From Lachnospiraceae bacterium Zagget2 (GTDB lineage Bacteria; Bacillota; Clostridia; Lachnospirales; Lachnospiraceae): a stretch of DNA of 64,000 nucleotides. Location: assembly GCA_001941045.1 (NCBI GenBank), contig MSHD01000023.1:1-64000 (forward strand), written 5' to 3'. Below, piece after piece: positions 1 through 64,000 of the stretch; position 1 is the first letter of the stretch; each line of letters starts with the position of its first letter. The notes beneath the pieces are model-generated. The model did not search any database. It was not told where the DNA came from and saw only the letters and a program-made list of their open reading frames with translations. A program made the translations under genes and the position numbers.

Positions 1-102
1 CACTTTCCACAACCCAAAGCTTTCGCTTGCCAAGGGGGTCTTCGGGTGCTATTATACATATAATTGGGTGTAGTATCGACTACAGGAAATCAGGAGAGGA
101 GG

Positions 103-1917
103 ATGGCGATGTTCGAGTATCGTGTAAGCACCGGAGACCCGGAGCGGATGGGTGTGACGAAGGCAGGAAGAGACGTCTGTTTTACGGTAAGCGTGCAGGA
201 TGGACAGGACTGCAGCCTGATCCTCTATCAAAAGGGAACGGACGAGCCTGCAGCGGAGCTGCCATTTACGAATGAGATGCGTTTTGCAGATGTCTGCGCG
301 ATGCGACTCCACCATTTTCCCCTGCAGGATTACGAGTATAATTACCGGACAGGCAGACACATCGTACAGGATCCTTATGCGGATGAGATTCGTGGACGCG
401 GGATCTGGGGCGCGGTTCCGGATGGCCCGCATGCGCTTCGCTGCGCCGCGCGCCCGGAGCGATATCCCTGGCGGGATGACAGACCGCTGCGCCTGGCGGA
501 GGAAGACTGCGTTCTCTATGTGACGCATCCGCGCGGCTTCACGATGGACGGCTCATCGAAGGTGAAGCACCCCGGGACTTTCGCGGGCATTCGTGAGAAG
601 ATCCCCTACTTAAGAGAGCTGGGGATCACGCAGCTTGAGCTGATGCCGGTTTATGAGTTTGCAGAGACCGGAGCGATAGAGAGCGGGCGCAGACATATGC
701 CGCTGCGGAAACGAGGTGAGGCGATCAGCAATTACTGGGGCTATGGCGAGGCGTTTTTCTTTGAGCCAAAGGCGGCCTACAGCGCGTCGGAAGATCCGGT
801 ACGGGAGCTGAAAGATCTGGTTCGCGAGCTTCACCGAAACGGGATTGAGCTGATCCTGGAGTTTTCTTTTCCGGAATACACTTCTCCGGAGCTGGCGGTT
901 GACTGTATCCGCCACTGGGTGCGCGATTACCATATTGACGGCGTCCATGTGACCGGAAGCGGCGCTCCGACTACCGCGCTGGCGCTCGACCCGCTGCTGG
1001 GTGAGACCAGGATTATGAGCGATTACCTGCCGATGGAGCACATTTACGGGAGTGCTTACCGGCCGCGAAAGCGGCGGCTTCTTGAATACAACGATGATTT
1101 CCTGGGAAAGGTACGACGCTTCCTGCGCGGAGATGCGGGTGTCGTATGGCAGATGGCAGAGTGCCTCTGCCGGAATCCGGCGCAGTATAACGTTGTGAAT
1201 TACGTGGCGGGGCACAATGGCTTTACGCTGGCAGATGCGCTGCGTTACGAGCAGAAGCACAATGAGGCGAACGGAGAGGGAAATCTTGACGGAAGCGACC
1301 GGAATTACAGCTGCAATTATGGAACGGAGGGGCCATCCGACGTGCCGGAAGTGGAAGAGCTGCGTGCGAGACAGGCGAGGAACGCGCTGCTGCTGACGAT
1401 TCTGGCGCAGGGAGTCCCGGCGATTTACGGCGGCGACGAGATGGGAAATTCTCAGCAGGGAAATAACAACGTCTACTGTCAGGACAACGAGATTTCCTGG
1501 ATTCAGTGGGCAAGCGATGAGAAGGGCCTTGCGCTGCAGCGGTTTGTGAAGGAAGCGCTTGCGCTGCGCAGGGAGCATCCGGCTTTCCGGCAGAGACACA
1601 CCCGTGTAGAAGGAACGCCGGCGATCTCCTATCATGGAAGCCGGGCGTGGTATGGCGATTTTGAGAACGACAGCCGTCATATTGGCATTCTGTACGCGGG
1701 CGAGGAAGCGCTTTACGTGGCGATTAACATGCACGAGGAGGCGCTGGAGCTTGCTGTGCCGAAGGCTCCGTCAGGACAGCGATGGCAGATTATCGTGGAT
1801 ACCGGACAGGGAGAAGAGGCTTTTTCTGAGAATGGCCCCGTGCTTTCACGAAAGACGGGTAAGACCGTGGAGATCCCGCCGCGGACAATTCTGGTGATGG
1901 CAGGAAGGAACGCATGA
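103..1917 (+). CDS. GlgX/isoamylase-like GH13 family protein, probably catalytically degenerate
   Basis: Translation keeps isoamylase-type motifs (RRFLRGDAG, GDEMGNSQQGNNNVYCQDNEISW) but the GH13 catalytic motifs are altered; start at 103 or 109 after GGAGAGG. Confidence 0.8.
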   Translation: MAMFEYRVSTGDPERMGVTKAGRDVCFTVSVQDGQDCSLILYQKGTDEPAAELPFTNEMRFADVCAMRLHHFPLQDYEYNYRTGRHIVQDPYADEIRGRGIWGAVPDGPHALRCAARPERYPWRDDRPLRLAEEDCVLYVTHPRGFTMDGSSKVKHPGTFAGIREKIPYLRELGITQLELMPVYEFAETGAIESGRRHMPLRKRGEAISNYWGYGEAFFFEPKAAYSASEDPVRELKDLVRELHRNGIELILEFSFPEYTSPELAVDCIRHWVRDYHIDGVHVTGSGAPTTALALDPLLGETRIMSDYLPMEHIYGSAYRPRKRRLLEYNDDFLGKVRRFLRGDAGVVWQMAECLCRNPAQYNVVNYVAGHNGFTLADALRYEQKHNEANGEGNLDGSDRNYSCNYGTEGPSDVPEVEELRARQARNALLLTILAQGVPAIYGGDEMGNSQQGNNNVYCQDNEISWIQWASDEKGLALQRFVKEALALRREHPAFRQRHTRVEGTPAISYHGSRAWYGDFENDSRHIGILYAGEEALYVAINMHEEALELAVPKAPSGQRWQIIVDTGQGEEAFSENGPVLSRKTGKTVEIPPRTILVMAGRNA

Positions 1918-2489
1918 AGCTGATTAATATATGGAGACATTTTTACACGATCACGGAGCATCGCCTCATGGTTGCGCGGCACTGCTTCCGCGTGGGGATG
2001 TACTGGCAGGGGCTGACACACGACCTGTCCAAGTATTCACCGTCTGAGTTCTGGCAGGGCTGCCGCTACTATCAGGGCTTTTGCAGCCCGAACAATGCGG
2101 AGCGCATGGATAAGGGATATTCCATCGCCTGGATGCATCACAAGGGCAGAAATAAACATCATTATGAATACTGGACGGACTACAATGTGAAGACGCATCG
2201 CATGGAAGGCGTGAAGATGCCGCTCAGGTATGTAAATGAGATGATCATGGACCGGATCGCAGCCTCAAAGGTGTATGAGGGCGCAAAGTATACACAGCAT
2301 TCTCCCCTGGCATATTATGAAAAAGGGAAGGACAGCTACATGATTCATCCGGAAACGAGCGCTCTGCTCGAATATGTCCTGCGCATGCTGAACAAGTATG
2401 GCGAAGAGAGGACTTTCGCCTGGATGAAAAAAAATATGGTTGGGAAGAAACGCTATCCCAATATCAGGAAAAGAGGAGTGAAGAAATGA
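1914..2489 (+). CDS. DUF5662-like family protein
   Basis: Complete ORF overlapping the upstream stop; His-rich N-terminus (HDLSKYSPSEF, HHKGRNKHHYEYW) recalls the DUF5662 family. Confidence 0.65.
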   Translation: MKLINIWRHFYTITEHRLMVARHCFRVGMYWQGLTHDLSKYSPSEFWQGCRYYQGFCSPNNAERMDKGYSIAWMHHKGRNKHHYEYWTDYNVKTHRMEGVKMPLRYVNEMIMDRIAASKVYEGAKYTQHSPLAYYEKGKDSYMIHPETSALLEYVLRMLNKYGEERTFAWMKKNMVGKKRYPNIRKRGVKK

Positions 2490-2857
2490 AATACATGCGT
2501 CAGATCGCGCGTATTGCGGGATTCGCCTTTGTCGGCGAGCTGCTCAATACGCTGATTCCGCTCCCGGTGCCGGCGAGCGTATATGGCATGCTGCTGCTTC
2601 TGTTCTGCCTGTGTACGGGCATTGTAAAGCTGGAGCAGATCGAGGAGACGGCGGATTTTCTGGTGGAGATCATGCCGCTGGTGTTTGTGATGCCGGGCGT
2701 CGCCGTGATAGAGTCCCTGGGGCTTCTGGCCGACTCGCTGGTGGGGATCATTGTGATCTCGATTCTGTCGACGCTGCTGGTCTACGCGGTGACCGGCCTG
2801 ACAGCGCAGGCGCTGGTTCGCCTGCGGAGAAGAAGGGAGGAGGAGCAGCATGGATAG
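2486..2857 (+). CDS. CidA/LrgA family membrane protein
   Basis: Small hydrophobic ORF with the LIPLPVPASVYGMLLLL motif; overlaps an LrgB-like ORF. Confidence 0.85.
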   Translation: MKYMRQIARIAGFAFVGELLNTLIPLPVPASVYGMLLLLFCLCTGIVKLEQIEETADFLVEIMPLVFVMPGVAVIESLGLLADSLVGIIVISILSTLLVYAVTGLTAQALVRLRRRREEEQHG

Positions 2858-3542
2858 TTTACTGCAGGAATCCCTGTTCTTTGGCTTCTTCCTGACACTT
2901 GCCTGTTATTTTGCCTGCGTGGAGATCGCAAAGCGTTACAAAAGCCCGCTTCTGAATCCCCTGTTCTGGTCGATCGTGCTGACGATCGTAGTATTGAAGC
3001 TTCTGGGAATCAGTTACAGTACGTTTGAGTATGGGGCGAAATACCTTAATTATCTGCTGACGCCGATCACGGTCTGCCTGGCAGTGCCCCTGTACCGGCA
3101 GCTGCGGCACCTGCGGGATTACGCGGATGCGGTGATCATCAGCATTCTGTCAGGAACGCTGGCCTGCGCGGCGATGATCTTTCTGATGTCAAAGATGTTC
3201 GGCTTCGACAAGTCGATGTACGCATCCATGGCGGTGAAGTCGATCACGACCGCGATTGCGCTTGGGGTAAATGAGGAGCTGGGCGGTATTCAGGTCGTAT
3301 CGATCATGGCGATCACGATCACCGGTACAATCGGCCCGATTTTCGCAACATCCGTCTATAAGCTGCTGCACATCAAAGAACCGATTGCACAGGGCCTGGC
3401 GCTCGGGACCGGTTCCCATGCGATCGGGACAAGCCGCGCGCTGGAGCTGGGCGAGATCCAGGGGGCAATGAGCAGCCTGGCGATTGTCGTAACCGGTGTG
3501 CTTACGGTGATCATTGCACCGATTCTGTACGGTATTTATTAG
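2850..3542 (+). CDS. LrgB/CidB family membrane protein
   Basis: Hydrophobic ORF with the GTGSHAIGTSRALELGE motif typical of LrgB. Confidence 0.88.
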   Translation: MDSLLQESLFFGFFLTLACYFACVEIAKRYKSPLLNPLFWSIVLTIVVLKLLGISYSTFEYGAKYLNYLLTPITVCLAVPLYRQLRHLRDYADAVIISILSGTLACAAMIFLMSKMFGFDKSMYASMAVKSITTAIALGVNEELGGIQVVSIMAITITGTIGPIFATSVYKLLHIKEPIAQGLALGTGSHAIGTSRALELGEIQGAMSSLAIVVTGVLTVIIAPILYGIY

Positions 3543-3558
3543 GAAAGGAGGGAGGCCG

Positions 3559-4566
3559 GTGACGATCCGTGAAAAAACAGAGGAGTGGGAGTGCCGTTTC
3601 TTAAGTCCCTATGCGGCGAGGAGTCGCGATTCACGGGGACGGGCATTGGACGAGCCTCCCTGTGAGATCCGGCCGGTCTATCAGCGCGACCGCGATCGTA
3701 TCCTGCACTGCAAATCGTTTCGCAGACTGAAGCATAAGACGCAGGTGTTTCTTGCGCCAAAGGGCGATCATTACCGGACGCGCCTGACGCATACGCTGGA
3801 GGTCTCGCAGGTCGCGCGGACGATCGCGCGTGCACTCCGCCTGAATGAAGATCTGACCGAGGCGATTGCGCTTGGACATGATCTTGGGCATACGCCTTTC
3901 GGTCATGCGGGCGAGCGGGTGCTGAACCAGGTCTGCTCGGAGGGCTTCGCCCATTACATACAGAGCGTTCGGGTCGTGGAAAAGCTCGAAAAAGAGGGCC
4001 GCGGACTGAATCTTTCCTGGGAAGTCCGCGACGGGATCCGGCAGCACCAGATGGATGGCCATGCAGCCACGCTGGAGGGCCGGGTCGTGCGGCTTGCGGA
4101 TAAGATCGCCTATATCCATCATGATGTAGATGACGCAATCCGTGGCGGTATCATCCGGGAGGAGGATATCCCGGAGATGTATCGTGTGACACTGGGACGG
4201 TCAGGCCGGGAACGCCTGAACACGATGGTCTGCGATATTATCACGACCAGTCTCGATCAGCCGGATATCCGGATGTCGGACGAGGTGGACGCGGCGTTTC
4301 GCGGCATCCGGCGTTTTATGTTTGAGAATGTCTATACGAATCCGGTTGCGAAGGCGGAGGAAAAGAAGGCGGAGAACATTGTGAGTGAACTGTTCCATTA
4401 CTATATGGAACGTCCGGAGCTGCTCTCCAACGAATATATCGAACGCATGTGGAAGGCAGGCGAGACGCAGGAGCGGAGCGTCTGCGACTATATCTCCGGG
4501 ATGACCGACCAGTTTGCCATCGACAAATTCCGGGAGTTTTTCGTGCCGGAGGCATGGAGATACTGA
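3559..4566 (+). CDS. dgt: Deoxyguanosinetriphosphate triphosphohydrolase-like HD protein
   Basis: FRRLKHKTQVF, RTRLTHTLEVSQ and GHDLGHTPFGHAGE HD-domain motifs; GTG start after GGAGGG. Confidence 0.9.
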   Translation: MTIREKTEEWECRFLSPYAARSRDSRGRALDEPPCEIRPVYQRDRDRILHCKSFRRLKHKTQVFLAPKGDHYRTRLTHTLEVSQVARTIARALRLNEDLTEAIALGHDLGHTPFGHAGERVLNQVCSEGFAHYIQSVRVVEKLEKEGRGLNLSWEVRDGIRQHQMDGHAATLEGRVVRLADKIAYIHHDVDDAIRGGIIREEDIPEMYRVTLGRSGRERLNTMVCDIITTSLDQPDIRMSDEVDAAFRGIRRFMFENVYTNPVAKAEEKKAENIVSELFHYYMERPELLSNEYIERMWKAGETQERSVCDYISGMTDQFAIDKFREFFVPEAWRY

Positions 4567-4584
4567 CGAAAAGGCAGGTGCTGT

Positions 4585-6351
4585 ATGGGTTTTTATTCGC
4601 AGGAGCTTGTGGAGGAGATCCGCTCGCGCAGCGATATTGTGGACGTGATCTCCGGCTACATCAAATTACAGCGCAAGGGCAGCAGCTATACCTGTGTCTG
4701 CCCCTTTCATAATGACCATAATCCGTCCATGAATGTGAACCGGCCGCGGCAGATGTACTATTGCTTCAGCTGCGGCGCCGGCGGCGATGTGTTCAAATTT
4801 GTCATGGACTATGAGAATCTGTCCTTCCCGGAGGCGGTGAAGGTGCTGGCGGACCGCGCCGGGATTGCACTGCCCGAGCGGGAGGAGACGCGTGAGGACC
4901 GCGAGGAGAGAGATCTGAAGAGCCGGATCCTTGAGGTCAATAAGCTGGCAGCGCAGTTTTACTACTATATGCTGCGTCAGCCGGAAGGCCGGCAGGCGCA
5001 CGACTATCTGACCGGACGGGGGCTCTCAAAGGAGACGATCCGCAGCTTCGGGCTTGGCTGTTCCGGCAAGAGAGGAAACGAGCTCTATCAATATCTGAAA
5101 AGCAGGGGATATTCCGATTCGCTGCTGAAGGAGTCCGGACTCATGAATGCGGACGAGAAGCGCGGCATGTATGATCGTTTCTGGAACCGCGTCATGTTCC
5201 CGATCATGGACACACGCAGCCGGGTGATCGGCTTCGGCGGCCGCGTCATGGGAGACGCGAAGCCGAAATATCTGAATTCGCCGGAGACGAAGGCCTTCGA
5301 CAAGAGCCGCAATCTGTACGGCCTGCATCTGGCACGCGCAAGCCGCAAGCCGAATATGATTCTCTGCGAGGGCTATATGGATGTGATCGCCCTGCACCAG
5401 GCCGGTTTCAACCAGGCAGTGGCCTCGCTCGGAACCGCTTTTACGCAGCAGCAGTCGGTGATTTTGAAGCGTTATACGAATGAGGTGCTGCTGACTTATG
5501 ACAGCGATGACGCCGGTGTGCGCGCGGCGGCGCGCGCGATCCCGATCCTGAAAGAGGCAGGACTGCGGGCAAGGGTTATCAATATGGAGCCCTATAAGGA
5601 TCCGGACGAATTCATCCGGGCGCTCGGCGCGGAGGAGTTCCAGAAACGGATTGACAGCGCCGAGAGCAGTTTCTTCTTTGAACTGCGCATTCTGGAACGA
5701 AATTATGATCTGATGGATCCGGAGAGTAAGACGGCATTTTTCCGGGAGGTGTCCACGAAGCTTCTGGAGTTTGAGGCGGGCATTGAACGGGATAATTATA
5801 TAGAAGCCACGGCGGCGAGATACCATCTGAGCGCGGAGCAGCTCAGGAAGCTTGTAAGCCGGACCGGCGAGCGCCTGGGCGGGATGCCGCGTCTGGCTGC
5901 GCCGAAGCCGCCGCCCGGCAGGAAGAAACCGGACGATACGGAGCTTACGGCGCAGAGGATGCTGCTCACGTGGATGAGTGCGGACGAAAAGCATTATCGT
6001 TGTATTTCGCGTTACGTAGAACCGGAGGATTTCACAGATCCGCTGTGCCGGAAGGCGGCGGAGCTTTTGAAGGAGCAGGCGCAGGAGGGGACATTACGAC
6101 CGGCCTCGCTGTTCCAGTATTTTACAGAGGAGGAGGATCAGAAAAATCTGTCCGCCGCGCTCGGGGCGCAGTTGCCGACCCCGGACGGCCGGGCGGAGGA
6201 GGAAAAAGCGTTGCAGGAGACTATCCTGAGAGTAAAGCAGCAGAGTATTGCCTGGCAGACGGAAAATATGAAGCCGGGGGACATGGATGCCCTTATGAAA
6301 ATCGTCCGGAAACGCCGGGATATCGAGAAACTGCATATTTCTCTGGATTAA
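4585..6351 (+). CDS. dnaG: DNA primase
   Basis: [13 protein letters not shown]...[15 protein letters not shown] zinc finger; toprim [15 protein letters not shown]; upstream of rpoD. Confidence 0.97.
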
Positions 6352-6388
6352 GGAGAAAATAGGAACAATTATGGAAGGAAGAACCAGT

Positions 6389-7489
6389 ATGGACGAAAAT
6401 GTAGCAAAATTTAACGAAAAGCTGAAGGAATTACTGGAGCTCGCAAAGAAGAAAAAAAATGCGCTGGAATATCAGGAAGTCAGTGATTTCTTCAGCGATA
6501 TGGAGCTTGGCCCGGAAAAGCTGGAGAAGGTGCTGGAATTTCTCGAGCAGAACAACGTGGACGTACTCCGGATCACGGACGATGACGATGATGCGCTTAT
6601 CATGACCGACGAGGAAGAGGTGGACATGGAGCAGATCGACCTCATGGTTCCGGACGGCGTGAGCATCGAGGATCCGGTGCGCATGTATCTGAAGGAGATC
6701 GGCAAGGTGCCGCTTCTGACCGCGGAGGAGGAGATCGAGCTCGCAAAGCGGATGGAGGCCGGCGACGAGGAAGCGAAGAAACGTCTGGCTGAGGCGAATC
6801 TGCGCCTCGTGGTCAGCATTGCGAAGCGCTATGTCGGACGCGGAATGCTCTTCCTCGATCTGATTCAGGAAGGAAATCTGGGTCTTATCAAGGCGGTGGA
6901 GAAGTTTGACTACCGCAAAGGCTATAAGTTCAGTACCTACGCGACCTGGTGGATTCGTCAGGCAATCACGCGTGCGATCGCGGATCAGGCGAGGACGATC
7001 CGTATTCCGGTGCATATGGTTGAGACGATCAACAAGCTGATCCGCGTGTCGCGTCAGCTTCTGCAGGAGTTGGGGCGTGAGCCAACGCCGGAGGAAATTG
7101 CGGCGGAGATGAACATGCCGGTGGAACGCGTGCGCGAGATTCTGAAGATTTCCCAGGAGCCTGTCTCACTCGAGACGCCGATCGGCGAGGAGGAGGACAG
7201 CCACTTAGGCGACTTTATCCAGGATGACAATGTCCCGGTGCCCGCGGACGCTGCGGCCTTCACGCTTTTGAAGGAGCAGCTCGTGGAGGTGCTCGGCACG
7301 CTGACGGAGCGTGAGCAGAAGGTGCTGCGGCTGCGCTTCGGACTGGATGATGGGCGTGCCCGCACGCTTGAGGAAGTCGGCAAGGAGTTTAATGTGACGC
7401 GTGAGCGCATCCGCCAGATCGAGGCGAAGGCGCTCCGGAAACTGCGTCACCCGAGCCGCAGCCGGAAGCTGAAGGATTTCCTGGAGTGA
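6389..7489 (+). CDS. rpoD: RNA polymerase primary sigma factor
   Basis: [41 protein letters not shown]; region 4 [38 protein letters not shown]. Confidence 0.97.
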
Positions 7490-7535
7490 TCGGCATCTGT
7501 TGCGCCGGGCTCCGGGTACATAGAAGGGACAGGTT

Positions 7536-8246
7536 TTGAAGATCAGGCTTTCAGACAGAATGGAGCGGCTGGCCGGGTATGTGACCGAAGGAAATCGTCT
7601 GGTTGACATCGGTACGGATCACGCCTATCTGCCGATTGCGCTCGTGCAGGCGGGACGGATTCCGGCGGCGATCGCCGCGGATGTGAACGAGGGACCGCTT
7701 CTGCGGGCGGATGAGCATATCCGGGCGGCGGGGCTTGACGGGCAGATTGTGTCGCGGCTTTCCGACGGATTTGCGCGTATCCGGCCGGGCGAGGCGGATA
7801 CGGCTGTGATCGCCGGGATGGGCGGACAGCTGGTGAGACGGATTCTGGAGGGCGGTGCGCATTGCCTGGCATCCGTCTCAGAGCTGGTGCTACAGCCGCA
7901 GTCGGAGATCTGTCTGGTGCGCGGCTGGCTGGAGGAGCACGGATTTTATATTACGGATGAAGATATTGTGCTCGAGGATGGGAAATATTATCCGATGTTC
8001 CGCGCAGTACATGGCAGTCCGGAGACGGCGGCGAAGCAGGCGGAGCTGTATTTTGGCAGAGCTTCGCTCCAGAGATCGCCGCGTGTATTCCTTGGATTTC
8101 TGGACAGGGAATCAAAGAAGAATCAGAAAATCAGGAAAGGCTTAAGTGCGGCAGAGCGCGGGCAGGCGGCAAGACTTCGGGAACTGGAGGAAGTGGAAAT
8201 GTGGATTGGACAGGCGCGCGCGGCGGCAGAACGGAGTATGATATGA
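7536..8246 (+). CDS. trmK: tRNA (adenine(22)-N(1))-methyltransferase
   Basis: LVDIGTDHAYLPI and AGMGGQLVRRIL motifs; TTG start; downstream of rpoD as in many Firmicutes. Confidence 0.88.
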   Translation: MKIRLSDRMERLAGYVTEGNRLVDIGTDHAYLPIALVQAGRIPAAIAADVNEGPLLRADEHIRAAGLDGQIVSRLSDGFARIRPGEADTAVIAGMGGQLVRRILEGGAHCLASVSELVLQPQSEICLVRGWLEEHGFYITDEDIVLEDGKYYPMFRAVHGSPETAAKQAELYFGRASLQRSPRVFLGFLDRESKKNQKIRKGLSAAERGQAARLRELEEVEMWIGQARAAAERSMI

Positions 8247-9013
8247 AGTGTAGTGAGATTTGTTTGCTCCTGGAGCGCGAGTACGGAACAGAATATGCCT
8301 GTGACTGGGATAATGTCGGGCTGCTGGCCGGGCGGCGCGACAAGGAGGTAAAGCGCATCCTGCTGGCGCTGGACGCGAACGATGAGACGGTGGCGCGCGC
8401 AGCGGACGGCGGATATGACATGCTGATCACGCATCATCCGATGATTTTTACACCGATTAAGAGCGTGACGGACGCGGATATGAACGGCAGGCGGCTGCTG
8501 AAGCTGATCCGGCAGGATATTTCTTATTATGCGATGCATACCAACTACGATACGCGTGGCATGGCGGATCTTGCGGCGAAGATGCTGGGGCTGACCGAGT
8601 GCGCGGTGCTGGAGGAGGTAAAAGACGGCGAGGGCATCGGGCGCGTCGGGCGACTGCCGGGGAGGATGACGCTGCGGGAGTGCGGAGCGTATGTGAAGAA
8701 GACATTCGGTATTCCGAGCGTGCGCCTTTACGGCGATCCGGATCGTGAGCTCTCCTTTGCCGCGGTCTGCCCGGGTTCAGGAAAGAGCACGATGAAGGAA
8801 GTCCTGAAATTTCACTGTGACGTCTACATTACCGGGGATATCGATCATCATACCGGCCTGGACGCGGTGGATCAGGGACTGTGTATTGTCGACGCAGGGC
8901 ATTACGGCATCGAGCATATTTTCATGGAGGATGTCAAAGCGTATCTTGAAAAAGTACTGACGGGCGTGCATATGGACTGTGTGCCGGTCAGACATCCCTT
9001 TGAGGTCGTGTGA
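8243..9013 (+). CDS. Nif3-like dinuclear metal centre protein
   Basis: DWDNVGLLAG, ITHHPMIF, HTNYD and GHYGIEH motifs. Confidence 0.92.
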   Translation: MKCSEICLLLEREYGTEYACDWDNVGLLAGRRDKEVKRILLALDANDETVARAADGGYDMLITHHPMIFTPIKSVTDADMNGRRLLKLIRQDISYYAMHTNYDTRGMADLAAKMLGLTECAVLEEVKDGEGIGRVGRLPGRMTLRECGAYVKKTFGIPSVRLYGDPDRELSFAAVCPGSGKSTMKEVLKFHCDVYITGDIDHHTGLDAVDQGLCIVDAGHYGIEHIFMEDVKAYLEKVLTGVHMDCVPVRHPFEVV

Positions 9014-9032
9014 CAGAAAGGAGACAGTATCT

Positions 9033-10685
9033 GTGCAGATAACGGTAGAAGGAAAGACAATAGAAGTACCGGAGGGCATGAGCTATCTGGAGCTTTCCAG
9101 GCAGTATCAGAAGAATTACAGTAACGATATTGTACTGGTTCTGGAAAATGGCAGCAAGATGCGCGAGCTGTTCCGCTCTGTGAAGGAAGGGGCACGGATT
9201 GAATTCCTGACGACAGCCAGCGCGGACGGCTTCAAGACCTACCGGCGCAGCGCGACACTGTTGCTCTTAAAGGCGGTCTATGATGTGGCGGGGCAGGAGG
9301 CAGTGAACGGCATCCGGGTCTGTTTCTCCCTTGGCGACGGCTATTACTGTACGAGCAGGAATCACCCGGTAGACGAGGACTTCCTGCGTGCAGTGCAGAC
9401 GCGGATGGAGGAGTTGGTGGCGCAGCGGCTTCCGTTTGTGAAGAAGAGCATTTCCGTCGAGGAGGCGATCGAGCATTTTACACGGCACGGGATGCTGGAT
9501 AAGGCGCGGCTGTTCCGCTTCCGCAGGAGTTCGACCGTAAATGTGTACCTGTTGGACGGATTTGAGGACTATTATTATGGATATATGCTGCCCGATACGG
9601 GGTATCTGAAATACTTCCGGCTGATGGCCTGGGACGAGGGCTTTGTGCTCGACTTCCCGCCGAAGAAGACGCCGGATACCTTCGGCGAATTCCGCCCGCA
9701 GCGGAAGCTGTTCCAGGTGTTGAAGCGCTCGAATGCGTGGGGTGAGCTCCTTGAGGCGCCGACCGTCGGTGCGCTGAACGCGCAGATCGCGGACGGAAAT
9801 ATGACCGACATCATTCTGGCGCAGGAGGCGCTGATGGAGAAGGAGATCGGAAATATTGCGGAGCAGATCGCGGGACGGCATGACCGCAAGCTGATCATGA
9901 TCGCGGGTCCCTCCTCCTCGGGCAAGACGAGTTTTTCCCACCGGCTGTCTGTGCAGCTGCTTGCGCACGGCCTGAAGCCGCATCCGATCGCGGTGGACAA
10001 TTATTTTGTGGAGCGGGACGATACGCCGAAGGACGAGAACGGACAGTTCAATTTCGAGTGTCTCGGGGCAATGGATATCGCGCTGTTCAACGAGCAGATG
10101 AGCGCCCTCCTGCGCGGCGAGGAAGTCTCGATGCCGACCTTCAATTTCGTGACCGGAAAGAAGGAGTACAAGGGAAATCTCCTGCGGCTGCACGACGACG
10201 AGGTGCTCGTGATCGAGGGTATTCACTGTCTGAATGACAGACTTTCCTGGTCGCTCCCGAAGGAGAACAAATTTAAGATTTATGTGAGCGCGCTGACGCA
10301 GCTCAATGTCGATGAGCACAACCGGATCGCGACGACGGACGGGCGCATGGTGCGCCGGATGGTGAGGGACGCGCGTACGCGCGGCACCTCCGCAAAGAAG
10401 ACGATCTCGATGTGGCCGTCGGTGCGCCGCGGCGAGGACGAAAATATTTTCCCGTATCAGGAGGAGGCCGACGTGATCTTCAACTCGGCGCTGATCTATG
10501 AGCTGGCCGTGCTCAAGCAGTACGCGGAGCCGCTGCTCTTCGGTATCCAGCCGGGAGAACCGGAGTACACGGAGGCGAAACGCCTGCTGAAATTCCTGAA
10601 TTATTTTCAGGGAGTCGACAGCAACCTGGTGCCGAACAATTCCATTCTGCGGGAATTCATAGGAGGAAGTGTATTCAACGTATGA
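9033..10685 (+). CDS. Nucleoside (uridine) kinase with N-terminal TGS-like region
   Basis: N-terminal TGS/ThrRS-like segment, then P-loop IAGPSSSGKTSFSHRL and the uridine-kinase core; GTG start. Confidence 0.88.
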   Translation: MQITVEGKTIEVPEGMSYLELSRQYQKNYSNDIVLVLENGSKMRELFRSVKEGARIEFLTTASADGFKTYRRSATLLLLKAVYDVAGQEAVNGIRVCFSLGDGYYCTSRNHPVDEDFLRAVQTRMEELVAQRLPFVKKSISVEEAIEHFTRHGMLDKARLFRFRRSSTVNVYLLDGFEDYYYGYMLPDTGYLKYFRLMAWDEGFVLDFPPKKTPDTFGEFRPQRKLFQVLKRSNAWGELLEAPTVGALNAQIADGNMTDIILAQEALMEKEIGNIAEQIAGRHDRKLIMIAGPSSSGKTSFSHRLSVQLLAHGLKPHPIAVDNYFVERDDTPKDENGQFNFECLGAMDIALFNEQMSALLRGEEVSMPTFNFVTGKKEYKGNLLRLHDDEVLVIEGIHCLNDRLSWSLPKENKFKIYVSALTQLNVDEHNRIATTDGRMVRRMVRDARTRGTSAKKTISMWPSVRRGEDENIFPYQEEADVIFNSALIYELAVLKQYAEPLLFGIQPGEPEYTEAKRLLKFLNYFQGVDSNLVPNNSILREFIGGSVFNV

Positions 10686-11323
10686 TAGAAAACATAAAGG
10701 CATTTATCAAAAGAAGAAAGCTGATTCCGGTCGCCATCTGGTTCGTCGTCTACATGGCGCTGTTTGTGTTCCTGGAGCTGCGGCCGCACAAGAAGGTACA
10801 TCTCGTGCACAGCAAACTGGACGATAAAATCCCACATGTGCCGCAGTTTATCTACCCCTATCTGAGCTGGTTCCCCTACATTATCGTGTGCGTGTTCCTG
10901 GCTCTGAAGAATCTCTCGGACGAGGACTACAAAAAGGCGCTGACAGTGCTCTCGACGGGTATGAATCTGTTCATTCTGATCGCTTATATCTGGCCGACCG
11001 GGTTGGATTTCCGCGACAGCATTACCTACAATTCTGAGAAACTGAGCGGACGGCTGATGAAATTCGTACAGACCGTGGATACGCCGCAGAGCGTCTTCCC
11101 GAGCATGCATGCCTATGCGACGATGGTCTTTCAGGGAACGCTGGAGATGCAGGCGGGGCAGCTGCCGCGTGCCGTCATCCTGTTCGGACGCGTGCTTTCT
11201 GTGTCGATCATCGCCTCGACGGTGTTCACAAAGCAGCACTCGATCCTGGACGTGATCGCGTCAGTCGCGCTGTACGGCACCTTGGAGACGGCCTGGCGTT
11301 TTTCGCAGAAGAAGGAGAAATAG
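10682..11323 (+). CDS. PAP2 family phosphatase-like membrane protein
   Basis: Hydrophobic ORF with FPSMHAYAT and [12 protein letters not shown] motifs. Confidence 0.8.
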
Positions 11324-11327
11324 ACTT

Positions 11328-12089
11328 ATGATGAAACGACTCTATTCCTGGAATGTCAACGGGCTGCGCGCCTGCATGAACAAGGGCTTTATGGATTTCC
11401 TTGACAGGGAGCAGCCGGATGTGCTGTGCCTGCAGGAGACGAAGATGCAGCCGGAGCAGGCAGATTTCAGCTTTCCCGACTATGAGCTGTACTGGAACAG
11501 CGCAGTAAAGAAGGGCTATTCCGGCACGGCGGTGCTGACGAAGGAGAAGCCGCTCACCGTATCCTATGATCTCGGCATGGAGGGAAAGCATGACGATGAG
11601 GGACGCGCGATCACGCTGGAATATGAGGATTATTATCTCGTCTGTGTCTATGTGCCGAACGCGCAGGACGGCCTGCGCCGGATCGCCTACCGGATGGAGT
11701 GGGAGGACGATTTTCGCGCGTATCTTGGAACGCTGAAGGAGAAAAAGCCGGTCATCGTGACCGGAGATTTCAATGTGGCGAAGGAGGAGATTGACCTCAA
11801 AAACCCGAAGACAAACCGCGGCAATGCGGGCTTTTCCGACGAGGAGCGCGGCAAGATGCGCGAGCTTCTCGCATCCGGTTTTGTTGATTCTTTCCGTTAC
11901 CTTTACCCCGATAAGGCGGAGGCCTACAGCTGGTGGTCGTACCGGGCGAGAGCCCGCGAGCGGAACGCGGGATGGCGCATCGACTATTTTCTCGTCTCAG
12001 AGGGCTTTGAAGCGCACATTGAGGACAGCCGCATCCTGGCGGAGCAGCTGGGGAGCGATCACTGTCCGGTGGAACTGATCCTGAGATAA
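11328..12089 (+). CDS. xth: Exodeoxyribonuclease III
   Basis: [30 protein letters not shown] and GSDHCPVEL motifs. Confidence 0.95.
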
Positions 12090-12096
12090 ACAGGCA

Positions 12097-12125
12097 TGGA
12101 CAAACAGGCTTTTTTCGGTTAAAAT
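12097..12125 (+). promoter_or_regulatory. Promoter for the RNase P RNA
   Basis: TGGACA (12097-12102), 17 nt, TAAAAT (12120-12125); expected TSS about 12132, at the predicted RNA 5' end. Confidence 0.75.
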
Positions 12126-12132
12126 GGACGGT

Positions 12133-12475
12133 GCAGCAAGTAGGACAGGCAATCGCGGTCCGCGTAAGCGGAGTGAGGAAAGTCCGGGCTTCACAGGGCA
12201 GGATGCCGGATAACGTCCGGTGGAGGTGACTCCAAGGCCAGTGCAACAGAGATATACCGCCGGCCTCACGGCCGGTAAGGGTGGAAAGGCAGTGTAAGAG
12301 ACTACCGCCCGCCTGGTAACAGGCGGGGCACATGTAAACCCCATCCGAAGCAAGACCAAGCAGAAGCATATGGCGGCCCGTCAGCTTCAGGTAGGTCGCT
12401 TGAGCGCGCCGGCGACGGCGCGCCTGGATAGATGATTGTCCACGACAGAACCCGGCTTATCGTCCTGCTTGCTGT
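12133..12475 (+). ncRNA. rnpB: RNase P RNA, type A-like
   Basis: GAGGAAAGTCCGGGCT and ACAGAACCCGGCTTAT conserved blocks; terminal P1 pairing GCAAGTAGGAC (12136-12146) with GTCCTGCTTGC (12462-12472). Confidence 0.96.
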
Positions 12476-12497
12476 TTTCAAAGAAAGGAATTTTGCC

Positions 12498-13433
12498 ATG
12501 AGTAATAAAAAGAAAGTTGTCGTCGCCCTCGGGCATAAAGCGCTTGGCACCACGCTGCCGGAGCAGAAGATCGCTACAAAGACCGCCGCGAAAGCGATTG
12601 CGGATCTGGTCGAGGCGGGCTGTCAGGTCGTCATTTCCCACAGCAATGCACCGCAGGTGGGCATGATCCATACCGCTATGAATGAGTTCGGAAAGCAGCA
12701 TCCGGACTATACCTTTGCCCCGATGTCGGTCTGCTCGGCCATGAGCCAGGGTTACATTGGCTATGACCTGCAGAACGCGATCCGCGAGGAGCTTCTGAAC
12801 CGCGGGATCGGCCGTCCGGTCTCCACGATTCTGACGCAGGTCGTCGTGAATCCCTATGACGATTCTTTCTATAAGCCGGTCAAGGTTGTGGGCCGTGTCA
12901 TGACCCGCGAGGAGGCGGATGCCGAGGAGGAGAAGGGAAACTATGTGACGAAGGTGGACGGCGGTTACCGCAGAATTGTCTCTGCGCCGAAGCCGGAGGA
13001 TATCGTCGAGATCGAGTCGATCCGCGTTCTCTCAGACGCGGGCCATGTCGTCATCGCCTGCGGAGGCGGCGGGATTCCGGTGCTCCGGCAGTCCCATCAC
13101 CTGAAGGGTGCCAGCGCTGTCATCGAAAAGGATCTTGCGAGCGCGAAGCTCGCGGAGCTTCTGGACGCCGACATGCTGATGATCCTGACGAGTGAGAAGA
13201 AGCTGTATCTGAATTATGGAAAAGAGAACGCGGAGCCGCTTGACGAGATCAGCGTGGAAAAGGCGCGCGCCTACATTGCGGAGGGACAGTTCGACGAGAC
13301 GAGCGTGCTGCCGAAGGTCGTGGCTGCGGTTTCTTTCGTCTCTCTTAAGCCGGGCCGCGTGACGGTCATCGCTGATCTTGATGACGCGAAGGAAGCGCTG
13401 GAAGAACGGACGGGAACCATTATTCGATCGTGA
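12498..13433 (+). CDS. arcC: Carbamate kinase
   Basis: VVALGHKALG, VISHSNAPQVG and VIACGGGGIPV motifs; start after GAAAGGA. Confidence 0.95.
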   Translation: MSNKKKVVVALGHKALGTTLPEQKIATKTAAKAIADLVEAGCQVVISHSNAPQVGMIHTAMNEFGKQHPDYTFAPMSVCSAMSQGYIGYDLQNAIREELLNRGIGRPVSTILTQVVVNPYDDSFYKPVKVVGRVMTREEADAEEEKGNYVTKVDGGYRRIVSAPKPEDIVEIESIRVLSDAGHVVIACGGGGIPVLRQSHHLKGASAVIEKDLASAKLAELLDADMLMILTSEKKLYLNYGKENAEPLDEISVEKARAYIAEGQFDETSVLPKVVAAVSFVSLKPGRVTVIADLDDAKEALEERTGTIIRS

Positions 13434-13459
13434 TACTGAAGTCAGGGGAGGCAGCGGCT

Positions 13460-14929
13460 ATGAAAGAGATTTCCGCACTGTTTACGGAGTTGGATTACAG
13501 ACTGATCAGAGGGGCGCTGGAGGGTGAGGCCGGCGCACTTGTCTATGATACGCGAAAAGTCACGAAGAATTGTCTGTTTGTCTGTATCAAAGGCCTGGTT
13601 TATGACAGCCATGAACACATAACGGAGATTGCGGACGCGGGCGCGCGCTATATTGTGGTGGAACGTCCGGTGGAAGCGCCGGATGGCGTGACGCTCATCG
13701 AAGTGAAGGATACGCGCTATGCTCTGGCGATCCTGTCGGCGGCCTGGTTTGACTGGCCGGCGCGCCGGATGAAGGTGATCGGCGTCACCGGTACGAAAGG
13801 GAAGACGACGACGACCTTTATGATAAAAGGAATTCTGGAGCATGCGGGCTACCGGGTAGGTCTCATCGGCACGATCGAGGCGATCATCGGTGATGAGCAT
13901 ATCCCGGCGGACAACACGACGCCGGAGTCTTACCTGATTCAGGAATATTTCGCGCGCATGGTCGATGCCGGCTGTGAGATCTGCGTGATGGAGGTATCCT
14001 CGCAGGGGCTGATGATGCACCGGACGGCGGGGATTCCGTTTGAGATCGGGATCTTTACAAACCTCGTGCCGGATCACATCGGACCGAATGAGCACGCGAG
14101 TTTTGAAGAATACGCGGCCTGCAAGGGCCTGCTGTTCCGGCAGTGCCGGCATGGCATTGCCAATATTGACGATGAGAATTTTGACCTGGTGCTGAACGGC
14201 CATACCTGTGATCTGGAGACGATCGGTTTCTCGGAGCAGGCGGATTACCGGGCCTCGGATATGGAGCTGCTGGGCGGCGAGGGCTACCTGGGCGTGAAAT
14301 ATCATATTTCCGGGAAGCTCGACATGGACGTGGAGATCGATGTGCCGGGTCGTTTCAGCGTCTATAATTCCCTGGTTTCGATTGCAGTGTGCGAACATTT
14401 CCGGGTATCCCAAAGCGATCTTAAGGAGGCGCTGCGCGTCGTGAAGACAAAGGGGCGCATCGAGATGATTCCGATGCCCGGCGACTTTACCCTGATGATT
14501 GACTACGCGCACAACGCGATGGCCCTTGAGAGCCTTCTGAATACGCTGCGGGAATATCATCCGAAGCGGCTGGTCTCGGTGTTCGGCTGCGGCGGGAATC
14601 GTTCGAAGCTGCGCCGTTATGAGATGGGCGAAGTGTCGGGGCGCCTGGCTGATCTGACGATCATCACATCGGACAATCCGCGGTATGAGGAGCCGCAGGC
14701 CATCATTGACGATATCAAGATCGGCATGGCGAAGACAGATGGGGAGTTTGTGGAGATCTGCGACCGCAAGGAAGCGATCCGCTATGCCATCGGGAATGCC
14801 AGGAAGGGCGACGTGATTGTGCTGGCAGGAAAAGGACACGAGGATTATCAGGAGATTAAGGGAGTAAAATACCCGATGGATGAGCGCGTGCTGATCCAGG
14901 AGGTTTTGCAGGAACTGGCGGAGAAATAG
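13460..14929 (+). CDS. murE: UDP-N-acetylmuramyl-tripeptide synthetase
   Basis: Mur ligase P-loop GVTGTKGKTTTTFMI, EVSSQGL and SDNPRYEEP motifs. Confidence 0.94.
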   Translation: MKEISALFTELDYRLIRGALEGEAGALVYDTRKVTKNCLFVCIKGLVYDSHEHITEIADAGARYIVVERPVEAPDGVTLIEVKDTRYALAILSAAWFDWPARRMKVIGVTGTKGKTTTTFMIKGILEHAGYRVGLIGTIEAIIGDEHIPADNTTPESYLIQEYFARMVDAGCEICVMEVSSQGLMMHRTAGIPFEIGIFTNLVPDHIGPNEHASFEEYAACKGLLFRQCRHGIANIDDENFDLVLNGHTCDLETIGFSEQADYRASDMELLGGEGYLGVKYHISGKLDMDVEIDVPGRFSVYNSLVSIAVCEHFRVSQSDLKEALRVVKTKGRIEMIPMPGDFTLMIDYAHNAMALESLLNTLREYHPKRLVSVFGCGGNRSKLRRYEMGEVSGRLADLTIITSDNPRYEEPQAIIDDIKIGMAKTDGEFVEICDRKEAIRYAIGNARKGDVIVLAGKGHEDYQEIKGVKYPMDERVLIQEVLQELAEK

Positions 14930-17161
14930 ATGGAATATGTCGATGTCATTGTAGACATTTCGCATGAGAAGCTGGATCATAAGTTTCAGTACCGCGTGCC
15001 GGAGACACTCAGAGGAAAGATCCGCATCGGTATGCAGGTGAGATTTCCCTTTGGCAGGGGGAATCGTCCGACGAAAGGCTATGTGACCGGTTTCACGGAC
15101 GAACCGGACTATCCGCCGGAGAAGATCAAGGAGCTCACCGGGATTGTCGAAGGATCCGTATGCGCAGAATCGCAGCTGATCGGACTGGCAGCCTGGATGC
15201 GCGAGCAGTATGGCTCGACGATGAATCAGGCTTTGAAGACGGTGCTTCCGGTGAAGCAGGAGGTCGCGCGGCAGCGCGACGTTACGCTGCGGCTTGCCGT
15301 TCCGCGTGCGCAGGCGGCGACATTCCTCGAGGAGGAACTGCACAAAAACCACCACGCCAGGGCGAGGCTCCTGGCGGCGCTTCTCGATGCGGACGGCGCG
15401 ATCTCCAGGAGGGAAGCGGCAGAGCGCTGCCGTGTCACTGCCCCGGTGGTCCGTGGACTCGAGCGGGACGGAATCCTGTACAGTGAGACAGAGACAAAAT
15501 ACAGAAATCCTTTTGAAGGACATTTTCAGGAGACGGCAGAGAGGCCGGAACTGACCGCGCAGCAGCGCGCGGCAGTCGACGGGATCTGGACGGACTACGA
15601 GCGGGGAGAGTATCGGACGTATCTGCTGCAGGGAGTCACCGGCAGCGGGAAGACCGAGGTCTATATGGAGCTCATCGGGCGTGTGATCCGCCGGGGAAGA
15701 CAGGCGATTGTACTGATTCCGGAGATTGCGCTGACCTATCAGACGGTGCGCCGCTTTTATGAGCGTTTTGGCGACCGGGTGTCGGTGCTGCACTCACGTC
15801 TTTCCGATGGCGAGCGTTATGACCAGTTTGTGCGGGCGAAGGAAGGCCTGCTTGACGTGATGATCGGGCCGCGCTCCGCATTGTTTACCCCTTTTCCCGA
15901 CCTGGGAATCATCATCATCGATGAGGAACATGAGGGAGCCTACAAGAGCGAGACGGTACCGCGTTATGATGCGCGGGAGGCAGCGATCTATCGTGCTTCT
16001 TCCTGCGGAGCATCGGTGGTGCTCGGCAGCGCGACGCCATCGCTTGAATCGAGCTACCGCGCGCGGGAGGGGATTTATGGCTGGTACCGGCTGGACAGCC
16101 GGATCGGAGCAGCTGTGCTGCCTGCGGTCCACATTGTCGATCTGAGAAAAGAACTGAAGGAGGGCAACCGCAGCATTTTCAGCAGGCGGCTTACAGATGC
16201 CCTCGGTGAACGCCTCCGCCGGGGAGAGCAGACGATGCTCTTTCTGAACCGCAGAGGCTTTTCGGGCTTTGTATCCTGCCGTTCCTGCGGCGAGGCGCTG
16301 CGCTGCCCGCATTGCGATGTATCGCTGTCGCTTCACATAGACGGCTATCTCAAATGTCATTATTGCGGCTATGAGATGCGCATGCCGAAGACGTGTCCGT
16401 CCTGCGGATCGCCCTATATTTCGGGTTTCCGCGCCGGAACGCAGCAGATCGAGCGGGAGGTGAAACGCCTGTTTCCTTCGGCGCGCGTGCTGCGTATGGA
16501 TTATGACACGACGCGCTCAAAAGAGAGCTATGAGAAGATTCTCTCAGCCTTCGGCCGCGGCGAGGCCGATGTACTCGTCGGGACGCAGATGATTGTGAAG
16601 GGACATGATTTTCCGAATGTGACGCTGGTCGGCGTCGTGGCGGCGGATATTTCCCTGCATGCACCGGATTATCGCGCGGCGGAGCGGACCTTTGCGCTGC
16701 TGACACAGGCGGTCGGACGTGCCGGGCGGGCCGAAAAACCGGGGGAAGCGCTGATCCAGACCTATCGCCCGGAGCATTACAGTATTCGTGCCGCAGCGAA
16801 GCAGGATTACGACGCCTTTTATGTGCAGGAGCTCTCCTATCGCCGTCTGATGGGCTATCCGCCGATACAGGAAATGCTGGGGATTTATCTCTCCTCCACA
16901 GAGCAGGAATTCTTAAAACAGAGCTCGGAGAAGCTGGGGACGTATATCCGCGCGCTGGATGCATCACTGCAGGTGATTGGTCCGGCCATCGCGACGCTTG
17001 CGAAGAAGAACGATATCTACCGTATGGTGATTTATATAAAACATGAGAGAAAAGAGAGGCTGCTGGAGGTCAAACGACAGCTGGAAAGCAGGATAGAGAA
17101 AGAAGCGTTTGCAGACAGGGTGCGTGTGCAGTTTGATTACAACCCGCAGCAGTCGTATTAG
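14930..17161 (+). CDS. priA: Primosomal protein N' (replication restart helicase)
   Basis: GVTGSGKTEVYM, IIDEEHEGAYKSE, and zinc-binding CRSCGEALRCPHCDVSL. Confidence 0.97.
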   Translation: MEYVDVIVDISHEKLDHKFQYRVPETLRGKIRIGMQVRFPFGRGNRPTKGYVTGFTDEPDYPPEKIKELTGIVEGSVCAESQLIGLAAWMREQYGSTMNQALKTVLPVKQEVARQRDVTLRLAVPRAQAATFLEEELHKNHHARARLLAALLDADGAISRREAAERCRVTAPVVRGLERDGILYSETETKYRNPFEGHFQETAERPELTAQQRAAVDGIWTDYERGEYRTYLLQGVTGSGKTEVYMELIGRVIRRGRQAIVLIPEIALTYQTVRRFYERFGDRVSVLHSRLSDGERYDQFVRAKEGLLDVMIGPRSALFTPFPDLGIIIIDEEHEGAYKSETVPRYDAREAAIYRASSCGASVVLGSATPSLESSYRAREGIYGWYRLDSRIGAAVLPAVHIVDLRKELKEGNRSIFSRRLTDALGERLRRGEQTMLFLNRRGFSGFVSCRSCGEALRCPHCDVSLSLHIDGYLKCHYCGYEMRMPKTCPSCGSPYISGFRAGTQQIEREVKRLFPSARVLRMDYDTTRSKESYEKILSAFGRGEADVLVGTQMIVKGHDFPNVTLVGVVAADISLHAPDYRAAERTFALLTQAVGRAGRAEKPGEALIQTYRPEHYSIRAAAKQDYDAFYVQELSYRRLMGYPPIQEMLGIYLSSTEQEFLKQSSEKLGTYIRALDASLQVIGPAIATLAKKNDIYRMVIYIKHERKERLLEVKRQLESRIEKEAFADRVRVQFDYNPQQSY

Positions 17162-17176
17162 GGGCAGGAGGAAGAA

Positions 17177-17671
17177 ATGGCGACAAGAAATATCAGATAT
17201 GACGGCGATCCGATCTTAAGAAAGATCAGCAAGGCGGTCCCGGCGGTGACGCCCCGGATCCGGGTGCTGATTGAGGATATGCTGGAGACGATGTACGGAG
17301 CGAACGGTGTGGGGCTTGCCGCGCCGCAGGTCGGAATTTTAAAGCGGATTGTTGTGATCGATGTCGGGGAAGGGCCGATCGTCATGATCAATCCGAAGAT
17401 TACGCGGACAGAAGGAGAACAGACCGGGGATGAAGGGTGTTTAAGCCTTCCCGGGAAGGCCGGCACTGTGACACGCCCGAATGAGGTGACGGTGCAGTTT
17501 ATGGGCGAGGACGGCGAGTACTACGAGCTTGAAGGAACGGAACTTCTGGCGCGCGCGATCTGTCATGAGTGCGATCATCTGGACGGTAAGATCTACAAGG
17601 ACTTTGTGGAGGGAGAGCTCCGCGACGTCACTGCCGAAGATGAGGAAGAAGAAGAGGAGGAGCAGGCTTAG
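17177..17671 (+). CDS. def: Peptide deformylase
   Basis: GVGLAAPQVG, EGCLSLPG and HECDHLDGKIY motifs. Confidence 0.97.
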   Translation: MATRNIRYDGDPILRKISKAVPAVTPRIRVLIEDMLETMYGANGVGLAAPQVGILKRIVVIDVGEGPIVMINPKITRTEGEQTGDEGCLSLPGKAGTVTRPNEVTVQFMGEDGEYYELEGTELLARAICHECDHLDGKIYKDFVEGELRDVTAEDEEEEEEEQA

Positions 17672-17672
17672 C

Positions 17673-18614
17673 ATGCGGGTTATCTTTATGGGAACGCCGG
17701 ACTTCGCAGTCGGTACGCTGGAAGCGCTGGCAGAATCAGAGCATGAGCTTGTGCTCGTGGTGAGTCAGCCGGATCGGCCGAAGGGGCGTGGACACAGTCT
17801 GCAGCCGACGCCGGTGAAAGCGGCGGCGGAGCGCCTTGGCATCCCGGTCATTCAGCCGCTGAAAATACGCGAGGCGGTGGGGACGCTTAAGCAGACGGAA
17901 GCCGACGTGATCGTGGTAGCTGCCTTCGGCCAGATTATTCCGAAGGAAATTCTGGGGATGAAGAAATATGGCTGTATCAACGTGCACGCTTCGCTGCTGC
18001 CGAAATACCGCGGAGCCGCGCCGATCCAGTGGGCCGTGATCGACGGAGAGAAGGAATCCGGCGTCACGATTATGCAGATGGACGAGGGTCTTGATACCGG
18101 GGATATGCTTGCGAAGGTTGTCGTGCCCCTGGATGAGGACGAGACGGGCGGAAGCCTTTTTGACAAGCTGAGCGCAGCCGGGGCAAAGCTCTGTGCCGGG
18201 ACGCTGGATCAGCTTGCGCGGGGGGAGATCGTGCCGGAGAAACAGGGGGAATCCCCCACCGCCTATGCGTCAATGCTGAAAAAGAGCATGGGAAATATCG
18301 ACTGGACGAAGGATGCCGTGAGCATCGAACGGCTCGTGCGGGGCCTGAATCCATGGCCGAGCGCCTATACGCGGCTCTTCGGGAAGACGTTGAAGATATG
18401 GAAATGCCATGTGCTGCCCGAAGGTGCGCCGAAGGGCGCCTGCGGCGAGGTCATGGAGGTGAGGAAAGACATGATTCTGGTGCAGACAGGAGAAGGGATT
18501 CTTTCGATCACCGAGCTGCAGCTTGAGGGCAGAGCCAGGATGGAGGCTTCCTCTTTCCTGCGCGGATGCAAGATCGTGCCGGGGGTGATACTCCCGGCGG
18601 AAAAGGAGGCCTGA
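17673..18614 (+). CDS. fmt: Methionyl-tRNA formyltransferase
   Basis: MRVIFMGTPDFAV, HASLLPKYRGAAPIQWA and GLNPWPSAY motifs. Confidence 0.97.
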   Translation: MRVIFMGTPDFAVGTLEALAESEHELVLVVSQPDRPKGRGHSLQPTPVKAAAERLGIPVIQPLKIREAVGTLKQTEADVIVVAAFGQIIPKEILGMKKYGCINVHASLLPKYRGAAPIQWAVIDGEKESGVTIMQMDEGLDTGDMLAKVVVPLDEDETGGSLFDKLSAAGAKLCAGTLDQLARGEIVPEKQGESPTAYASMLKKSMGNIDWTKDAVSIERLVRGLNPWPSAYTRLFGKTLKIWKCHVLPEGAPKGACGEVMEVRKDMILVQTGEGILSITELQLEGRARMEASSFLRGCKIVPGVILPAEKEA

Positions 18615-18615
18615 C

Positions 18616-19308
18616 ATGCTGTTTTATGATCCCACGTATATCCTGGTACTGATCGGAGCGATTCTGTCCATGTGTGCGTCCGCCAGGGTGAATTCCACCT
18701 ACCGGAGATATTCGCAGGTGCGCAGCCACTCCGGACTTACGGGGGCAGAGGCCGCGCAGCGCATCCTGCGGGGAGCAGGTATCTATGATGTGCAGATAGA
18801 GTATATTCATGGAAATCTGACAGATCATTACGACCCGCGGGAGAAGGTGCTGCGCCTGTCCGACGGCGTCTACGGGTCGACTTCCGTAGCGGCGATCGGC
18901 ATTGCCGCGCATGAGTGCGGCCATGCGATTCAGGACGATCGTTCTTATGTGCCTCTGCGGATTCGCAATACCTTTGTACCGGTTGCAAATTTCGGAACAA
19001 AAGCGGCGCTTCCGATTATTCTGGTCGGAATTATATTTGGAAGTTCTTACCTGCTGATTGAGATTGGCCTGCTCTGCTTTTTCTTTGGAGTGGTCTTTCA
19101 GCTCATCACGCTGCCGGTGGAGTTCAACGCCTCGAAGCGCGCGGTGCGAATCCTCGGTGAAACAGGCATTCTCTCGGAAGAGGAACTGACCGGTACGAAA
19201 AAGGTGCTGTCTGCGGCGGCGATGACCTACGTGGCGGCAGCCGCGGCGTCGATTCTGTCGATGTTCCGCCTGCTGATTCTCTTCGGCGGCGGCAGAAAGC
19301 GCAGGTGA
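18616..19308 (+). CDS. YugP-like zinc metallopeptidase
   Basis: IAAHECGHAIQD HExxH-like site with membrane segments; between fmt and rsmB. Confidence 0.88.
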   Translation: MLFYDPTYILVLIGAILSMCASARVNSTYRRYSQVRSHSGLTGAEAAQRILRGAGIYDVQIEYIHGNLTDHYDPREKVLRLSDGVYGSTSVAAIGIAAHECGHAIQDDRSYVPLRIRNTFVPVANFGTKAALPIILVGIIFGSSYLLIEIGLLCFFFGVVFQLITLPVEFNASKRAVRILGETGILSEEELTGTKKVLSAAAMTYVAAAAASILSMFRLLILFGGGRKRR

Positions 19309-19318
19309 GGAGCAGGAC

Positions 19319-20599
19319 GTGGCGGAACAGGAAAATGTAAGACTGCTCGCGCTCGAGTATCTGCTCGAGGTGACGGAGCGGGGCGCGATGGCTCATACGG
19401 CCCTGCGCGGGATGCTGGAGCGTTATCAGTATCTGGAAAAACGGCAGCGCGCCTTTCTCACAAGGCTCTGCGAGGGGACACTTGAGCGTCTCATCGAACT
19501 TGACTGGATCATCGATCAGGTCGCGAAAGTACCGGTGAAAAAGCAGAAGCCGGTGATCCGCGGGATTCTGCGGCTGTCGGTCTACCAGCTGAAATACATG
19601 GATCAGGTGCCGGACGCAGCGGTCTGTTCCGAGGCAGTCCGGCTTGCCCGGATAAAGGGATTTTCCGGGCTCACGGGTTTTGTCAACGGTGTCCTGCGTG
19701 GCATCGCGCGCCGGAGGCCGGAAGCGATGCCGGATGACCTTTCGGGTCGCTACTCTACGCCGCAGTGGATTGTGGAGCAGTGGACGCAGGAATACGGAGC
19801 GGAGCGGGCACTTCGGATGCTGGAAGATCAATACCGTAAGAAACCGACGACGATTCGCGTCAATCTATCAAAAATCACCAGGGAAAAGCTTAAAAGACGC
19901 CTGGAAGAGGATGGCGTGACGGTGTGCGAGGTCGAGGGCATGGCTCCGGCGCTTGCGATCTCGGGTTATGATTATCTGCGCGCCCTGCCGTCTTTTCGTG
20001 AGGGACTGTTCCAGGTGCAGGATGTCAGCTCGATGCAGGCGGCGCTTCTGGCCGCGCCGCATCCCGGAGATTACTGTATTGACCTGTGCGCTGCGCCGGG
20101 AGGAAAGAGCCTGCATCTTGCGGAGCTGCTCGGCGGCACCGGCATGGTGGAGGCGCGTGATCTGACAGAGGAAAAGGTGGAGCTGATACGGGAGAATATC
20201 CGGCGTGTACAGCCCGGAAATATACATACCGTGTGCCGGGATGCCACCCTGCCGGATGAAGCATCCTTCGGGAAAGCGGATATCGTGCTGGCCGATCTGC
20301 CCTGTTCCGGACTCGGGGTCCTGAATAAAAAACATGATTTAAAGTACCGGATGTCGCCTGCGCAGCAGCAGGATCTGGTACAGCTGCAAAGGAAGATTCT
20401 GGACGCTTCCTGGCAGTACGTAAAGCCGGGCGGGACACTGCTCTACAGCACCTGCACCGTACATTATGATGAGAATGAGGGCAATGTGGAATGGATTCTC
20501 GAACATTACCCTTTCGTTCTGGAAGAGCAGAAGAAGACATTGCCGGGGATTGATCCCTGGGATGGATTTTTCATCGCAAAGTTGAAGAGGAAGACCTGA
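19319..20599 (+). CDS. rsmB: 16S rRNA (cytosine(967)-C(5))-methyltransferase
   Basis: NusB-like N-terminus; CAAPGGKSLHLAEL, DLPCSGLG and YSTCTVHYDENE motifs; GTG start. Confidence 0.94.
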   Translation: MAEQENVRLLALEYLLEVTERGAMAHTALRGMLERYQYLEKRQRAFLTRLCEGTLERLIELDWIIDQVAKVPVKKQKPVIRGILRLSVYQLKYMDQVPDAAVCSEAVRLARIKGFSGLTGFVNGVLRGIARRRPEAMPDDLSGRYSTPQWIVEQWTQEYGAERALRMLEDQYRKKPTTIRVNLSKITREKLKRRLEEDGVTVCEVEGMAPALAISGYDYLRALPSFREGLFQVQDVSSMQAALLAAPHPGDYCIDLCAAPGGKSLHLAELLGGTGMVEARDLTEEKVELIRENIRRVQPGNIHTVCRDATLPDEASFGKADIVLADLPCSGLGVLNKKHDLKYRMSPAQQQDLVQLQRKILDASWQYVKPGGTLLYSTCTVHYDENEGNVEWILEHYPFVLEEQKKTLPGIDPWDGFFIAKLKRKT

Positions 20600-21627
20600 T
20601 GACGGACATCAAATCTCTTACGCTTGCCGAATTGCAGGCACAGATGGAGAAAATCGGAGAGAAAAAGTTCCGCGCGAGTCAGATCTACAGCTGGCTCCAT
20701 GAGAAGCTGGCGGGCAGTTTTGACGAGATGAGCAATCTGCCGAAGAGCCTGCGGGAGCGGCTGCGTGCGGAGTACGAACTGACCAGTCTGGAGCTTCTGG
20801 AAGTGCAGACTTCGAAGCTGGATGGGACCGCCAAGTTTCTGTTTCGTCTTTTCGACGGAAATGTGATCGAGAGCGTGCTGATGCGCTATCGCTATGGAAA
20901 TTCTGTCTGCGTCTCTTCTCAGGCCGGCTGTCGGATGGGCTGCCGCTTCTGTGCTTCGACGTTGAACGGCCTTGCACGGAACCTGCGTCCTTCCGAGATT
21001 CTCGACCAGGTCTATCAGATTCAGAAATGGTCGAAAGAGCGCGTTCACAGCGTTGTCGTCATGGGCAGCGGGGAGCCGCTTGACAATTACGAAGCTCTGC
21101 TGCGCTTTATTGAAATTCTGACTGCAGAGGGCGGGCTGCATATCAGTCAGCGAAATGTGACGGTGTCGACCTGCGGCATCGTGCCGATGATGCGCCGGCT
21201 GGCGGATGAGGAGCTCCAGATTACCCTGGCGCTGTCCCTTCATGCCCCGTCGCAGGAGAAGCGCCTCCAGCTGATGCCGATAGCAAAGCGCTATGCGCTT
21301 CCTGAGGTGCTGGACGCCTGCCGCTATTATTTTGAAAAAACGGGGAGGCGCGTTACCTTTGAATACAGCCTGGCCAGCGGCATGAACGATGCGCCGGAGG
21401 ATGCCCGGGCGCTCGCGTCGCTGCTGGACGGTATGAATTGTCATATCAATCTGATTCCGGTCAACCCGGTCGCGGAACGCGGACTTTTCGGACCGGAACG
21501 CGGAAAAGTCCTGAATTTCAAAGAAATTCTTGAAAAATCGGGGAAACATGTTACTATAAGAAGAGAAATGGGTCGGGATATCGATGGCGCGTGCGGCCAG
21601 CTTAGAAGGCGATATCTTGAGAAATGA
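20599..21627 (+). CDS. rlmN: 23S rRNA (adenine(2503)-C(2))-methyltransferase, radical SAM
   Basis: CRMGCRFCAST radical SAM motif, VVMGSGEPLDNY, LSLHAPSQEKR. Confidence 0.96.
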   Translation: MTDIKSLTLAELQAQMEKIGEKKFRASQIYSWLHEKLAGSFDEMSNLPKSLRERLRAEYELTSLELLEVQTSKLDGTAKFLFRLFDGNVIESVLMRYRYGNSVCVSSQAGCRMGCRFCASTLNGLARNLRPSEILDQVYQIQKWSKERVHSVVVMGSGEPLDNYEALLRFIEILTAEGGLHISQRNVTVSTCGIVPMMRRLADEELQITLALSLHAPSQEKRLQLMPIAKRYALPEVLDACRYYFEKTGRRVTFEYSLASGMNDAPEDARALASLLDGMNCHINLIPVNPVAERGLFGPERGKVLNFKEILEKSGKHVTIRREMGRDIDGACGQLRRRYLEK

Positions 21628-21628
21628 G

Positions 21629-22369
21629 GTGAAGAAAAGCGTGCATACATCAGTTGCAGTGACAGACGTGGGAAGGACGAGAAAGATCAACCAGGATTTT
21701 GTGTACGCCTCGGATGCCCCGGTGGGGAACCTTCCGAATCTCTATATCGTGGCGGACGGCATGGGCGGCCATCGGGCGGGGGAGATTGCTTCTTCTCTGG
21801 CGGTGGAGAGCGTCATTGAGGCGGCCAATAAGAGCATGGAGACCCGCCCGGCGCTGATTCTTCAGAAGGCAGTGCGCTATGCAAATCATCGAATCTATGA
21901 GAAAGCCTGTGAGTGTGAGGATTATGAGGGCATGGGTACGACGCTCGTAATGCTGACGGTCAGGGGAGAGGAGGCAGTCGCGGCGAATGTCGGAGACAGC
22001 CGCATTTACGAAATCGCAGGAGGCAGCATCCGCCAGATATCGGAGGATCATTCTTACGTGGCGGAACTCGTGCGAAAGGGAGAACTCAGCCCCGAGCGGG
22101 CAAGGAAGCATCCCGACAAAAATATTATCACAAAGGCGCTTGGAATACAGGGAGACATTCAGCCGGATCTGTATTTCCTTGAAGTGGCGCATGGAAATAA
22201 ATATCTGCTCTGTTCCGATGGCCTGAGCAATATGGTGGAGGATACGGAACTCTGCCGGATCATCAGCCAGGAGCGGCCGTTGTCCGAGATCGGCAGCGAG
22301 CTGATTCTGCAGGCGAACCAGAACGGTGGTCTGGATAATATTGCGGTAGTGCTGACAGAAGCAGAATAG
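21629..22369 (+). CDS. PP2C-family protein phosphatase (Stp/PrpC type)
   Basis: DVGRTRKINQDF, VADGMGGHRAGE, NVGDSRIYE and DNIAVVL motifs; next to a PASTA kinase. Confidence 0.93.
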   Translation: MKKSVHTSVAVTDVGRTRKINQDFVYASDAPVGNLPNLYIVADGMGGHRAGEIASSLAVESVIEAANKSMETRPALILQKAVRYANHRIYEKACECEDYEGMGTTLVMLTVRGEEAVAANVGDSRIYEIAGGSIRQISEDHSYVAELVRKGELSPERARKHPDKNIITKALGIQGDIQPDLYFLEVAHGNKYLLCSDGLSNMVEDTELCRIISQERPLSEIGSELILQANQNGGLDNIAVVLTEAE

Positions 22370-22384
22370 CAGTGAGGTAGAATT

Positions 22385-24424
22385 ATGATCAAAATCGGAA
22401 CGATAGTGGGTGATCGCTACGAGATCCTGGAAAAGATTGGCGTCGGCGGCATGGCGGAGGTCTATAAAGGCAAGGACCATAAGCTCGACCGCTACATCGC
22501 AGTCAAGATCCTGAAGGAGGAATTCCGCGGAAATGACGCTTTCATCAGAAAGTTCAAAGAGGAAGCGCAGTCCGCGGCACGCCTTGCGCATCCGAATATC
22601 GTGAATGTCTATGACGTCGGCGATGAAAACGGGATTTATTACATTGTCATGGAGCTGGTCGAGGGCATCACGCTCAAAAATTATATTGAGCGGAAAGGCA
22701 GTCTTACGATCAAGGAGGCCACGAGCATTGCAATTCAGGTGTCCGCAGGCCTTGAGGTAGCGCACAACAATCAGATCGTGCACCGTGATATCAAGCCGCA
22801 GAACATTATCATTTCCCGGGAAGGCAAGGTGAAGGTGACGGACTTTGGCATTGCCAAGGCGACGACTTCCCAGACGACGACCTCGAATGCGATGGGTTCT
22901 GTCCATTACTCCTCTCCGGAGCAGGCCAGAGGCGGCTACGTGGACCATAGAAGCGATATTTACTCTCTGGGCATCGTGCTCTATGAGATGGTGACCGGCC
23001 GCGTACCCTTTGACGGGGATTCGGCGGTGACGATCGCGGTCAAGCACCTGCAGGAGGAGATGGTCCCGCCGGAGACCTATTGTAAGAATCTTCCCTACAG
23101 TCTCTCCCAGATTATCAAAAAGGCGACAGAGAAGAGTCCGGATCGCAGATATCAGGATATCGGAGATCTGATCGCGGACCTGAAACAGTCTCTGATGGAT
23201 CCGGAAGGGGATTTCGTGAAGATCATTGACCCGGACAATCAGGCAAGAACGGTGATTGTGACGAAGGATACGACGTCCCAGGTGAAAGAGGTCAGAAGAG
23301 CGCGTCATCAGGAGATAGAGGAGGAAGAGGAAGAGGATGATGACGAGGATGACGATGACGAAGAGGATGATGATGACGAGAGCCTGAGTCCTGCCGTGGA
23401 AAAAGCCATGACAGCGGCCGGCATTGTGCTCGCTGTCATCATTGTGATTATTGTCTTTCTGCTGGTGTCGAGGCTCTTTGGGCTTGGCTCAGGCAGCAGT
23501 TCCGACACGGAAGACACGCAGACGGAGGAGAGCGTTACGGACGATGACAGCAGCTCATCGGCGAATACGGTAGAGATGCCGAGTCTCCTTGGCATGACCA
23601 TGACGGAGGCGAAGATCGAGCTGGAGGAGCTGGGCTTAAGCATCACGCTGAAGGGCAGCGAACCTTCTTCGGAGTATGCCTCCGGTCAGATCATCGAGCA
23701 GAGTGTGGAGGAGGGCAGCCGTGTGGAAGTCGGAAGCTCTGTGGAGGTAACGACTTCAAGTGGTGAGGACACTCAGGCGACAGGCTCTGATACGGAAGAG
23801 GAGGAGACGACGGTGACGGTGCCGAGCGTGCTGGAAAAGGACGAGGCGACTGCGCGCAGCGCGCTGACCGCAGCGGGGCTGACGGTTGGCACGGTGTCGG
23901 AGAGCAGCAGTGATACCGTGGAGGAAGGTCTGGTGATCAGCCAGAGCGTGACGGCGAATTCTACCGTGGAAAAAGGAACCTCTGTCGATCTGGTCATCAG
24001 CAGCGGTCCGCAGACGGTGACGGTGACGGACGTGATCGGGCATGAGCAGACAAGGGCGACTTCAGAGCTGGAAGCCGACGGTTTCAAGGTATCGGTGGCA
24101 GAGGCCTATTCGGATGATATCCGCAGCGGCCTGGTGATCAGCACCGATCCGGACCGGGGCACGAGTGTGTCTCCCGGGAGCACGGTCACGATTACGGTCA
24201 GCCTGGGAAAACAGACAGTCACGATTCCGTCTGTCGTGGTCAATATGACTTATGACGCGGCGGTGACGGCGCTTCGGAGTGCGGGATTCACAGGAACGGT
24301 CACACAGGCCACCGAGTACAGCAATTCTGTAGGAGCGGGCTATGTGACGCGTTTCAGCCCCAGCAGCACGGTGGATTATGACGGGGATGTGACGATTTAT
24401 GTCAGCCTGGGGCCGTCGTCCTGA
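22385..24424 (+). CDS. prkC: Serine/threonine kinase with four PASTA repeats
   Basis: GGMAEVYKGKDHKLDRYIAVKIL, HRDIKPQNIII, DFGIAKA; TM segment followed by four PASTA-like repeats. Confidence 0.95.
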   Translation: MIKIGTIVGDRYEILEKIGVGGMAEVYKGKDHKLDRYIAVKILKEEFRGNDAFIRKFKEEAQSAARLAHPNIVNVYDVGDENGIYYIVMELVEGITLKNYIERKGSLTIKEATSIAIQVSAGLEVAHNNQIVHRDIKPQNIIISREGKVKVTDFGIAKATTSQTTTSNAMGSVHYSSPEQARGGYVDHRSDIYSLGIVLYEMVTGRVPFDGDSAVTIAVKHLQEEMVPPETYCKNLPYSLSQIIKKATEKSPDRRYQDIGDLIADLKQSLMDPEGDFVKIIDPDNQARTVIVTKDTTSQVKEVRRARHQEIEEEEEEDDDEDDDDEEDDDDESLSPAVEKAMTAAGIVLAVIIVIIVFLLVSRLFGLGSGSSSDTEDTQTEESVTDDDSSSSANTVEMPSLLGMTMTEAKIELEELGLSITLKGSEPSSEYASGQIIEQSVEEGSRVEVGSSVEVTTSSGEDTQATGSDTEEEETTVTVPSVLEKDEATARSALTAAGLTVGTVSESSSDTVEEGLVISQSVTANSTVEKGTSVDLVISSGPQTVTVTDVIGHEQTRATSELEADGFKVSVAEAYSDDIRSGLVISTDPDRGTSVSPGSTVTITVSLGKQTVTIPSVVVNMTYDAAVTALRSAGFTGTVTQATEYSNSVGAGYVTRFSPSSTVDYDGDVTIYVSLGPSS

Positions 24425-25311
24425 TGGAAGGCAGGATCATCAAGGGGATCGCGGGCTTCTACTATGTCTACGTGGAGGACCGCGGCGTATATGAGTGTAA
24501 GGCGAAGGGGATCTTCCGCAACCGGGGCCTGAAGCCGCTGGTCGGAGATCTGGTGGAAATACAGGCGCTTGATGAGACAGAGCGCAGTGGAAATATTGAG
24601 GAGATTCTGCCGCGGAGCAGCGAACTCATCCGGCCTGTGGTTGCCAATCTCACGCAGGCGCTGATCGTCTTTGCCCTGTCGCGGCCGAAGCCGAACCTGG
24701 GCCTGCTGGACCGCTTTCTGGTCATGATGCGGCAGAAAGGGCTGCCCTCGATTATCTGCTTCAATAAGCTGGATGAGGCGGAGCCGGAACAGGAGGACGA
24801 GCTGAGGGCGATTTACGCACACAGTGACTGTTTGCTTACGTTTGTCAGTGCGAAGACCGGTCAGGGAGCTGAGGAGCTGAAGGCTTTGCTCCTGAATCAG
24901 ACGACTGCGCTGGCGGGGCCGTCCGGCGTGGGGAAATCAACGCTGACCAATCTCCTGATCCCGGACGCCGGGAGTGAGACCGGACAGATCAGCAGAAAGC
25001 TTGAACGCGGAAAACATACAACAAGGCACAGCGAGCTGTTCTGGATTCAGAAGGACAGCTATCTCTTCGATACGCCGGGTTTCAGTTCCCTTGATCTGAT
25101 GGAGACGAAGAAGGAAGAGCTGCGCTTTGATTTCCCGGAGTTTTTCCCTTATGAAAATCAGTGCCGTTACCCCGGCTGTGCGCATGTGCATGAGCCCGGC
25201 TGTGCAGTAAAAGCGGCTGTGGAGACGGGAAGCATTCACAGAAGAAGATATGACAGCTATCTTGATTTCTATGAGGAGCTGTGTGAGAGAGAGAAGAGGA
25301 GGTATCGCTGA
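24424..25311 (+). CDS. rsgA: Ribosome small subunit-dependent GTPase A
   Basis: Circularly permuted GTPase motifs CFNKLDE, GPSGVGKSTLTN, DTPGFSSL and C-terminal zinc motif. Confidence 0.95.
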   Translation: MEGRIIKGIAGFYYVYVEDRGVYECKAKGIFRNRGLKPLVGDLVEIQALDETERSGNIEEILPRSSELIRPVVANLTQALIVFALSRPKPNLGLLDRFLVMMRQKGLPSIICFNKLDEAEPEQEDELRAIYAHSDCLLTFVSAKTGQGAEELKALLLNQTTALAGPSGVGKSTLTNLLIPDAGSETGQISRKLERGKHTTRHSELFWIQKDSYLFDTPGFSSLDLMETKKEELRFDFPEFFPYENQCRYPGCAHVHEPGCAVKAAVETGSIHRRRYDSYLDFYEELCEREKRRYR

Positions 25312-25314
25312 ACC

Positions 25315-25968
25315 ATGAAAAAATATTTGTCACCTTCGATTTTATCGGCGGATTTTGCGCATCTGGGCGATGATATCCGGCGCGCGCAGGAGGCGGGAAC
25401 ACAGTATCTGCACTACGATGTGATGGATGGACTGTTTGTCCCGAGTATTTCCTTTGGTATGCCGGTGCTGGAATCCGTTCGGAAGATTACGGATCTTGTG
25501 CTGGACGTACATCTGATGATCGTGGATCCTGACCGCTATATTGACGAATTTGTGCGCTGCGGCGCGGATATCATCACGGTACATTATGAAGCCTGCAAGG
25601 ATATAAAGAAGACGCTGCGCACGATCCGGTCGAAGGGCGTGAAGGCAGGCGTGACGATCAAGCCGAAGACGCCGAACAGCGTTCTTGCGGATCTGCTTGA
25701 TGAGGCGGATATGATTCTGCTCATGTCGGTGGAGCCGGGCTTTGGCGGGCAGTCCTATATCCCGGAGTCTATGCAGAAGATCCGCGAGCTTCGCGCGATG
25801 CTTGACGCACGTGGACTTGACACCGATATCGAGGTGGACGGCGGCATCAAGAAAGAGAATCTTCCAATGGTGCTCGATGCAGGAGCGAATGTGATCGTGG
25901 CCGGTTCCGCTATTTTCAAGGGCGATATCGGGCAGAATGTGCGCGATTTCCTGGAGATCATGAAGTGA
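25315..25968 (+). CDS. rpe: Ribulose-phosphate 3-epimerase
   Basis: LSPSILSADFAHLG, HYDVMDGLFVP and VEPGFGGQSYI motifs. Confidence 0.96.
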   Translation: MKKYLSPSILSADFAHLGDDIRRAQEAGTQYLHYDVMDGLFVPSISFGMPVLESVRKITDLVLDVHLMIVDPDRYIDEFVRCGADIITVHYEACKDIKKTLRTIRSKGVKAGVTIKPKTPNSVLADLLDEADMILLMSVEPGFGGQSYIPESMQKIRELRAMLDARGLDTDIEVDGGIKKENLPMVLDAGANVIVAGSAIFKGDIGQNVRDFLEIMK

Positions 25969-26615
25969 TGAAAACTTTGATTATCAGCGGGGGCAGGATT
26001 GATACTGATTTTGCTCTCTGTGTTCTTAAGCAGCCCTTTGACCACATCATCTGTGCGGATAAAGGGCTTGCCTTTTGTTATGAGCAGGGAATCCGGCCGA
26101 CGAGGATTGTAGGAGATTTTGACAGCCTGAAGCCGGGCATTCTGGAAAAGTACCGGAACACGGACATTGAAGTCCGTGAATTCAATCCGGTAAAGGACGC
26201 TACGGATACGCAGATCGCAGTAGAGCTGGCGCTGGAGCTTGGCAGTACGGATATCACGCTTCTGGGAGCAACCGGAACACGGCTCGACCATGTGCTCGGA
26301 AATATTCATACCCTGTATCTTTCCTTTGAAAAAGAAGTTCCCTGCCGGATTCTCGATGCGTACAACCGCATCCGGCTGATCAGCGGCAGTGTCACGCTGA
26401 AGTCGGAAGAGCAGTACGGAGAATTCTTTTCTCTGATCCCGTTTACGGAACAGGTGAGCGGCGTGACGCTGCGGGGGGTGAAATATCCGCTCAGCGATTA
26501 TGATTTTACCGTCCGCGGAAGTGCGTCCAGGGGCGTCTCGAATGAGATCAAAGAAAATGAGGCGCGGATCACGATTGGAGAAGGCATTATGATTCTGATA
26601 GAATCGAAGGAGTGA
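25968..26615 (+). CDS. thiN: Thiamine diphosphokinase
   Basis: ADKGLAFCYEQGIRPTRIVGDFDSL, DATDTQIAVELAL and GATGTRLDHVLGNIH motifs. Confidence 0.92.
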   Translation: MKTLIISGGRIDTDFALCVLKQPFDHIICADKGLAFCYEQGIRPTRIVGDFDSLKPGILEKYRNTDIEVREFNPVKDATDTQIAVELALELGSTDITLLGATGTRLDHVLGNIHTLYLSFEKEVPCRILDAYNRIRLISGSVTLKSEEQYGEFFSLIPFTEQVSGVTLRGVKYPLSDYDFTVRGSASRGVSNEIKENEARITIGEGIMILIESKE

Positions 26616-26619
26616 TGGC

Positions 26620-27294
26620 ATGCGAATTCTTCTGGCAGAGGATGAGCGGGATCTGAACCGCATCATCAGCAAAAAACTGACTTCAGACGGCTACAGTGTG
26701 GATAGCTGTTACGACGGAAAAGAGGCGATGGACATGCTCGCCTGTGCGGATTATGACGCCGCAATTCTGGACATCATGATGCCGGGTGCGGACGGTTTCG
26801 CTGTACTCGCTTCTCTTCGGAACGCCGGAAGAACGACGCCGGTGCTCTTCCTGACGGCGCGCGATTCGATCTCGGACCGCGTGAAGGGGCTGGACAGCGG
26901 AGCGAACGATTAACTCGTGAAGCCTTTCTCCTTTGAGGAACTGAGCGCACGCATCCGGGCGATGATCCGCACGAATCACGGCACGGCGAAGAGCGAGCTC
27001 GCAGTCGGCGATCTTGTTATGGACTGCGCGACAAAGCGGGTCACGCGCGGCGGACGCGAGATCACCCTCTCTGCCCGGGAATACGCACTGCTCGAATACC
27101 TGATGCACAATGTGGGCATTACGCTTTCGCGGGAACAGATTGAAGACCACATCTGGAACTATGATTATGAAGGCGGCACGAATGTCGTGGATGTATATAT
27201 CAGCTATCTCCGCCGCAAGATCGACAGCGGACAGAAAAAGAAGCTGATTCACACGGTGCGCGGCAGGGGTTATGTCATACGGGAGGACGCGTAA
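26620..27294 (+). pseudogene. OmpR-family response regulator interrupted by in-frame TAA (26911-26913)
   Basis: 26620-26913 is a receiver domain ending GAND; 26917-27294 continues VKPFSFEEL with a full OmpR-type DNA-binding domain in the same frame; TAA sits where Tyr of D-Y-x-V-K-P-F is expected. Confidence 0.85.
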
Positions 27295-27297
27295 GCC

Positions 27298-28722
27298 TTG
27301 AAAAGATTATCCATCCGCGCGAAGATCACGCTCTGGTTTTCGGCTGTACTGATCGTGGTTGTCGCGCTCACCTATTTTGTGATTCTGTCAGCCAGCCGGC
27401 AGATCATTCAGAAGACTATCCGTGACGAACTGATACAGACTGTGGAGAACAATGTGGACGAGGTCGAGTACTACGCCTCGATCGACGATCTCTACGCGGA
27501 CAATGACGTGGATTACTATGCGCATTTCGATGGCGGTTACATCGAGATCGACGACGATTTCCTCGATGCGGTCAATGAGATCTACACTTCTCTTTGCCGG
27601 ACGGACGGCACGCTGGTCTACGGGGAAAACCCGATTGCCAGAGAGAGCGCTGCGGTCGCCTTCGTGGATTCGGAGGTGCAGCGTGTGACGGTAGACGGGA
27701 CGCTCTACTATATCTTTGATCGCAGGCTGGAGACAGAGGGACTTGAAGATCTGTGGCTGCGCGGTATCGTCTCTGAGACGCAGGGGGAGGTCGAGCTGTC
27801 TGCGATTTCCCGCACCTCCCTCATTCTGCTGCCGAGCCTTGTCGTGCTGGCCATCATCGGCGGCTTCCTGATTGCAGGGCGGACACTGCGCCCGATCCGT
27901 CAGATTGCAGACACGGCGGCGCAGATCCGCGAAGGAAATGATCTGGGAAAGCGGATTGAGCTGAGCGAAGGACAGGACGAGTTGCATCAGCTCGCCGGAC
28001 AGTTCAATGAAATGTTTACCCGTCTGGATGAATCCTTCCAGACGCAGCAGCGCTTTGTCTCCGACGCTTCGCATGAGCTGCGGACGCCGGCCGCTGTGAT
28101 CAGTGCGCAGTGCGAGCTCTCCCTGGAAGCGCCCCAGAGTCAGGAAGAATATGAGGAGGCGCTACGGGTTATTCAGCGGCAGAGCCGCAAGATGAATCGT
28201 CTGATCGGAAGCCTCCTGGATTTTACCAGACTGGAGCTGCAGCCGGAGCGCTACGCGAAGGAAGAGCTGGATCTGTCCGGGCTGACGGAAAGCGTCTGCG
28301 AGGATCTGGCACTGCTGCGGGAGAAGAACATCGAGCTGCGCTGCGAGGCGGAGCCGGATATCCGTTTCACCGGGAATCGCGAGCTGTTGACGCGTCTTCT
28401 GACAAATCTCATCGGCAATGCCTACCGCTATGGAAATACAGACGGCCATACATGGGTTACTCTGTGTTCTGATGAAAATGCGATTGTGCTGAGGGTGCAG
28501 GATGACGGCATTGGAATCGACAAGGAAAGCCTGCCGCATCTTTTTGAACGCTTTTATCAGGCTGACGCCTCGCGCAGCGGCGAGGGGAACGGACTCGGGC
28601 TTGCGATGGTGAAGGAGATCGCCGGGTTTCACGGCGGTGAGATCAGCGTGGAGAGTGAAGCAGGGCTTGGGAGCACCTTTACAATTATTTTTAAAAAAGT
28701 TCAGTCTCTAATGTTCTTCTAA
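27298..28722 (+). CDS. Sensor histidine kinase
   Basis: Two TM segments, HAMP, FVSDASHELRTPAAV H-box, NLIGNAYRYG N-box, DDGIGID G-box; TTG start. Confidence 0.94.
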   Translation: MKRLSIRAKITLWFSAVLIVVVALTYFVILSASRQIIQKTIRDELIQTVENNVDEVEYYASIDDLYADNDVDYYAHFDGGYIEIDDDFLDAVNEIYTSLCRTDGTLVYGENPIARESAAVAFVDSEVQRVTVDGTLYYIFDRRLETEGLEDLWLRGIVSETQGEVELSAISRTSLILLPSLVVLAIIGGFLIAGRTLRPIRQIADTAAQIREGNDLGKRIELSEGQDELHQLAGQFNEMFTRLDESFQTQQRFVSDASHELRTPAAVISAQCELSLEAPQSQEEYEEALRVIQRQSRKMNRLIGSLLDFTRLELQPERYAKEELDLSGLTESVCEDLALLREKNIELRCEAEPDIRFTGNRELLTRLLTNLIGNAYRYGNTDGHTWVTLCSDENAIVLRVQDDGIGIDKESLPHLFERFYQADASRSGEGNGLGLAMVKEIAGFHGGEISVESEAGLGSTFTIIFKKVQSLMFF

Positions 28723-28771
28723 TTTTTCTGTTTTATACTGTGCTTACAGAAAACAAAAGGAGGACAATACA

Positions 28772-29992
28772 ATGACAAATACAATCATTCAGAAATTCTT
28801 TGGAACCAGGAAAAAAACAGTCATGTCGATTGCGGGTATCGCGTCTGCAGTTGCACTCTTAGGAGCGGGGACGGCCTACGCAGCGTCAGGAGCGAGGACA
28901 GCCGCCGCGCGGGAATCGGCCATCGGGGAAGAAGCAGCACAGAATTATGCTTTTGCTGACGCGGGCGTTGATCCGGCTTCCGCACTGTATGTCAGGGCCG
29001 AATTCGACCACGAGGACGGACAGTTCATCTATGAGGTAGATTTCACGGCGGGCGATACGGAATATGAGTACTGGATTCTCGCGTCTGACGGCACCGTGAT
29101 CAAGAAGTCAGCGGAGATCATTGCCCTGGCCAGCACGGCGGCGGAAGTTTCGGAGATCACGCTGGAGGAGGCAAAAGAAATCGCTCTGACGGACGCGGGG
29201 CTTGTCGCATCCGAGGTCACCTTTACCAAGGCGGATCTTGATCACGACGATGGACAGTCGGTTTATGATATCGAATTCTACGCGGAAAATGTGGAATATG
29301 AGTATGAGATCAAGGTGAGCGGCGGGGCGATCTACAGCAAGTCCAAAGAGACGCATACAGTAGAGGTCGCGGCGGAAGAGCCGGCTGCTGCGGCAAAAAC
29401 GGAAACTGTCGTGGTGGAGACAGTTGAAACGACTCCGGTGGTGGAGAACGGAACCGCAGACACGGGTTCCTCCGCGCAGACGACTTCGGGCGACAGCTCT
29501 GCATCGACAGCGAGCAGCCGGATCGATCTGGAAACTGCCAAAAATAAGGCGCTTTCCGACGCGGGAGTTTCCGCTTCCGACGTGACCTTTACAAAGGCGC
29601 ACGAGGATATGGACGACGGCGTTGCCGTATATGACATTGAGTTCTTCAGCTCGACTACTGAGTATGAGTATGAGATCCGCGTTTCGGACGGTGCGATCGT
29701 GGATAAGAGTGTCGAAGCTCTGGAGACCGCGCCCAGCGCATCCTCGGGCTCAGGTTCGTCCGGAAGTACGGACAACAGCTCTTACATCAGCGTGGACGAG
29801 GCAAAGTCCATCGCCCTGAACCGGGCAGGACTCTCGGCCTCCGACGTGGTCTTTGAGAAGGCGAAGCTGGAGAAGGACGACGGCATCATGGAATACGAGA
29901 TCGAGTTCTATCAGGGGAATATGGAATATGAGTGCACGATCAATGCCGTCACCGGCGCCATCATTGAGTACGATGCGGAGTGGGACGACTGA
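28772..29992 (+). CDS. Secreted/anchored protein with repeated PepSY-like domains
   Basis: N-terminal signal/TM segment; four repeats of AxxxALxxAGxxxxxVxFxKAxxxxDDGxxxYxIEF. Confidence 0.88.
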   Translation: MTNTIIQKFFGTRKKTVMSIAGIASAVALLGAGTAYAASGARTAAARESAIGEEAAQNYAFADAGVDPASALYVRAEFDHEDGQFIYEVDFTAGDTEYEYWILASDGTVIKKSAEIIALASTAAEVSEITLEEAKEIALTDAGLVASEVTFTKADLDHDDGQSVYDIEFYAENVEYEYEIKVSGGAIYSKSKETHTVEVAAEEPAAAAKTETVVVETVETTPVVENGTADTGSSAQTTSGDSSASTASSRIDLETAKNKALSDAGVSASDVTFTKAHEDMDDGVAVYDIEFFSSTTEYEYEIRVSDGAIVDKSVEALETAPSASSGSGSSGSTDNSSYISVDEAKSIALNRAGLSASDVVFEKAKLEKDDGIMEYEIEFYQGNMEYECTINAVTGAIIEYDAEWDD

Positions 29993-30008
29993 TAAGCAGA
30001 TAAAAAGA

Positions 30009-30032
30009 ACCCCCGGGGCATCCCCCGGGGGT
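30009..30032. terminator. Terminator between convergent genes, stronger for tsf (minus strand)
   Basis: Perfect 10-bp stem ACCCCCGGGG/CCCCGGGGGT with 4-nt loop; minus-strand stem is followed by TTCTTTTTA. Confidence 0.88.
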
Positions 30033-30052
30033 CTGATTCTTATGAGGGAAGA

Positions 30053-30991
30053 TTAAAGTCCCATCTGCTTTGCAACTTCCGCCGCGAAGTCCTCGTTCTT
30101 CTTCTCGAGACCCTCGCCAGTCTCGAAGCGGACGAAGCCTTTGATCGCGATATTCGCGCTGTTTGCCTTCGCAACCTGCGCCACGTAGGCGGATACGAGC
30201 TGCTTGCCGTCCTCGGCCTTCACATAGACCTGGTCGAGCAGGCAGATCTCTTTGAGCTGCTTGTTCAGACGGCCCATCACTGCGCCATTGATTACCTTCT
30301 CCGGCTTGCCGGCCATCTTCGGGTCATTCTCGATCTGCGCCTTGATGATCTCAAGCTCATGTGCCTTATAGGTCTCATCAACCTCGCTGTTGTTCGTGTA
30401 GATCGGCTTTAAGGCCGCGACCTGCATCGCAAGGTTTTTCGCCATCTCACGGATCTCATCGTTGATCACGTCGGTCTCGACGTCCACGAGTACGCCGATC
30501 TTGCCGCCCATGTGGATATAGGAAGCGATGAATCCGTTCTGCTCCTCCATCTGCTGGAAGCGGCGGATCTTCATATTCTCACCAATCACGGCGATCTGTG
30601 CTGCCAGCGCTTCACCGACCGTCTTGCCCGGCTCAGCTGTCCACTCCTCTGTGAGGAAGGGCTCGACGTCCGCTGCCTTTGTCGTAAGAGCCTGCGCCGC
30701 AACCTGCGCCACATAGCCCTGGAACTTCTCGTTCTTCGCCACGAAGTCGGTCTCCGCGTTTACCTCTACGGCAACAGCCTTCTTTGCATCCTCGCTGAGC
30801 GCGGTGGCAACAATGCCTTCTGCCGCGATGCGGCTTGCCTTCTTCTGCGCAGTGGCGAGTCCCTTCTCACGCAGAAAATCGACGGCCTCTTCCATATTTC
30901 CCTCGGTAGCGGTCAGGGCCTTCTTGCAGTCCATCATGCCCGCACCGGTCATCTCTCTTAATTCTTTTACCATTGCAGCTGTAATAGCCAT
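30053..30991 (-). CDS. tsf: Elongation factor Ts
   Basis: VKELREMTGAGMMDCKKAL; downstream of rpsB. Confidence 0.98.
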   Translation of the reverse strand: MAITAAMVKELREMTGAGMMDCKKALTATEGNMEEAVDFLREKGLATAQKKASRIAAEGIVATALSEDAKKAVAVEVNAETDFVAKNEKFQGYVAQVAAQALTTKAADVEPFLTEEWTAEPGKTVGEALAAQIAVIGENMKIRRFQQMEEQNGFIASYIHMGGKIGVLVDVETDVINDEIREMAKNLAMQVAALKPIYTNNSEVDETYKAHELEIIKAQIENDPKMAGKPEKVINGAVMGRLNKQLKEICLLDQVYVKAEDGKQLVSAYVAQVAKANSANIAIKGFVRFETGEGLEKKNEDFAAEVAKQMGL

Positions 30992-31012
30992 ATTCTGAAC
31001 CCTCCTTAAAGC

Positions 31013-31759
31013 TTATTCCTGCTCTTCGTATGCGGCGTCCTCTTCGTACTCCGCCTCTTCGGCATACTCCTCGGCCTCGCCCTGTCTCGCTTCCACAACG
31101 GCGTCCGCCATCTTGGAGACGATCAGCTTGACCGCACGGATCGCATCGTCATTACCCGGGATCACATAGTCCAGCTCCTCCGGATCACAGTTGGTATCGC
31201 AGATGCCGATCAGCGGGATGCCAAGAGAATGGGCTTCCTGTACGCAGATGTGCTCCTTCTTCGGATCGACCACGAAGATCGCGTCCGGAAGACGCTTCAT
31301 ATCGCGGATGCCGTTCAGGTTCTTCTGCAGCTTCTCAAGCTCTTTCCTGAGGGCGATGACTTCCTTCTTCGGCAGCACGTCGAAGGTGCCGTCCTGCTCC
31401 ATCGCCTCGATCTGCTTCATACGCACGATACGGCTCTGGATCGTCTTGAAATTGGTAAGCATGCCGCCCAGCCATCTCTCGTTCACATAGTACATGCCAC
31501 AGCGCTCGGCTTCCGCCTGAATCGCATCCTGTGCCTGCTTCTTCGTGCCGACAAAGAGAATCGTGCCGCCCTGTGCGGTGATATCCGCGACAGCTCTGTA
31601 AGCCTCGTCAACCTTTACGACGGACTTCTGCAGGTCGATGATGTAGATGCTGTTACGCTCTGTGTAGATGTACTCCGCCATCTTGGGGTTCCATCTGCGG
31701 GTCTGATGTCCGAAGTGGACGCCGGCTTCTAACAGCTGTTTCATGGAAATTACGCTCAT
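31013..31759 (-). CDS. rpsB: 30S ribosomal protein S2
   Basis: [22 protein letters not shown] and [15 protein letters not shown] motifs. Confidence 0.98.
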
Positions 31760-31898
31760 TTTTTCTTCCTCCATTTTGGTTTTTCTTCCGCGGAGCCATC
31801 GCTTCCGGGAGAATCCTTATATGGACACCACTCCCGAAATAGCCTCGCGTGATTTTTCGCGCAACTCAAGGCCGCCCGACTACCGGACAGCCTTGAAT

Positions 31899-31927
31899 AC
31901 TATAGCATAAGCAGCTTTGTGCGTCAA
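31899..31927 (-). promoter_or_regulatory. Promoter of rpsB-tsf
   Basis: Minus strand TTGACG (31922-31927), 17 nt, TATAGT (31899-31904); the -35 overlaps the stop codon of the upstream lipoprotein gene. Confidence 0.85.
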
Positions 31928-33636
31928 GGATTTTCTTGTGGGGCGATTTCCTCTGGGACGATTTCCTCCGTCTCGATGAGAAAGCGCACGCTGCCGGTCT
32001 GGCCATCGGTGATGCCGCCGAAATTCTGATAAGCATCGTCGGCAATTTTGAGGGCGCGCAGTTTGATGATAAGCGCGGTGAGATCGTCCCCGAAAAGTTC
32101 GGTAATCTTCCGGATACCCTCCTCGTCGAATTCCCTCACACCATCGCGGAGTTCTTCCACGCCGTCGGTCAGTTCGCCGACGCCGTTGTTTAATTCCTCC
32201 ACGGCGTCCAGAAGTTCCTGCAGGCCGTCGTTCAGCTCGTATCTGGCGTTTGCCAGTTCGGCGGAGCCTGCGCTCAGTTCCTTTGTTCCCTGATAGATCT
32301 GATAAGCGGCGTCGGTGTAGCTTTTCACGCCGTCGGAGAGCAGCTGGCTACCTGCGGCGAGCTGGCTCACGCTCTCCTGCAGGGCGTCAAGCTGTGACTG
32401 GAATGCGGCGAGCTGCCCGTAGAGCGCGAGCTGCTCCGCAGTCAGTTCTCCTGCGGAGGCATCGGCCCCGCTTCCGGGCAGTTCGACTGCGCCGAGCGCG
32501 GCGTCGAGCCCGGCAAGCCCGTCCGCCAGCGCCTGCATGGATTCCTGCAGCTCCTCGTTCGAGAGCGTCAGCTGGTAGAGCGAATAATTCACCGTATCCA
32601 GTCCCGCGTCCACAGCCCACACGCCGTCCGTATACTCTTTTACACCATCCCGCAGCTCTGTCACGCCGTCCAGAAGTTCGCCTGTGCCGTCGCAGAGCTC
32701 GCTGGTACCGTCATAGAGTTCTTCCGTCCCATCCACCAGATCGGAGGACGCGTCGCCCAGTTCCTTCATATCGGCGATCATATCGTCCAGCTCATCAAGA
32801 TCGGATTCCTCTATTTCCGAAAATAATCCCGGCGTGAGGATGGTCGCCGTGAAATCCAGCTCAAAGTCCGTCACCTCGGCGCAGAATTCCACATATTCCG
32901 GGATTTCCAGGTCCTCGGTAAGCTCGTAGTCTGTGAGCTCGAGGTATTCGGCAAGCCCCGGCAGCGCAAAGCCAAGGGCGATCTCCTGGGAACCCAGAGA
33001 GACGAGGCTTCCGTTGGTGATTTCCATGTTGGAGAAAATATCAGAAGACAGGTACAGCAGCGTGACCGCCGTGAAGGGTACCTTTGTACTCACAGTCTCG
33101 CCATTTACTTCGACTTCCTCCGCTGTCTGATTTTCATAATCAAAGCGGATGCGCAGCCGTCCGCTTCTGCCTGCAAGATCCCCGGCCTCGATTTCCTGAT
33201 CATCCAGATAGTAACTGATCAGTACATTGACGGGAAGTTCTTTTTCGGGAGTTCCCTTGTAGGAAATATCCGCGCCCTGATTTTTCCAGATGAGTGAGTC
33301 GTCAGCGTCCTGTGTGAACGCCTCGTCGCCCTCGGTGTTTTTGATATCGCTTAAGGTCGAAAAGTCGGAGATCGGTGAGCGGCCTTCCGGGTCGGGATTC
33401 CTGAGTTCCGTCTCTACGGTGATTTCCGTCGGTGTGCCGTCGGCCTGTGCCTTCACGTAGACGGTCTCCGCCTTGTCGACGGTGAGGGAGGAGCTGTAGG
33501 GGACGGTTGTATCTTCCAGTTCATCGGTCTGTTGCACAGTGGTTTCTGCTGTTTCCGGAGAGACTGTACTTGTTGATGTTTCTTTGCACCCGGTGAGACA
33601 GAATAAGGTCAGGATGAAAAGCAGACTTTTTTTCAT
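31924..33636 (-). CDS. Putative lipoprotein with x-x-x-Leu-x-x-Gly-type heptad repeats
   Basis: Lipobox-like LFCLTGC after MKKSLLFIL; tandem heptads LVDGTEE-LYDGTSE-LCDGTGE-LLDGVTE-LRDGVKE. Confidence 0.8.
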   Translation of the reverse strand: MKKSLLFILTLFCLTGCKETSTSTVSPETAETTVQQTDELEDTTVPYSSSLTVDKAETVYVKAQADGTPTEITVETELRNPDPEGRSPISDFSTLSDIKNTEGDEAFTQDADDSLIWKNQGADISYKGTPEKELPVNVLISYYLDDQEIEAGDLAGRSGRLRIRFDYENQTAEEVEVNGETVSTKVPFTAVTLLYLSSDIFSNMEITNGSLVSLGSQEIALGFALPGLAEYLELTDYELTEDLEIPEYVEFCAEVTDFELDFTATILTPGLFSEIEESDLDELDDMIADMKELGDASSDLVDGTEELYDGTSELCDGTGELLDGVTELRDGVKEYTDGVWAVDAGLDTVNYSLYQLTLSNEELQESMQALADGLAGLDAALGAVELPGSGADASAGELTAEQLALYGQLAAFQSQLDALQESVSQLAAGSQLLSDGVKSYTDAAYQIYQGTKELSAGSAELANARYELNDGLQELLDAVEELNNGVGELTDGVEELRDGVREFDEEGIRKITELFGDDLTALIIKLRALKIADDAYQNFGGITDGQTGSVRFLIETEEIVPEEIAPQENP

Positions 33637-33652
33637 AACATACGGGTTCCTT

Positions 33653-35986
33653 TCATTCCACATTTTTCAGCGCCTCGTCCATCGGAATCCTCCGTATCTT
33701 CCGCAATTCCAGCAGCGCAACGAGCGCGTAGGCGGCTATCCCCAGCGCAAACATCTGTACATAGATCCGCGGATCCATATAGAAGGGAATCCAGCCGGAG
33801 ATGCTGGTCAGCATGACCGCGCGGAAAAGCCAGTACATGATCCACGTCTCCAGCGGCAGCGTCGCGAGCAGACAGAGAACTACGACGAGCGTGGTCGAGA
33901 GAATGTACAGCCGTCCGATCTCGCCGGGCGTGTAGCCCAGGATCTTTGTCATCGAGATCGACTGGGCGTTTTTCTCAATGATTGTCTTCGACAGCAGGTA
34001 GATCAGCACGAGAAACATGACGACGGAGAAGGCGTCCACCATGTACATCATCGTTCCCATCGAAATGTTGAGCTGCCGCGAAATCTTTGTCAGCGCATCC
34101 AGGTCAATGACCGAGGACAGATACTGTTCATCGAGATCGGTGATTTCTGTGTCGGAGAAATAGCCGGAAAAATAATCGTTCCCCAGATCAAAGTACGCGT
34201 TCAGGTAATCCTGCTCCATAAAGAGGGCGAGCGCGCCCTCGTAAGGATAGACGCCGCTCACGGTGAATTCATAGAGCTCATCTTCATATTCTTCCTTCAG
34301 GGTGATGGTGTCGCCGGGCTGCGTGCCGAATTTCTCCGCGTAGGCCTGGGAAATATAGATCTGCTCCTCGCTGAAGTCCGCGTCGATATAGCGGCTGTCC
34401 GCGGCGACCCCGTAGAGAAGGATCTCCTCGCTCTTATATTCGTCTTCCAGTGTCACAAGGGAGTATGCCGTGAATGCCTCCGCATCCTCATTTTCCGTCT
34501 GCGCGTCCAGCGAGAAGAGCAGCATGGACAGCAGGCTTTCGAGCTTCCGCTCCTCGTTCATGGCGCTTAGGGGAATCTGCAGAATGTACTGGTAATTGCA
34601 GAGCAGATTGTCCGTGAGCGTCTCCTGGTAGTGATTCAGGACGGAGGGGAAGATCAGGCCGAACATCAGAAGCAGATTCGCGAAGAGCACGCCGACGAAG
34701 AGAATCGCGTAGCTGCCCGCGTTCTGGAAGATGATGCGCAGCCGGAAGCGTGTGAAGAAGGGGATACGGCCGTGCAGCGGCAGCGCGCGGGAGCGGCCCT
34801 TTCGGCTCAAATCCCTTCTCAGAAATTTAAGCGGCGAAAGGCCCAAAGCGCGGCGCAGGAGCACGAAATTGATGAGCAGCATCAGGACGCCGGGGGCGAG
34901 CGTGGTCAGAAGGAAGGCCTCGGCGTTCCAGCGCGTCTCGTAGGTCGGCAGACTGTAGCTTCCATAATACATGCCTGCGCAGAGATCTTTGAAAATCGTG
35001 TAGCCGAGCAGGTTGCCGACGAGCATGCCGGCGAGCGTCACGAGCATGGGCATCGTCATATAGTGCCGGATGAGTTCGCCGCGCGTGTAGCCGGAGGCGC
35101 GTAAGACCCCGATGACATTCGCCTCCTTTGCGATCGTGGCGCCGGTCGTGATGGCAAAGACGAAGGCCATGATCGCCATGACCATGTAGAGCAGTGCGGT
35201 CATCATCGCCTTGTCGCTGCTGAAATCGTCGCCGGTGAACATGATCGCCTGGTTGAGGTAGCGCGGGACGAAGGCTTCGAGCGTCACCTCGCTGAGCATG
35301 ACTTTCATGAGTTCCTCCGAGATTTCCTGCTCGGCGTCCTCATCCGCCGGAGCGATATCCGCGTCATATTTCCAGGAATAACTCCATGTGAGCTCCGCGT
35401 TGCGAAACGTGGAAAAGCCCTCCGCGGACATGACGGCCACGCCGAACTGCAGAGCGTCGAACATGGAGTCCCCGTTGTCCTCGAAAAGGCAGCTGTAGTC
35501 GGGGAGCGCGACGAGGCCGGAGATGGTGAAGCTGCGGGATTCGCTCTGCAGTGTATCGCCGACAGAGAGAGCATGATTGTCCGCATACATGCGGTCGATC
35601 GCAATCTCATCCGCCGTCTCCGGCAGCCGCCCTTCCATGAGACAGACGCGATTGACCTCGCTGCGATCCTGGAAGATACGCAGTCTGCTGCCATTTGTCA
35701 GATTTTCCGTCGCGTAGAAATTATCATAGAGCGTGACGCCGAAGTCCTCGATGGAGCTTTGCTGCGCGCGGTTCATCTTTTCGCTGAGGCGAAAATTGCC
35801 ATCCTCGATATTATATTTTTCAAAGCTCTCCTCATAGGCGGCGAGAATGCTGCCGTCCGCCACGAGGAAGCCGGACACGAAGCCGATTGAGCCGGTGAGC
35901 AGAAGAAAGATCACGAGATATTTCCCGAGCTCGCTGCGCAGCTCCCGCGGAAGACGCCGGTATAAGGGATTCTTCTTTTTTACCAT
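33653..35986 (-). CDS. FtsX-family ABC transporter permease
   Basis: Large ORF with N-terminal TM, extracellular domain and FtsX-like TM cores; overlaps an ABC ATPase gene. Confidence 0.88.
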   Translation of the reverse strand: MVKKKNPLYRRLPRELRSELGKYLVIFLLLTGSIGFVSGFLVADGSILAAYEESFEKYNIEDGNFRLSEKMNRAQQSSIEDFGVTLYDNFYATENLTNGSRLRIFQDRSEVNRVCLMEGRLPETADEIAIDRMYADNHALSVGDTLQSESRSFTISGLVALPDYSCLFEDNGDSMFDALQFGVAVMSAEGFSTFRNAELTWSYSWKYDADIAPADEDAEQEISEELMKVMLSEVTLEAFVPRYLNQAIMFTGDDFSSDKAMMTALLYMVMAIMAFVFAITTGATIAKEANVIGVLRASGYTRGELIRHYMTMPMLVTLAGMLVGNLLGYTIFKDLCAGMYYGSYSLPTYETRWNAEAFLLTTLAPGVLMLLINFVLLRRALGLSPLKFLRRDLSRKGRSRALPLHGRIPFFTRFRLRIIFQNAGSYAILFVGVLFANLLLMFGLIFPSVLNHYQETLTDNLLCNYQYILQIPLSAMNEERKLESLLSMLLFSLDAQTENEDAEAFTAYSLVTLEDEYKSEEILLYGVAADSRYIDADFSEEQIYISQAYAEKFGTQPGDTITLKEEYEDELYEFTVSGVYPYEGALALFMEQDYLNAYFDLGNDYFSGYFSDTEITDLDEQYLSSVIDLDALTKISRQLNISMGTMMYMVDAFSVVMFLVLIYLLSKTIIEKNAQSISMTKILGYTPGEIGRLYILSTTLVVVLCLLATLPLETWIMYWLFRAVMLTSISGWIPFYMDPRIYVQMFALGIAAYALVALLELRKIRRIPMDEALKNVE

Positions 35987-36678
35987 TCCAGCTCCTCCGC
36001 GGGAACGCGCCGCTCATTAAGCCGGTTATCCCTTATCTGTCCGTCGCGCAGGCGCACGACCCGGTCGGCCATGCGCTGAATCGCGTCGTTGTGCGTGACC
36101 ATGAGCACGGTGCTGCCGTAGCGGCGGCTCACGGTCTCGATGAGCTTCAGGATTTCCCGCGAGGTCTGGTAGTCGAGCGCGCCGGTCGGCTCGTCGCAGA
36201 GCAGGATGTCGGGCTTCTTCACGACCGCGCGGCCGATCGCCGTGCGCTGCTGCTGCCCGCCGGAGAGCTGACCGGGTATTTTCTTCTGATGTTCATAAAG
36301 CCCCAGTGTGTGGAGGAGTTCGTCCACATCGAGCGGATCCTCACCCAGATACGCGCCGACCTCGATATTCTCCTGCACGGTCAGGTTCGGGATCAGATTG
36401 TACATCTGAAAGACATAGCCGAGATGCCGCCTGCGATAGTCGGTCAGTCGCCGTTCCTTCATGCCGGACATGTGTTCCCCGGCGATCGCGATCTCGCCCG
36501 AATCCGCCGCGTCAATGCCGCCGATGATATTGAGCAGCGTCGATTTTCCCGAGCCGGGAGGACCGAGCAGCACGCAGAATTCGCCCTTTTCGACCGCGAG
36601 GCTGACGCCCTTCAGCACCTCGGTTCGGTTCTCGCCGGAGCCAAAGGATTTTCGGATTTCCTGTATTTCCAGAAACAT
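35980..36678 (-). CDS. ABC transporter ATP-binding protein (MacB/LolD type)
   Basis: Walker [17 protein letters not shown], signature LSGGQQQR, Walker [13 protein letters not shown]. Confidence 0.95.
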
Positions 36679-36697
36679 AACTGCGGAAACTCCTTTT

Positions 36698-36729
36698 TTA
36701 ACGATGGTTAAATGTTAGCACTGGCTAAC
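36698..36729. promoter_or_regulatory. Tandem inverted-repeat operator candidate upstream of the ABC operon
   Basis: TTAAC-GATG-GTTAA (36698-36711) and GTTAGC-ACTG-GCTAAC (36714-36729), same TTARC-N4-GYTAA pattern, 17 bp register. Confidence 0.6.
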
Positions 36730-36870
36730 TTGGAACGCAAGCTTTCAGTTGAAAAGAATTATCAAATAGGAATGCTTAAGAATTCTTAAAGTCTTCCGTC
36801 AGGCCTTTTCTTTTCCTGCTGTAAAGTGCTACACTGTCGGTAACGCAAAGTTTTGAGGGGGCACAAAAAC

Positions 36871-37557
36871 ATGCCGGAAAAACAGAAAATACTGGTGGTG
36901 GACGACGAGCCGGAGATCCGCGAGGTGCTGCGCGTGATGCTGTCCGGGGAGGGCTATGAGGTCACGGAGGCCTGTGACGCGCACGAAGCGCTTGCGCGGG
37001 CTCCGGAGGCGGACCTGGTGATTCTGGATATCCTGATGCCCGGAGAGTCGGGGATCTGGGCCTGCGAGAAGATACGGGAGCAGACAAATGTGCCGATTCT
37101 CTTCCTGACAGCCAAGTCCGGGGAGCACGACAAGGTGCAGGGATTCGGCGCGGGCGGCGACGATTATCTGGTGAAGCCTTTTTCTTATACGGAGCTGCTG
37201 ACAAGGGTCGGCGCGCTGCTGCGCCGTTACCAGGTCTATAAGGGGCAGCAGGAGAAGCCGGAAAAGCTTGCATTCTATCGCGATATCACAGTGGATCGTG
37301 GGCGCCAGAGCGTTTTTGCAGGCGAAGTGCGGATCGCCCTGACCGAGATGGAGTATCAGATTCTGCTGCTGCTCATCTCCAGCCCGGGGAAAGTTTTCTC
37401 CGTGCGGGAAATCTATGAGGCCGTGTGGAAGGAGACCTTCTACGCGAGCTCCGGCAATACGGTCATGGTTCACATCCGGAATATTCGACGGAAACTGGGA
37501 AAAGAGAGAGAGAGTTACATACAGAATGTCTGGGGAAGGGGATACTGTGTCGTCTGA
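36871..37557 (+). CDS. OmpR-family response regulator
   Basis: VVDDEPEIREVLR, DLVILDILMPG, FLTAKSG, GGDDYLVKPFSYTEL and C-terminal winged helix. Confidence 0.94.
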   Translation: MPEKQKILVVDDEPEIREVLRVMLSGEGYEVTEACDAHEALARAPEADLVILDILMPGESGIWACEKIREQTNVPILFLTAKSGEHDKVQGFGAGGDDYLVKPFSYTELLTRVGALLRRYQVYKGQQEKPEKLAFYRDITVDRGRQSVFAGEVRIALTEMEYQILLLLISSPGKVFSVREIYEAVWKETFYASSGNTVMVHIRNIRRKLGKERESYIQNVWGRGYCVV

Positions 37558-38866
37558 GAAGAAATGGGGAAACCGGCTCACGCTGGAGCTGATTGTGATG
37601 AGCGCTGCTGCGCTGCTTGTGGCACTTTTTGCAGCCTGGCTGGTTGAAAACCTGGCTTATGATATTGTCGCAGACCGGCGCTACTCGGAGGAATCCATCG
37701 GCCTGGCCATGGATGAGACGCTGGAGAGCCTGAATGATTTTATTGAGACGAATCAGGTGGGCGAGGATAATATAGAGCTGCTGGTAGGCTGGGTGCAGCG
37801 GCAGAAAGACATCTATGTGATGTTTTACCGCGATGTGGACGCGCTTATCGGGCCTTATCTGACGATCAACGAGGGCGAGGACGAGCCTCCGGAAATGCTG
37901 GAACTGAACCGCGTCACCTACTATGATCTGGAGCTCTGCGATGGAACGCCGATCAAGGCGGAGCTGGAATACTATATCACGATGCAGGATATGAACTGGC
38001 TGAACGTCCTGAAATACGTGGTGGGAGGGATTGTATTCATCCTTCTTCTTTTCCTGATGGTGCACCGGAAGATTCGCTATATCAACTGTCTGGAACGGGA
38101 GCTGTCAGTTTTGAGCGCCGGGAACTTAAGCTACCCGGTCACAATCCGTGGCAGAGATGAGCTGACCGATCTCGCGAAGGGCATTGAGACACTGAAAAAT
38201 GGGATCCTGGAGGAGCAGCAGAAGAAGGCCGAGGCTGAGAAGGCAAATATGGAGCTGGTGACCGCGATGTCGCATGACCTGCGTACGCCGCTCACTTCCC
38301 TGATCGGATATCTGGAGATCTTAAGCCGCGGGCGCTGTGAGGATGAGGAGCAGCGACAGTCTTATCTGGAGCGCTGCGGGGAGAAAGCCTTCCAGATGAA
38401 GCGCGTGTCCGACCGGCTTTTTGAATATTTTCTTGTGTATGGCCAGGAGGAGAAGAGTCTGGTGCTGATCCGCATGAGCTGTGCGGATCTGGTGAATGAA
38501 CTTTGTTGCCGGCAGCTCCTGGACTGGAAGGAGCAGGGCGGGCAGATCGACTGTGAGACAGGCGAGCTCTCCGGCGCGGTGATGGTGGACGGCGAATATA
38601 TGCAGCGTGTGATCGATAATCTGCTCCGGAACCTGCAGAAATATGCGGACAGGGCTTATCCACTTGCAATTCGTATCCGGGAAGAAGAGGGCCGGCTGAA
38701 GATTCAGGTCACGAATCGTGTGCACGAACAGGAAAACCGCAGAGAGAGCACGCAGATCGGCCTCAAAACCTGCCGGAAGATTATCGAGAAGCATGGAGGC
38801 AGCTTCAGCTGGCGGCGCGAGGACGACTGTTTCGTGGGAGAGATATGCCTGCCGCTGGTGGAGTAG
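37526..38866 (+). CDS. Sensor histidine kinase
   Basis: TM segments, HAMP-like region, AMSHDLRTPLTSLIGYLEIL H-box, NLLRNLQKYAD N-box. Confidence 0.9.
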   Translation: MSGEGDTVSSEKKWGNRLTLELIVMSAAALLVALFAAWLVENLAYDIVADRRYSEESIGLAMDETLESLNDFIETNQVGEDNIELLVGWVQRQKDIYVMFYRDVDALIGPYLTINEGEDEPPEMLELNRVTYYDLELCDGTPIKAELEYYITMQDMNWLNVLKYVVGGIVFILLLFLMVHRKIRYINCLERELSVLSAGNLSYPVTIRGRDELTDLAKGIETLKNGILEEQQKKAEAEKANMELVTAMSHDLRTPLTSLIGYLEILSRGRCEDEEQRQSYLERCGEKAFQMKRVSDRLFEYFLVYGQEEKSLVLIRMSCADLVNELCCRQLLDWKEQGGQIDCETGELSGAVMVDGEYMQRVIDNLLRNLQKYADRAYPLAIRIREEEGRLKIQVTNRVHEQENRRESTQIGLKTCRKIIEKHGGSFSWRREDDCFVGEICLPLVE

Positions 38867-38932
38867 AATCTAATCTATGGTTGCTTTTTTTGTGGAAACA
38901 TGCAAAAATAGAAGCTGTGTGAGGAGAAAGAA

Positions 38933-39424
38933 ATGGCGAAGCAAAAAGAGGTCAAGACCAACGCAATGCGGATTCTGGAATCGATGAAGATCCCATTTCA
39001 GTATCATACATATGAGTGCGGGGAGTTCGTGGACGGGATCAAGGTCGCGGACCAGCTGGGACTTCCCCATGAGAAGGTTTTTAAGACGCTGGTGACGGTT
39101 GGAAACAGTAAGAATTACTTTGTGTTCGTGATTCCGATTGAGGAGGAACTGGACCTGAAAAAGGCGGCGCGCGCCGTGGGTGAGAAGAGCGTGGAGATGC
39201 TCCATGTGAAGGATATCAACCGGGTCACGGGCTATGTCCGCGGCGGCTGTACGGCGGTCGGTATGAAGAAGCAGTATGTCACGCGCATTGACTGTTCGGC
39301 GCAGGGGCGGACAGAGATCTATGTCAGCGGTGGACGAATCGGCTCGCAGATTGAGCTCTCGCCCGCGGATCTTTGCCGCGCGGCGGGCGCGGAGTTTGCG
39401 GAGCTGACGAAGCAGAGAGTATGA
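38933..39424 (+). CDS. ybaK: YbaK/EbsC family Cys-tRNA(Pro) deacylase
   Basis: VFKTLVTVGNSKNYFVFVIP and GYVRGGCTAVGMKK motifs. Confidence 0.92.
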   Translation: MAKQKEVKTNAMRILESMKIPFQYHTYECGEFVDGIKVADQLGLPHEKVFKTLVTVGNSKNYFVFVIPIEEELDLKKAARAVGEKSVEMLHVKDINRVTGYVRGGCTAVGMKKQYVTRIDCSAQGRTEIYVSGGRIGSQIELSPADLCRAAGAEFAELTKQRV

Positions 39425-39435
39425 GGAGGAATGGC

Positions 39436-40773
39436 ATGGAAAACCCACTGGTGAGCATCATCGTACCAGTTTACAATACGCAGAAATATCTGGCGCGCTG
39501 CCTTGACAGCCTGCTGGCGCAGGATTATGAGAATCTGGAGCTCATTCTGATTGATGATGGAAGCACGGACGGTTCGGAGACCCTGCTGGATGAGTATCAG
39601 GAGAAAGATGCGAGAGTCCGCGTGATTCACCAGGAGAACGCGGGCGTTTCTTTAAGCAGGAACCGGGCGATCGAGGCTGCGCGCGGGGAGTATATCCGTT
39701 TTGTGGACAGCGACGACTGGCTTCCGGAAAACGCGACCAGTCTGCTGGTCAGTGCGGCAGAGGAGGCGGGCTGCGACATGGTGATTGCGGATTTCTACCG
39801 TGTGTCGGGTACGCGCATGTCGCAGAAGGGCGACATCGATGAGGATCAGGTGATGGACCGCGTCGAGTTTGCCTCGCACATGATCGAGAATCCGGCGGAT
39901 TTTTATTATGGTGTGCTGTGGAATAAAATGTTCCGCCGCTCCATCATCATGGAGCATGGGATCCGGATGGACGCGGAGCTGAGCTGGTGCGAGGACTTTC
40001 TCTTTAATCTGGAGTATATTCGCTATGCGGAGACCTTCCGCGCGATTCAGGAGCCGGTTTACTATTATCTGAAGCGAAAAAACAGCCTGGTCTCGCAGAG
40101 TATGAGCATTGCCACCACGATCCGGACGAAAATTATTACTTTTGAGTATTACAATGATTTTTACAAGGATGTTTATGGCGACGACTATGAGGACGTGCAG
40201 GGTAAGGTGCGCTATTACCTGCTCAGCGCGGCGAAGGACGGCGTCGTCACGCCGCTTCCTTCGACCAGAAAGAAGAACGGTTCGGACTTAAGTCCGCAGA
40301 CAGAACAGGAGCTGCAGAGCAAGGTGGGCTTCTGGCCGGATCTTTATTATGGACGCAGACTGCTGAAGGAACTTCTCCGGGCTGACGAGATGTTGAAACC
40401 GCTGACATTTGACGATGTCACGCTGCTCTGGTTGTTCCGGGATATCCGGCAGTTTGGACGGCAGAAGGAGATCGCCGTGATCACCGGACAGACGTCGCAG
40501 AGAACGACGCGGACCTTAAGCCGTCTGAAGCGCGGCGAGTATATCGCGACGCGCACGGACAAGGAGGGAATGCTGATCGTCGCTGTTCTGGGAAAGGGAC
40601 GGGAGTGTCTTGAGAGAATCGAGGCGATTCTCCTGCAGTTTGGCAGTGTCTGCATGGATGGCCTGAGTGCGGAGGAACGTACGTGCCTCTCCGAGGTGGA
40701 AGTAAGAGTGCGCCGCAATATCCGCGGGCAGGTGAAGAAGGAGCACATTACAGGAGGAGAAAGCCATGGATGA
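39436..40773 (+). CDS. Glycosyltransferase family 2 protein with C-terminal MarR-like winged helix
   Basis: VSIIVPVYNTQKYLARCLDSLLAQ, DDGSTDGS, FVDSDDW; C-terminal LSRLKRGEYIATRTDKEGMLIVAVLGKGRECLERIEAILLQF resembles MarR recognition helix/wing. Confidence 0.8.
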   Translation: MENPLVSIIVPVYNTQKYLARCLDSLLAQDYENLELILIDDGSTDGSETLLDEYQEKDARVRVIHQENAGVSLSRNRAIEAARGEYIRFVDSDDWLPENATSLLVSAAEEAGCDMVIADFYRVSGTRMSQKGDIDEDQVMDRVEFASHMIENPADFYYGVLWNKMFRRSIIMEHGIRMDAELSWCEDFLFNLEYIRYAETFRAIQEPVYYYLKRKNSLVSQSMSIATTIRTKIITFEYYNDFYKDVYGDDYEDVQGKVRYYLLSAAKDGVVTPLPSTRKKNGSDLSPQTEQELQSKVGFWPDLYYGRRLLKELLRADEMLKPLTFDDVTLLWLFRDIRQFGRQKEIAVITGQTSQRTTRTLSRLKRGEYIATRTDKEGMLIVAVLGKGRECLERIEAILLQFGSVCMDGLSAEERTCLSEVEVRVRRNIRGQVKKEHITGGESHG

Positions 40774-41182
40774 CAATGAGCTGGAGAAGCAGTTAAAGAA
40801 GCTGCGCAGGGATCTGAAGGTGAACAGAATCATCAGCATCGTATCCGTGCTGCTGACGGTCTGTCTGCTGGGAGCGCTGGTCTGGGCGGCCGGGACGCTG
40901 GAGCCGGTGGTGGAGCAGGTTTCGCAGCTGGACATTGATACGGTGAACAACACGCTCACGGAGGCGGAGAGTGTGCTGACGGAGATTTCCGCCTCAGACA
41001 TCGACTGGGAGCAGCTCTCCGGGACCATTGCCGGTCTGGATGTCGACACGCTGAACGAGACGATGCGGGCGCTGGACATGGAGCAGCTCACGGAGGCGAT
41101 CGAGAACCTGAATGAGGCGAGCGAGGCGATCCAGGAGCTCGCGGATTCCCTGAACAGTTCCCTGTTCGGAATATTTCGATAA
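40766..41182 (+). CDS. Small single-TM protein of unknown function
   Basis: Start overlaps the GT2 stop; one TM segment then a coiled-coil-like region. Confidence 0.7.
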   Translation: MDDNELEKQLKKLRRDLKVNRIISIVSVLLTVCLLGALVWAAGTLEPVVEQVSQLDIDTVNNTLTEAESVLTEISASDIDWEQLSGTIAGLDVDTLNETMRALDMEQLTEAIENLNEASEAIQELADSLNSSLFGIFR

Positions 41183-41216
41183 TTATTTTTTAAGATAACA
41201 GACGGAGGAAGAAAAG

Positions 41217-42089
41217 ATGAGTGCAGAAATGAAACCGGTCAAAGAGGGTAAGGTGCGCGAGATCTACGACTGCGGCGACAGCCTGGTCATGGTCGCGACG
41301 GACCGCATCAGTTGTTTTGATGTGATTCTGAAAAATGATGTGCGGAAAAAGGGCACCGTGCTGACGCAGATGTCGCGCTTCTGGTTTGACATGACGCGCG
41401 ATATTCTCCCGAATCACATGATTTCGGTGGACGGAAAGGATATGCCGGAATTTTTCCGGCAACCGCAGTTTGACGGCAACAGCATGCTCTGCCGGAAGCT
41501 TCAGATGCTTCCGATCGAGTGTATCGTCCGCGGCTACATCACGGGCAGCGGCTGGGCGAGCTATCAGAAGGACGGCATGGTCTGCGGTATCGCGCTGCCG
41601 GAGGGATTAAAGGAGTCCGATAAGCTGCCGGAGCCGATCTACACGCCATCCACGAAGGCAGAGATCGGCGACCACGACGAAAATATTTCCTATGAACAGA
41701 GTATCGCGCATCTCGAGAAATATTTCCCCAGAAAGGGAGAGGAGTATGCGGCGAAGCTGCGCGACTACACGATTGCCCTCTACAGGAAATGCGCGGACTA
41801 CGCGCTTGGCCGCGGCATCATCATCGCGGACACGAAGTTCGAGTTCGGCCTCGACGAGCAGGGCAATATCGTGCTCGGTGACGAGATGCTGACGCCGGAC
41901 GGCTCCCGCTTCTGGCCCGCGGAGGGCTACGAGCCGGGACATGGCCAGCCCTCCTTTGACAAGCAGTTCGCCCGCGACTGGCTGAAGGCGAATCCGGGGA
42001 ACGACTGGACGCTGCCGGAGGAGATCGTGGAGAAGACGATCGGAAAGTATCTGCAGGCCTATGAGCTGCTGACCGGAGAGCAGCTGTAA
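41217..42089 (+). CDS. purC: Phosphoribosylaminoimidazole-succinocarboxamide synthase
   Basis: GKVREIYDCGDSLVMVATDRISCFDVIL and ECIVRGYITGSGW motifs. Confidence 0.96.
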   Translation: MSAEMKPVKEGKVREIYDCGDSLVMVATDRISCFDVILKNDVRKKGTVLTQMSRFWFDMTRDILPNHMISVDGKDMPEFFRQPQFDGNSMLCRKLQMLPIECIVRGYITGSGWASYQKDGMVCGIALPEGLKESDKLPEPIYTPSTKAEIGDHDENISYEQSIAHLEKYFPRKGEEYAAKLRDYTIALYRKCADYALGRGIIIADTKFEFGLDEQGNIVLGDEMLTPDGSRFWPAEGYEPGHGQPSFDKQFARDWLKANPGNDWTLPEEIVEKTIGKYLQAYELLTGEQL

Positions 42090-42106
42090 AGGATTAAAAT
42101 AAGATG

Positions 42107-42166
42107 TTGACAAATACCCTTCGGGGGTATATGATGGCACTGTCATGATATACCCCTGAAGGGTAT
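42107..42166 (+). promoter_or_regulatory. csoR-copA promoter with two CsoR-type operators
   Basis: TTGACA (42107-42112), 17 nt, TATGAT (42130-42135); ATACCCTTCGGGGGTAT (42114-42130) and ATACCCCTGAAGGGTAT (42150-42166). Confidence 0.88.
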
Positions 42167-42185
42167 TCTTGCGTGGAGGATTGCA

Positions 42186-42512
42186 ATGGAAGAGATGAAT
42201 AAAGAGGAGCAGGCCTGCTGCTGCGGGACGACGGAGAAGAAAAAGGAACGTTCCGAGAAGGAGTACCGCGACCTGATGAACCGCCTGAAGCGCATTGAGG
42301 GCCAGGTGCGCGGAATACAGGGTATGCTGGAGAACGACGCGTACTGCGCGGACATTCTCGTGCAGGTGGCGGCGGTAAACGCCGCGCTCAACAGTTTCAA
42401 TAAGGTATTGTTGGCGAATCATGTCAGGACCTGCGTGGCGGACAATATCCGCGCGGGCAATGATGAAGTTATCGATGAACTGGTAACACTATTACAGAAG
42501 CTGATGCGATAG
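42186..42512 (+). CDS. csoR: CsoR-family metal-sensing transcriptional repressor
   Basis: [41 protein letters not shown]; upstream of copA. Confidence 0.93.
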
Positions 42513-42525
42513 GAGGAATGTTACG

Positions 42526-45057
42526 ATGGAGCAATACAATGTGACCGGCATGAGCTGCGCGGCCTGCAGCGCGCGGGTCGAGAAGGCCGTGAACGCGGTG
42601 CCGGGCGTTACCTCGTGTTCGGTGAGCCTTCTGACAAATTCCATGGGAGTGGAAGGCACTGCTGCGCCGGAGGCGATCATCGCGGCGGTCGTGGACGCGG
42701 GCTACGGGGCGTCCCTGAAGGGAGCGAAGAAGGCGGGCGGCGCGCCGGATTATGACGATATGCTGAAGGATACGGAGACGCCGAAGATGAAGCGCAGACT
42801 GATCGCTTCGCTCTGCCTGCTGATTCCGCTGATGTACGTGTCGATGGGACACATGATGTGGGGCTGGCCGCTGCCTGCGTTTTTCGATGGAAATCACATC
42901 GCGATGGGTCTCGTGGAGCTGCTGCTCACAACGGCGATCATGGTCATCAATCAGAAGTTCTTTATCAGCGGCTTCAAGGGGCTGATTCACCGTGCCCCCA
43001 ATATGGATACGCTCGTCGCGCTCGGCTCGACTGCTTCCTATGTATACAGCGTCTATGCACTCTTCGCGATGACGGACGCGCAGGTGAAGGGCGACATGGC
43101 AGCGGTTATGAGCTATATGCATGAGTTTTATTTTGAGTCGGCGGCGATGATCCTGACGCTGATCACGGTCGGCAAGATGCTGGAGTCGATGTCGAAGGGC
43201 AGGACGACGGACGCGCTCAAAAGTCTGATGAAGCTGGCGCCGAAGACTGCCGTCCTGAAGCGTGGGGAGAGCGAGATCGAGGTGCCGATCGAGCAGGTGC
43301 ATATCGGCGACCACTTCGTAGTGCGTCCCGGCGAGAATATCCCGGTCGACGGCGTCGTGAAGGAGGGAACGAGTGCGGTCAACGAGTCCGCGCTGACCGG
43401 CGAGAGCATCCCGGTCGACAAGGAGCCGGGCGATACAGTCTCGGCGGCGACGCTGAATCAGTCGGGCTATCTCGTCTGCGAGGCGACGCGGGTGGGAGAA
43501 GATACGACTCTATCGCAGATTATCCAGATGGTGAGCGACGCGGCAGCGACCAAGGCTCCGATCGCGAAGGTTGCGGATCGGGTGTCCGGCGTCTTCGTGC
43601 CCTCGGTTATCACGATTGCACTCGTCACGGCGGCGGTCTGGCTGTTCGCCGGACAGACGGTCGGCTACGCGCTGGCGCGCGGTATCTCGGTGCTTGTCAT
43701 CAGCTGCCCCTGTGCGCTCGGTCTGGCGACGCCGGTCGCGATCATGGTCGGAAACGGTATGGGAGCAAAGCACGGTACGATGTTCAAGACCGCCGTTTCC
43801 CTCGAGGAGACCGGAAAGGTACAGATTGTCGCGCTCGACAAGACCGGTACGATCACGAGTGGCGAGCCGCGCGTGACGGATATCTGCCCGGTGGAGGGCT
43901 GCAGCGAGGAGGAATTGCTCGGGAAGGCCTGTGCCCTGGAGCGGAAGAGCGAGCATCCACTGGCGCGCGCGGTTCTTACACTGGCGAAGGAGCGGAATAT
44001 GCCCCAGCAGGAAGTCGACGATTTTCAGGCTGTCGCGGGCAACGGGCTTACGGGGACGCTGGAAGGCAGAGCGCTCTCCGGCGGAAACCGGAAATTTATC
44101 TCCGGAAAAACGCAGATTTCTGAACAGGTCGCTGCGAAGGCCGCCGAGCTGGCCGAAGAGGGAAAGACACCGCTCTTCTTCAGCGAGGATGGGCGCCTGC
44201 TCGGCATTATCGCGGTCGCGGACGTGATCCGCGAGGACAGCCCGCGCGCTGTGAAGGAATTGCAGAACATGGGCATCCATGTCGTCATGCTGACCGGCGA
44301 CAATGAGCGCACCGCGCGGGCGATCGGTGCGCAGGCAGGCGTCGACGAGGTCGTTGCCGGCGTGCTGCCGGACGGCAAGGAGGCTGTGATCAGCGCCCTG
44401 AAGAAGAAGGGCCGGGTCGCGATGGTCGGCGACGGCATCAACGACGCGCCGGCGCTCACGAGCGCGGACATCGGCATCGCGATCGGCGCGGGCACGGACA
44501 TCGCGATCGACGCGGCGGACGTGGTGCTGATGAAGAGCCGGCTTTCCGATGTTCCGGCGGCGATCCGCCTGAGCCGCGCGACACTGCGGAACATTCATGA
44601 AAATCTGTTCTGGGCTTTCTTCTACAATGTGATCGGCATTCCGCTCGCTGCGGGCGTCTGGATTCCGATCTTCGGCTGGACCCTGAACCCGATGTTCGGC
44701 GCGGCTGCGATGAGTCTCTCGAGCTTCTGCGTCGTGAGCAACGCGCTGCGTCTGAATCTGTTCCGCATGGACGACGCGGGGCGGGATAAAAAGAGGAAGG
44801 ACGCGCTCGGGAGCGAGCCGCTCCTTCCGGAGGTGAAAGGAGGTGAGGAGAAGATGACGATGAAGATTGAAGGAATGATGTGCGCACACTGCGAGGCGAG
44901 AGTGAAGAAGACGCTCGAGGCCTTCGCGGAGGTGGAGTCCGCCGAGGTGAGCCACGAGAAGGGCACCGCGGTGCTCACACTCTGCGGCACGCCGGATCAG
45001 GCCGCATTGAAGAAGGCGGTCGAGGACGATGGCTACAAAGTGCTGGAGATTGCCTGA
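42526..45057 (+). CDS. copA: Copper-translocating P-type ATPase with N- and C-terminal HMA domains
   Basis: N-terminal [14 protein letters not shown] motif [19 protein letters not shown]-terminal second [14 protein letters not shown]. Confidence 0.96.
44854..45057 (+). CDS. Candidate internal-start CopZ-like metallochaperone (67 aa), nested in frame in copA
   Basis: AAAGGAGGTGAGGAGAAG immediately before in-frame ATG at 44854; product [19 protein letters not shown]... is a complete HMA domain. Confidence 0.5.
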
Positions 45058-45078
45058 AGCGAGATTACGTACAGGAAG

Positions 45079-45107
45079 CGCCGCCCGGCAGGGGCGGCGT
45101 TATTTTT
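45079..45107 (+). terminator. Rho-independent terminator after copA
   Basis: CGCCGCCC/GGGCGGCG stem, 5-nt loop, then TTATTTTT. Confidence 0.88.
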
Positions 45108-45184
45108 GGCATTTTGTCTATTGCATTCTACTGCATGATAGTATATACTTGATATCAACATCTGGCATTTTTGGGAGAAAAGAA

Positions 45185-45200
45185 GCACTAGATATAGTGG
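45185..45200 (+). promoter_or_regulatory. NrdR box upstream of nrdD
   Basis: gCACTAGATATAGTGg matches the core of ACACWATATATWGTGT with one mismatch. Confidence 0.7.
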
Positions 45201-45212
45201 AGGGCAGGAGAT

Positions 45213-47348
45213 ATGATGTATGTGATCAAGAAGGACGGCACGCGCGAGGCCTTCAACGTGCAGAAGGTCGTCAATGCGGTCAACAAGTCCGCGGCGCGCA
45301 TCCTGTACAAGTTTACGGATGAGGAGATCGACTTCATCCGCAGCTTTGCCTACGAGCACGCGGAGGCGCTGGGCAAGGAGAATATCGACGTGCAGGAGAT
45401 GCACAATATCGCCGAGGGCGCGCTCGACCAGGTGAACCCGGCGGTGGCGAAGAGCTACCGGGATTACCGGAATTATAAGAAGGACTTCGTGCACATGATG
45501 GACGACGTCTACACGAAGAGCCAGTCGATCCGCTATATCGGCGACAAGAGCAACGCGAATACGGACAGCGCGCTCGTGGCGACGAAGCGCAGCCTTATTT
45601 TCAATGAGCTGAACAAGGAGCTCTACCGCAAGTTCTTCATGAACCGTAACGAGCTGCAGGCCTGCCGCGACGGCTACATCTATATCCATGACCAGTCGGC
45701 GCGCCTCGACACGATGAACTGCTGCCTCTTCGACGTGGCGAACGTACTGAAGGGCGGTTTTGAGATGGGCAATGTCTGGTACAATGAGCCGAAGACGCTT
45801 GACACGGCCTTCGACGTGATGGGCGACATCATCCTGAGCACGGCTTCCCAGCAGTACGGGGGCTTCACGGTGCCGGAGGTGGACAAGATCCTCGCCCCCT
45901 ATGCCGAGAAGAGTTATGAGAAGTTCAAGAAGGAATTCCTGTCCTATGCCGACCCGTCCTGGGAAGGCGCGGAGGCGAAGGCGGAGGACTACGCGCTGAA
46001 ACGCGTCCACCGCGATTTCGAGCAGGGCTGGCAGGGTATCGAGTACAAACTCAATACGGTTGGTTCCTCACGCGGCGATTATCCCTTCGTCACGATGTCG
46101 ATGGGCCTCGGTCAGGGCAGATTTGAGAAGATGTGCAATATCGTCATGCTCCAGGTACACCAGGAGGGGCAGGGGAAAAAGGGTGCGAAGAAGCCCGTTC
46201 TGTTTCCGAAGATCGTCTTCCTGTATGACGAGGCGATTCATGGGAAGGGCGGCGTCTGTGAGGATGTCTTTGAAGCCGGCGTCGAGTGTTCCTGCAAGAC
46301 GATGTATCCGGACTGGCTCTCGATGAGCGGCGAGGGCTATATTTCCAGCATGTACCAGAAGTACGGCAAGGTCATCAGCCCGATGGGCTGCCGCGCTTTC
46401 TTAAGTCCCTGGTACGAGCGCGGCGGTATGGAACCGGCCGATGAGGACGATGTGCCGGTTTTCGTGGGACGCTTCAATATCGGCGCGGTGAGCCTGCACC
46501 TGCCGATGATCCTGGCGCAGTCCCGCTCGGAGAACCGTGATTTCTACGAGGTGCTCGACTATTACCTCGAGATGATCCGGAACCTGCACATCCGCACCCG
46601 CGATTACCTCGGCGAGATGCGCGCCTCGACGAACCCGCTCGCCTACTGCGAGGGCGGCTTCTACGGCGGCCATCTCGACCCGCACGACAAGATCAAGCCG
46701 CTTCTCGCGCCGATGACCGCGTCCTTCGGCATCACGGCGCTCAACGAGCTGCAGGAGCTCTACAATGGCAAGTCGATCCGCGAGGACGGGCAGTTCGCGC
46801 TGGACGTCATGAAATATATCAATGGGAAGATCGCGCAGTACAAGAAGGAGGACGGCATCCTCTACGCGATCTACGGCACCCCGGCGGAGAGTCTCTGCGG
46901 CCTGCAGATCGAGCAGTTCCGCAAGAAATACGGCATTGTGGAGAATGTTTCCGACCGTCCCTACGTGAGCAACAGTTTCCACTGCCATGTGACCGAGGAT
47001 ATGACGCCGATCGAGAAGCAGGACAGCGAGGGACGTTTCTGGGAGCTCTGCAACGGCGGCAAGATCCAGTATGTGCGTTACCCGGTCGGCTATAATAAAG
47101 AGGCGGTGCGCACGCTCGTGCGCCGCGCGATGAAGAAGGGCTTCTACGAGGGTGTGAACCTCTCGCTCGCCTACTGCGACGACTGCGGACATCAGGAGCT
47201 CGAGATGGACGTCTGTCCGAAGTGCGGCAGCCGCAATCTGACGAAGATCGACCGCATGAACGGTTACCTTTCCTATTCCCGCGTGAAGGGTGACACCCGC
47301 CTGAACGCGGCGAAGATGGCGGAGATCGCGGAAAGAAAATCTATGTAA
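45213..47348 (+). CDS. nrdD: Anaerobic ribonucleoside-triphosphate reductase
   Basis: ATP-cone-like N-terminus, class III RNR core, C-terminal CDDCGHQELEMDVCPKCGSRN zinc site and MNGYLSYSR glycyl-radical region. Confidence 0.95.
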   Translation: MMYVIKKDGTREAFNVQKVVNAVNKSAARILYKFTDEEIDFIRSFAYEHAEALGKENIDVQEMHNIAEGALDQVNPAVAKSYRDYRNYKKDFVHMMDDVYTKSQSIRYIGDKSNANTDSALVATKRSLIFNELNKELYRKFFMNRNELQACRDGYIYIHDQSARLDTMNCCLFDVANVLKGGFEMGNVWYNEPKTLDTAFDVMGDIILSTASQQYGGFTVPEVDKILAPYAEKSYEKFKKEFLSYADPSWEGAEAKAEDYALKRVHRDFEQGWQGIEYKLNTVGSSRGDYPFVTMSMGLGQGRFEKMCNIVMLQVHQEGQGKKGAKKPVLFPKIVFLYDEAIHGKGGVCEDVFEAGVECSCKTMYPDWLSMSGEGYISSMYQKYGKVISPMGCRAFLSPWYERGGMEPADEDDVPVFVGRFNIGAVSLHLPMILAQSRSENRDFYEVLDYYLEMIRNLHIRTRDYLGEMRASTNPLAYCEGGFYGGHLDPHDKIKPLLAPMTASFGITALNELQELYNGKSIREDGQFALDVMKYINGKIAQYKKEDGILYAIYGTPAESLCGLQIEQFRKKYGIVENVSDRPYVSNSFHCHVTEDMTPIEKQDSEGRFWELCNGGKIQYVRYPVGYNKEAVRTLVRRAMKKGFYEGVNLSLAYCDDCGHQELEMDVCPKCGSRNLTKIDRMNGYLSYSRVKGDTRLNAAKMAEIAERKSM

Positions 47349-47359
47349 GTAAAAAATAT

Positions 47360-47410
47360 GACAGCGGACGGCCTGTTTTGCGGAAGGTTCGTCCGCTGTC
47401 TCTGTTTTCT
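47360..47410 (+). terminator. Terminator after nrdD
   Basis: Perfect 11-bp stem GACAGCGGACG/CGTCCGCTGTC (47360-47370/47390-47400) then TCTGTTTTCT. Confidence 0.75.
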
Positions 47411-47494
47411 TGTGAAAGTATACAAAAACGATGTAAATCCATGTTAAGCTTTTGCATAAATATTGTGAAAAACTCCAAAATTGAAAAAGAAAAA

Positions 47495-47522
47495 TTGCAA
47501 TTTTCCCACAAGATTGTATAAT
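47495..47522 (+). promoter_or_regulatory. Promoter for glgC-glgD
   Basis: TTGCAA (47495-47500), 16 nt, TATAAT (47517-47522). Confidence 0.65.
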
Positions 47523-47555
47523 AGACTTATATGAGTGAAAGAGAGGTCCATTCTT

Positions 47556-48692
47556 ATGAAGCAAAACAGTATGTTGGCAATGATTCTGGCCGGCGGGCGT
47601 GGTTCCCGTCTCCATGATCTTACCAATAAGGTCGCAAAACCAGCGGTCGGCTACGGTGGAAAGTACCGGATTATCGATTTTCCCTTAAGCAACTGCGCGA
47701 ACAGCGGCATTGATGTGGTCGGCATTCTGACCCAGTATGAATCTGTCCTGCTGAACAGCTATGTGTCCGGAGGCAGCAAGTGGGGACTTGACTCCCGCGA
47801 CAGCGGTGTCTTCGTCCTTCCGCCGCGTGAGAAGGCGGACTCGGAGCTGGACGTCTACCGGGGGACGGCGGACGCGATCTCGCAGAATATCGACTTTGTG
47901 GACAGCTACGACCCGGAGTACATACTGATCCTTTCCGGCGATCACATCTACAAGATGAATTATTCCAAGATGCTGAACGCCCATAAGGAAAATAACGCGG
48001 ACGCGACGATCGCGGTGCTCGAGGTTCCGATGAAGGAGGCCAGCCGTTTCGGCATCATGAATACGGATCCGGAGACCGGACGTATTGTGGAGTTTGAGGA
48101 GAAGCCGGCACAGCCGAAGAGCAATCTCGCCTCCATGGGTATCTATATCTTTACCTGGAAGCTCCTGAGAAAGATGCTCCTGGCTGATATGAAGAATGAG
48201 AATTCCAGCCACGATTTCGGCAAGGATGTTATCCCTGCCATGCTGAATGACGGAAAGAGACTGTTTGCCTATAAGTTTAAGGGCTACTGGAAGGATGTCG
48301 GAACGATCGATTCGCTCTGGGAGGCGAATATGGATCTTCTGGACAAGAAGAATGGTCTGGAGCTTGACGACCGTACCTGGACGATATACACGGAGGATGC
48401 CCCGGCGACGCCGCAGTACGTATCTTCGACAGGCAGCGTGAAGCGGGCCTATGTCACGCAGGGCTGTGTGATTGAGGGCGACGTGCGTAATTCCGTGTTG
48501 TTTACCGGCGCGGAGGTGAAGGCCGGTGCGAAGGTTGTCGACAGCGTTCTGATGTCAGGCGTCGTCGTGGAAGAGGGCGCGGTTGTACAGCGTGCGCTCG
48601 TTGCAGACGGCGTGAAGATCGGCGCGCAGGCTGTCGTGGGAGACCCGGACAGCGAGCACATCGAACTTATAGCGAAAAATGTAAAGGGGTAG
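47556..48692 (+). CDS. glgC: Glucose-1-phosphate adenylyltransferase
   Basis: [54 protein letters not shown]. Confidence 0.96.
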
Positions 48693-48698
48693 AGAATT

Positions 48699-49814
48699 AT
48701 GGTGAGAGCATTAGGAATTATCAGTTTTTCGGAGAGCAATGTCTGGGTAGAAGGAATGGAGTCTTTCCGCTCGATCGCCGCCTTCCCCTTCCTCGGCAGA
48801 TACCGTGTGGTCGATTTCCCGATCTCCAATATGTCCAACAGCGGGATTGACCGGATCCAGGTCTATATCCGCAGAAAGCCGCAGTCTCTGGTGCAGCATC
48901 TCGGCACCGGCAGACATTATAATATCAACTCCAAGAGCGGATATCTGCGCATGATGTTTGCTTCCTCCACGGAGGAGAATGACTACTACAACACCGATAT
49001 CAGAACTTACATGGAGTTCATCGATCATATCAAGAATACGTCGAACACCCATGTAGTGATTGCGCCGGGCTACATGATCTATCAGCAGGACTATGCGGCG
49101 ATGCTGAACGCGCACATCGAGTCCGGAGCGGACATCAGTGTGCTCTACCACGCGGTCGACAATGCGAAGGATGCCTATCAGAACTGCTACTGTGTGAATC
49201 TGAACCGCCAGAAAGGCGTGAAATCCTTCGAGCTGAACAGCGGCACGGCAAAGAACCGGAATATTTTCATGGACACCTATGTCATGTCGAAAGCCATGTT
49301 CCTCGACCTGCTGGACGAGGCGCAGAAGCTGTCCTCCATGTACACGCTGCGGATGATTATCAATGCGAAGTGCGACGAACTCGACATCCGCGGAGTAGCT
49401 CACAAGGGCTTCTTTGCACCGATTACGGATTTCAAGAGCTATTATGACGCGAATCTGTCGGTGAACCGGGAGAAGATTGCGGAGACTCTGTTCAAGCAGA
49501 GCTGGCCGATTTACACCAGGACGAACGATTCCTGCCCGGCGCAGTACTTCGAGTCAGCCGAGGTGAAGGGTTCCTTCATCGCCAACGGCAGCGTCGTCGA
49601 GGGTACGGTCATCGATTCCGTTGTCGGCCGTGACTGCAAGATCAAGCCGGGCGCAGTGGTCCGCAACGCGGTGCTGCTGGACAATGTTACGATCGGCGAG
49701 GGCGTCCACATCGAGGGCCAGGTCGTGGACAAGAACGCGCAGGTCATCCACATGAAGGAGATCATCGCGGATCCGGAGCATCCGGGCTATATTAAGAGAA
49801 ATGATGTAGTATAA
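48699..49814 (+). CDS. glgD: Glucose-1-phosphate adenylyltransferase regulatory subunit GlgD
   Basis: Paralog of GlgC lacking the N-terminal GGxGxRL loop; directly downstream of glgC. Confidence 0.93.
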   Translation: MVRALGIISFSESNVWVEGMESFRSIAAFPFLGRYRVVDFPISNMSNSGIDRIQVYIRRKPQSLVQHLGTGRHYNINSKSGYLRMMFASSTEENDYYNTDIRTYMEFIDHIKNTSNTHVVIAPGYMIYQQDYAAMLNAHIESGADISVLYHAVDNAKDAYQNCYCVNLNRQKGVKSFELNSGTAKNRNIFMDTYVMSKAMFLDLLDEAQKLSSMYTLRMIINAKCDELDIRGVAHKGFFAPITDFKSYYDANLSVNREKIAETLFKQSWPIYTRTNDSCPAQYFESAEVKGSFIANGSVVEGTVIDSVVGRDCKIKPGAVVRNAVLLDNVTIGEGVHIEGQVVDKNAQVIHMKEIIADPEHPGYIKRNDVV

Positions 49815-49830
49815 TCACGATGGAAAAGAG

Positions 49831-49872
49831 AATCCCTCCCGGTCATTCATATATGATGGGAGGGATTTTTTT
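49831..49872 (+). terminator. Terminator after glgD
   Basis: AATCCCTCCC/GGGAGGGATT stem followed by T-tract. Confidence 0.9.
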
Positions 49873-49874
49873 CA

Positions 49875-49904
49875 TTGATACTTTTCCATATCTTGTGTTA
49901 TACT
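49875..49904 (+). promoter_or_regulatory. Candidate promoter for the topoisomerase pair
   Basis: TTGATA (49875-49880), 18 nt, TATACT (49899-49904). Confidence 0.6.
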
Positions 49905-49947
49905 GTGAAAATGTGATACAAGATAGAAGGAAACAGGTGAAAGAAAT

Positions 49948-51870
49948 ATGGCAAAGACGAAAAGCTATGACGCGGACAGTATCGCCGTTCTGGAGGGACT
50001 GGAGGCGGTGCGCAAGCGCCCGGGCATGTATATCGGGAGCGTCTCGACGAAGGGGTTGAACCATCTGATCTATGAGATTGTGGATAACTCCGTCGACGAG
50101 CATCTGGCGGGTTACTGTGATCACATCGAGGTCACGCTTGAGGCGGATGGCTCCTGTACAGTAACGGACAATGGGCGCGGAATCCCGGTAGGCATGCATG
50201 CGAAGGGCATGTCAGCGGAGCGTCTCGTGTTCACGACGCTGCACGCGGGCGGAAAGTTTGACGACTCCGTCTACAAGACGAGCGGCGGTCTGCACGGCGT
50301 GGGCTCCTCGGTTGTCAACGCGTTGTCTGCCTGGCTGGACGTCGAGGTCTCGCGGGAAGGCTATATTCACCACGACCGTTACGAGAAGGGCATCCCGGTG
50401 CTGGAGCTGAAAGACGGCCTTCTGCCGACGATCGGACGCACGAAGGAGACCGGGACAAAGATTCGTTTTCTGCCAGACGGCGAGATCTTTGAGAAGACCC
50501 GCTTCAAGGCCGAGGAGGTCAAGAGCCGGATGCACGAGACCGCCTATCTGAATCCGGAGCTTACAATCATTTTCGAAGACCGGCGCGGCGCGGAGGTGGA
50601 GCACATCGAGTTCCACGAGCCGGAGGGCCTCAAGGGCTACGTGAAGGACCTCAACAGCAAGCAGGAACCTCTGCATGACGTCGTTTACTTCAAGGGCGAG
50701 AGCGAGGGCATCACGGTCGAGGGCGCCTTTCAGTATATCAATGAATTCCACGAGAATGTACTCGGTTTCTGCAATAATATTTTCAACGCGGAGGGCGGCA
50801 CGCATATCACCGGCTTCAAGACGGTGTTCACGACGGTGATCAATTCCTACGCGCGCGAGCTTGGCATCCTGAAGGAAAAGGACGTGAATTTTACAGGTGC
50901 GGATGTGCGCAATGGCATGACCGCGGTGATCTCGATCAAGCATCCCGCGCCGCGCTTCGAGGGGCAGACGAAGACGAAGCTTGACAACCAGGATGCCTCA
51001 AAGGCGACCGCGAAGGTGACCGGCGAGGAGATCCAGCGCTATTTTGACCGCAATCTCGAGACTTTGAAGACCGTGATCAGTTGTGCGGAGAAGGCGGCGA
51101 AGATACGCAAGACCGAGGAGCGTGCGAAGACCAATCTCCTCACCAAACAGAAATTCTCCTTTGATTCCAACGGGAAGCTCGCGAACTGTGAGAGTCGTGA
51201 CGCCTCGAAATGCGAGATATTCATCGTCGAGGGAGACTCCGCCGGGGGCTCGGCGAAGACAGCCCGGAACCGCGCCTACCAGGCGATTCTGCCGATTCGC
51301 GGCAAGATCCTGAATGTCGAGAAGGCCAGCATCGACAAGGTTCTCGCCAACGTGGAGATCAAGACGATGATCTATGCCTTCGGCTGTGGCTTTTCAGAGG
51401 GTTACGGAAATGACTTTGACATCACGAAGCTGCGTTATGACAAGATTATCATCATGGCCGATGCCGATGTGGACGGTGCGCATATCAGCACGCTTTTGCT
51501 GACCCTGTTCTATCGCTTTATGCCGGAACTGATCTACGAGGGGCATGTCTACATCGCGATGCCGCCGCTCTACAAGGCGATGCCGGCGCGCGGCAAGGAG
51601 GAATATCTCTATGACGACAAGGCGCTTGAGCGCTATCGGAAGAAGCACACCGGCCCCTTCACGCTGCAGCGCTATAAGGGTCTCGGCGAGATGGATGCGA
51701 CGCAGCTTTGGGAGACGACGATGGATCCGGCGAGCCGGAGACTGAAGCTCGTTGAGATCGAGGACGCGCGTCTGGCCTCCTCCGTGACGGAGATGCTCAT
51801 GGGCGGCGAGGTGCCGCCGCGCAGAAAATTTATCTATGAGAACGCCGTAGAGGCGGAGCTCGACGTGTAG
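49948..51870 (+). CDS. Type IIA topoisomerase subunit B (GyrB/ParE family)
   Basis: RKRPGMYIGS, EIVDNSVDEHLAGYC, FIVEGDSAGGSAK and RYKGLGEMDATQLWETTMDP motifs. Confidence 0.95.
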   Translation: MAKTKSYDADSIAVLEGLEAVRKRPGMYIGSVSTKGLNHLIYEIVDNSVDEHLAGYCDHIEVTLEADGSCTVTDNGRGIPVGMHAKGMSAERLVFTTLHAGGKFDDSVYKTSGGLHGVGSSVVNALSAWLDVEVSREGYIHHDRYEKGIPVLELKDGLLPTIGRTKETGTKIRFLPDGEIFEKTRFKAEEVKSRMHETAYLNPELTIIFEDRRGAEVEHIEFHEPEGLKGYVKDLNSKQEPLHDVVYFKGESEGITVEGAFQYINEFHENVLGFCNNIFNAEGGTHITGFKTVFTTVINSYARELGILKEKDVNFTGADVRNGMTAVISIKHPAPRFEGQTKTKLDNQDASKATAKVTGEEIQRYFDRNLETLKTVISCAEKAAKIRKTEERAKTNLLTKQKFSFDSNGKLANCESRDASKCEIFIVEGDSAGGSAKTARNRAYQAILPIRGKILNVEKASIDKVLANVEIKTMIYAFGCGFSEGYGNDFDITKLRYDKIIIMADADVDGAHISTLLLTLFYRFMPELIYEGHVYIAMPPLYKAMPARGKEEYLYDDKALERYRKKHTGPFTLQRYKGLGEMDATQLWETTMDPASRRLKLVEIEDARLASSVTEMLMGGEVPPRRKFIYENAVEAELDV

Positions 51871-51880
51871 GAGGCCTGTC

Positions 51881-54121
51881 ATGAGTGAAGAAATGATTAT
51901 CAAAACAGAATATTCTGATATTATGCAGAAGTCCTACATCGACTACGCGATGAGCGTTATCGTGGCGCGCGCGCTGCCGGATGTGCGCGACGGTTTAAAG
52001 CCGGTGCAGCGCCGGACGCTCTACGACATGCACGAGCTCGGCATCCGCAGCGACCGCCCCTACCGCAAGTGCGCGCGTATCGTCGGCGACACGATGGGTA
52101 AATATCACCCGCACGGCGACAGCTCGATCTACGATGCGCTCGTCGTGATGAGCCAGGACTTCAAAAAGGGCCTGCCGCTCGTAGACGGCCATGGCAACTT
52201 CGGCTCGATCGAGGGTGACGGCGCGGCCGCGATGCGTTACACCGAGGCGCGCTTACAGAAGGTTTCCGAGGAGGCGCTGCTCGCCGACCTCGATAAGGAT
52301 ATCGTGGACTTCATGCCGAATTTCGACGAGACGGAGCGGGAACCTCAGGTCTTGCCGGCGCGCATCCCGAACCTCCTGATCAACGGCGCGGAGGGCATCG
52401 CGGTCGGTATGTCCACGAGCATCCCGCCGCACAATTTGGGAGAGACGATCGACGCGATGAAGGCCTATATGAAAAATCCGCAGATGACGACGGAGGAGCT
52501 GCTCGCGATCATGCCGGGACCGGATTTCCCGACTGGCGGCATTGTGGTTAACAAAGACGAATTGACAGAAATTTACAAAACAGGCGTTGGCAAGATCAAG
52601 ATCCGCGGGCGCGTGGAGGTCGAGAAGCTCAAAGGCGGGCGGCAGCAGCTGGTCATCACCGAGATTCCCTACACGATGATCGGTGCAAATATTGGAAAGT
52701 TTCTGAATGATATCGGCACGCTCGTCGAGACAAAGAAGACGACGGATATCATTGATATCACAAACCAGTCCTCGAAGGAAGGCATTCGCATTGTGCTGGA
52801 GCTCAAGAAAGGCGCGGACACGGAGCAGCTCACGAACCTGCTCTACAAAAAGACCCGTCTCGAAGATACCTTCGGCGTGAATATGCTCGCGGTCGCGGAC
52901 GGAAGGCCGGAGACGCTGAGTCTGAAGCAGGTCTTCGAGCATGTCGTCGATTTTCAGTTTGAGCTCAACACAAGGAAATATCAGACGCTGCTGAACAAGG
53001 AGCTCGACAAGAAAGAGATCCAGGAGGGCCTCATCAAGGCCTGCGACGTGATTGACCTGATCATCGAGGTGCTGCGCGGCAGCCGAGACCTCAAGATGGC
53101 GAAGGCCTGCCTGATGAACGGCGTCACGGAGGGTATCCGTTTTAAGTCCGCGGCTTCGAAGAAGCAGGCCGCGCAGCTGAATTTCACGGAACGGCAGGCG
53201 ACGGCGATCCTTGAGATGCGGCTCTATCGCCTGATTGGCCTCGAGATCGAGGCGCTGATGAAGGAGCACGACGCGACGATGAAGAACATCGCTCGCTACT
53301 CCGATATTTTAAATAATTACGACGAGATGGCGAAGGTCATCACCGGCGATCTGGACCGCTATAAGAAGGCCTACGCCGTTCCGCGCAGGACATCGATTGA
53401 GAACGCGGCGGAGGCCGTTTACGAGGAAAAGAAGATCGAGGAGGCGCCGGTCGTCTTTCTGATGGATCGCTTCGGCTACTGCCGCACGATGGACGAGACG
53501 GTCTATGAGAGCAACAGGGAAGCTGCCGATGCGGAGAGCCGCTATGTCTTCACCTGCCTGAATACGGGGCGCGTCAGCGTCTTCACGGAGACAGGAAAGA
53601 TGTATACGGCGAAAGTACTTGATCTGCCTTTTGGGAAATTCCGCGACAAGGCGGTGCCGATCGACAATTTCAGCAATTACGACAGCGCGCAGGAGCGAAT
53701 CGTCTATGTCTGTGCGATGGAGGAATTGCTGAAGGGAAGTCTGCTTTTCGTCACAAAGGATGGCATGTGCAAGACGGTCAGCGGCTATGAGTACGATGTG
53801 CGCACGCGCACGAGCATGGCGACGAAGCTGAACGAGGGTGACGAAGTGATTTACATGAGCCTGATCACGGAGAAGATGCAGCTTGTCCTGCGCTCTGCGG
53901 ACGGCTATTTTCTTCGTTTCCCGGTGACGGACATCCCCGAGAAGAAGAAGGCGGCGATCGGCGTGCGCGCGATGAAACTTACCGCGAAGGACCACATCGA
54001 GGAGGTTTACCCCTTCCATCCGGGGACGGAGCAGACGATTACCTACAGGGAGAAAGAGATTCCCTTAAGCCGTGTGAAGGCCGGAGGGCGTGACCAGAAA
54101 GGGACGAAGCTCCGGGTATAA
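51881..54121 (+). CDS. Type IIA topoisomerase subunit A (GyrA/ParC family)
   Basis: [40 protein letters not shown] and MRYTEARL active-site motif; no GyrA box seen. Confidence 0.95.
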
Positions 54122-54129
54122 AAAACAAG

Positions 54130-54162
54130 GACCTGCCGTTTTTCGGCGGGTCTTTCTTATTT
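54130..54162 (+). terminator. Terminator after topoisomerase subunit A
   Basis: GACCTGCCG/CGGCGGGTC stem then TTTCTTATTT. Confidence 0.8.
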
Positions 54163-54254
54163 AAAAATTTTTAAGAAGATTTTATCTGCGTGTTGTAGTA
54201 AAATGAATATAGTCAACGTTTTAATAAATGTAAATATATTTACGGAGGATAAAC

Positions 54255-54806
54255 ATGTTCCTATTTCTCGCGCTCCTGGACAGCCCCGATGAGCAGGAAA
54301 AATTTGCGGAGATTTACAATCAGTACCGCCATTTCATGTGGTATGTCGCGAACCAGCGGCTGAAGGACGAACACCTGGCGGAGGACGCGGTGCAGGAGGC
54401 CTTTCTCGCGCTGACGCGTCATCTTGACAAGGTGGAGGACGTGCACAGTACAAGAACACGCAATTTTCTCGCCACAATTGTCCGCAGTAAAGCAACGGAT
54501 ATCCTGCGCAAAAGCCGGCCTGAGGAGGAACTGCCGGAGAAGGAGGAGCGCAGCGGCTGGGAAAGCGACGCGCTGGAGCAGTATCTGAAAAAGGAGCAGT
54601 ACAATGCGCTGGTCGCCTGCGTGCTGGAACTCGATGACAGCTATCGGGTCGTCTTCGAGTACAAGTATCTGTATCGCATGACGGATAAGGAGATCGGGGA
54701 CATTCTCGGTATCTCGGCGAAAAATGTGAATGTGCGCTGCTTCCGCGCGAGGAGAAAGCTTCAGGAAATGCTGCGAAAGGAGGCGGGGCGTTATGAAAAG
54801 GCATAA
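54255..54806 (+). CDS. ECF-type RNA polymerase sigma factor
   Basis: Region 2 RLKDEHLAEDAVQEAFLAL; region 4 YRMTDKEIGDILGISAKNVNVRCFRARRKLQEML. Confidence 0.9.
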   Translation: MFLFLALLDSPDEQEKFAEIYNQYRHFMWYVANQRLKDEHLAEDAVQEAFLALTRHLDKVEDVHSTRTRNFLATIVRSKATDILRKSRPEEELPEKEERSGWESDALEQYLKKEQYNALVACVLELDDSYRVVFEYKYLYRMTDKEIGDILGISAKNVNVRCFRARRKLQEMLRKEAGRYEKA

Positions 54807-55656
54807 TGCGCTCACGGACGGGGAACAACTCCTCGCACGCGTCCTGGAGGAGTGTCTGGAGGAAGATTTAAGCTTCGTGCCGCCGGAGCGCGAGATTGCG
54901 AGAAAGCACCGTTTTTCGCAGGCGTTTGAGGATGTCATGTCAGAACTCTTCGAGGAAGAGGAGGAAGAGGATGAGGCCGAGGAGGAGATCCGGAGGCATT
55001 TCCGTCCCCGCTTCGCGGAACTGGCGGCGGTCATTCTGGTGTTTTTTATCTGCGGCGCAGTGGCGATGTCGCTGTCGGACAGCTTTTTTTCAGCCTCGAC
55101 CTCGTCTGACACGGCTGCGGCGGAGACGACGGAGGCGGCAGAGGAAGAGACAACCGCGGAAACCTGGGATATGGAAGAGCCCACGGAAGAGACAGCCGGG
55201 ACCGACGCCGGTGAGGAAAATGGTGAGGCAGTCGCTGAGTCTGCAGAAGCGGCGGGCAGTATGGCGGAGTACGGCGGAGAGCTGATCGATGAGGCGGCGG
55301 AGCAGGAGCTTGCATCCTCACTGGACGGCCTGACGCTCGAACTGGCTTATCCGGGCGCGGAGGGCGGCAACACGACCGTTGGCTATTCGCTCGAAAACTC
55401 CGGGGAGGAGGCGGTCAGTTATAGTAGCCTCTTCGATCTGGAGGTGTATCTGGACGGCCTCTGGTATACGGTTCCCTATGCCGGAGAGGAGACGAGGGAC
55501 TGGGTCTCAATGGGGAGTGGCATGGTGCTGGACGGCGCGCTGGATTTGAGCGCCTGGGCGCTTGACGGCGAGGAGCATCTGTACCGGCTGGTGCTGCAGC
55601 TTGCGGATGGGCGGATCGGCGCGGAGTTTACCTTTGAGGAGGCAGTTTTGGAGTAA
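54793..55656 (+). CDS. Putative membrane anti-sigma-like protein with C-terminal Ig-like domain
   Basis: Overlaps the sigma gene; soluble N-terminus, one TM (LAAVILVFFICGAVAMSL), low-complexity linker, C-terminal GYSLENSGEEAVSYSSLFDLEVYLDGLWYTVPY. Confidence 0.65.
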   Translation: MKRHNALTDGEQLLARVLEECLEEDLSFVPPEREIARKHRFSQAFEDVMSELFEEEEEEDEAEEEIRRHFRPRFAELAAVILVFFICGAVAMSLSDSFFSASTSSDTAAAETTEAAEEETTAETWDMEEPTEETAGTDAGEENGEAVAESAEAAGSMAEYGGELIDEAAEQELASSLDGLTLELAYPGAEGGNTTVGYSLENSGEEAVSYSSLFDLEVYLDGLWYTVPYAGEETRDWVSMGSGMVLDGALDLSAWALDGEEHLYRLVLQLADGRIGAEFTFEEAVLE

Positions 55657-55699
55657 GAATCGCGGGGCACAAGGGATCCCGAAAATGGGAGGAGAGCGT

Positions 55700-56728
55700 A
55701 TGAAGAAGAGAGTTCTGGCAATTATGATGACGGCACTGGTGGCTCTGGGAATGGTCGGTTGCGGCAGCTCGTCGGACAGCAGCGCTGCGACGGATACGGC
55801 GGCCTCGTATTACCGGACGGAGGCGGCGACCACCGAGGAGGCTGTGGAATATGAGGTGGCCGAGGATATCGTGGAAGAGAACGGTGCAGGCGTCAGCTCT
55901 GGCAGCGGCATCGAGTCCGTGACCGATACGTCTCGCAAGCTGATCAAGACGGTGAACTTAAGCCTGCAGACGACGGAGTTTGACTCCGTGCTGGAGAACA
56001 TTTCCGCGCGGACGACGGAGCTTGGCGGCTATATCGAGAGCTCGTCGGTCAGCGGCAACAGTTATTATTATGAGAGTACGCGCTATGCGTACTACACGAT
56101 CCGCATTCCGTCGGATCGGCTCGACGAGTTTGTCGACGTGGTCGGGGATCTGGGAAATGTGACCTACAAGAGCGAGTCCGTTGAGGATGTGACGCTCGAG
56201 TACACGGACGTCGAGAGCCGCAAGACTGCGCTCGAGACGGAACAGGAGCGACTGCTGGAGCTTCTCGAGGAGGCGGAGAATATGGAGGATCTGCTCGCGA
56301 TCGAGAGCAAGCTCTCCGAGGTTCGCTATGAACTCGAAAGCTATGGGAGCCAGCTGCGCGTGCTGGACAACCAGGTGGACTACAGCACCGTCTATGTGGA
56401 TGTGGACGAGGTGGAGCGCATCACCGAGACGACCGAAAAGGGTTTCTTTGGACAAATCGCGGATCGCTTTAACGACAGCCTCTACCGCGTTGGAAAAGGT
56501 CTTCGGAACTTCGTGATCGTCTTCATCGGCTCGCTGCCGGTGCTCGCCGTGTGGGCGGTGGTGATCGCGGTGATCGTGCTGATCCTGCGAAAAGTTTTCT
56601 CTCGGCGAAATGAACGCAGTGACAAAAAGAAGATAAAGAAGAAACGCTGGGGAAGAAAGAAGGAAGAGACGGAAGGTGGCAATGGTGAAGAAGGAAAAGA
56701 GTCCTTTGACGACTCTGTGCTACATTGA
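55700..56728 (+). CDS. DUF4349-like lipoprotein
   Basis: Lipobox-like ALGMVGCG; LIKTVNLSLQTTEFDSVLENISARTTELGGYIESSSVSG; C-terminal TM. Confidence 0.85.
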   Translation: MKKRVLAIMMTALVALGMVGCGSSSDSSAATDTAASYYRTEAATTEEAVEYEVAEDIVEENGAGVSSGSGIESVTDTSRKLIKTVNLSLQTTEFDSVLENISARTTELGGYIESSSVSGNSYYYESTRYAYYTIRIPSDRLDEFVDVVGDLGNVTYKSESVEDVTLEYTDVESRKTALETEQERLLELLEEAENMEDLLAIESKLSEVRYELESYGSQLRVLDNQVDYSTVYVDVDEVERITETTEKGFFGQIADRFNDSLYRVGKGLRNFVIVFIGSLPVLAVWAVVIAVIVLILRKVFSRRNERSDKKKIKKKRWGRKKEETEGGNGEEGKESFDDSVLH

Positions 56729-57170
56729 ACAGGATGGAAAGTACCTGATGCTCCACCGTATCAAGAAGGAGCATGATATTAATGAAGGGAAATGGATCGG
56801 CGTCGGCGGGCATTTCGAGGATGGAGAGAGTCCGGAAGAATGTCTGCTGCGCGAGGTGCGGGAGGAGACAGGCCTTACGCTTGTCTCCTGGCGCTTCCGC
56901 GGCATCGTGACCTTCCGCGCGGACGACGCCCCCATGGAATACATGTGCCTCTATACCGCGGACAGCTATGTGGGAGAGCTGGATATGGATTGCGAGGAGG
57001 GCGTGCTGCGCTGGGTGCCGAAGGAAGAGGTGACGAATCTTCCGCTGTGGGAAGGGGACCGCGTATTCCTGGAGCTGCTGGCGAAAGAGGCGCCATTTTT
57101 CTCACTGAAACTGAGTTATGTGCGGGACAGGCTCGTGGAATGCGTGCTGGACGGGCGGAAAAAGCTTTGA
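56682..57170 (+). CDS. NUDIX hydrolase (MutT/8-oxo-dGTPase-like)
   Basis: NUDIX box GHFEDGESPEECLLREVREETGL. Confidence 0.93.
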   Translation: MVKKEKSPLTTLCYIEQDGKYLMLHRIKKEHDINEGKWIGVGGHFEDGESPEECLLREVREETGLTLVSWRFRGIVTFRADDAPMEYMCLYTADSYVGELDMDCEEGVLRWVPKEEVTNLPLWEGDRVFLELLAKEAPFFSLKLSYVRDRLVECVLDGRKKL

Positions 57171-57246
57171 TTTTTCAGAAAACTATGCTATACTGAACAG
57201 CGGTTCAAACAGGAACATTCTGAAGGTATGGAAATGGGGAAGAATC

Positions 57247-58635
57247 ATGAAATATGACGTAATTATCATAGGCGCCGGCCCTGCCGGCATTTTCACCGCC
57301 CTCGAGCTGGTGCGCAGCGGAGCGAAGAAAAAGATCCTGATGGTTGAGAAGGGAAAGCCGGTCGATAAGCGGCACTGCCCGAAGTCGGAGACCGGAAAGT
57401 GCATGAACTGCAAGCCCAACTGCATGATCACGACGGGTTTTTCCGGCGCGGGTGCCTTCTCTGATGGAAAACTGAGTCTTTCCTGCGAAGTGGGCGGCGA
57501 TCTGCCGACGCTGATCGGCGAAGAATTCGCGCAGGAACTGATTAATTATACAGATAAGATTTATCTGGAATTCGGCGCGGACGAGCATGTCGAGGGCGTC
57601 TATGAGGGCGAGGAGATCAAGGAGATCCGCAAGAGAGCGATCCGTGCGGGGCTGCAGCTTGTGAACTGCCCGATTCGCCATCTTGGCACGGAGAAGGCGC
57701 AGCAGCTCTACCTTAATATCCAGAATTACCTGCTGGAGCAGGGGGTGGAGATTCTGTTCGACACGGAATGCGAGAATATTATTCTGGAAGATGAGGTCTG
57801 CAAGGGCGTGCGGATCGTGACGAAGGCAGGGGAGCAGGAGATTTTCGGCGACGAAATCGTCATCGGCACCGGGCGGCGCGGCGCGGACTGGCTTGAGAAG
57901 GTCTGTGCGGAGAACGGCATCGCACACAGGCCGGGCACGGTGGATATCGGCGTGCGCGTGGAGTGCCGCAACGAAGTCATGGAGATGATCAACAAGGTGC
58001 TCTATGAGGGCAAGCTGATCGGCTATCCGAAGCCCTGGAAGAACAAGGTGCGCACCTTCTGCCAGAATCCGGGTGGCTTTGTCTCCCAGGAAAATTATGA
58101 CAACAACCTGGCGGTCGTTAACGGCCACAGTTATAAAGATCTGAAGAGTGAAAATACGAACCTGTCCATTCTGGTCAGCCACAACTTTACAGAGCCTTTC
58201 AATCAGCCGATCGCCTACGCGCAGAAAGTCGGCGAGTTGACCAACATGCTCGGCGCCGGCCATATTCTGGTGCAGCGTTACGGGGATATCCTGGACGGCA
58301 AGCGCACCTGGCCGAAGGAGCTCCAGCGCTCCAATGTGAAGCCGACGCTGAAGGATGCGGTGGCCGGGGATATCACGGCGGCCATGCCTTACCGCGCGAT
58401 GACGAACATCATCGAGTTTATCCGTATGCTGGACGAGGTGGTGCCGGGCTTCGCGAGCGCGGAGACACTGCTGTACAGCCCGGAACTGAAATTCTATTCT
58501 AATAAAGTAAAGATGGACGCGGACCTCAACACGAACATCAAAGGCCTGCACTGTCTGGGCGACTCCTCTGGCTGGACCAGAGGCCTTATGATGGCTTCAG
58601 CCATGGGCGTGCTGATGGGGCGCAGGCTTTTGTAA
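57247..58635 (+). CDS. FAD-dependent oxidoreductase
   Basis: N-terminal dinucleotide-binding YDVIIIGAGPAGIFTALEL and C-terminal GLHCLGDSSGWTRGLMMASAMG. Confidence 0.9.
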   Translation: MKYDVIIIGAGPAGIFTALELVRSGAKKKILMVEKGKPVDKRHCPKSETGKCMNCKPNCMITTGFSGAGAFSDGKLSLSCEVGGDLPTLIGEEFAQELINYTDKIYLEFGADEHVEGVYEGEEIKEIRKRAIRAGLQLVNCPIRHLGTEKAQQLYLNIQNYLLEQGVEILFDTECENIILEDEVCKGVRIVTKAGEQEIFGDEIVIGTGRRGADWLEKVCAENGIAHRPGTVDIGVRVECRNEVMEMINKVLYEGKLIGYPKPWKNKVRTFCQNPGGFVSQENYDNNLAVVNGHSYKDLKSENTNLSILVSHNFTEPFNQPIAYAQKVGELTNMLGAGHILVQRYGDILDGKRTWPKELQRSNVKPTLKDAVAGDITAAMPYRAMTNIIEFIRMLDEVVPGFASAETLLYSPELKFYSNKVKMDADLNTNIKGLHCLGDSSGWTRGLMMASAMGVLMGRRLL

Positions 58636-58641
58636 CAGTAG

Positions 58642-58670
58642 TTGACTTTTGCGCGTTAAAGTCTTATAAT
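58642..58670 (+). promoter_or_regulatory. Promoter of the ABC_sub_bind importer operon
   Basis: TTGACT (58642-58647), 17 nt, TATAAT (58665-58670). Confidence 0.85.
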
Positions 58671-58723
58671 CTTGACAACTCGGAAGAGTAAAATATATTT
58701 AAGAAAGACGGAGGAAAAGAATT

Positions 58724-59776
58724 ATGAAAAAGATGTTGGCAATTCTTCTCTGTGCGACGATGGCTTTCAGCCTGGCCGCATGCGGAAGCAGCAGTTCTTC
58801 CACGACGTCAGAGTCGACGGAGGAAGCTGCTGAGGAGGAGACCGAAGAGGCAGAAGCTGAGGAGACCGAGGAAGCTGCGACTGAGACGTCTGAGACTTAC
58901 ACGGTTGGTATCTGCCAGCTCGTGCAGCACGATGCGCTGGATGCGGCGACGCAGGGCTTCAAGGATGCGCTGACCGAGGCCTTCGGCGATGCAGTGACCT
59001 TTGATGAGCAGAACGCACAGGGCGATTCCAATACCTGCTCGACGATCATCAACAGCTTTGTATCTGCTGATGTTGACCTGATCCTTGCAAACGCGACGGC
59101 GGCTCTGCAGGCTGCGCAGGCCGGCACGGATACGATCCCGGTTCTCGGCACATCCATCACGGACTATGCGACCGCGCTGGAGATTGATGATTTTGACGGT
59201 ACGGTAGGCGGAAACATTTCCGGTACGTCCGATCTGGCCCCGCTTGCGGAGCAGGCGGCGATGCTGGCTGAGCTCTTCCCGGATGCAGAGACCGTAGGTC
59301 TTCTGTACTGCAGCGCGGAGGCGAACTCCCAGTATTAGGTGGACAATGTACAGGCAGAGCTCGAGTCACTCGGCTACACCTGCACACAGTACAGCTTCTC
59401 CGATTCCAACGATATCGCGGCGGTGGCGCAGAGTGCGGCTGATGCGAGCGATGTGATCTATGTCCCGACGGACAACACGGCGGCTGCCAATACCGAGATC
59501 ATCGACAATATCTGCCGTCCGGCCGGCGTTCCGGTTATCGCGGGCGAAGAGGGTATCTGCGAGGGCTGCGGCGTGGCGACGCTTTCTATCAGCTACTATG
59601 ATATCGGCTACATCAGTGGTGAGATGGCGGCACAGATTCTGACCGGCGAGGCAGATATCTCCACGATGCCGATCGAGTACGCGCCGAATGTCACGAAGGA
59701 GTATAATGCAGAAATCTGCGAGGATCTGGGCATCACCGTTCCGGACGATTATGTTGCGATTGCGACGGAAGAGTAA
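58724..59776 (+). pseudogene. ABC transporter substrate-binding lipoprotein interrupted by in-frame TAG (59336-59338)
   Basis: Lipoprotein signal ...SLAACGSS; both halves lie in one frame; TAG falls in NSQY-stop-VDNVQAEL where Gln (CAG) is expected. Confidence 0.85.
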
Positions 59777-59896
59777 TCCGGGCTATTAAAATTTAAAAGA
59801 AAAACATAGGACCAAAGGCGGCAGCGAGAAGGGATATTCCTCTCTCGCTGCTCGCGTTCAAAGACTTTGCAAGGATAAACAGGGGAAGGTAGGAAT

Positions 59897-60817
59897 ATGA
59901 ATATTGCAAGCTTGATAAACGCTCTGCCGGGCGCGGCGGCGCAGGGACTGATTTGGGGGATCATGGCCATCGGCGTCTACATCACCTTCCGTGTCCTGGA
60001 TATCGCGGATCTGACCGTGGACGGATCGCTCTGCACGGGCGGCGCTGTCTGTATTATGATGATGCAGGCGGGCTATAATGTCTGGATTGCGCTGTTATGC
60101 GCGACACTTGTCGGCATGCTGACCGGTATGGCGACGGGGTTGTTTCACACCTTTATGGGAATTCCGGCGATTCTGTCCGGTATTCTGACCCAGCTCGGGT
60201 TATACTCTATCAATCTGAAAATTATGGGAAAGTCCAACCAGGCGATCAATGTGGACAAGTATGATCTGCTGGTCTCGCTTCGCTATGTCAAGGGCGTGGC
60301 TTTCTATAAAAATACAATTCTGATCGTGGCGGTGATCATTGCGATCGTGATTGCGATCTTATACTGGTTCTTCGGAACGGAGCTTGGATGTTCGCTGCGC
60401 GCAACCGGCTGCAATGGCAATATGGCGCGTGCGCAGGGCATCAATACAAATTTCAACCGCGTGCTCGGCCTGATGATTTCGAATGGTCTTGTAGCCCTTT
60501 CGGGTGCACTGCTCGGACAGTATCAGGGCTTTGCCGATATCAATATGGGACGCGGCGCGATCGTGATCGGCCTGGCGGCCGTAATCATCGGAGAAGCGAT
60601 ATTCGGAAAGATTTTCCGCAACTTCGCGCTGACGCTGCTGGCGGTGGCCTTCGGTTCGATCATCTACTATCTGGTGCTGCAGGTCGTGATCTGGCTTGGC
60701 ATCGACACCGACCTTCTGAAGCTTCTGTCGGCGCTCGTCGTGGCAGTGTTCCTGGCGATCCCGTACTGGCAGGGAAAATATTTTTCAAAACCGGTTAAGA
60801 AGGGAGGAAACCGCTGA
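59897..60817 (+). CDS. ABC transporter permease
   Basis: Multi-TM ORF with FRVLDIADLTVDGSL and LGCSLRATGCNGNMARAQGIN typical of permeases paired with ABC_sub_bind proteins. Confidence 0.9.
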   Translation: MNIASLINALPGAAAQGLIWGIMAIGVYITFRVLDIADLTVDGSLCTGGAVCIMMMQAGYNVWIALLCATLVGMLTGMATGLFHTFMGIPAILSGILTQLGLYSINLKIMGKSNQAINVDKYDLLVSLRYVKGVAFYKNTILIVAVIIAIVIAILYWFFGTELGCSLRATGCNGNMARAQGINTNFNRVLGLMISNGLVALSGALLGQYQGFADINMGRGAIVIGLAAVIIGEAIFGKIFRNFALTLLAVAFGSIIYYLVLQVVIWLGIDTDLLKLLSALVVAVFLAIPYWQGKYFSKPVKKGGNR

Positions 60818-61611
60818 TGCTGGAGCTAAAAAATATTTCTAAGACCTTTAATCCGGGGACCGTCAATGAAAAGCTGGCTCTGAATGATGTGAGCCTGACG
60901 ATCGGGGATGGCGAATTTGTGACCGTGATCGGCGGAAACGGCGCGGGCAAGTCCACGATGCTGAACGCGATCGCGGGTGTGTGGCCGGTCGACGAGGGAC
61001 AGATCCTGATCGACGGACAGGATGTGACGAAGCTGCCGGAATACAAGCGGGCATCCTACCTGGGACGCGTGTTTCAGGATCCGATGACCGGTACGGCTGC
61101 GGCGATGAATATCGAAGAAAATCTGGCGCTGGCGCTGCGGCGCGGGCAGAAGCGCACGCTGCGAAAAGGGATCAAGGCGAGTGAGCGCGAGGTCTATCGC
61201 GAGCTGCTCGCGGGACTCGGACTCGGACTCGAGGATCGGATGACCTCAAAAGTCGGACTGCTCTCCGGCGGACAGAGGCAGGCTCTGACGCTTCTGATGG
61301 CGACGCTGCGCAAGCCAAAGCTTTTGCTGCTCGATGAACATACAGCGGCGCTCGATCCGAAGACGGCGGCGAAGGTGCTTGAGACGACGGAGACGATCGT
61401 GAGCCGCGACCATCTGACGACGCTGATGATCACGCACAATATGCGCGACGCGATTGCCCATGGAAATCGCCTGATCATGATGATGGAGGGGGAGATTATC
61501 CTCGACATCCGCGGCGAGGAAAAGAAGGGCCTGAGTGTCACGGATCTGCTGAGTCGCTTCGAACAGGTCAGCGGAAAAGAATTCGCAAATGACAAGGCGA
61601 TTCTGGGTTAA
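60817..61611 (+). CDS. ABC transporter ATP-binding protein
   Basis: GGNGAGKSTMLNAIAG Walker A, LLSGGQRQALTLLMA signature, LLLLDEHTAALDP Walker B. Confidence 0.95.
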   Translation: MLELKNISKTFNPGTVNEKLALNDVSLTIGDGEFVTVIGGNGAGKSTMLNAIAGVWPVDEGQILIDGQDVTKLPEYKRASYLGRVFQDPMTGTAAAMNIEENLALALRRGQKRTLRKGIKASEREVYRELLAGLGLGLEDRMTSKVGLLSGGQRQALTLLMATLRKPKLLLLDEHTAALDPKTAAKVLETTETIVSRDHLTTLMITHNMRDAIAHGNRLIMMMEGEIILDIRGEEKKGLSVTDLLSRFEQVSGKEFANDKAILG

Positions 61612-61640
61612 AAGTTTTAAATCAAAATAGACAAGCAATC

Positions 61641-61669
61641 TTGATTGTGGTAGAATATTTCCGTATGAT
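61641..61669 (+). promoter_or_regulatory. Candidate nifJ promoter
   Basis: TTGATT (61641-61646), 17 nt, TATGAT (61664-61669). Confidence 0.65.
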
Positions 61670-61705
61670 AAGATTTGTTTGATTCAAACAAGGAGGAACA
61701 AGAAA

Positions 61706-64000
61706 ATGGCCAGAAAAATGAAAACCATGGATGGAAACCATGCAGCCGCGCACGTATCTTATGCGTATTCGGATGTAGCGGCTATCTATCCGATCACCCC
61801 GTCATCCGTGATGGCGGAGGCTGCTGACGAGTGGGCGACGCAGGGGCGGAAGAACATCTTCGGTCAGACGGTGCAGATCACCGAGATGCAGTCCGAGGCA
61901 GGCGCAGCGGGCGCTGTGCACGGCTCTCTTGCGGCGGGCGCTCTGACGACGACCTTCACTGCTTCCCAGGGTCTGCTGCTGATGATTCCGAACCTGTACA
62001 AGGTAGCAGGTGAGGGCCTTCCGGGTGTCTTCAACGTATCCGCCCGTGCGCTTGCGAGCCATGCGCTTTCGATCTTCGGAGATCACTCTGATGTCTACGC
62101 ATGTCGCCAGACCGGTGCTGCGATGCTCTGCGAGTCCAGCGTGCAGGAGGTTATGGACCTGACGCCGGTTGCGCATTGCTCCGCGATCAAGGGCAAGATT
62201 CCGTTCATCAACTTCTTTGATGGATTCCGTACCTCCCACGAGATCCAGAAGATTGAGACCTGGGACTATGAGGATCTGAAGGATATGGTGGACATGGATG
62301 CCATCGACGCGTTCCGCAAAAATGCCCTGAATCCGAATCATCCCTGCCAGAGAGGTTCCGCGCAGAACCCGGATATCTTCTTCCAGGCACGTGAGGCCTG
62401 CAACCCCTACTACGATGCGATGCCCGCGATCGTGCAGGAGTACATGGACAAGGTCAATGCGAAGATTGGTACCGACTATAAGCTCTTCAACTATTACGGA
62501 GCTCCGGACGCGGAGAAGATCATCATCGCGATGGGTTCCGTCTGTGACACGATCGAGGAGACGATCGACTATCTGATGGCGTCCGGCGAGAAGGTCGGTG
62601 TTGTGAAGGCACGTCTTTACAGACCGTTCTGCCCGAAGGCGCTCGTGGACGCGATCCCGGAGACGGTAAAGCAGATCAGCGTTCTCGACAGGACGAAGGA
62701 GCCGGGCTCCCTTGGCGAGCCGCTGTATCTCGATGTTGTGGCTGCCCTCAAGGGAACGAAGTTCAATGATACCCCGATCTATACCGGACGTTATGGCCTT
62801 GGATCCAAGGATACGACCCCGGCGCAGATCGTGGCTGTTTACCAGAATACCGAGAAGAAGAGATTCACGATCGGTATCGTGGATGACGTGACGAATCTTT
62901 CGCTTGAGACCGGCGCTCCGCTGGTGACGACGCCGGAGGGCACGACGAACTGCAAGTTCTGGGGCCTTGGCGCGGACGGCACGGTTGGTGCGAACAAGAA
63001 CTCCATCAAGATCATCGGCGACAATACCGATATGTACGCGCAGGCGTATTTTGACTATGACTCCAAGAAGTCCGGCGGTGTGACGATGTCTCATCTGCGC
63101 TTCGGCAAGAAGCCGATCAAGTCCACCTACCTGATCCACAAGGCAGATTTCGTGGCCTGCCACAATCCGTCCTATGTGCGCAAGTACAACATGGTGCAGG
63201 AGCTGGTCGACGGCGGTACCTTCCTTCTGAACTGCCCGTGGGATATGGAAGGCCTTGAGACGCACCTTCCGGGACAGGTAAAAGCGTTTATTGCAAATCA
63301 TAATATCAAGTTCTACACGATCGACGGTGTGAAGATCGGTATTGAGACCGGCATGGGACCGACCAGGATCAACACGATCCTTCAGTCTGCATTCTTCAAG
63401 CTGACCGGCATCATCCCGGAGGATCAGGCGATCGATCTGATGAAGGCTGCTGCGAAGGCTACATACGGCCGTAAGGGCGATGACGTCGTGCAGAAGAACT
63501 GGGCCGCGATCGACGCCGGCGTACAGCAGGTTGTCGAGGTGCAGGTACCGGAGAGCTGGAAGAGTGCGGCTGACGAGGGACTGAATGTTACGGTTGCCAC
63601 CGAGGGCAGACAGGATGTCGTCGACTTCGTCAACACGATCCAGGCGAAGGTCAACGCGCAGGAGGGCAATACTCTTCCGGTGTCCGCGTTCAAGGACTAT
63701 GTAGACGGCACGACCCCGTCCGGAGCTTCCGCTTATGAGAAGCGCGGTATCGCGGTCAATGTTCCGGTGTGGAATCCGGACAACTGCATCCAGTGTAACC
63801 AGTGCTCCTTCGTCTGCCCGCACGCGGTGATCCGTCCGGTGGCGATGACCGAGGCAGAGGCTGCCGCGGCTCCGGAAGGCATGAAGATGCTTTCGATGAC
63901 CGGTATGCCGGACAAGAAGTTCGCGATCGTGATGTCCTCTCTGGACTGCACGGGCTGCGGTTCCTGTGCGAATGTATGCCCGGGCAAGAAGGGTGCGAAG
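61706..64000 (+). CDS. nifJ: Pyruvate:ferredoxin (flavodoxin) oxidoreductase, cut by window end
   Basis: MDGNHAAAHVSYAYSDVAAIYPITPSSVMAEAADEWA; CIQCNQCSFVCPH and CTGCGSCANVCP ferredoxin motifs; open to the last base (absent from ORF track as it has no stop). Confidence 0.97.
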   Translation, partial: MARKMKTMDGNHAAAHVSYAYSDVAAIYPITPSSVMAEAADEWATQGRKNIFGQTVQITEMQSEAGAAGAVHGSLAAGALTTTFTASQGLLLMIPNLYKVAGEGLPGVFNVSARALASHALSIFGDHSDVYACRQTGAAMLCESSVQEVMDLTPVAHCSAIKGKIPFINFFDGFRTSHEIQKIETWDYEDLKDMVDMDAIDAFRKNALNPNHPCQRGSAQNPDIFFQAREACNPYYDAMPAIVQEYMDKVNAKIGTDYKLFNYYGAPDAEKIIIAMGSVCDTIEETIDYLMASGEKVGVVKARLYRPFCPKALVDAIPETVKQISVLDRTKEPGSLGEPLYLDVVAALKGTKFNDTPIYTGRYGLGSKDTTPAQIVAVYQNTEKKRFTIGIVDDVTNLSLETGAPLVTTPEGTTNCKFWGLGADGTVGANKNSIKIIGDNTDMYAQAYFDYDSKKSGGVTMSHLRFGKKPIKSTYLIHKADFVACHNPSYVRKYNMVQELVDGGTFLLNCPWDMEGLETHLPGQVKAFIANHNIKFYTIDGVKIGIETGMGPTRINTILQSAFFKLTGIIPEDQAIDLMKAAAKATYGRKGDDVVQKNWAAIDAGVQQVVEVQVPESWKSAADEGLNVTVATEGRQDVVDFVNTIQAKVNAQEGNTLPVSAFKDYVDGTTPSGASAYEKRGIAVNVPVWNPDNCIQCNQCSFVCPHAVIRPVAMTEAEAAAAPEGMKMLSMTGMPDKKFAIVMSSLDCTGCGSCANVCPGKKGAK

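Follow-up and report, generated by a model that had tools for sequence, protein, structure and literature searches.

A predicted non-catalytic isoamylase/GlgX-like family of Lachnospiraceae with a possible role in glycogen metabolism

The question raised by this locus is what a protein with the build of a glycogen-debranching enzyme could be doing when all of its GH13 catalytic motifs are substituted. The initial annotation had suggested that it is a selected, non-catalytic glycogen-binding or regulatory paralogue of GlgX/isoamylase. The window, that is, the whole stretch of 64,000 nucleotides that was analysed, starts with the first base of contig C23, in a genome of 3.34 Mb, and the gene upstream of the one of interest is therefore missing. 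The gene and its four motif sites are located as follows.

109..1917, forward strand: coding sequence of the predicted dead isoamylase/GlgX-like protein, 602 aa from the ATG at 109, with the stop codon at 1915-1917.
853..879, forward strand: site of GH13 motif I (active: DVVFNHT), here ILEFSFPEY; Asp, Asn and His are gone, and the following loop is deleted.
937..954, forward strand: site of motif II (active: GFRFD), here DGVHVT; the nucleophile Asp is replaced by Thr at 952-954, and Arg by His.
1012..1035, forward strand: site of motif III (active: AEAWD or AEPWD), here IMSDYLPM; the acid/base Glu is replaced by Asp at 1021-1023.
1210..1230, forward strand: site of motif IV (active: HDGFTL), here GHNGFTL; the transition-state Asp is replaced by Asn at 1216-1218.

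The reading frame is open from a TTG at 64, and the ATG at 103 is another possible start. The ATG at 109 is likelier than the TTG, since it is preceded by the RBS-like GGAGAGGAGG at 92-101 and since relatives of the protein start with MFEYQV. From there the frame runs at full length to the stop at 1917, in agreement with the intact ORF that had been claimed. Pfam recognises an alpha-amylase barrel and an isoamylase C-terminal domain, and the best NCBIfam model is GlgX (TIGR02100), with a score of 295.1 bits that lies under the equivalog cut-off of 640.9. The type I pullulanase model TIGR02104 gives 108.8 bits, mainly over the N-terminal half and under its cut-off of 504.5. The same genome encodes one other relative, an intact GlgX of 713 aa on contig C53, in which the motifs DVVFNHT, GFRFDLAS, AEAWD and HDGFT are all present.

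We now turn our attention to the catalytic centre. The initial annotation had read Thr (ACC), Asp (GAT) and Asn (AAT) at the three catalytic positions, and these codons are correct. In an alignment with the E. coli GlgX and the genome's own GlgX, they occupy the columns of the E. coli nucleophile D336, the acid/base E371 and the transition-state residue D443, the nucleophile column being a gap in the first MAFFT alignment and Thr in the larger one. The catalytic residues have not moved to another place in the protein; the deletions fall in the loops that carry the catalytic residues. Two stretches of the genome's own GlgX are absent from the family, namely residues 285-328, which form the loop after motif I, and residues 358-371.

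The same picture is obtained for the homologues. The nucleophile Asp is present in none of 94 distinct dead-type sequences, the column holding Asn in 41, Val in 13, Met in 11, Thr in 7 and others including Leu, Ile and Ser in the rest, which excludes chance or an annotation error. Among these sequences 25 retain the acid/base Glu and 29 the stabilising Asp, never both together, and about 17 residue types occur at the acid/base column within the dead family. Every active-type GlgX aligned has the complete Asp/Glu/Asp set, and dead and active sequences split cleanly. With the nucleophile lost, the other positions drifted and the active-site loops deleted, the protein should therefore be incapable of alpha-1,6 hydrolysis by the GH13 mechanism, and we consider it close to certain, judging from sequence, that the family is catalytically inactive.

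Using homologues drawn from GTDB-type genomes and named contigs, the dead sequences were found to form one clade with a support of 100, apart from active GlgX, and the clade is recovered with 100/100 in the tree that includes an outgroup. Matches at E <= 1e-20 occur in 243 of 299 Lachnospiraceae genomes; leaving out 23 ambiguous ones, at least 220/299 are clear carriers. In an order-wide sample, about 131 genomes of other families gave no match to the pseudoenzyme at E <= 1e-70. At that sensitivity the matches are from Lachnospiraceae alone, and the pseudoenzyme is thus confined to this family. The dN/dS values of the window gene against close relatives are 0.09-0.13, which shows that it is held by strong purifying selection. 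The single dead clade, the low dN/dS and the family-only distribution together indicate one ancient loss followed by long retention. In the outgroup tree, which is without plant sequences, the dead clade is placed weakly (79/87) beside Lachnospiraceae GlgX, which is consistent, if weakly so, with an origin by an old duplication of that gene. The view of the protein as a selected non-catalytic paralogue is thus confirmed by the dead clade, the dN/dS of about 0.1 and the intact GlgX elsewhere in the genome, and what had been noted as one substituted protein turns out to be a family-wide clade.

One sub-branch consists of shorter dead proteins of about 560-590 aa (eleven loci) that are without the motif III region, and ten loci of this sub-branch have, immediately upstream and in the same orientation, a gene for a predicted sugar-binding ABC transporter lipoprotein. 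When plasmids were searched for the pseudoenzyme, the best matches were ordinary GlgX alone. In four plasmids from Deinococcus, Nostoc, Streptomyces and Runella, representing four phyla, the active glgX adjoins genes for STAS-domain/anti-sigma-factor-antagonist proteins, with such genes to its left and right in three cases; this suggests that plasmid glgX and the STAS-type genes form a mobile regulatory cassette.

The fold of the window protein was modelled with AlphaFold2 (pLDDT 89.4, pTM 0.91), and the best Foldseek match is plant ISA1 with a TMq of 0.85, followed by the GlgX of S. venezuelae (0.83) and of E. coli (0.80) and by plant ISA2 (0.77-0.78). The model has an N-terminal beta domain, the barrel and a C-terminal beta domain, so that the GlgX/isoamylase fold is kept, as the initial annotation had maintained. 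Conservation is unevenly distributed over this fold. The mean majority-residue identity of the motif I-III region is 0.48 in the dead family versus 0.86 in active enzymes, and that of residues 371-409, a segment of the border lobe, is 0.78 versus 0.89. The following sites are relevant here.

1114..1470, forward strand: equivalents of maize ISA1 border-lobe residues, with R504 at 1114-1116, N561 at 1261-1263, W578 at 1312-1314 (Cys here) and N628 at 1462-1464.
1648..1650, forward strand: Trp codon in the C-terminal domain.

In maize ISA1, residues R504, N561, W578 and N628 lie in the border lobe, in or beside the surface glucan site SBS2, and are required for activity, W578 being in contact with the glucan (PMC12510319). 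The corresponding mutants su1-NC (R504C), su1-SW (N561S), su1-Ref (W578R) and su1-Bn2 (N628K) have lost their activity, and yet starch is still shaped (PMC12510319). The equivalent positions were set via an alignment of rice ISA1, for which a single offset of 11 fits R, N, W and N. The equivalents of R504, N561 and N628 are invariant in 94/94 dead homologues, and that of W578 is Trp in 75/94; in the window protein this SBS2 contact residue is the Cys. The Trp of the C-terminal domain is found in all 93 dead-family members that have a residue there, compared to 8/32 active GlgX sequences.

It is mainly because of these conserved border-lobe/SBS2 residues and the C-terminal-domain Trp that we propose retained glucan binding. 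Our preferred reading is that the family may have kept the ability to bind alpha-glucan, with a role in glycogen metabolism, the protein itself being non-hydrolytic; we assign to it a probability of roughly 0.58. According to this proposal, a GH13_11 (isoamylase/GlgX) pseudoenzyme would have become fixed early in Lachnospiraceae. It would hold branched alpha-glucan via the lobe that resembles the ISA1 border lobe/SBS2 and via the family-specific Trp, and it may act on glycogen by itself or together with another protein, for instance GlgB, GlgA or GlgP. Once bound, it would alter the access of synthesis and breakdown enzymes to the chains, in the manner of plant ISA2 and the dead ISA1 variants on starch. 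Glycogen binding, as put forward in the initial annotation, is plausible. It is important to point out that the conserved lobe residues may instead serve folding, and that the pseudoenzyme gene does not lie in a cluster of glycogen genes, which speaks against a glycogen role. The glycogen synthase gene glgA was found in all carrier genomes tested and in 77/80 Lachnospiraceae overall, and since it is nearly universal in the family, a presence/absence test of glgA against the pseudoenzyme has little power. Some glgA-positive Lachnospiraceae are without the pseudoenzyme, which is thus not essential for glycogen. The narrower idea of a glycogen-architecture factor, that is, a dead isoamylase that evolved apart from ISA2 and, without an active isoamylase as partner, sets how glycogen is branched or turned over in Lachnospiraceae, many of which seem to have no canonical debrancher, is a tentative one, with the odds somewhat against it.

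Several other explanations were considered. The loss of catalytic residues could by itself hint at a gene in decay or at an error of sequencing or assembly, but this option was rejected and has a negligible probability, because the ORFs are intact at full length in independent assemblies, the dN/dS is about 0.1, and the fold and the invariant residues are conserved across a deep clade. Strong purifying selection and wide retention would also be expected if the barrel had been rebuilt for a new catalysis that is independent of the GH13 triad. Residues specific to the family (Lys222, in 96/96 aligned sequences, Gln435 and Trp515) and the lack of a canonical debranching enzyme in many carriers fit such a scenario as well. 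However, residues vary greatly at the former active-site columns, the loops of the pocket are missing and no new invariant polar cluster takes the place of the triad, which makes a new activity very improbable. A further option is that the protein forms a hetero-oligomer with active GlgX and tunes its activity, like ISA2 with ISA1 or GlgD with GlgC. The window genome does contain such a pair, 84 of the 99 GlgX-carrying genomes are clear pseudoenzyme carriers, and ISA2, itself of GH13_11 and noncatalytic, provides the precedent by increasing the activity of ISA1 (PMC12892837). The 99 genomes, out of 299 Lachnospiraceae, are those with an active-type GlgX as called by bit score against the genome's own GlgX, with thresholds chosen in this analysis. 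Against this stands the fact that about 136 of 220 clear carriers (about 62%), among them complete genomes and at least four assembled as a single contig, have no active GlgX match, and 15 GlgX-less carriers are also without a type I pullulanase over the cut-off. GlgX is thus not an obligatory partner, the pseudoenzyme gene is passed on largely irrespective of an active GlgX in the genome, and the co-occurrence data rule out this pairing as a general rule; the tuning of GlgX is accordingly an unlikely explanation, and from the genomes compared a universal pairing like that of ISA1 with ISA2 or GlgC with GlgD appears unlikely too. A facultative partnership may exist in species with both proteins. 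The parallel to GlgD and GlgC, which are indeed both encoded in the window (GlgC at 47535-48692 and GlgD at 48699-49814), had been part of the initial annotation; it holds insofar as a noncatalytic paralogue occurs beside the active enzyme in the genome, whereas a strict partnership, such as that of GlgD with GlgC, does not carry over to the GlgX-less majority of carriers.

The remaining candidate for a partner is the gene immediately downstream.

1914..2489, forward strand: DUF5662 (PF18907) gene, whose ATG overlaps the pseudoenzyme stop by 4 bases.

Here the proposal is that the DUF5662 protein is the partner of the pseudoenzyme and that the job of the pair is not centred on glycogen. A DUF5662 gene follows downstream on the same strand in 43/68 homologous loci, often with an overlap of 4-23 bases, and this adjacency is seen across differing neighbourhoods, with dgt/dnaG/rpoD around some of the loci and gltX, a uvrD-like helicase gene, luxS and trpS around others. 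The conserved His, Asp and Glu residues of DUF5662, metal-binding in look, could also be taken to favour the proposal. However, ancestral gene order can survive by descent, and DUF5662 occurs at about the same frequency whether a genome lacks the pseudoenzyme (29/38) or has it (32/39). The two are therefore not interdependent, and these presence/absence data give no support to DUF5662 as a dependent partner, so that we regard the proposal as improbable, somewhat more so than the tuning of GlgX. The invariant residues of the pseudoenzyme-adjacent DUF5662 proteins, for example H36-D37, H75-H76, H82-H83 and E85, form a putative metal-binding set. A model of DUF5662 (pLDDT 92) has no significant fold match in the PDB, and no mention of the domain was found in the literature searched. 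Between DUF5662 and dgt/dnaG/rpoD there is also an lrgA/lrgB-type pair at 2486-2857 and 2850-3542, which the window shares with a few relatives and which is missing in most relatives of the same gene order.

Retained glucan binding without cutting is thus the reading that we favour. The family also raises the question of how glycogen is debranched in the carriers without GlgX. The route is puzzling: 27 of 36 such genomes have no strong match to type I pullulanase either, the other nine having one over the cut-off, and GH133 was found in 0/36 genomes tested, which comprised carriers with and without GlgX. In 15 of these 27, a search for type I pullulanase with a permissive threshold returned weak, branching-enzyme-like and pseudoenzyme matches only. 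Five genomes have other GH13 proteins that match the maltodextrin glucosidase and cyclomaltodextrinase models. Nine near-complete glgA-positive genomes, among others, were observed to have no GlgX, GH133 or type I pullulanase over the cut-off, and several of these debrancher-less genomes encode GH13 proteins, about 440 and 690 aa long, with matches to the cyclomaltodextrinase/maltodextrin glucosidase models.

To our knowledge, noncatalytic isoamylases are otherwise from plants and algae alone, where they shape starch. The present family would be a second case, a bacterial one, widespread within a family that is dominant in the gut. No bacterial noncatalytic isoamylase was found in the literature searched, which consisted mostly of papers available without subscription and thus leaves the novelty unproven, and the parts seen of a review from 2024 on prokaryotic alpha-glucan enzymes mention none. 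In a review of gut genomes, Blautia obeum is credited with two homologues of glgX and no remark is made on this; one of them may be the pseudoenzyme. Calling glgX by homology may count the pseudoenzyme as a debrancher, and the capacity of Lachnospiraceae for glycogen breakdown may therefore be overstated. The family also offers an inexpensive way to find out if a storage polymer can be shaped by a protein that binds glucan but does not cut it.

Finally, the family can be compared with the known systems. Among the bacterial ones, it shares with GlgX/TreX (TIGR02100, GH13_11) full-length homology, the fold and the conserved GNNNxYCQDN and NEANGExNxDG segments, but it has no catalytic triad, its loops are deleted, and its TIGR02100 score is under the cut-off. 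GlgD is likewise a noncatalytic paralogue in the glycogen metabolism of Firmicutes and is encoded in the window, but its fold is unrelated and it works with GlgC, whereas the pseudoenzyme often has no active GlgX at hand. The maize ISA1 missense variants show that an isoamylase free of catalysis still shapes alpha-glucan (PMC12510319); unlike those single-residue mutants, the family keeps three of the four mutated residues invariant and has lost the catalytic centre instead. The closest precedent is plant ISA2, a noncatalytic isoamylase that is a subunit of the ISA1/ISA2 complex (PMC12510319, PMC12892837), and which has the isoamylase fold, GH13 catalytic residues substituted clade-wide and a long-retained noncatalytic form (PMC12510319), as is the case here. 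The bacterial family differs from it in that most of its members have no active isoamylase in the genome, in that the active-site loops are deleted, whereas in ISA2 the channel is blocked by a loop, and in that the SBS2/border-lobe equivalents lost in ISA2 are kept (with Cys for W in the window protein). The score against ISA1 is 476 bits and that against ISA2 264 bits, and membership of the ISA2 lineage was rejected, as both the sequence profile and the fold are nearer to ISA1 and GlgX.
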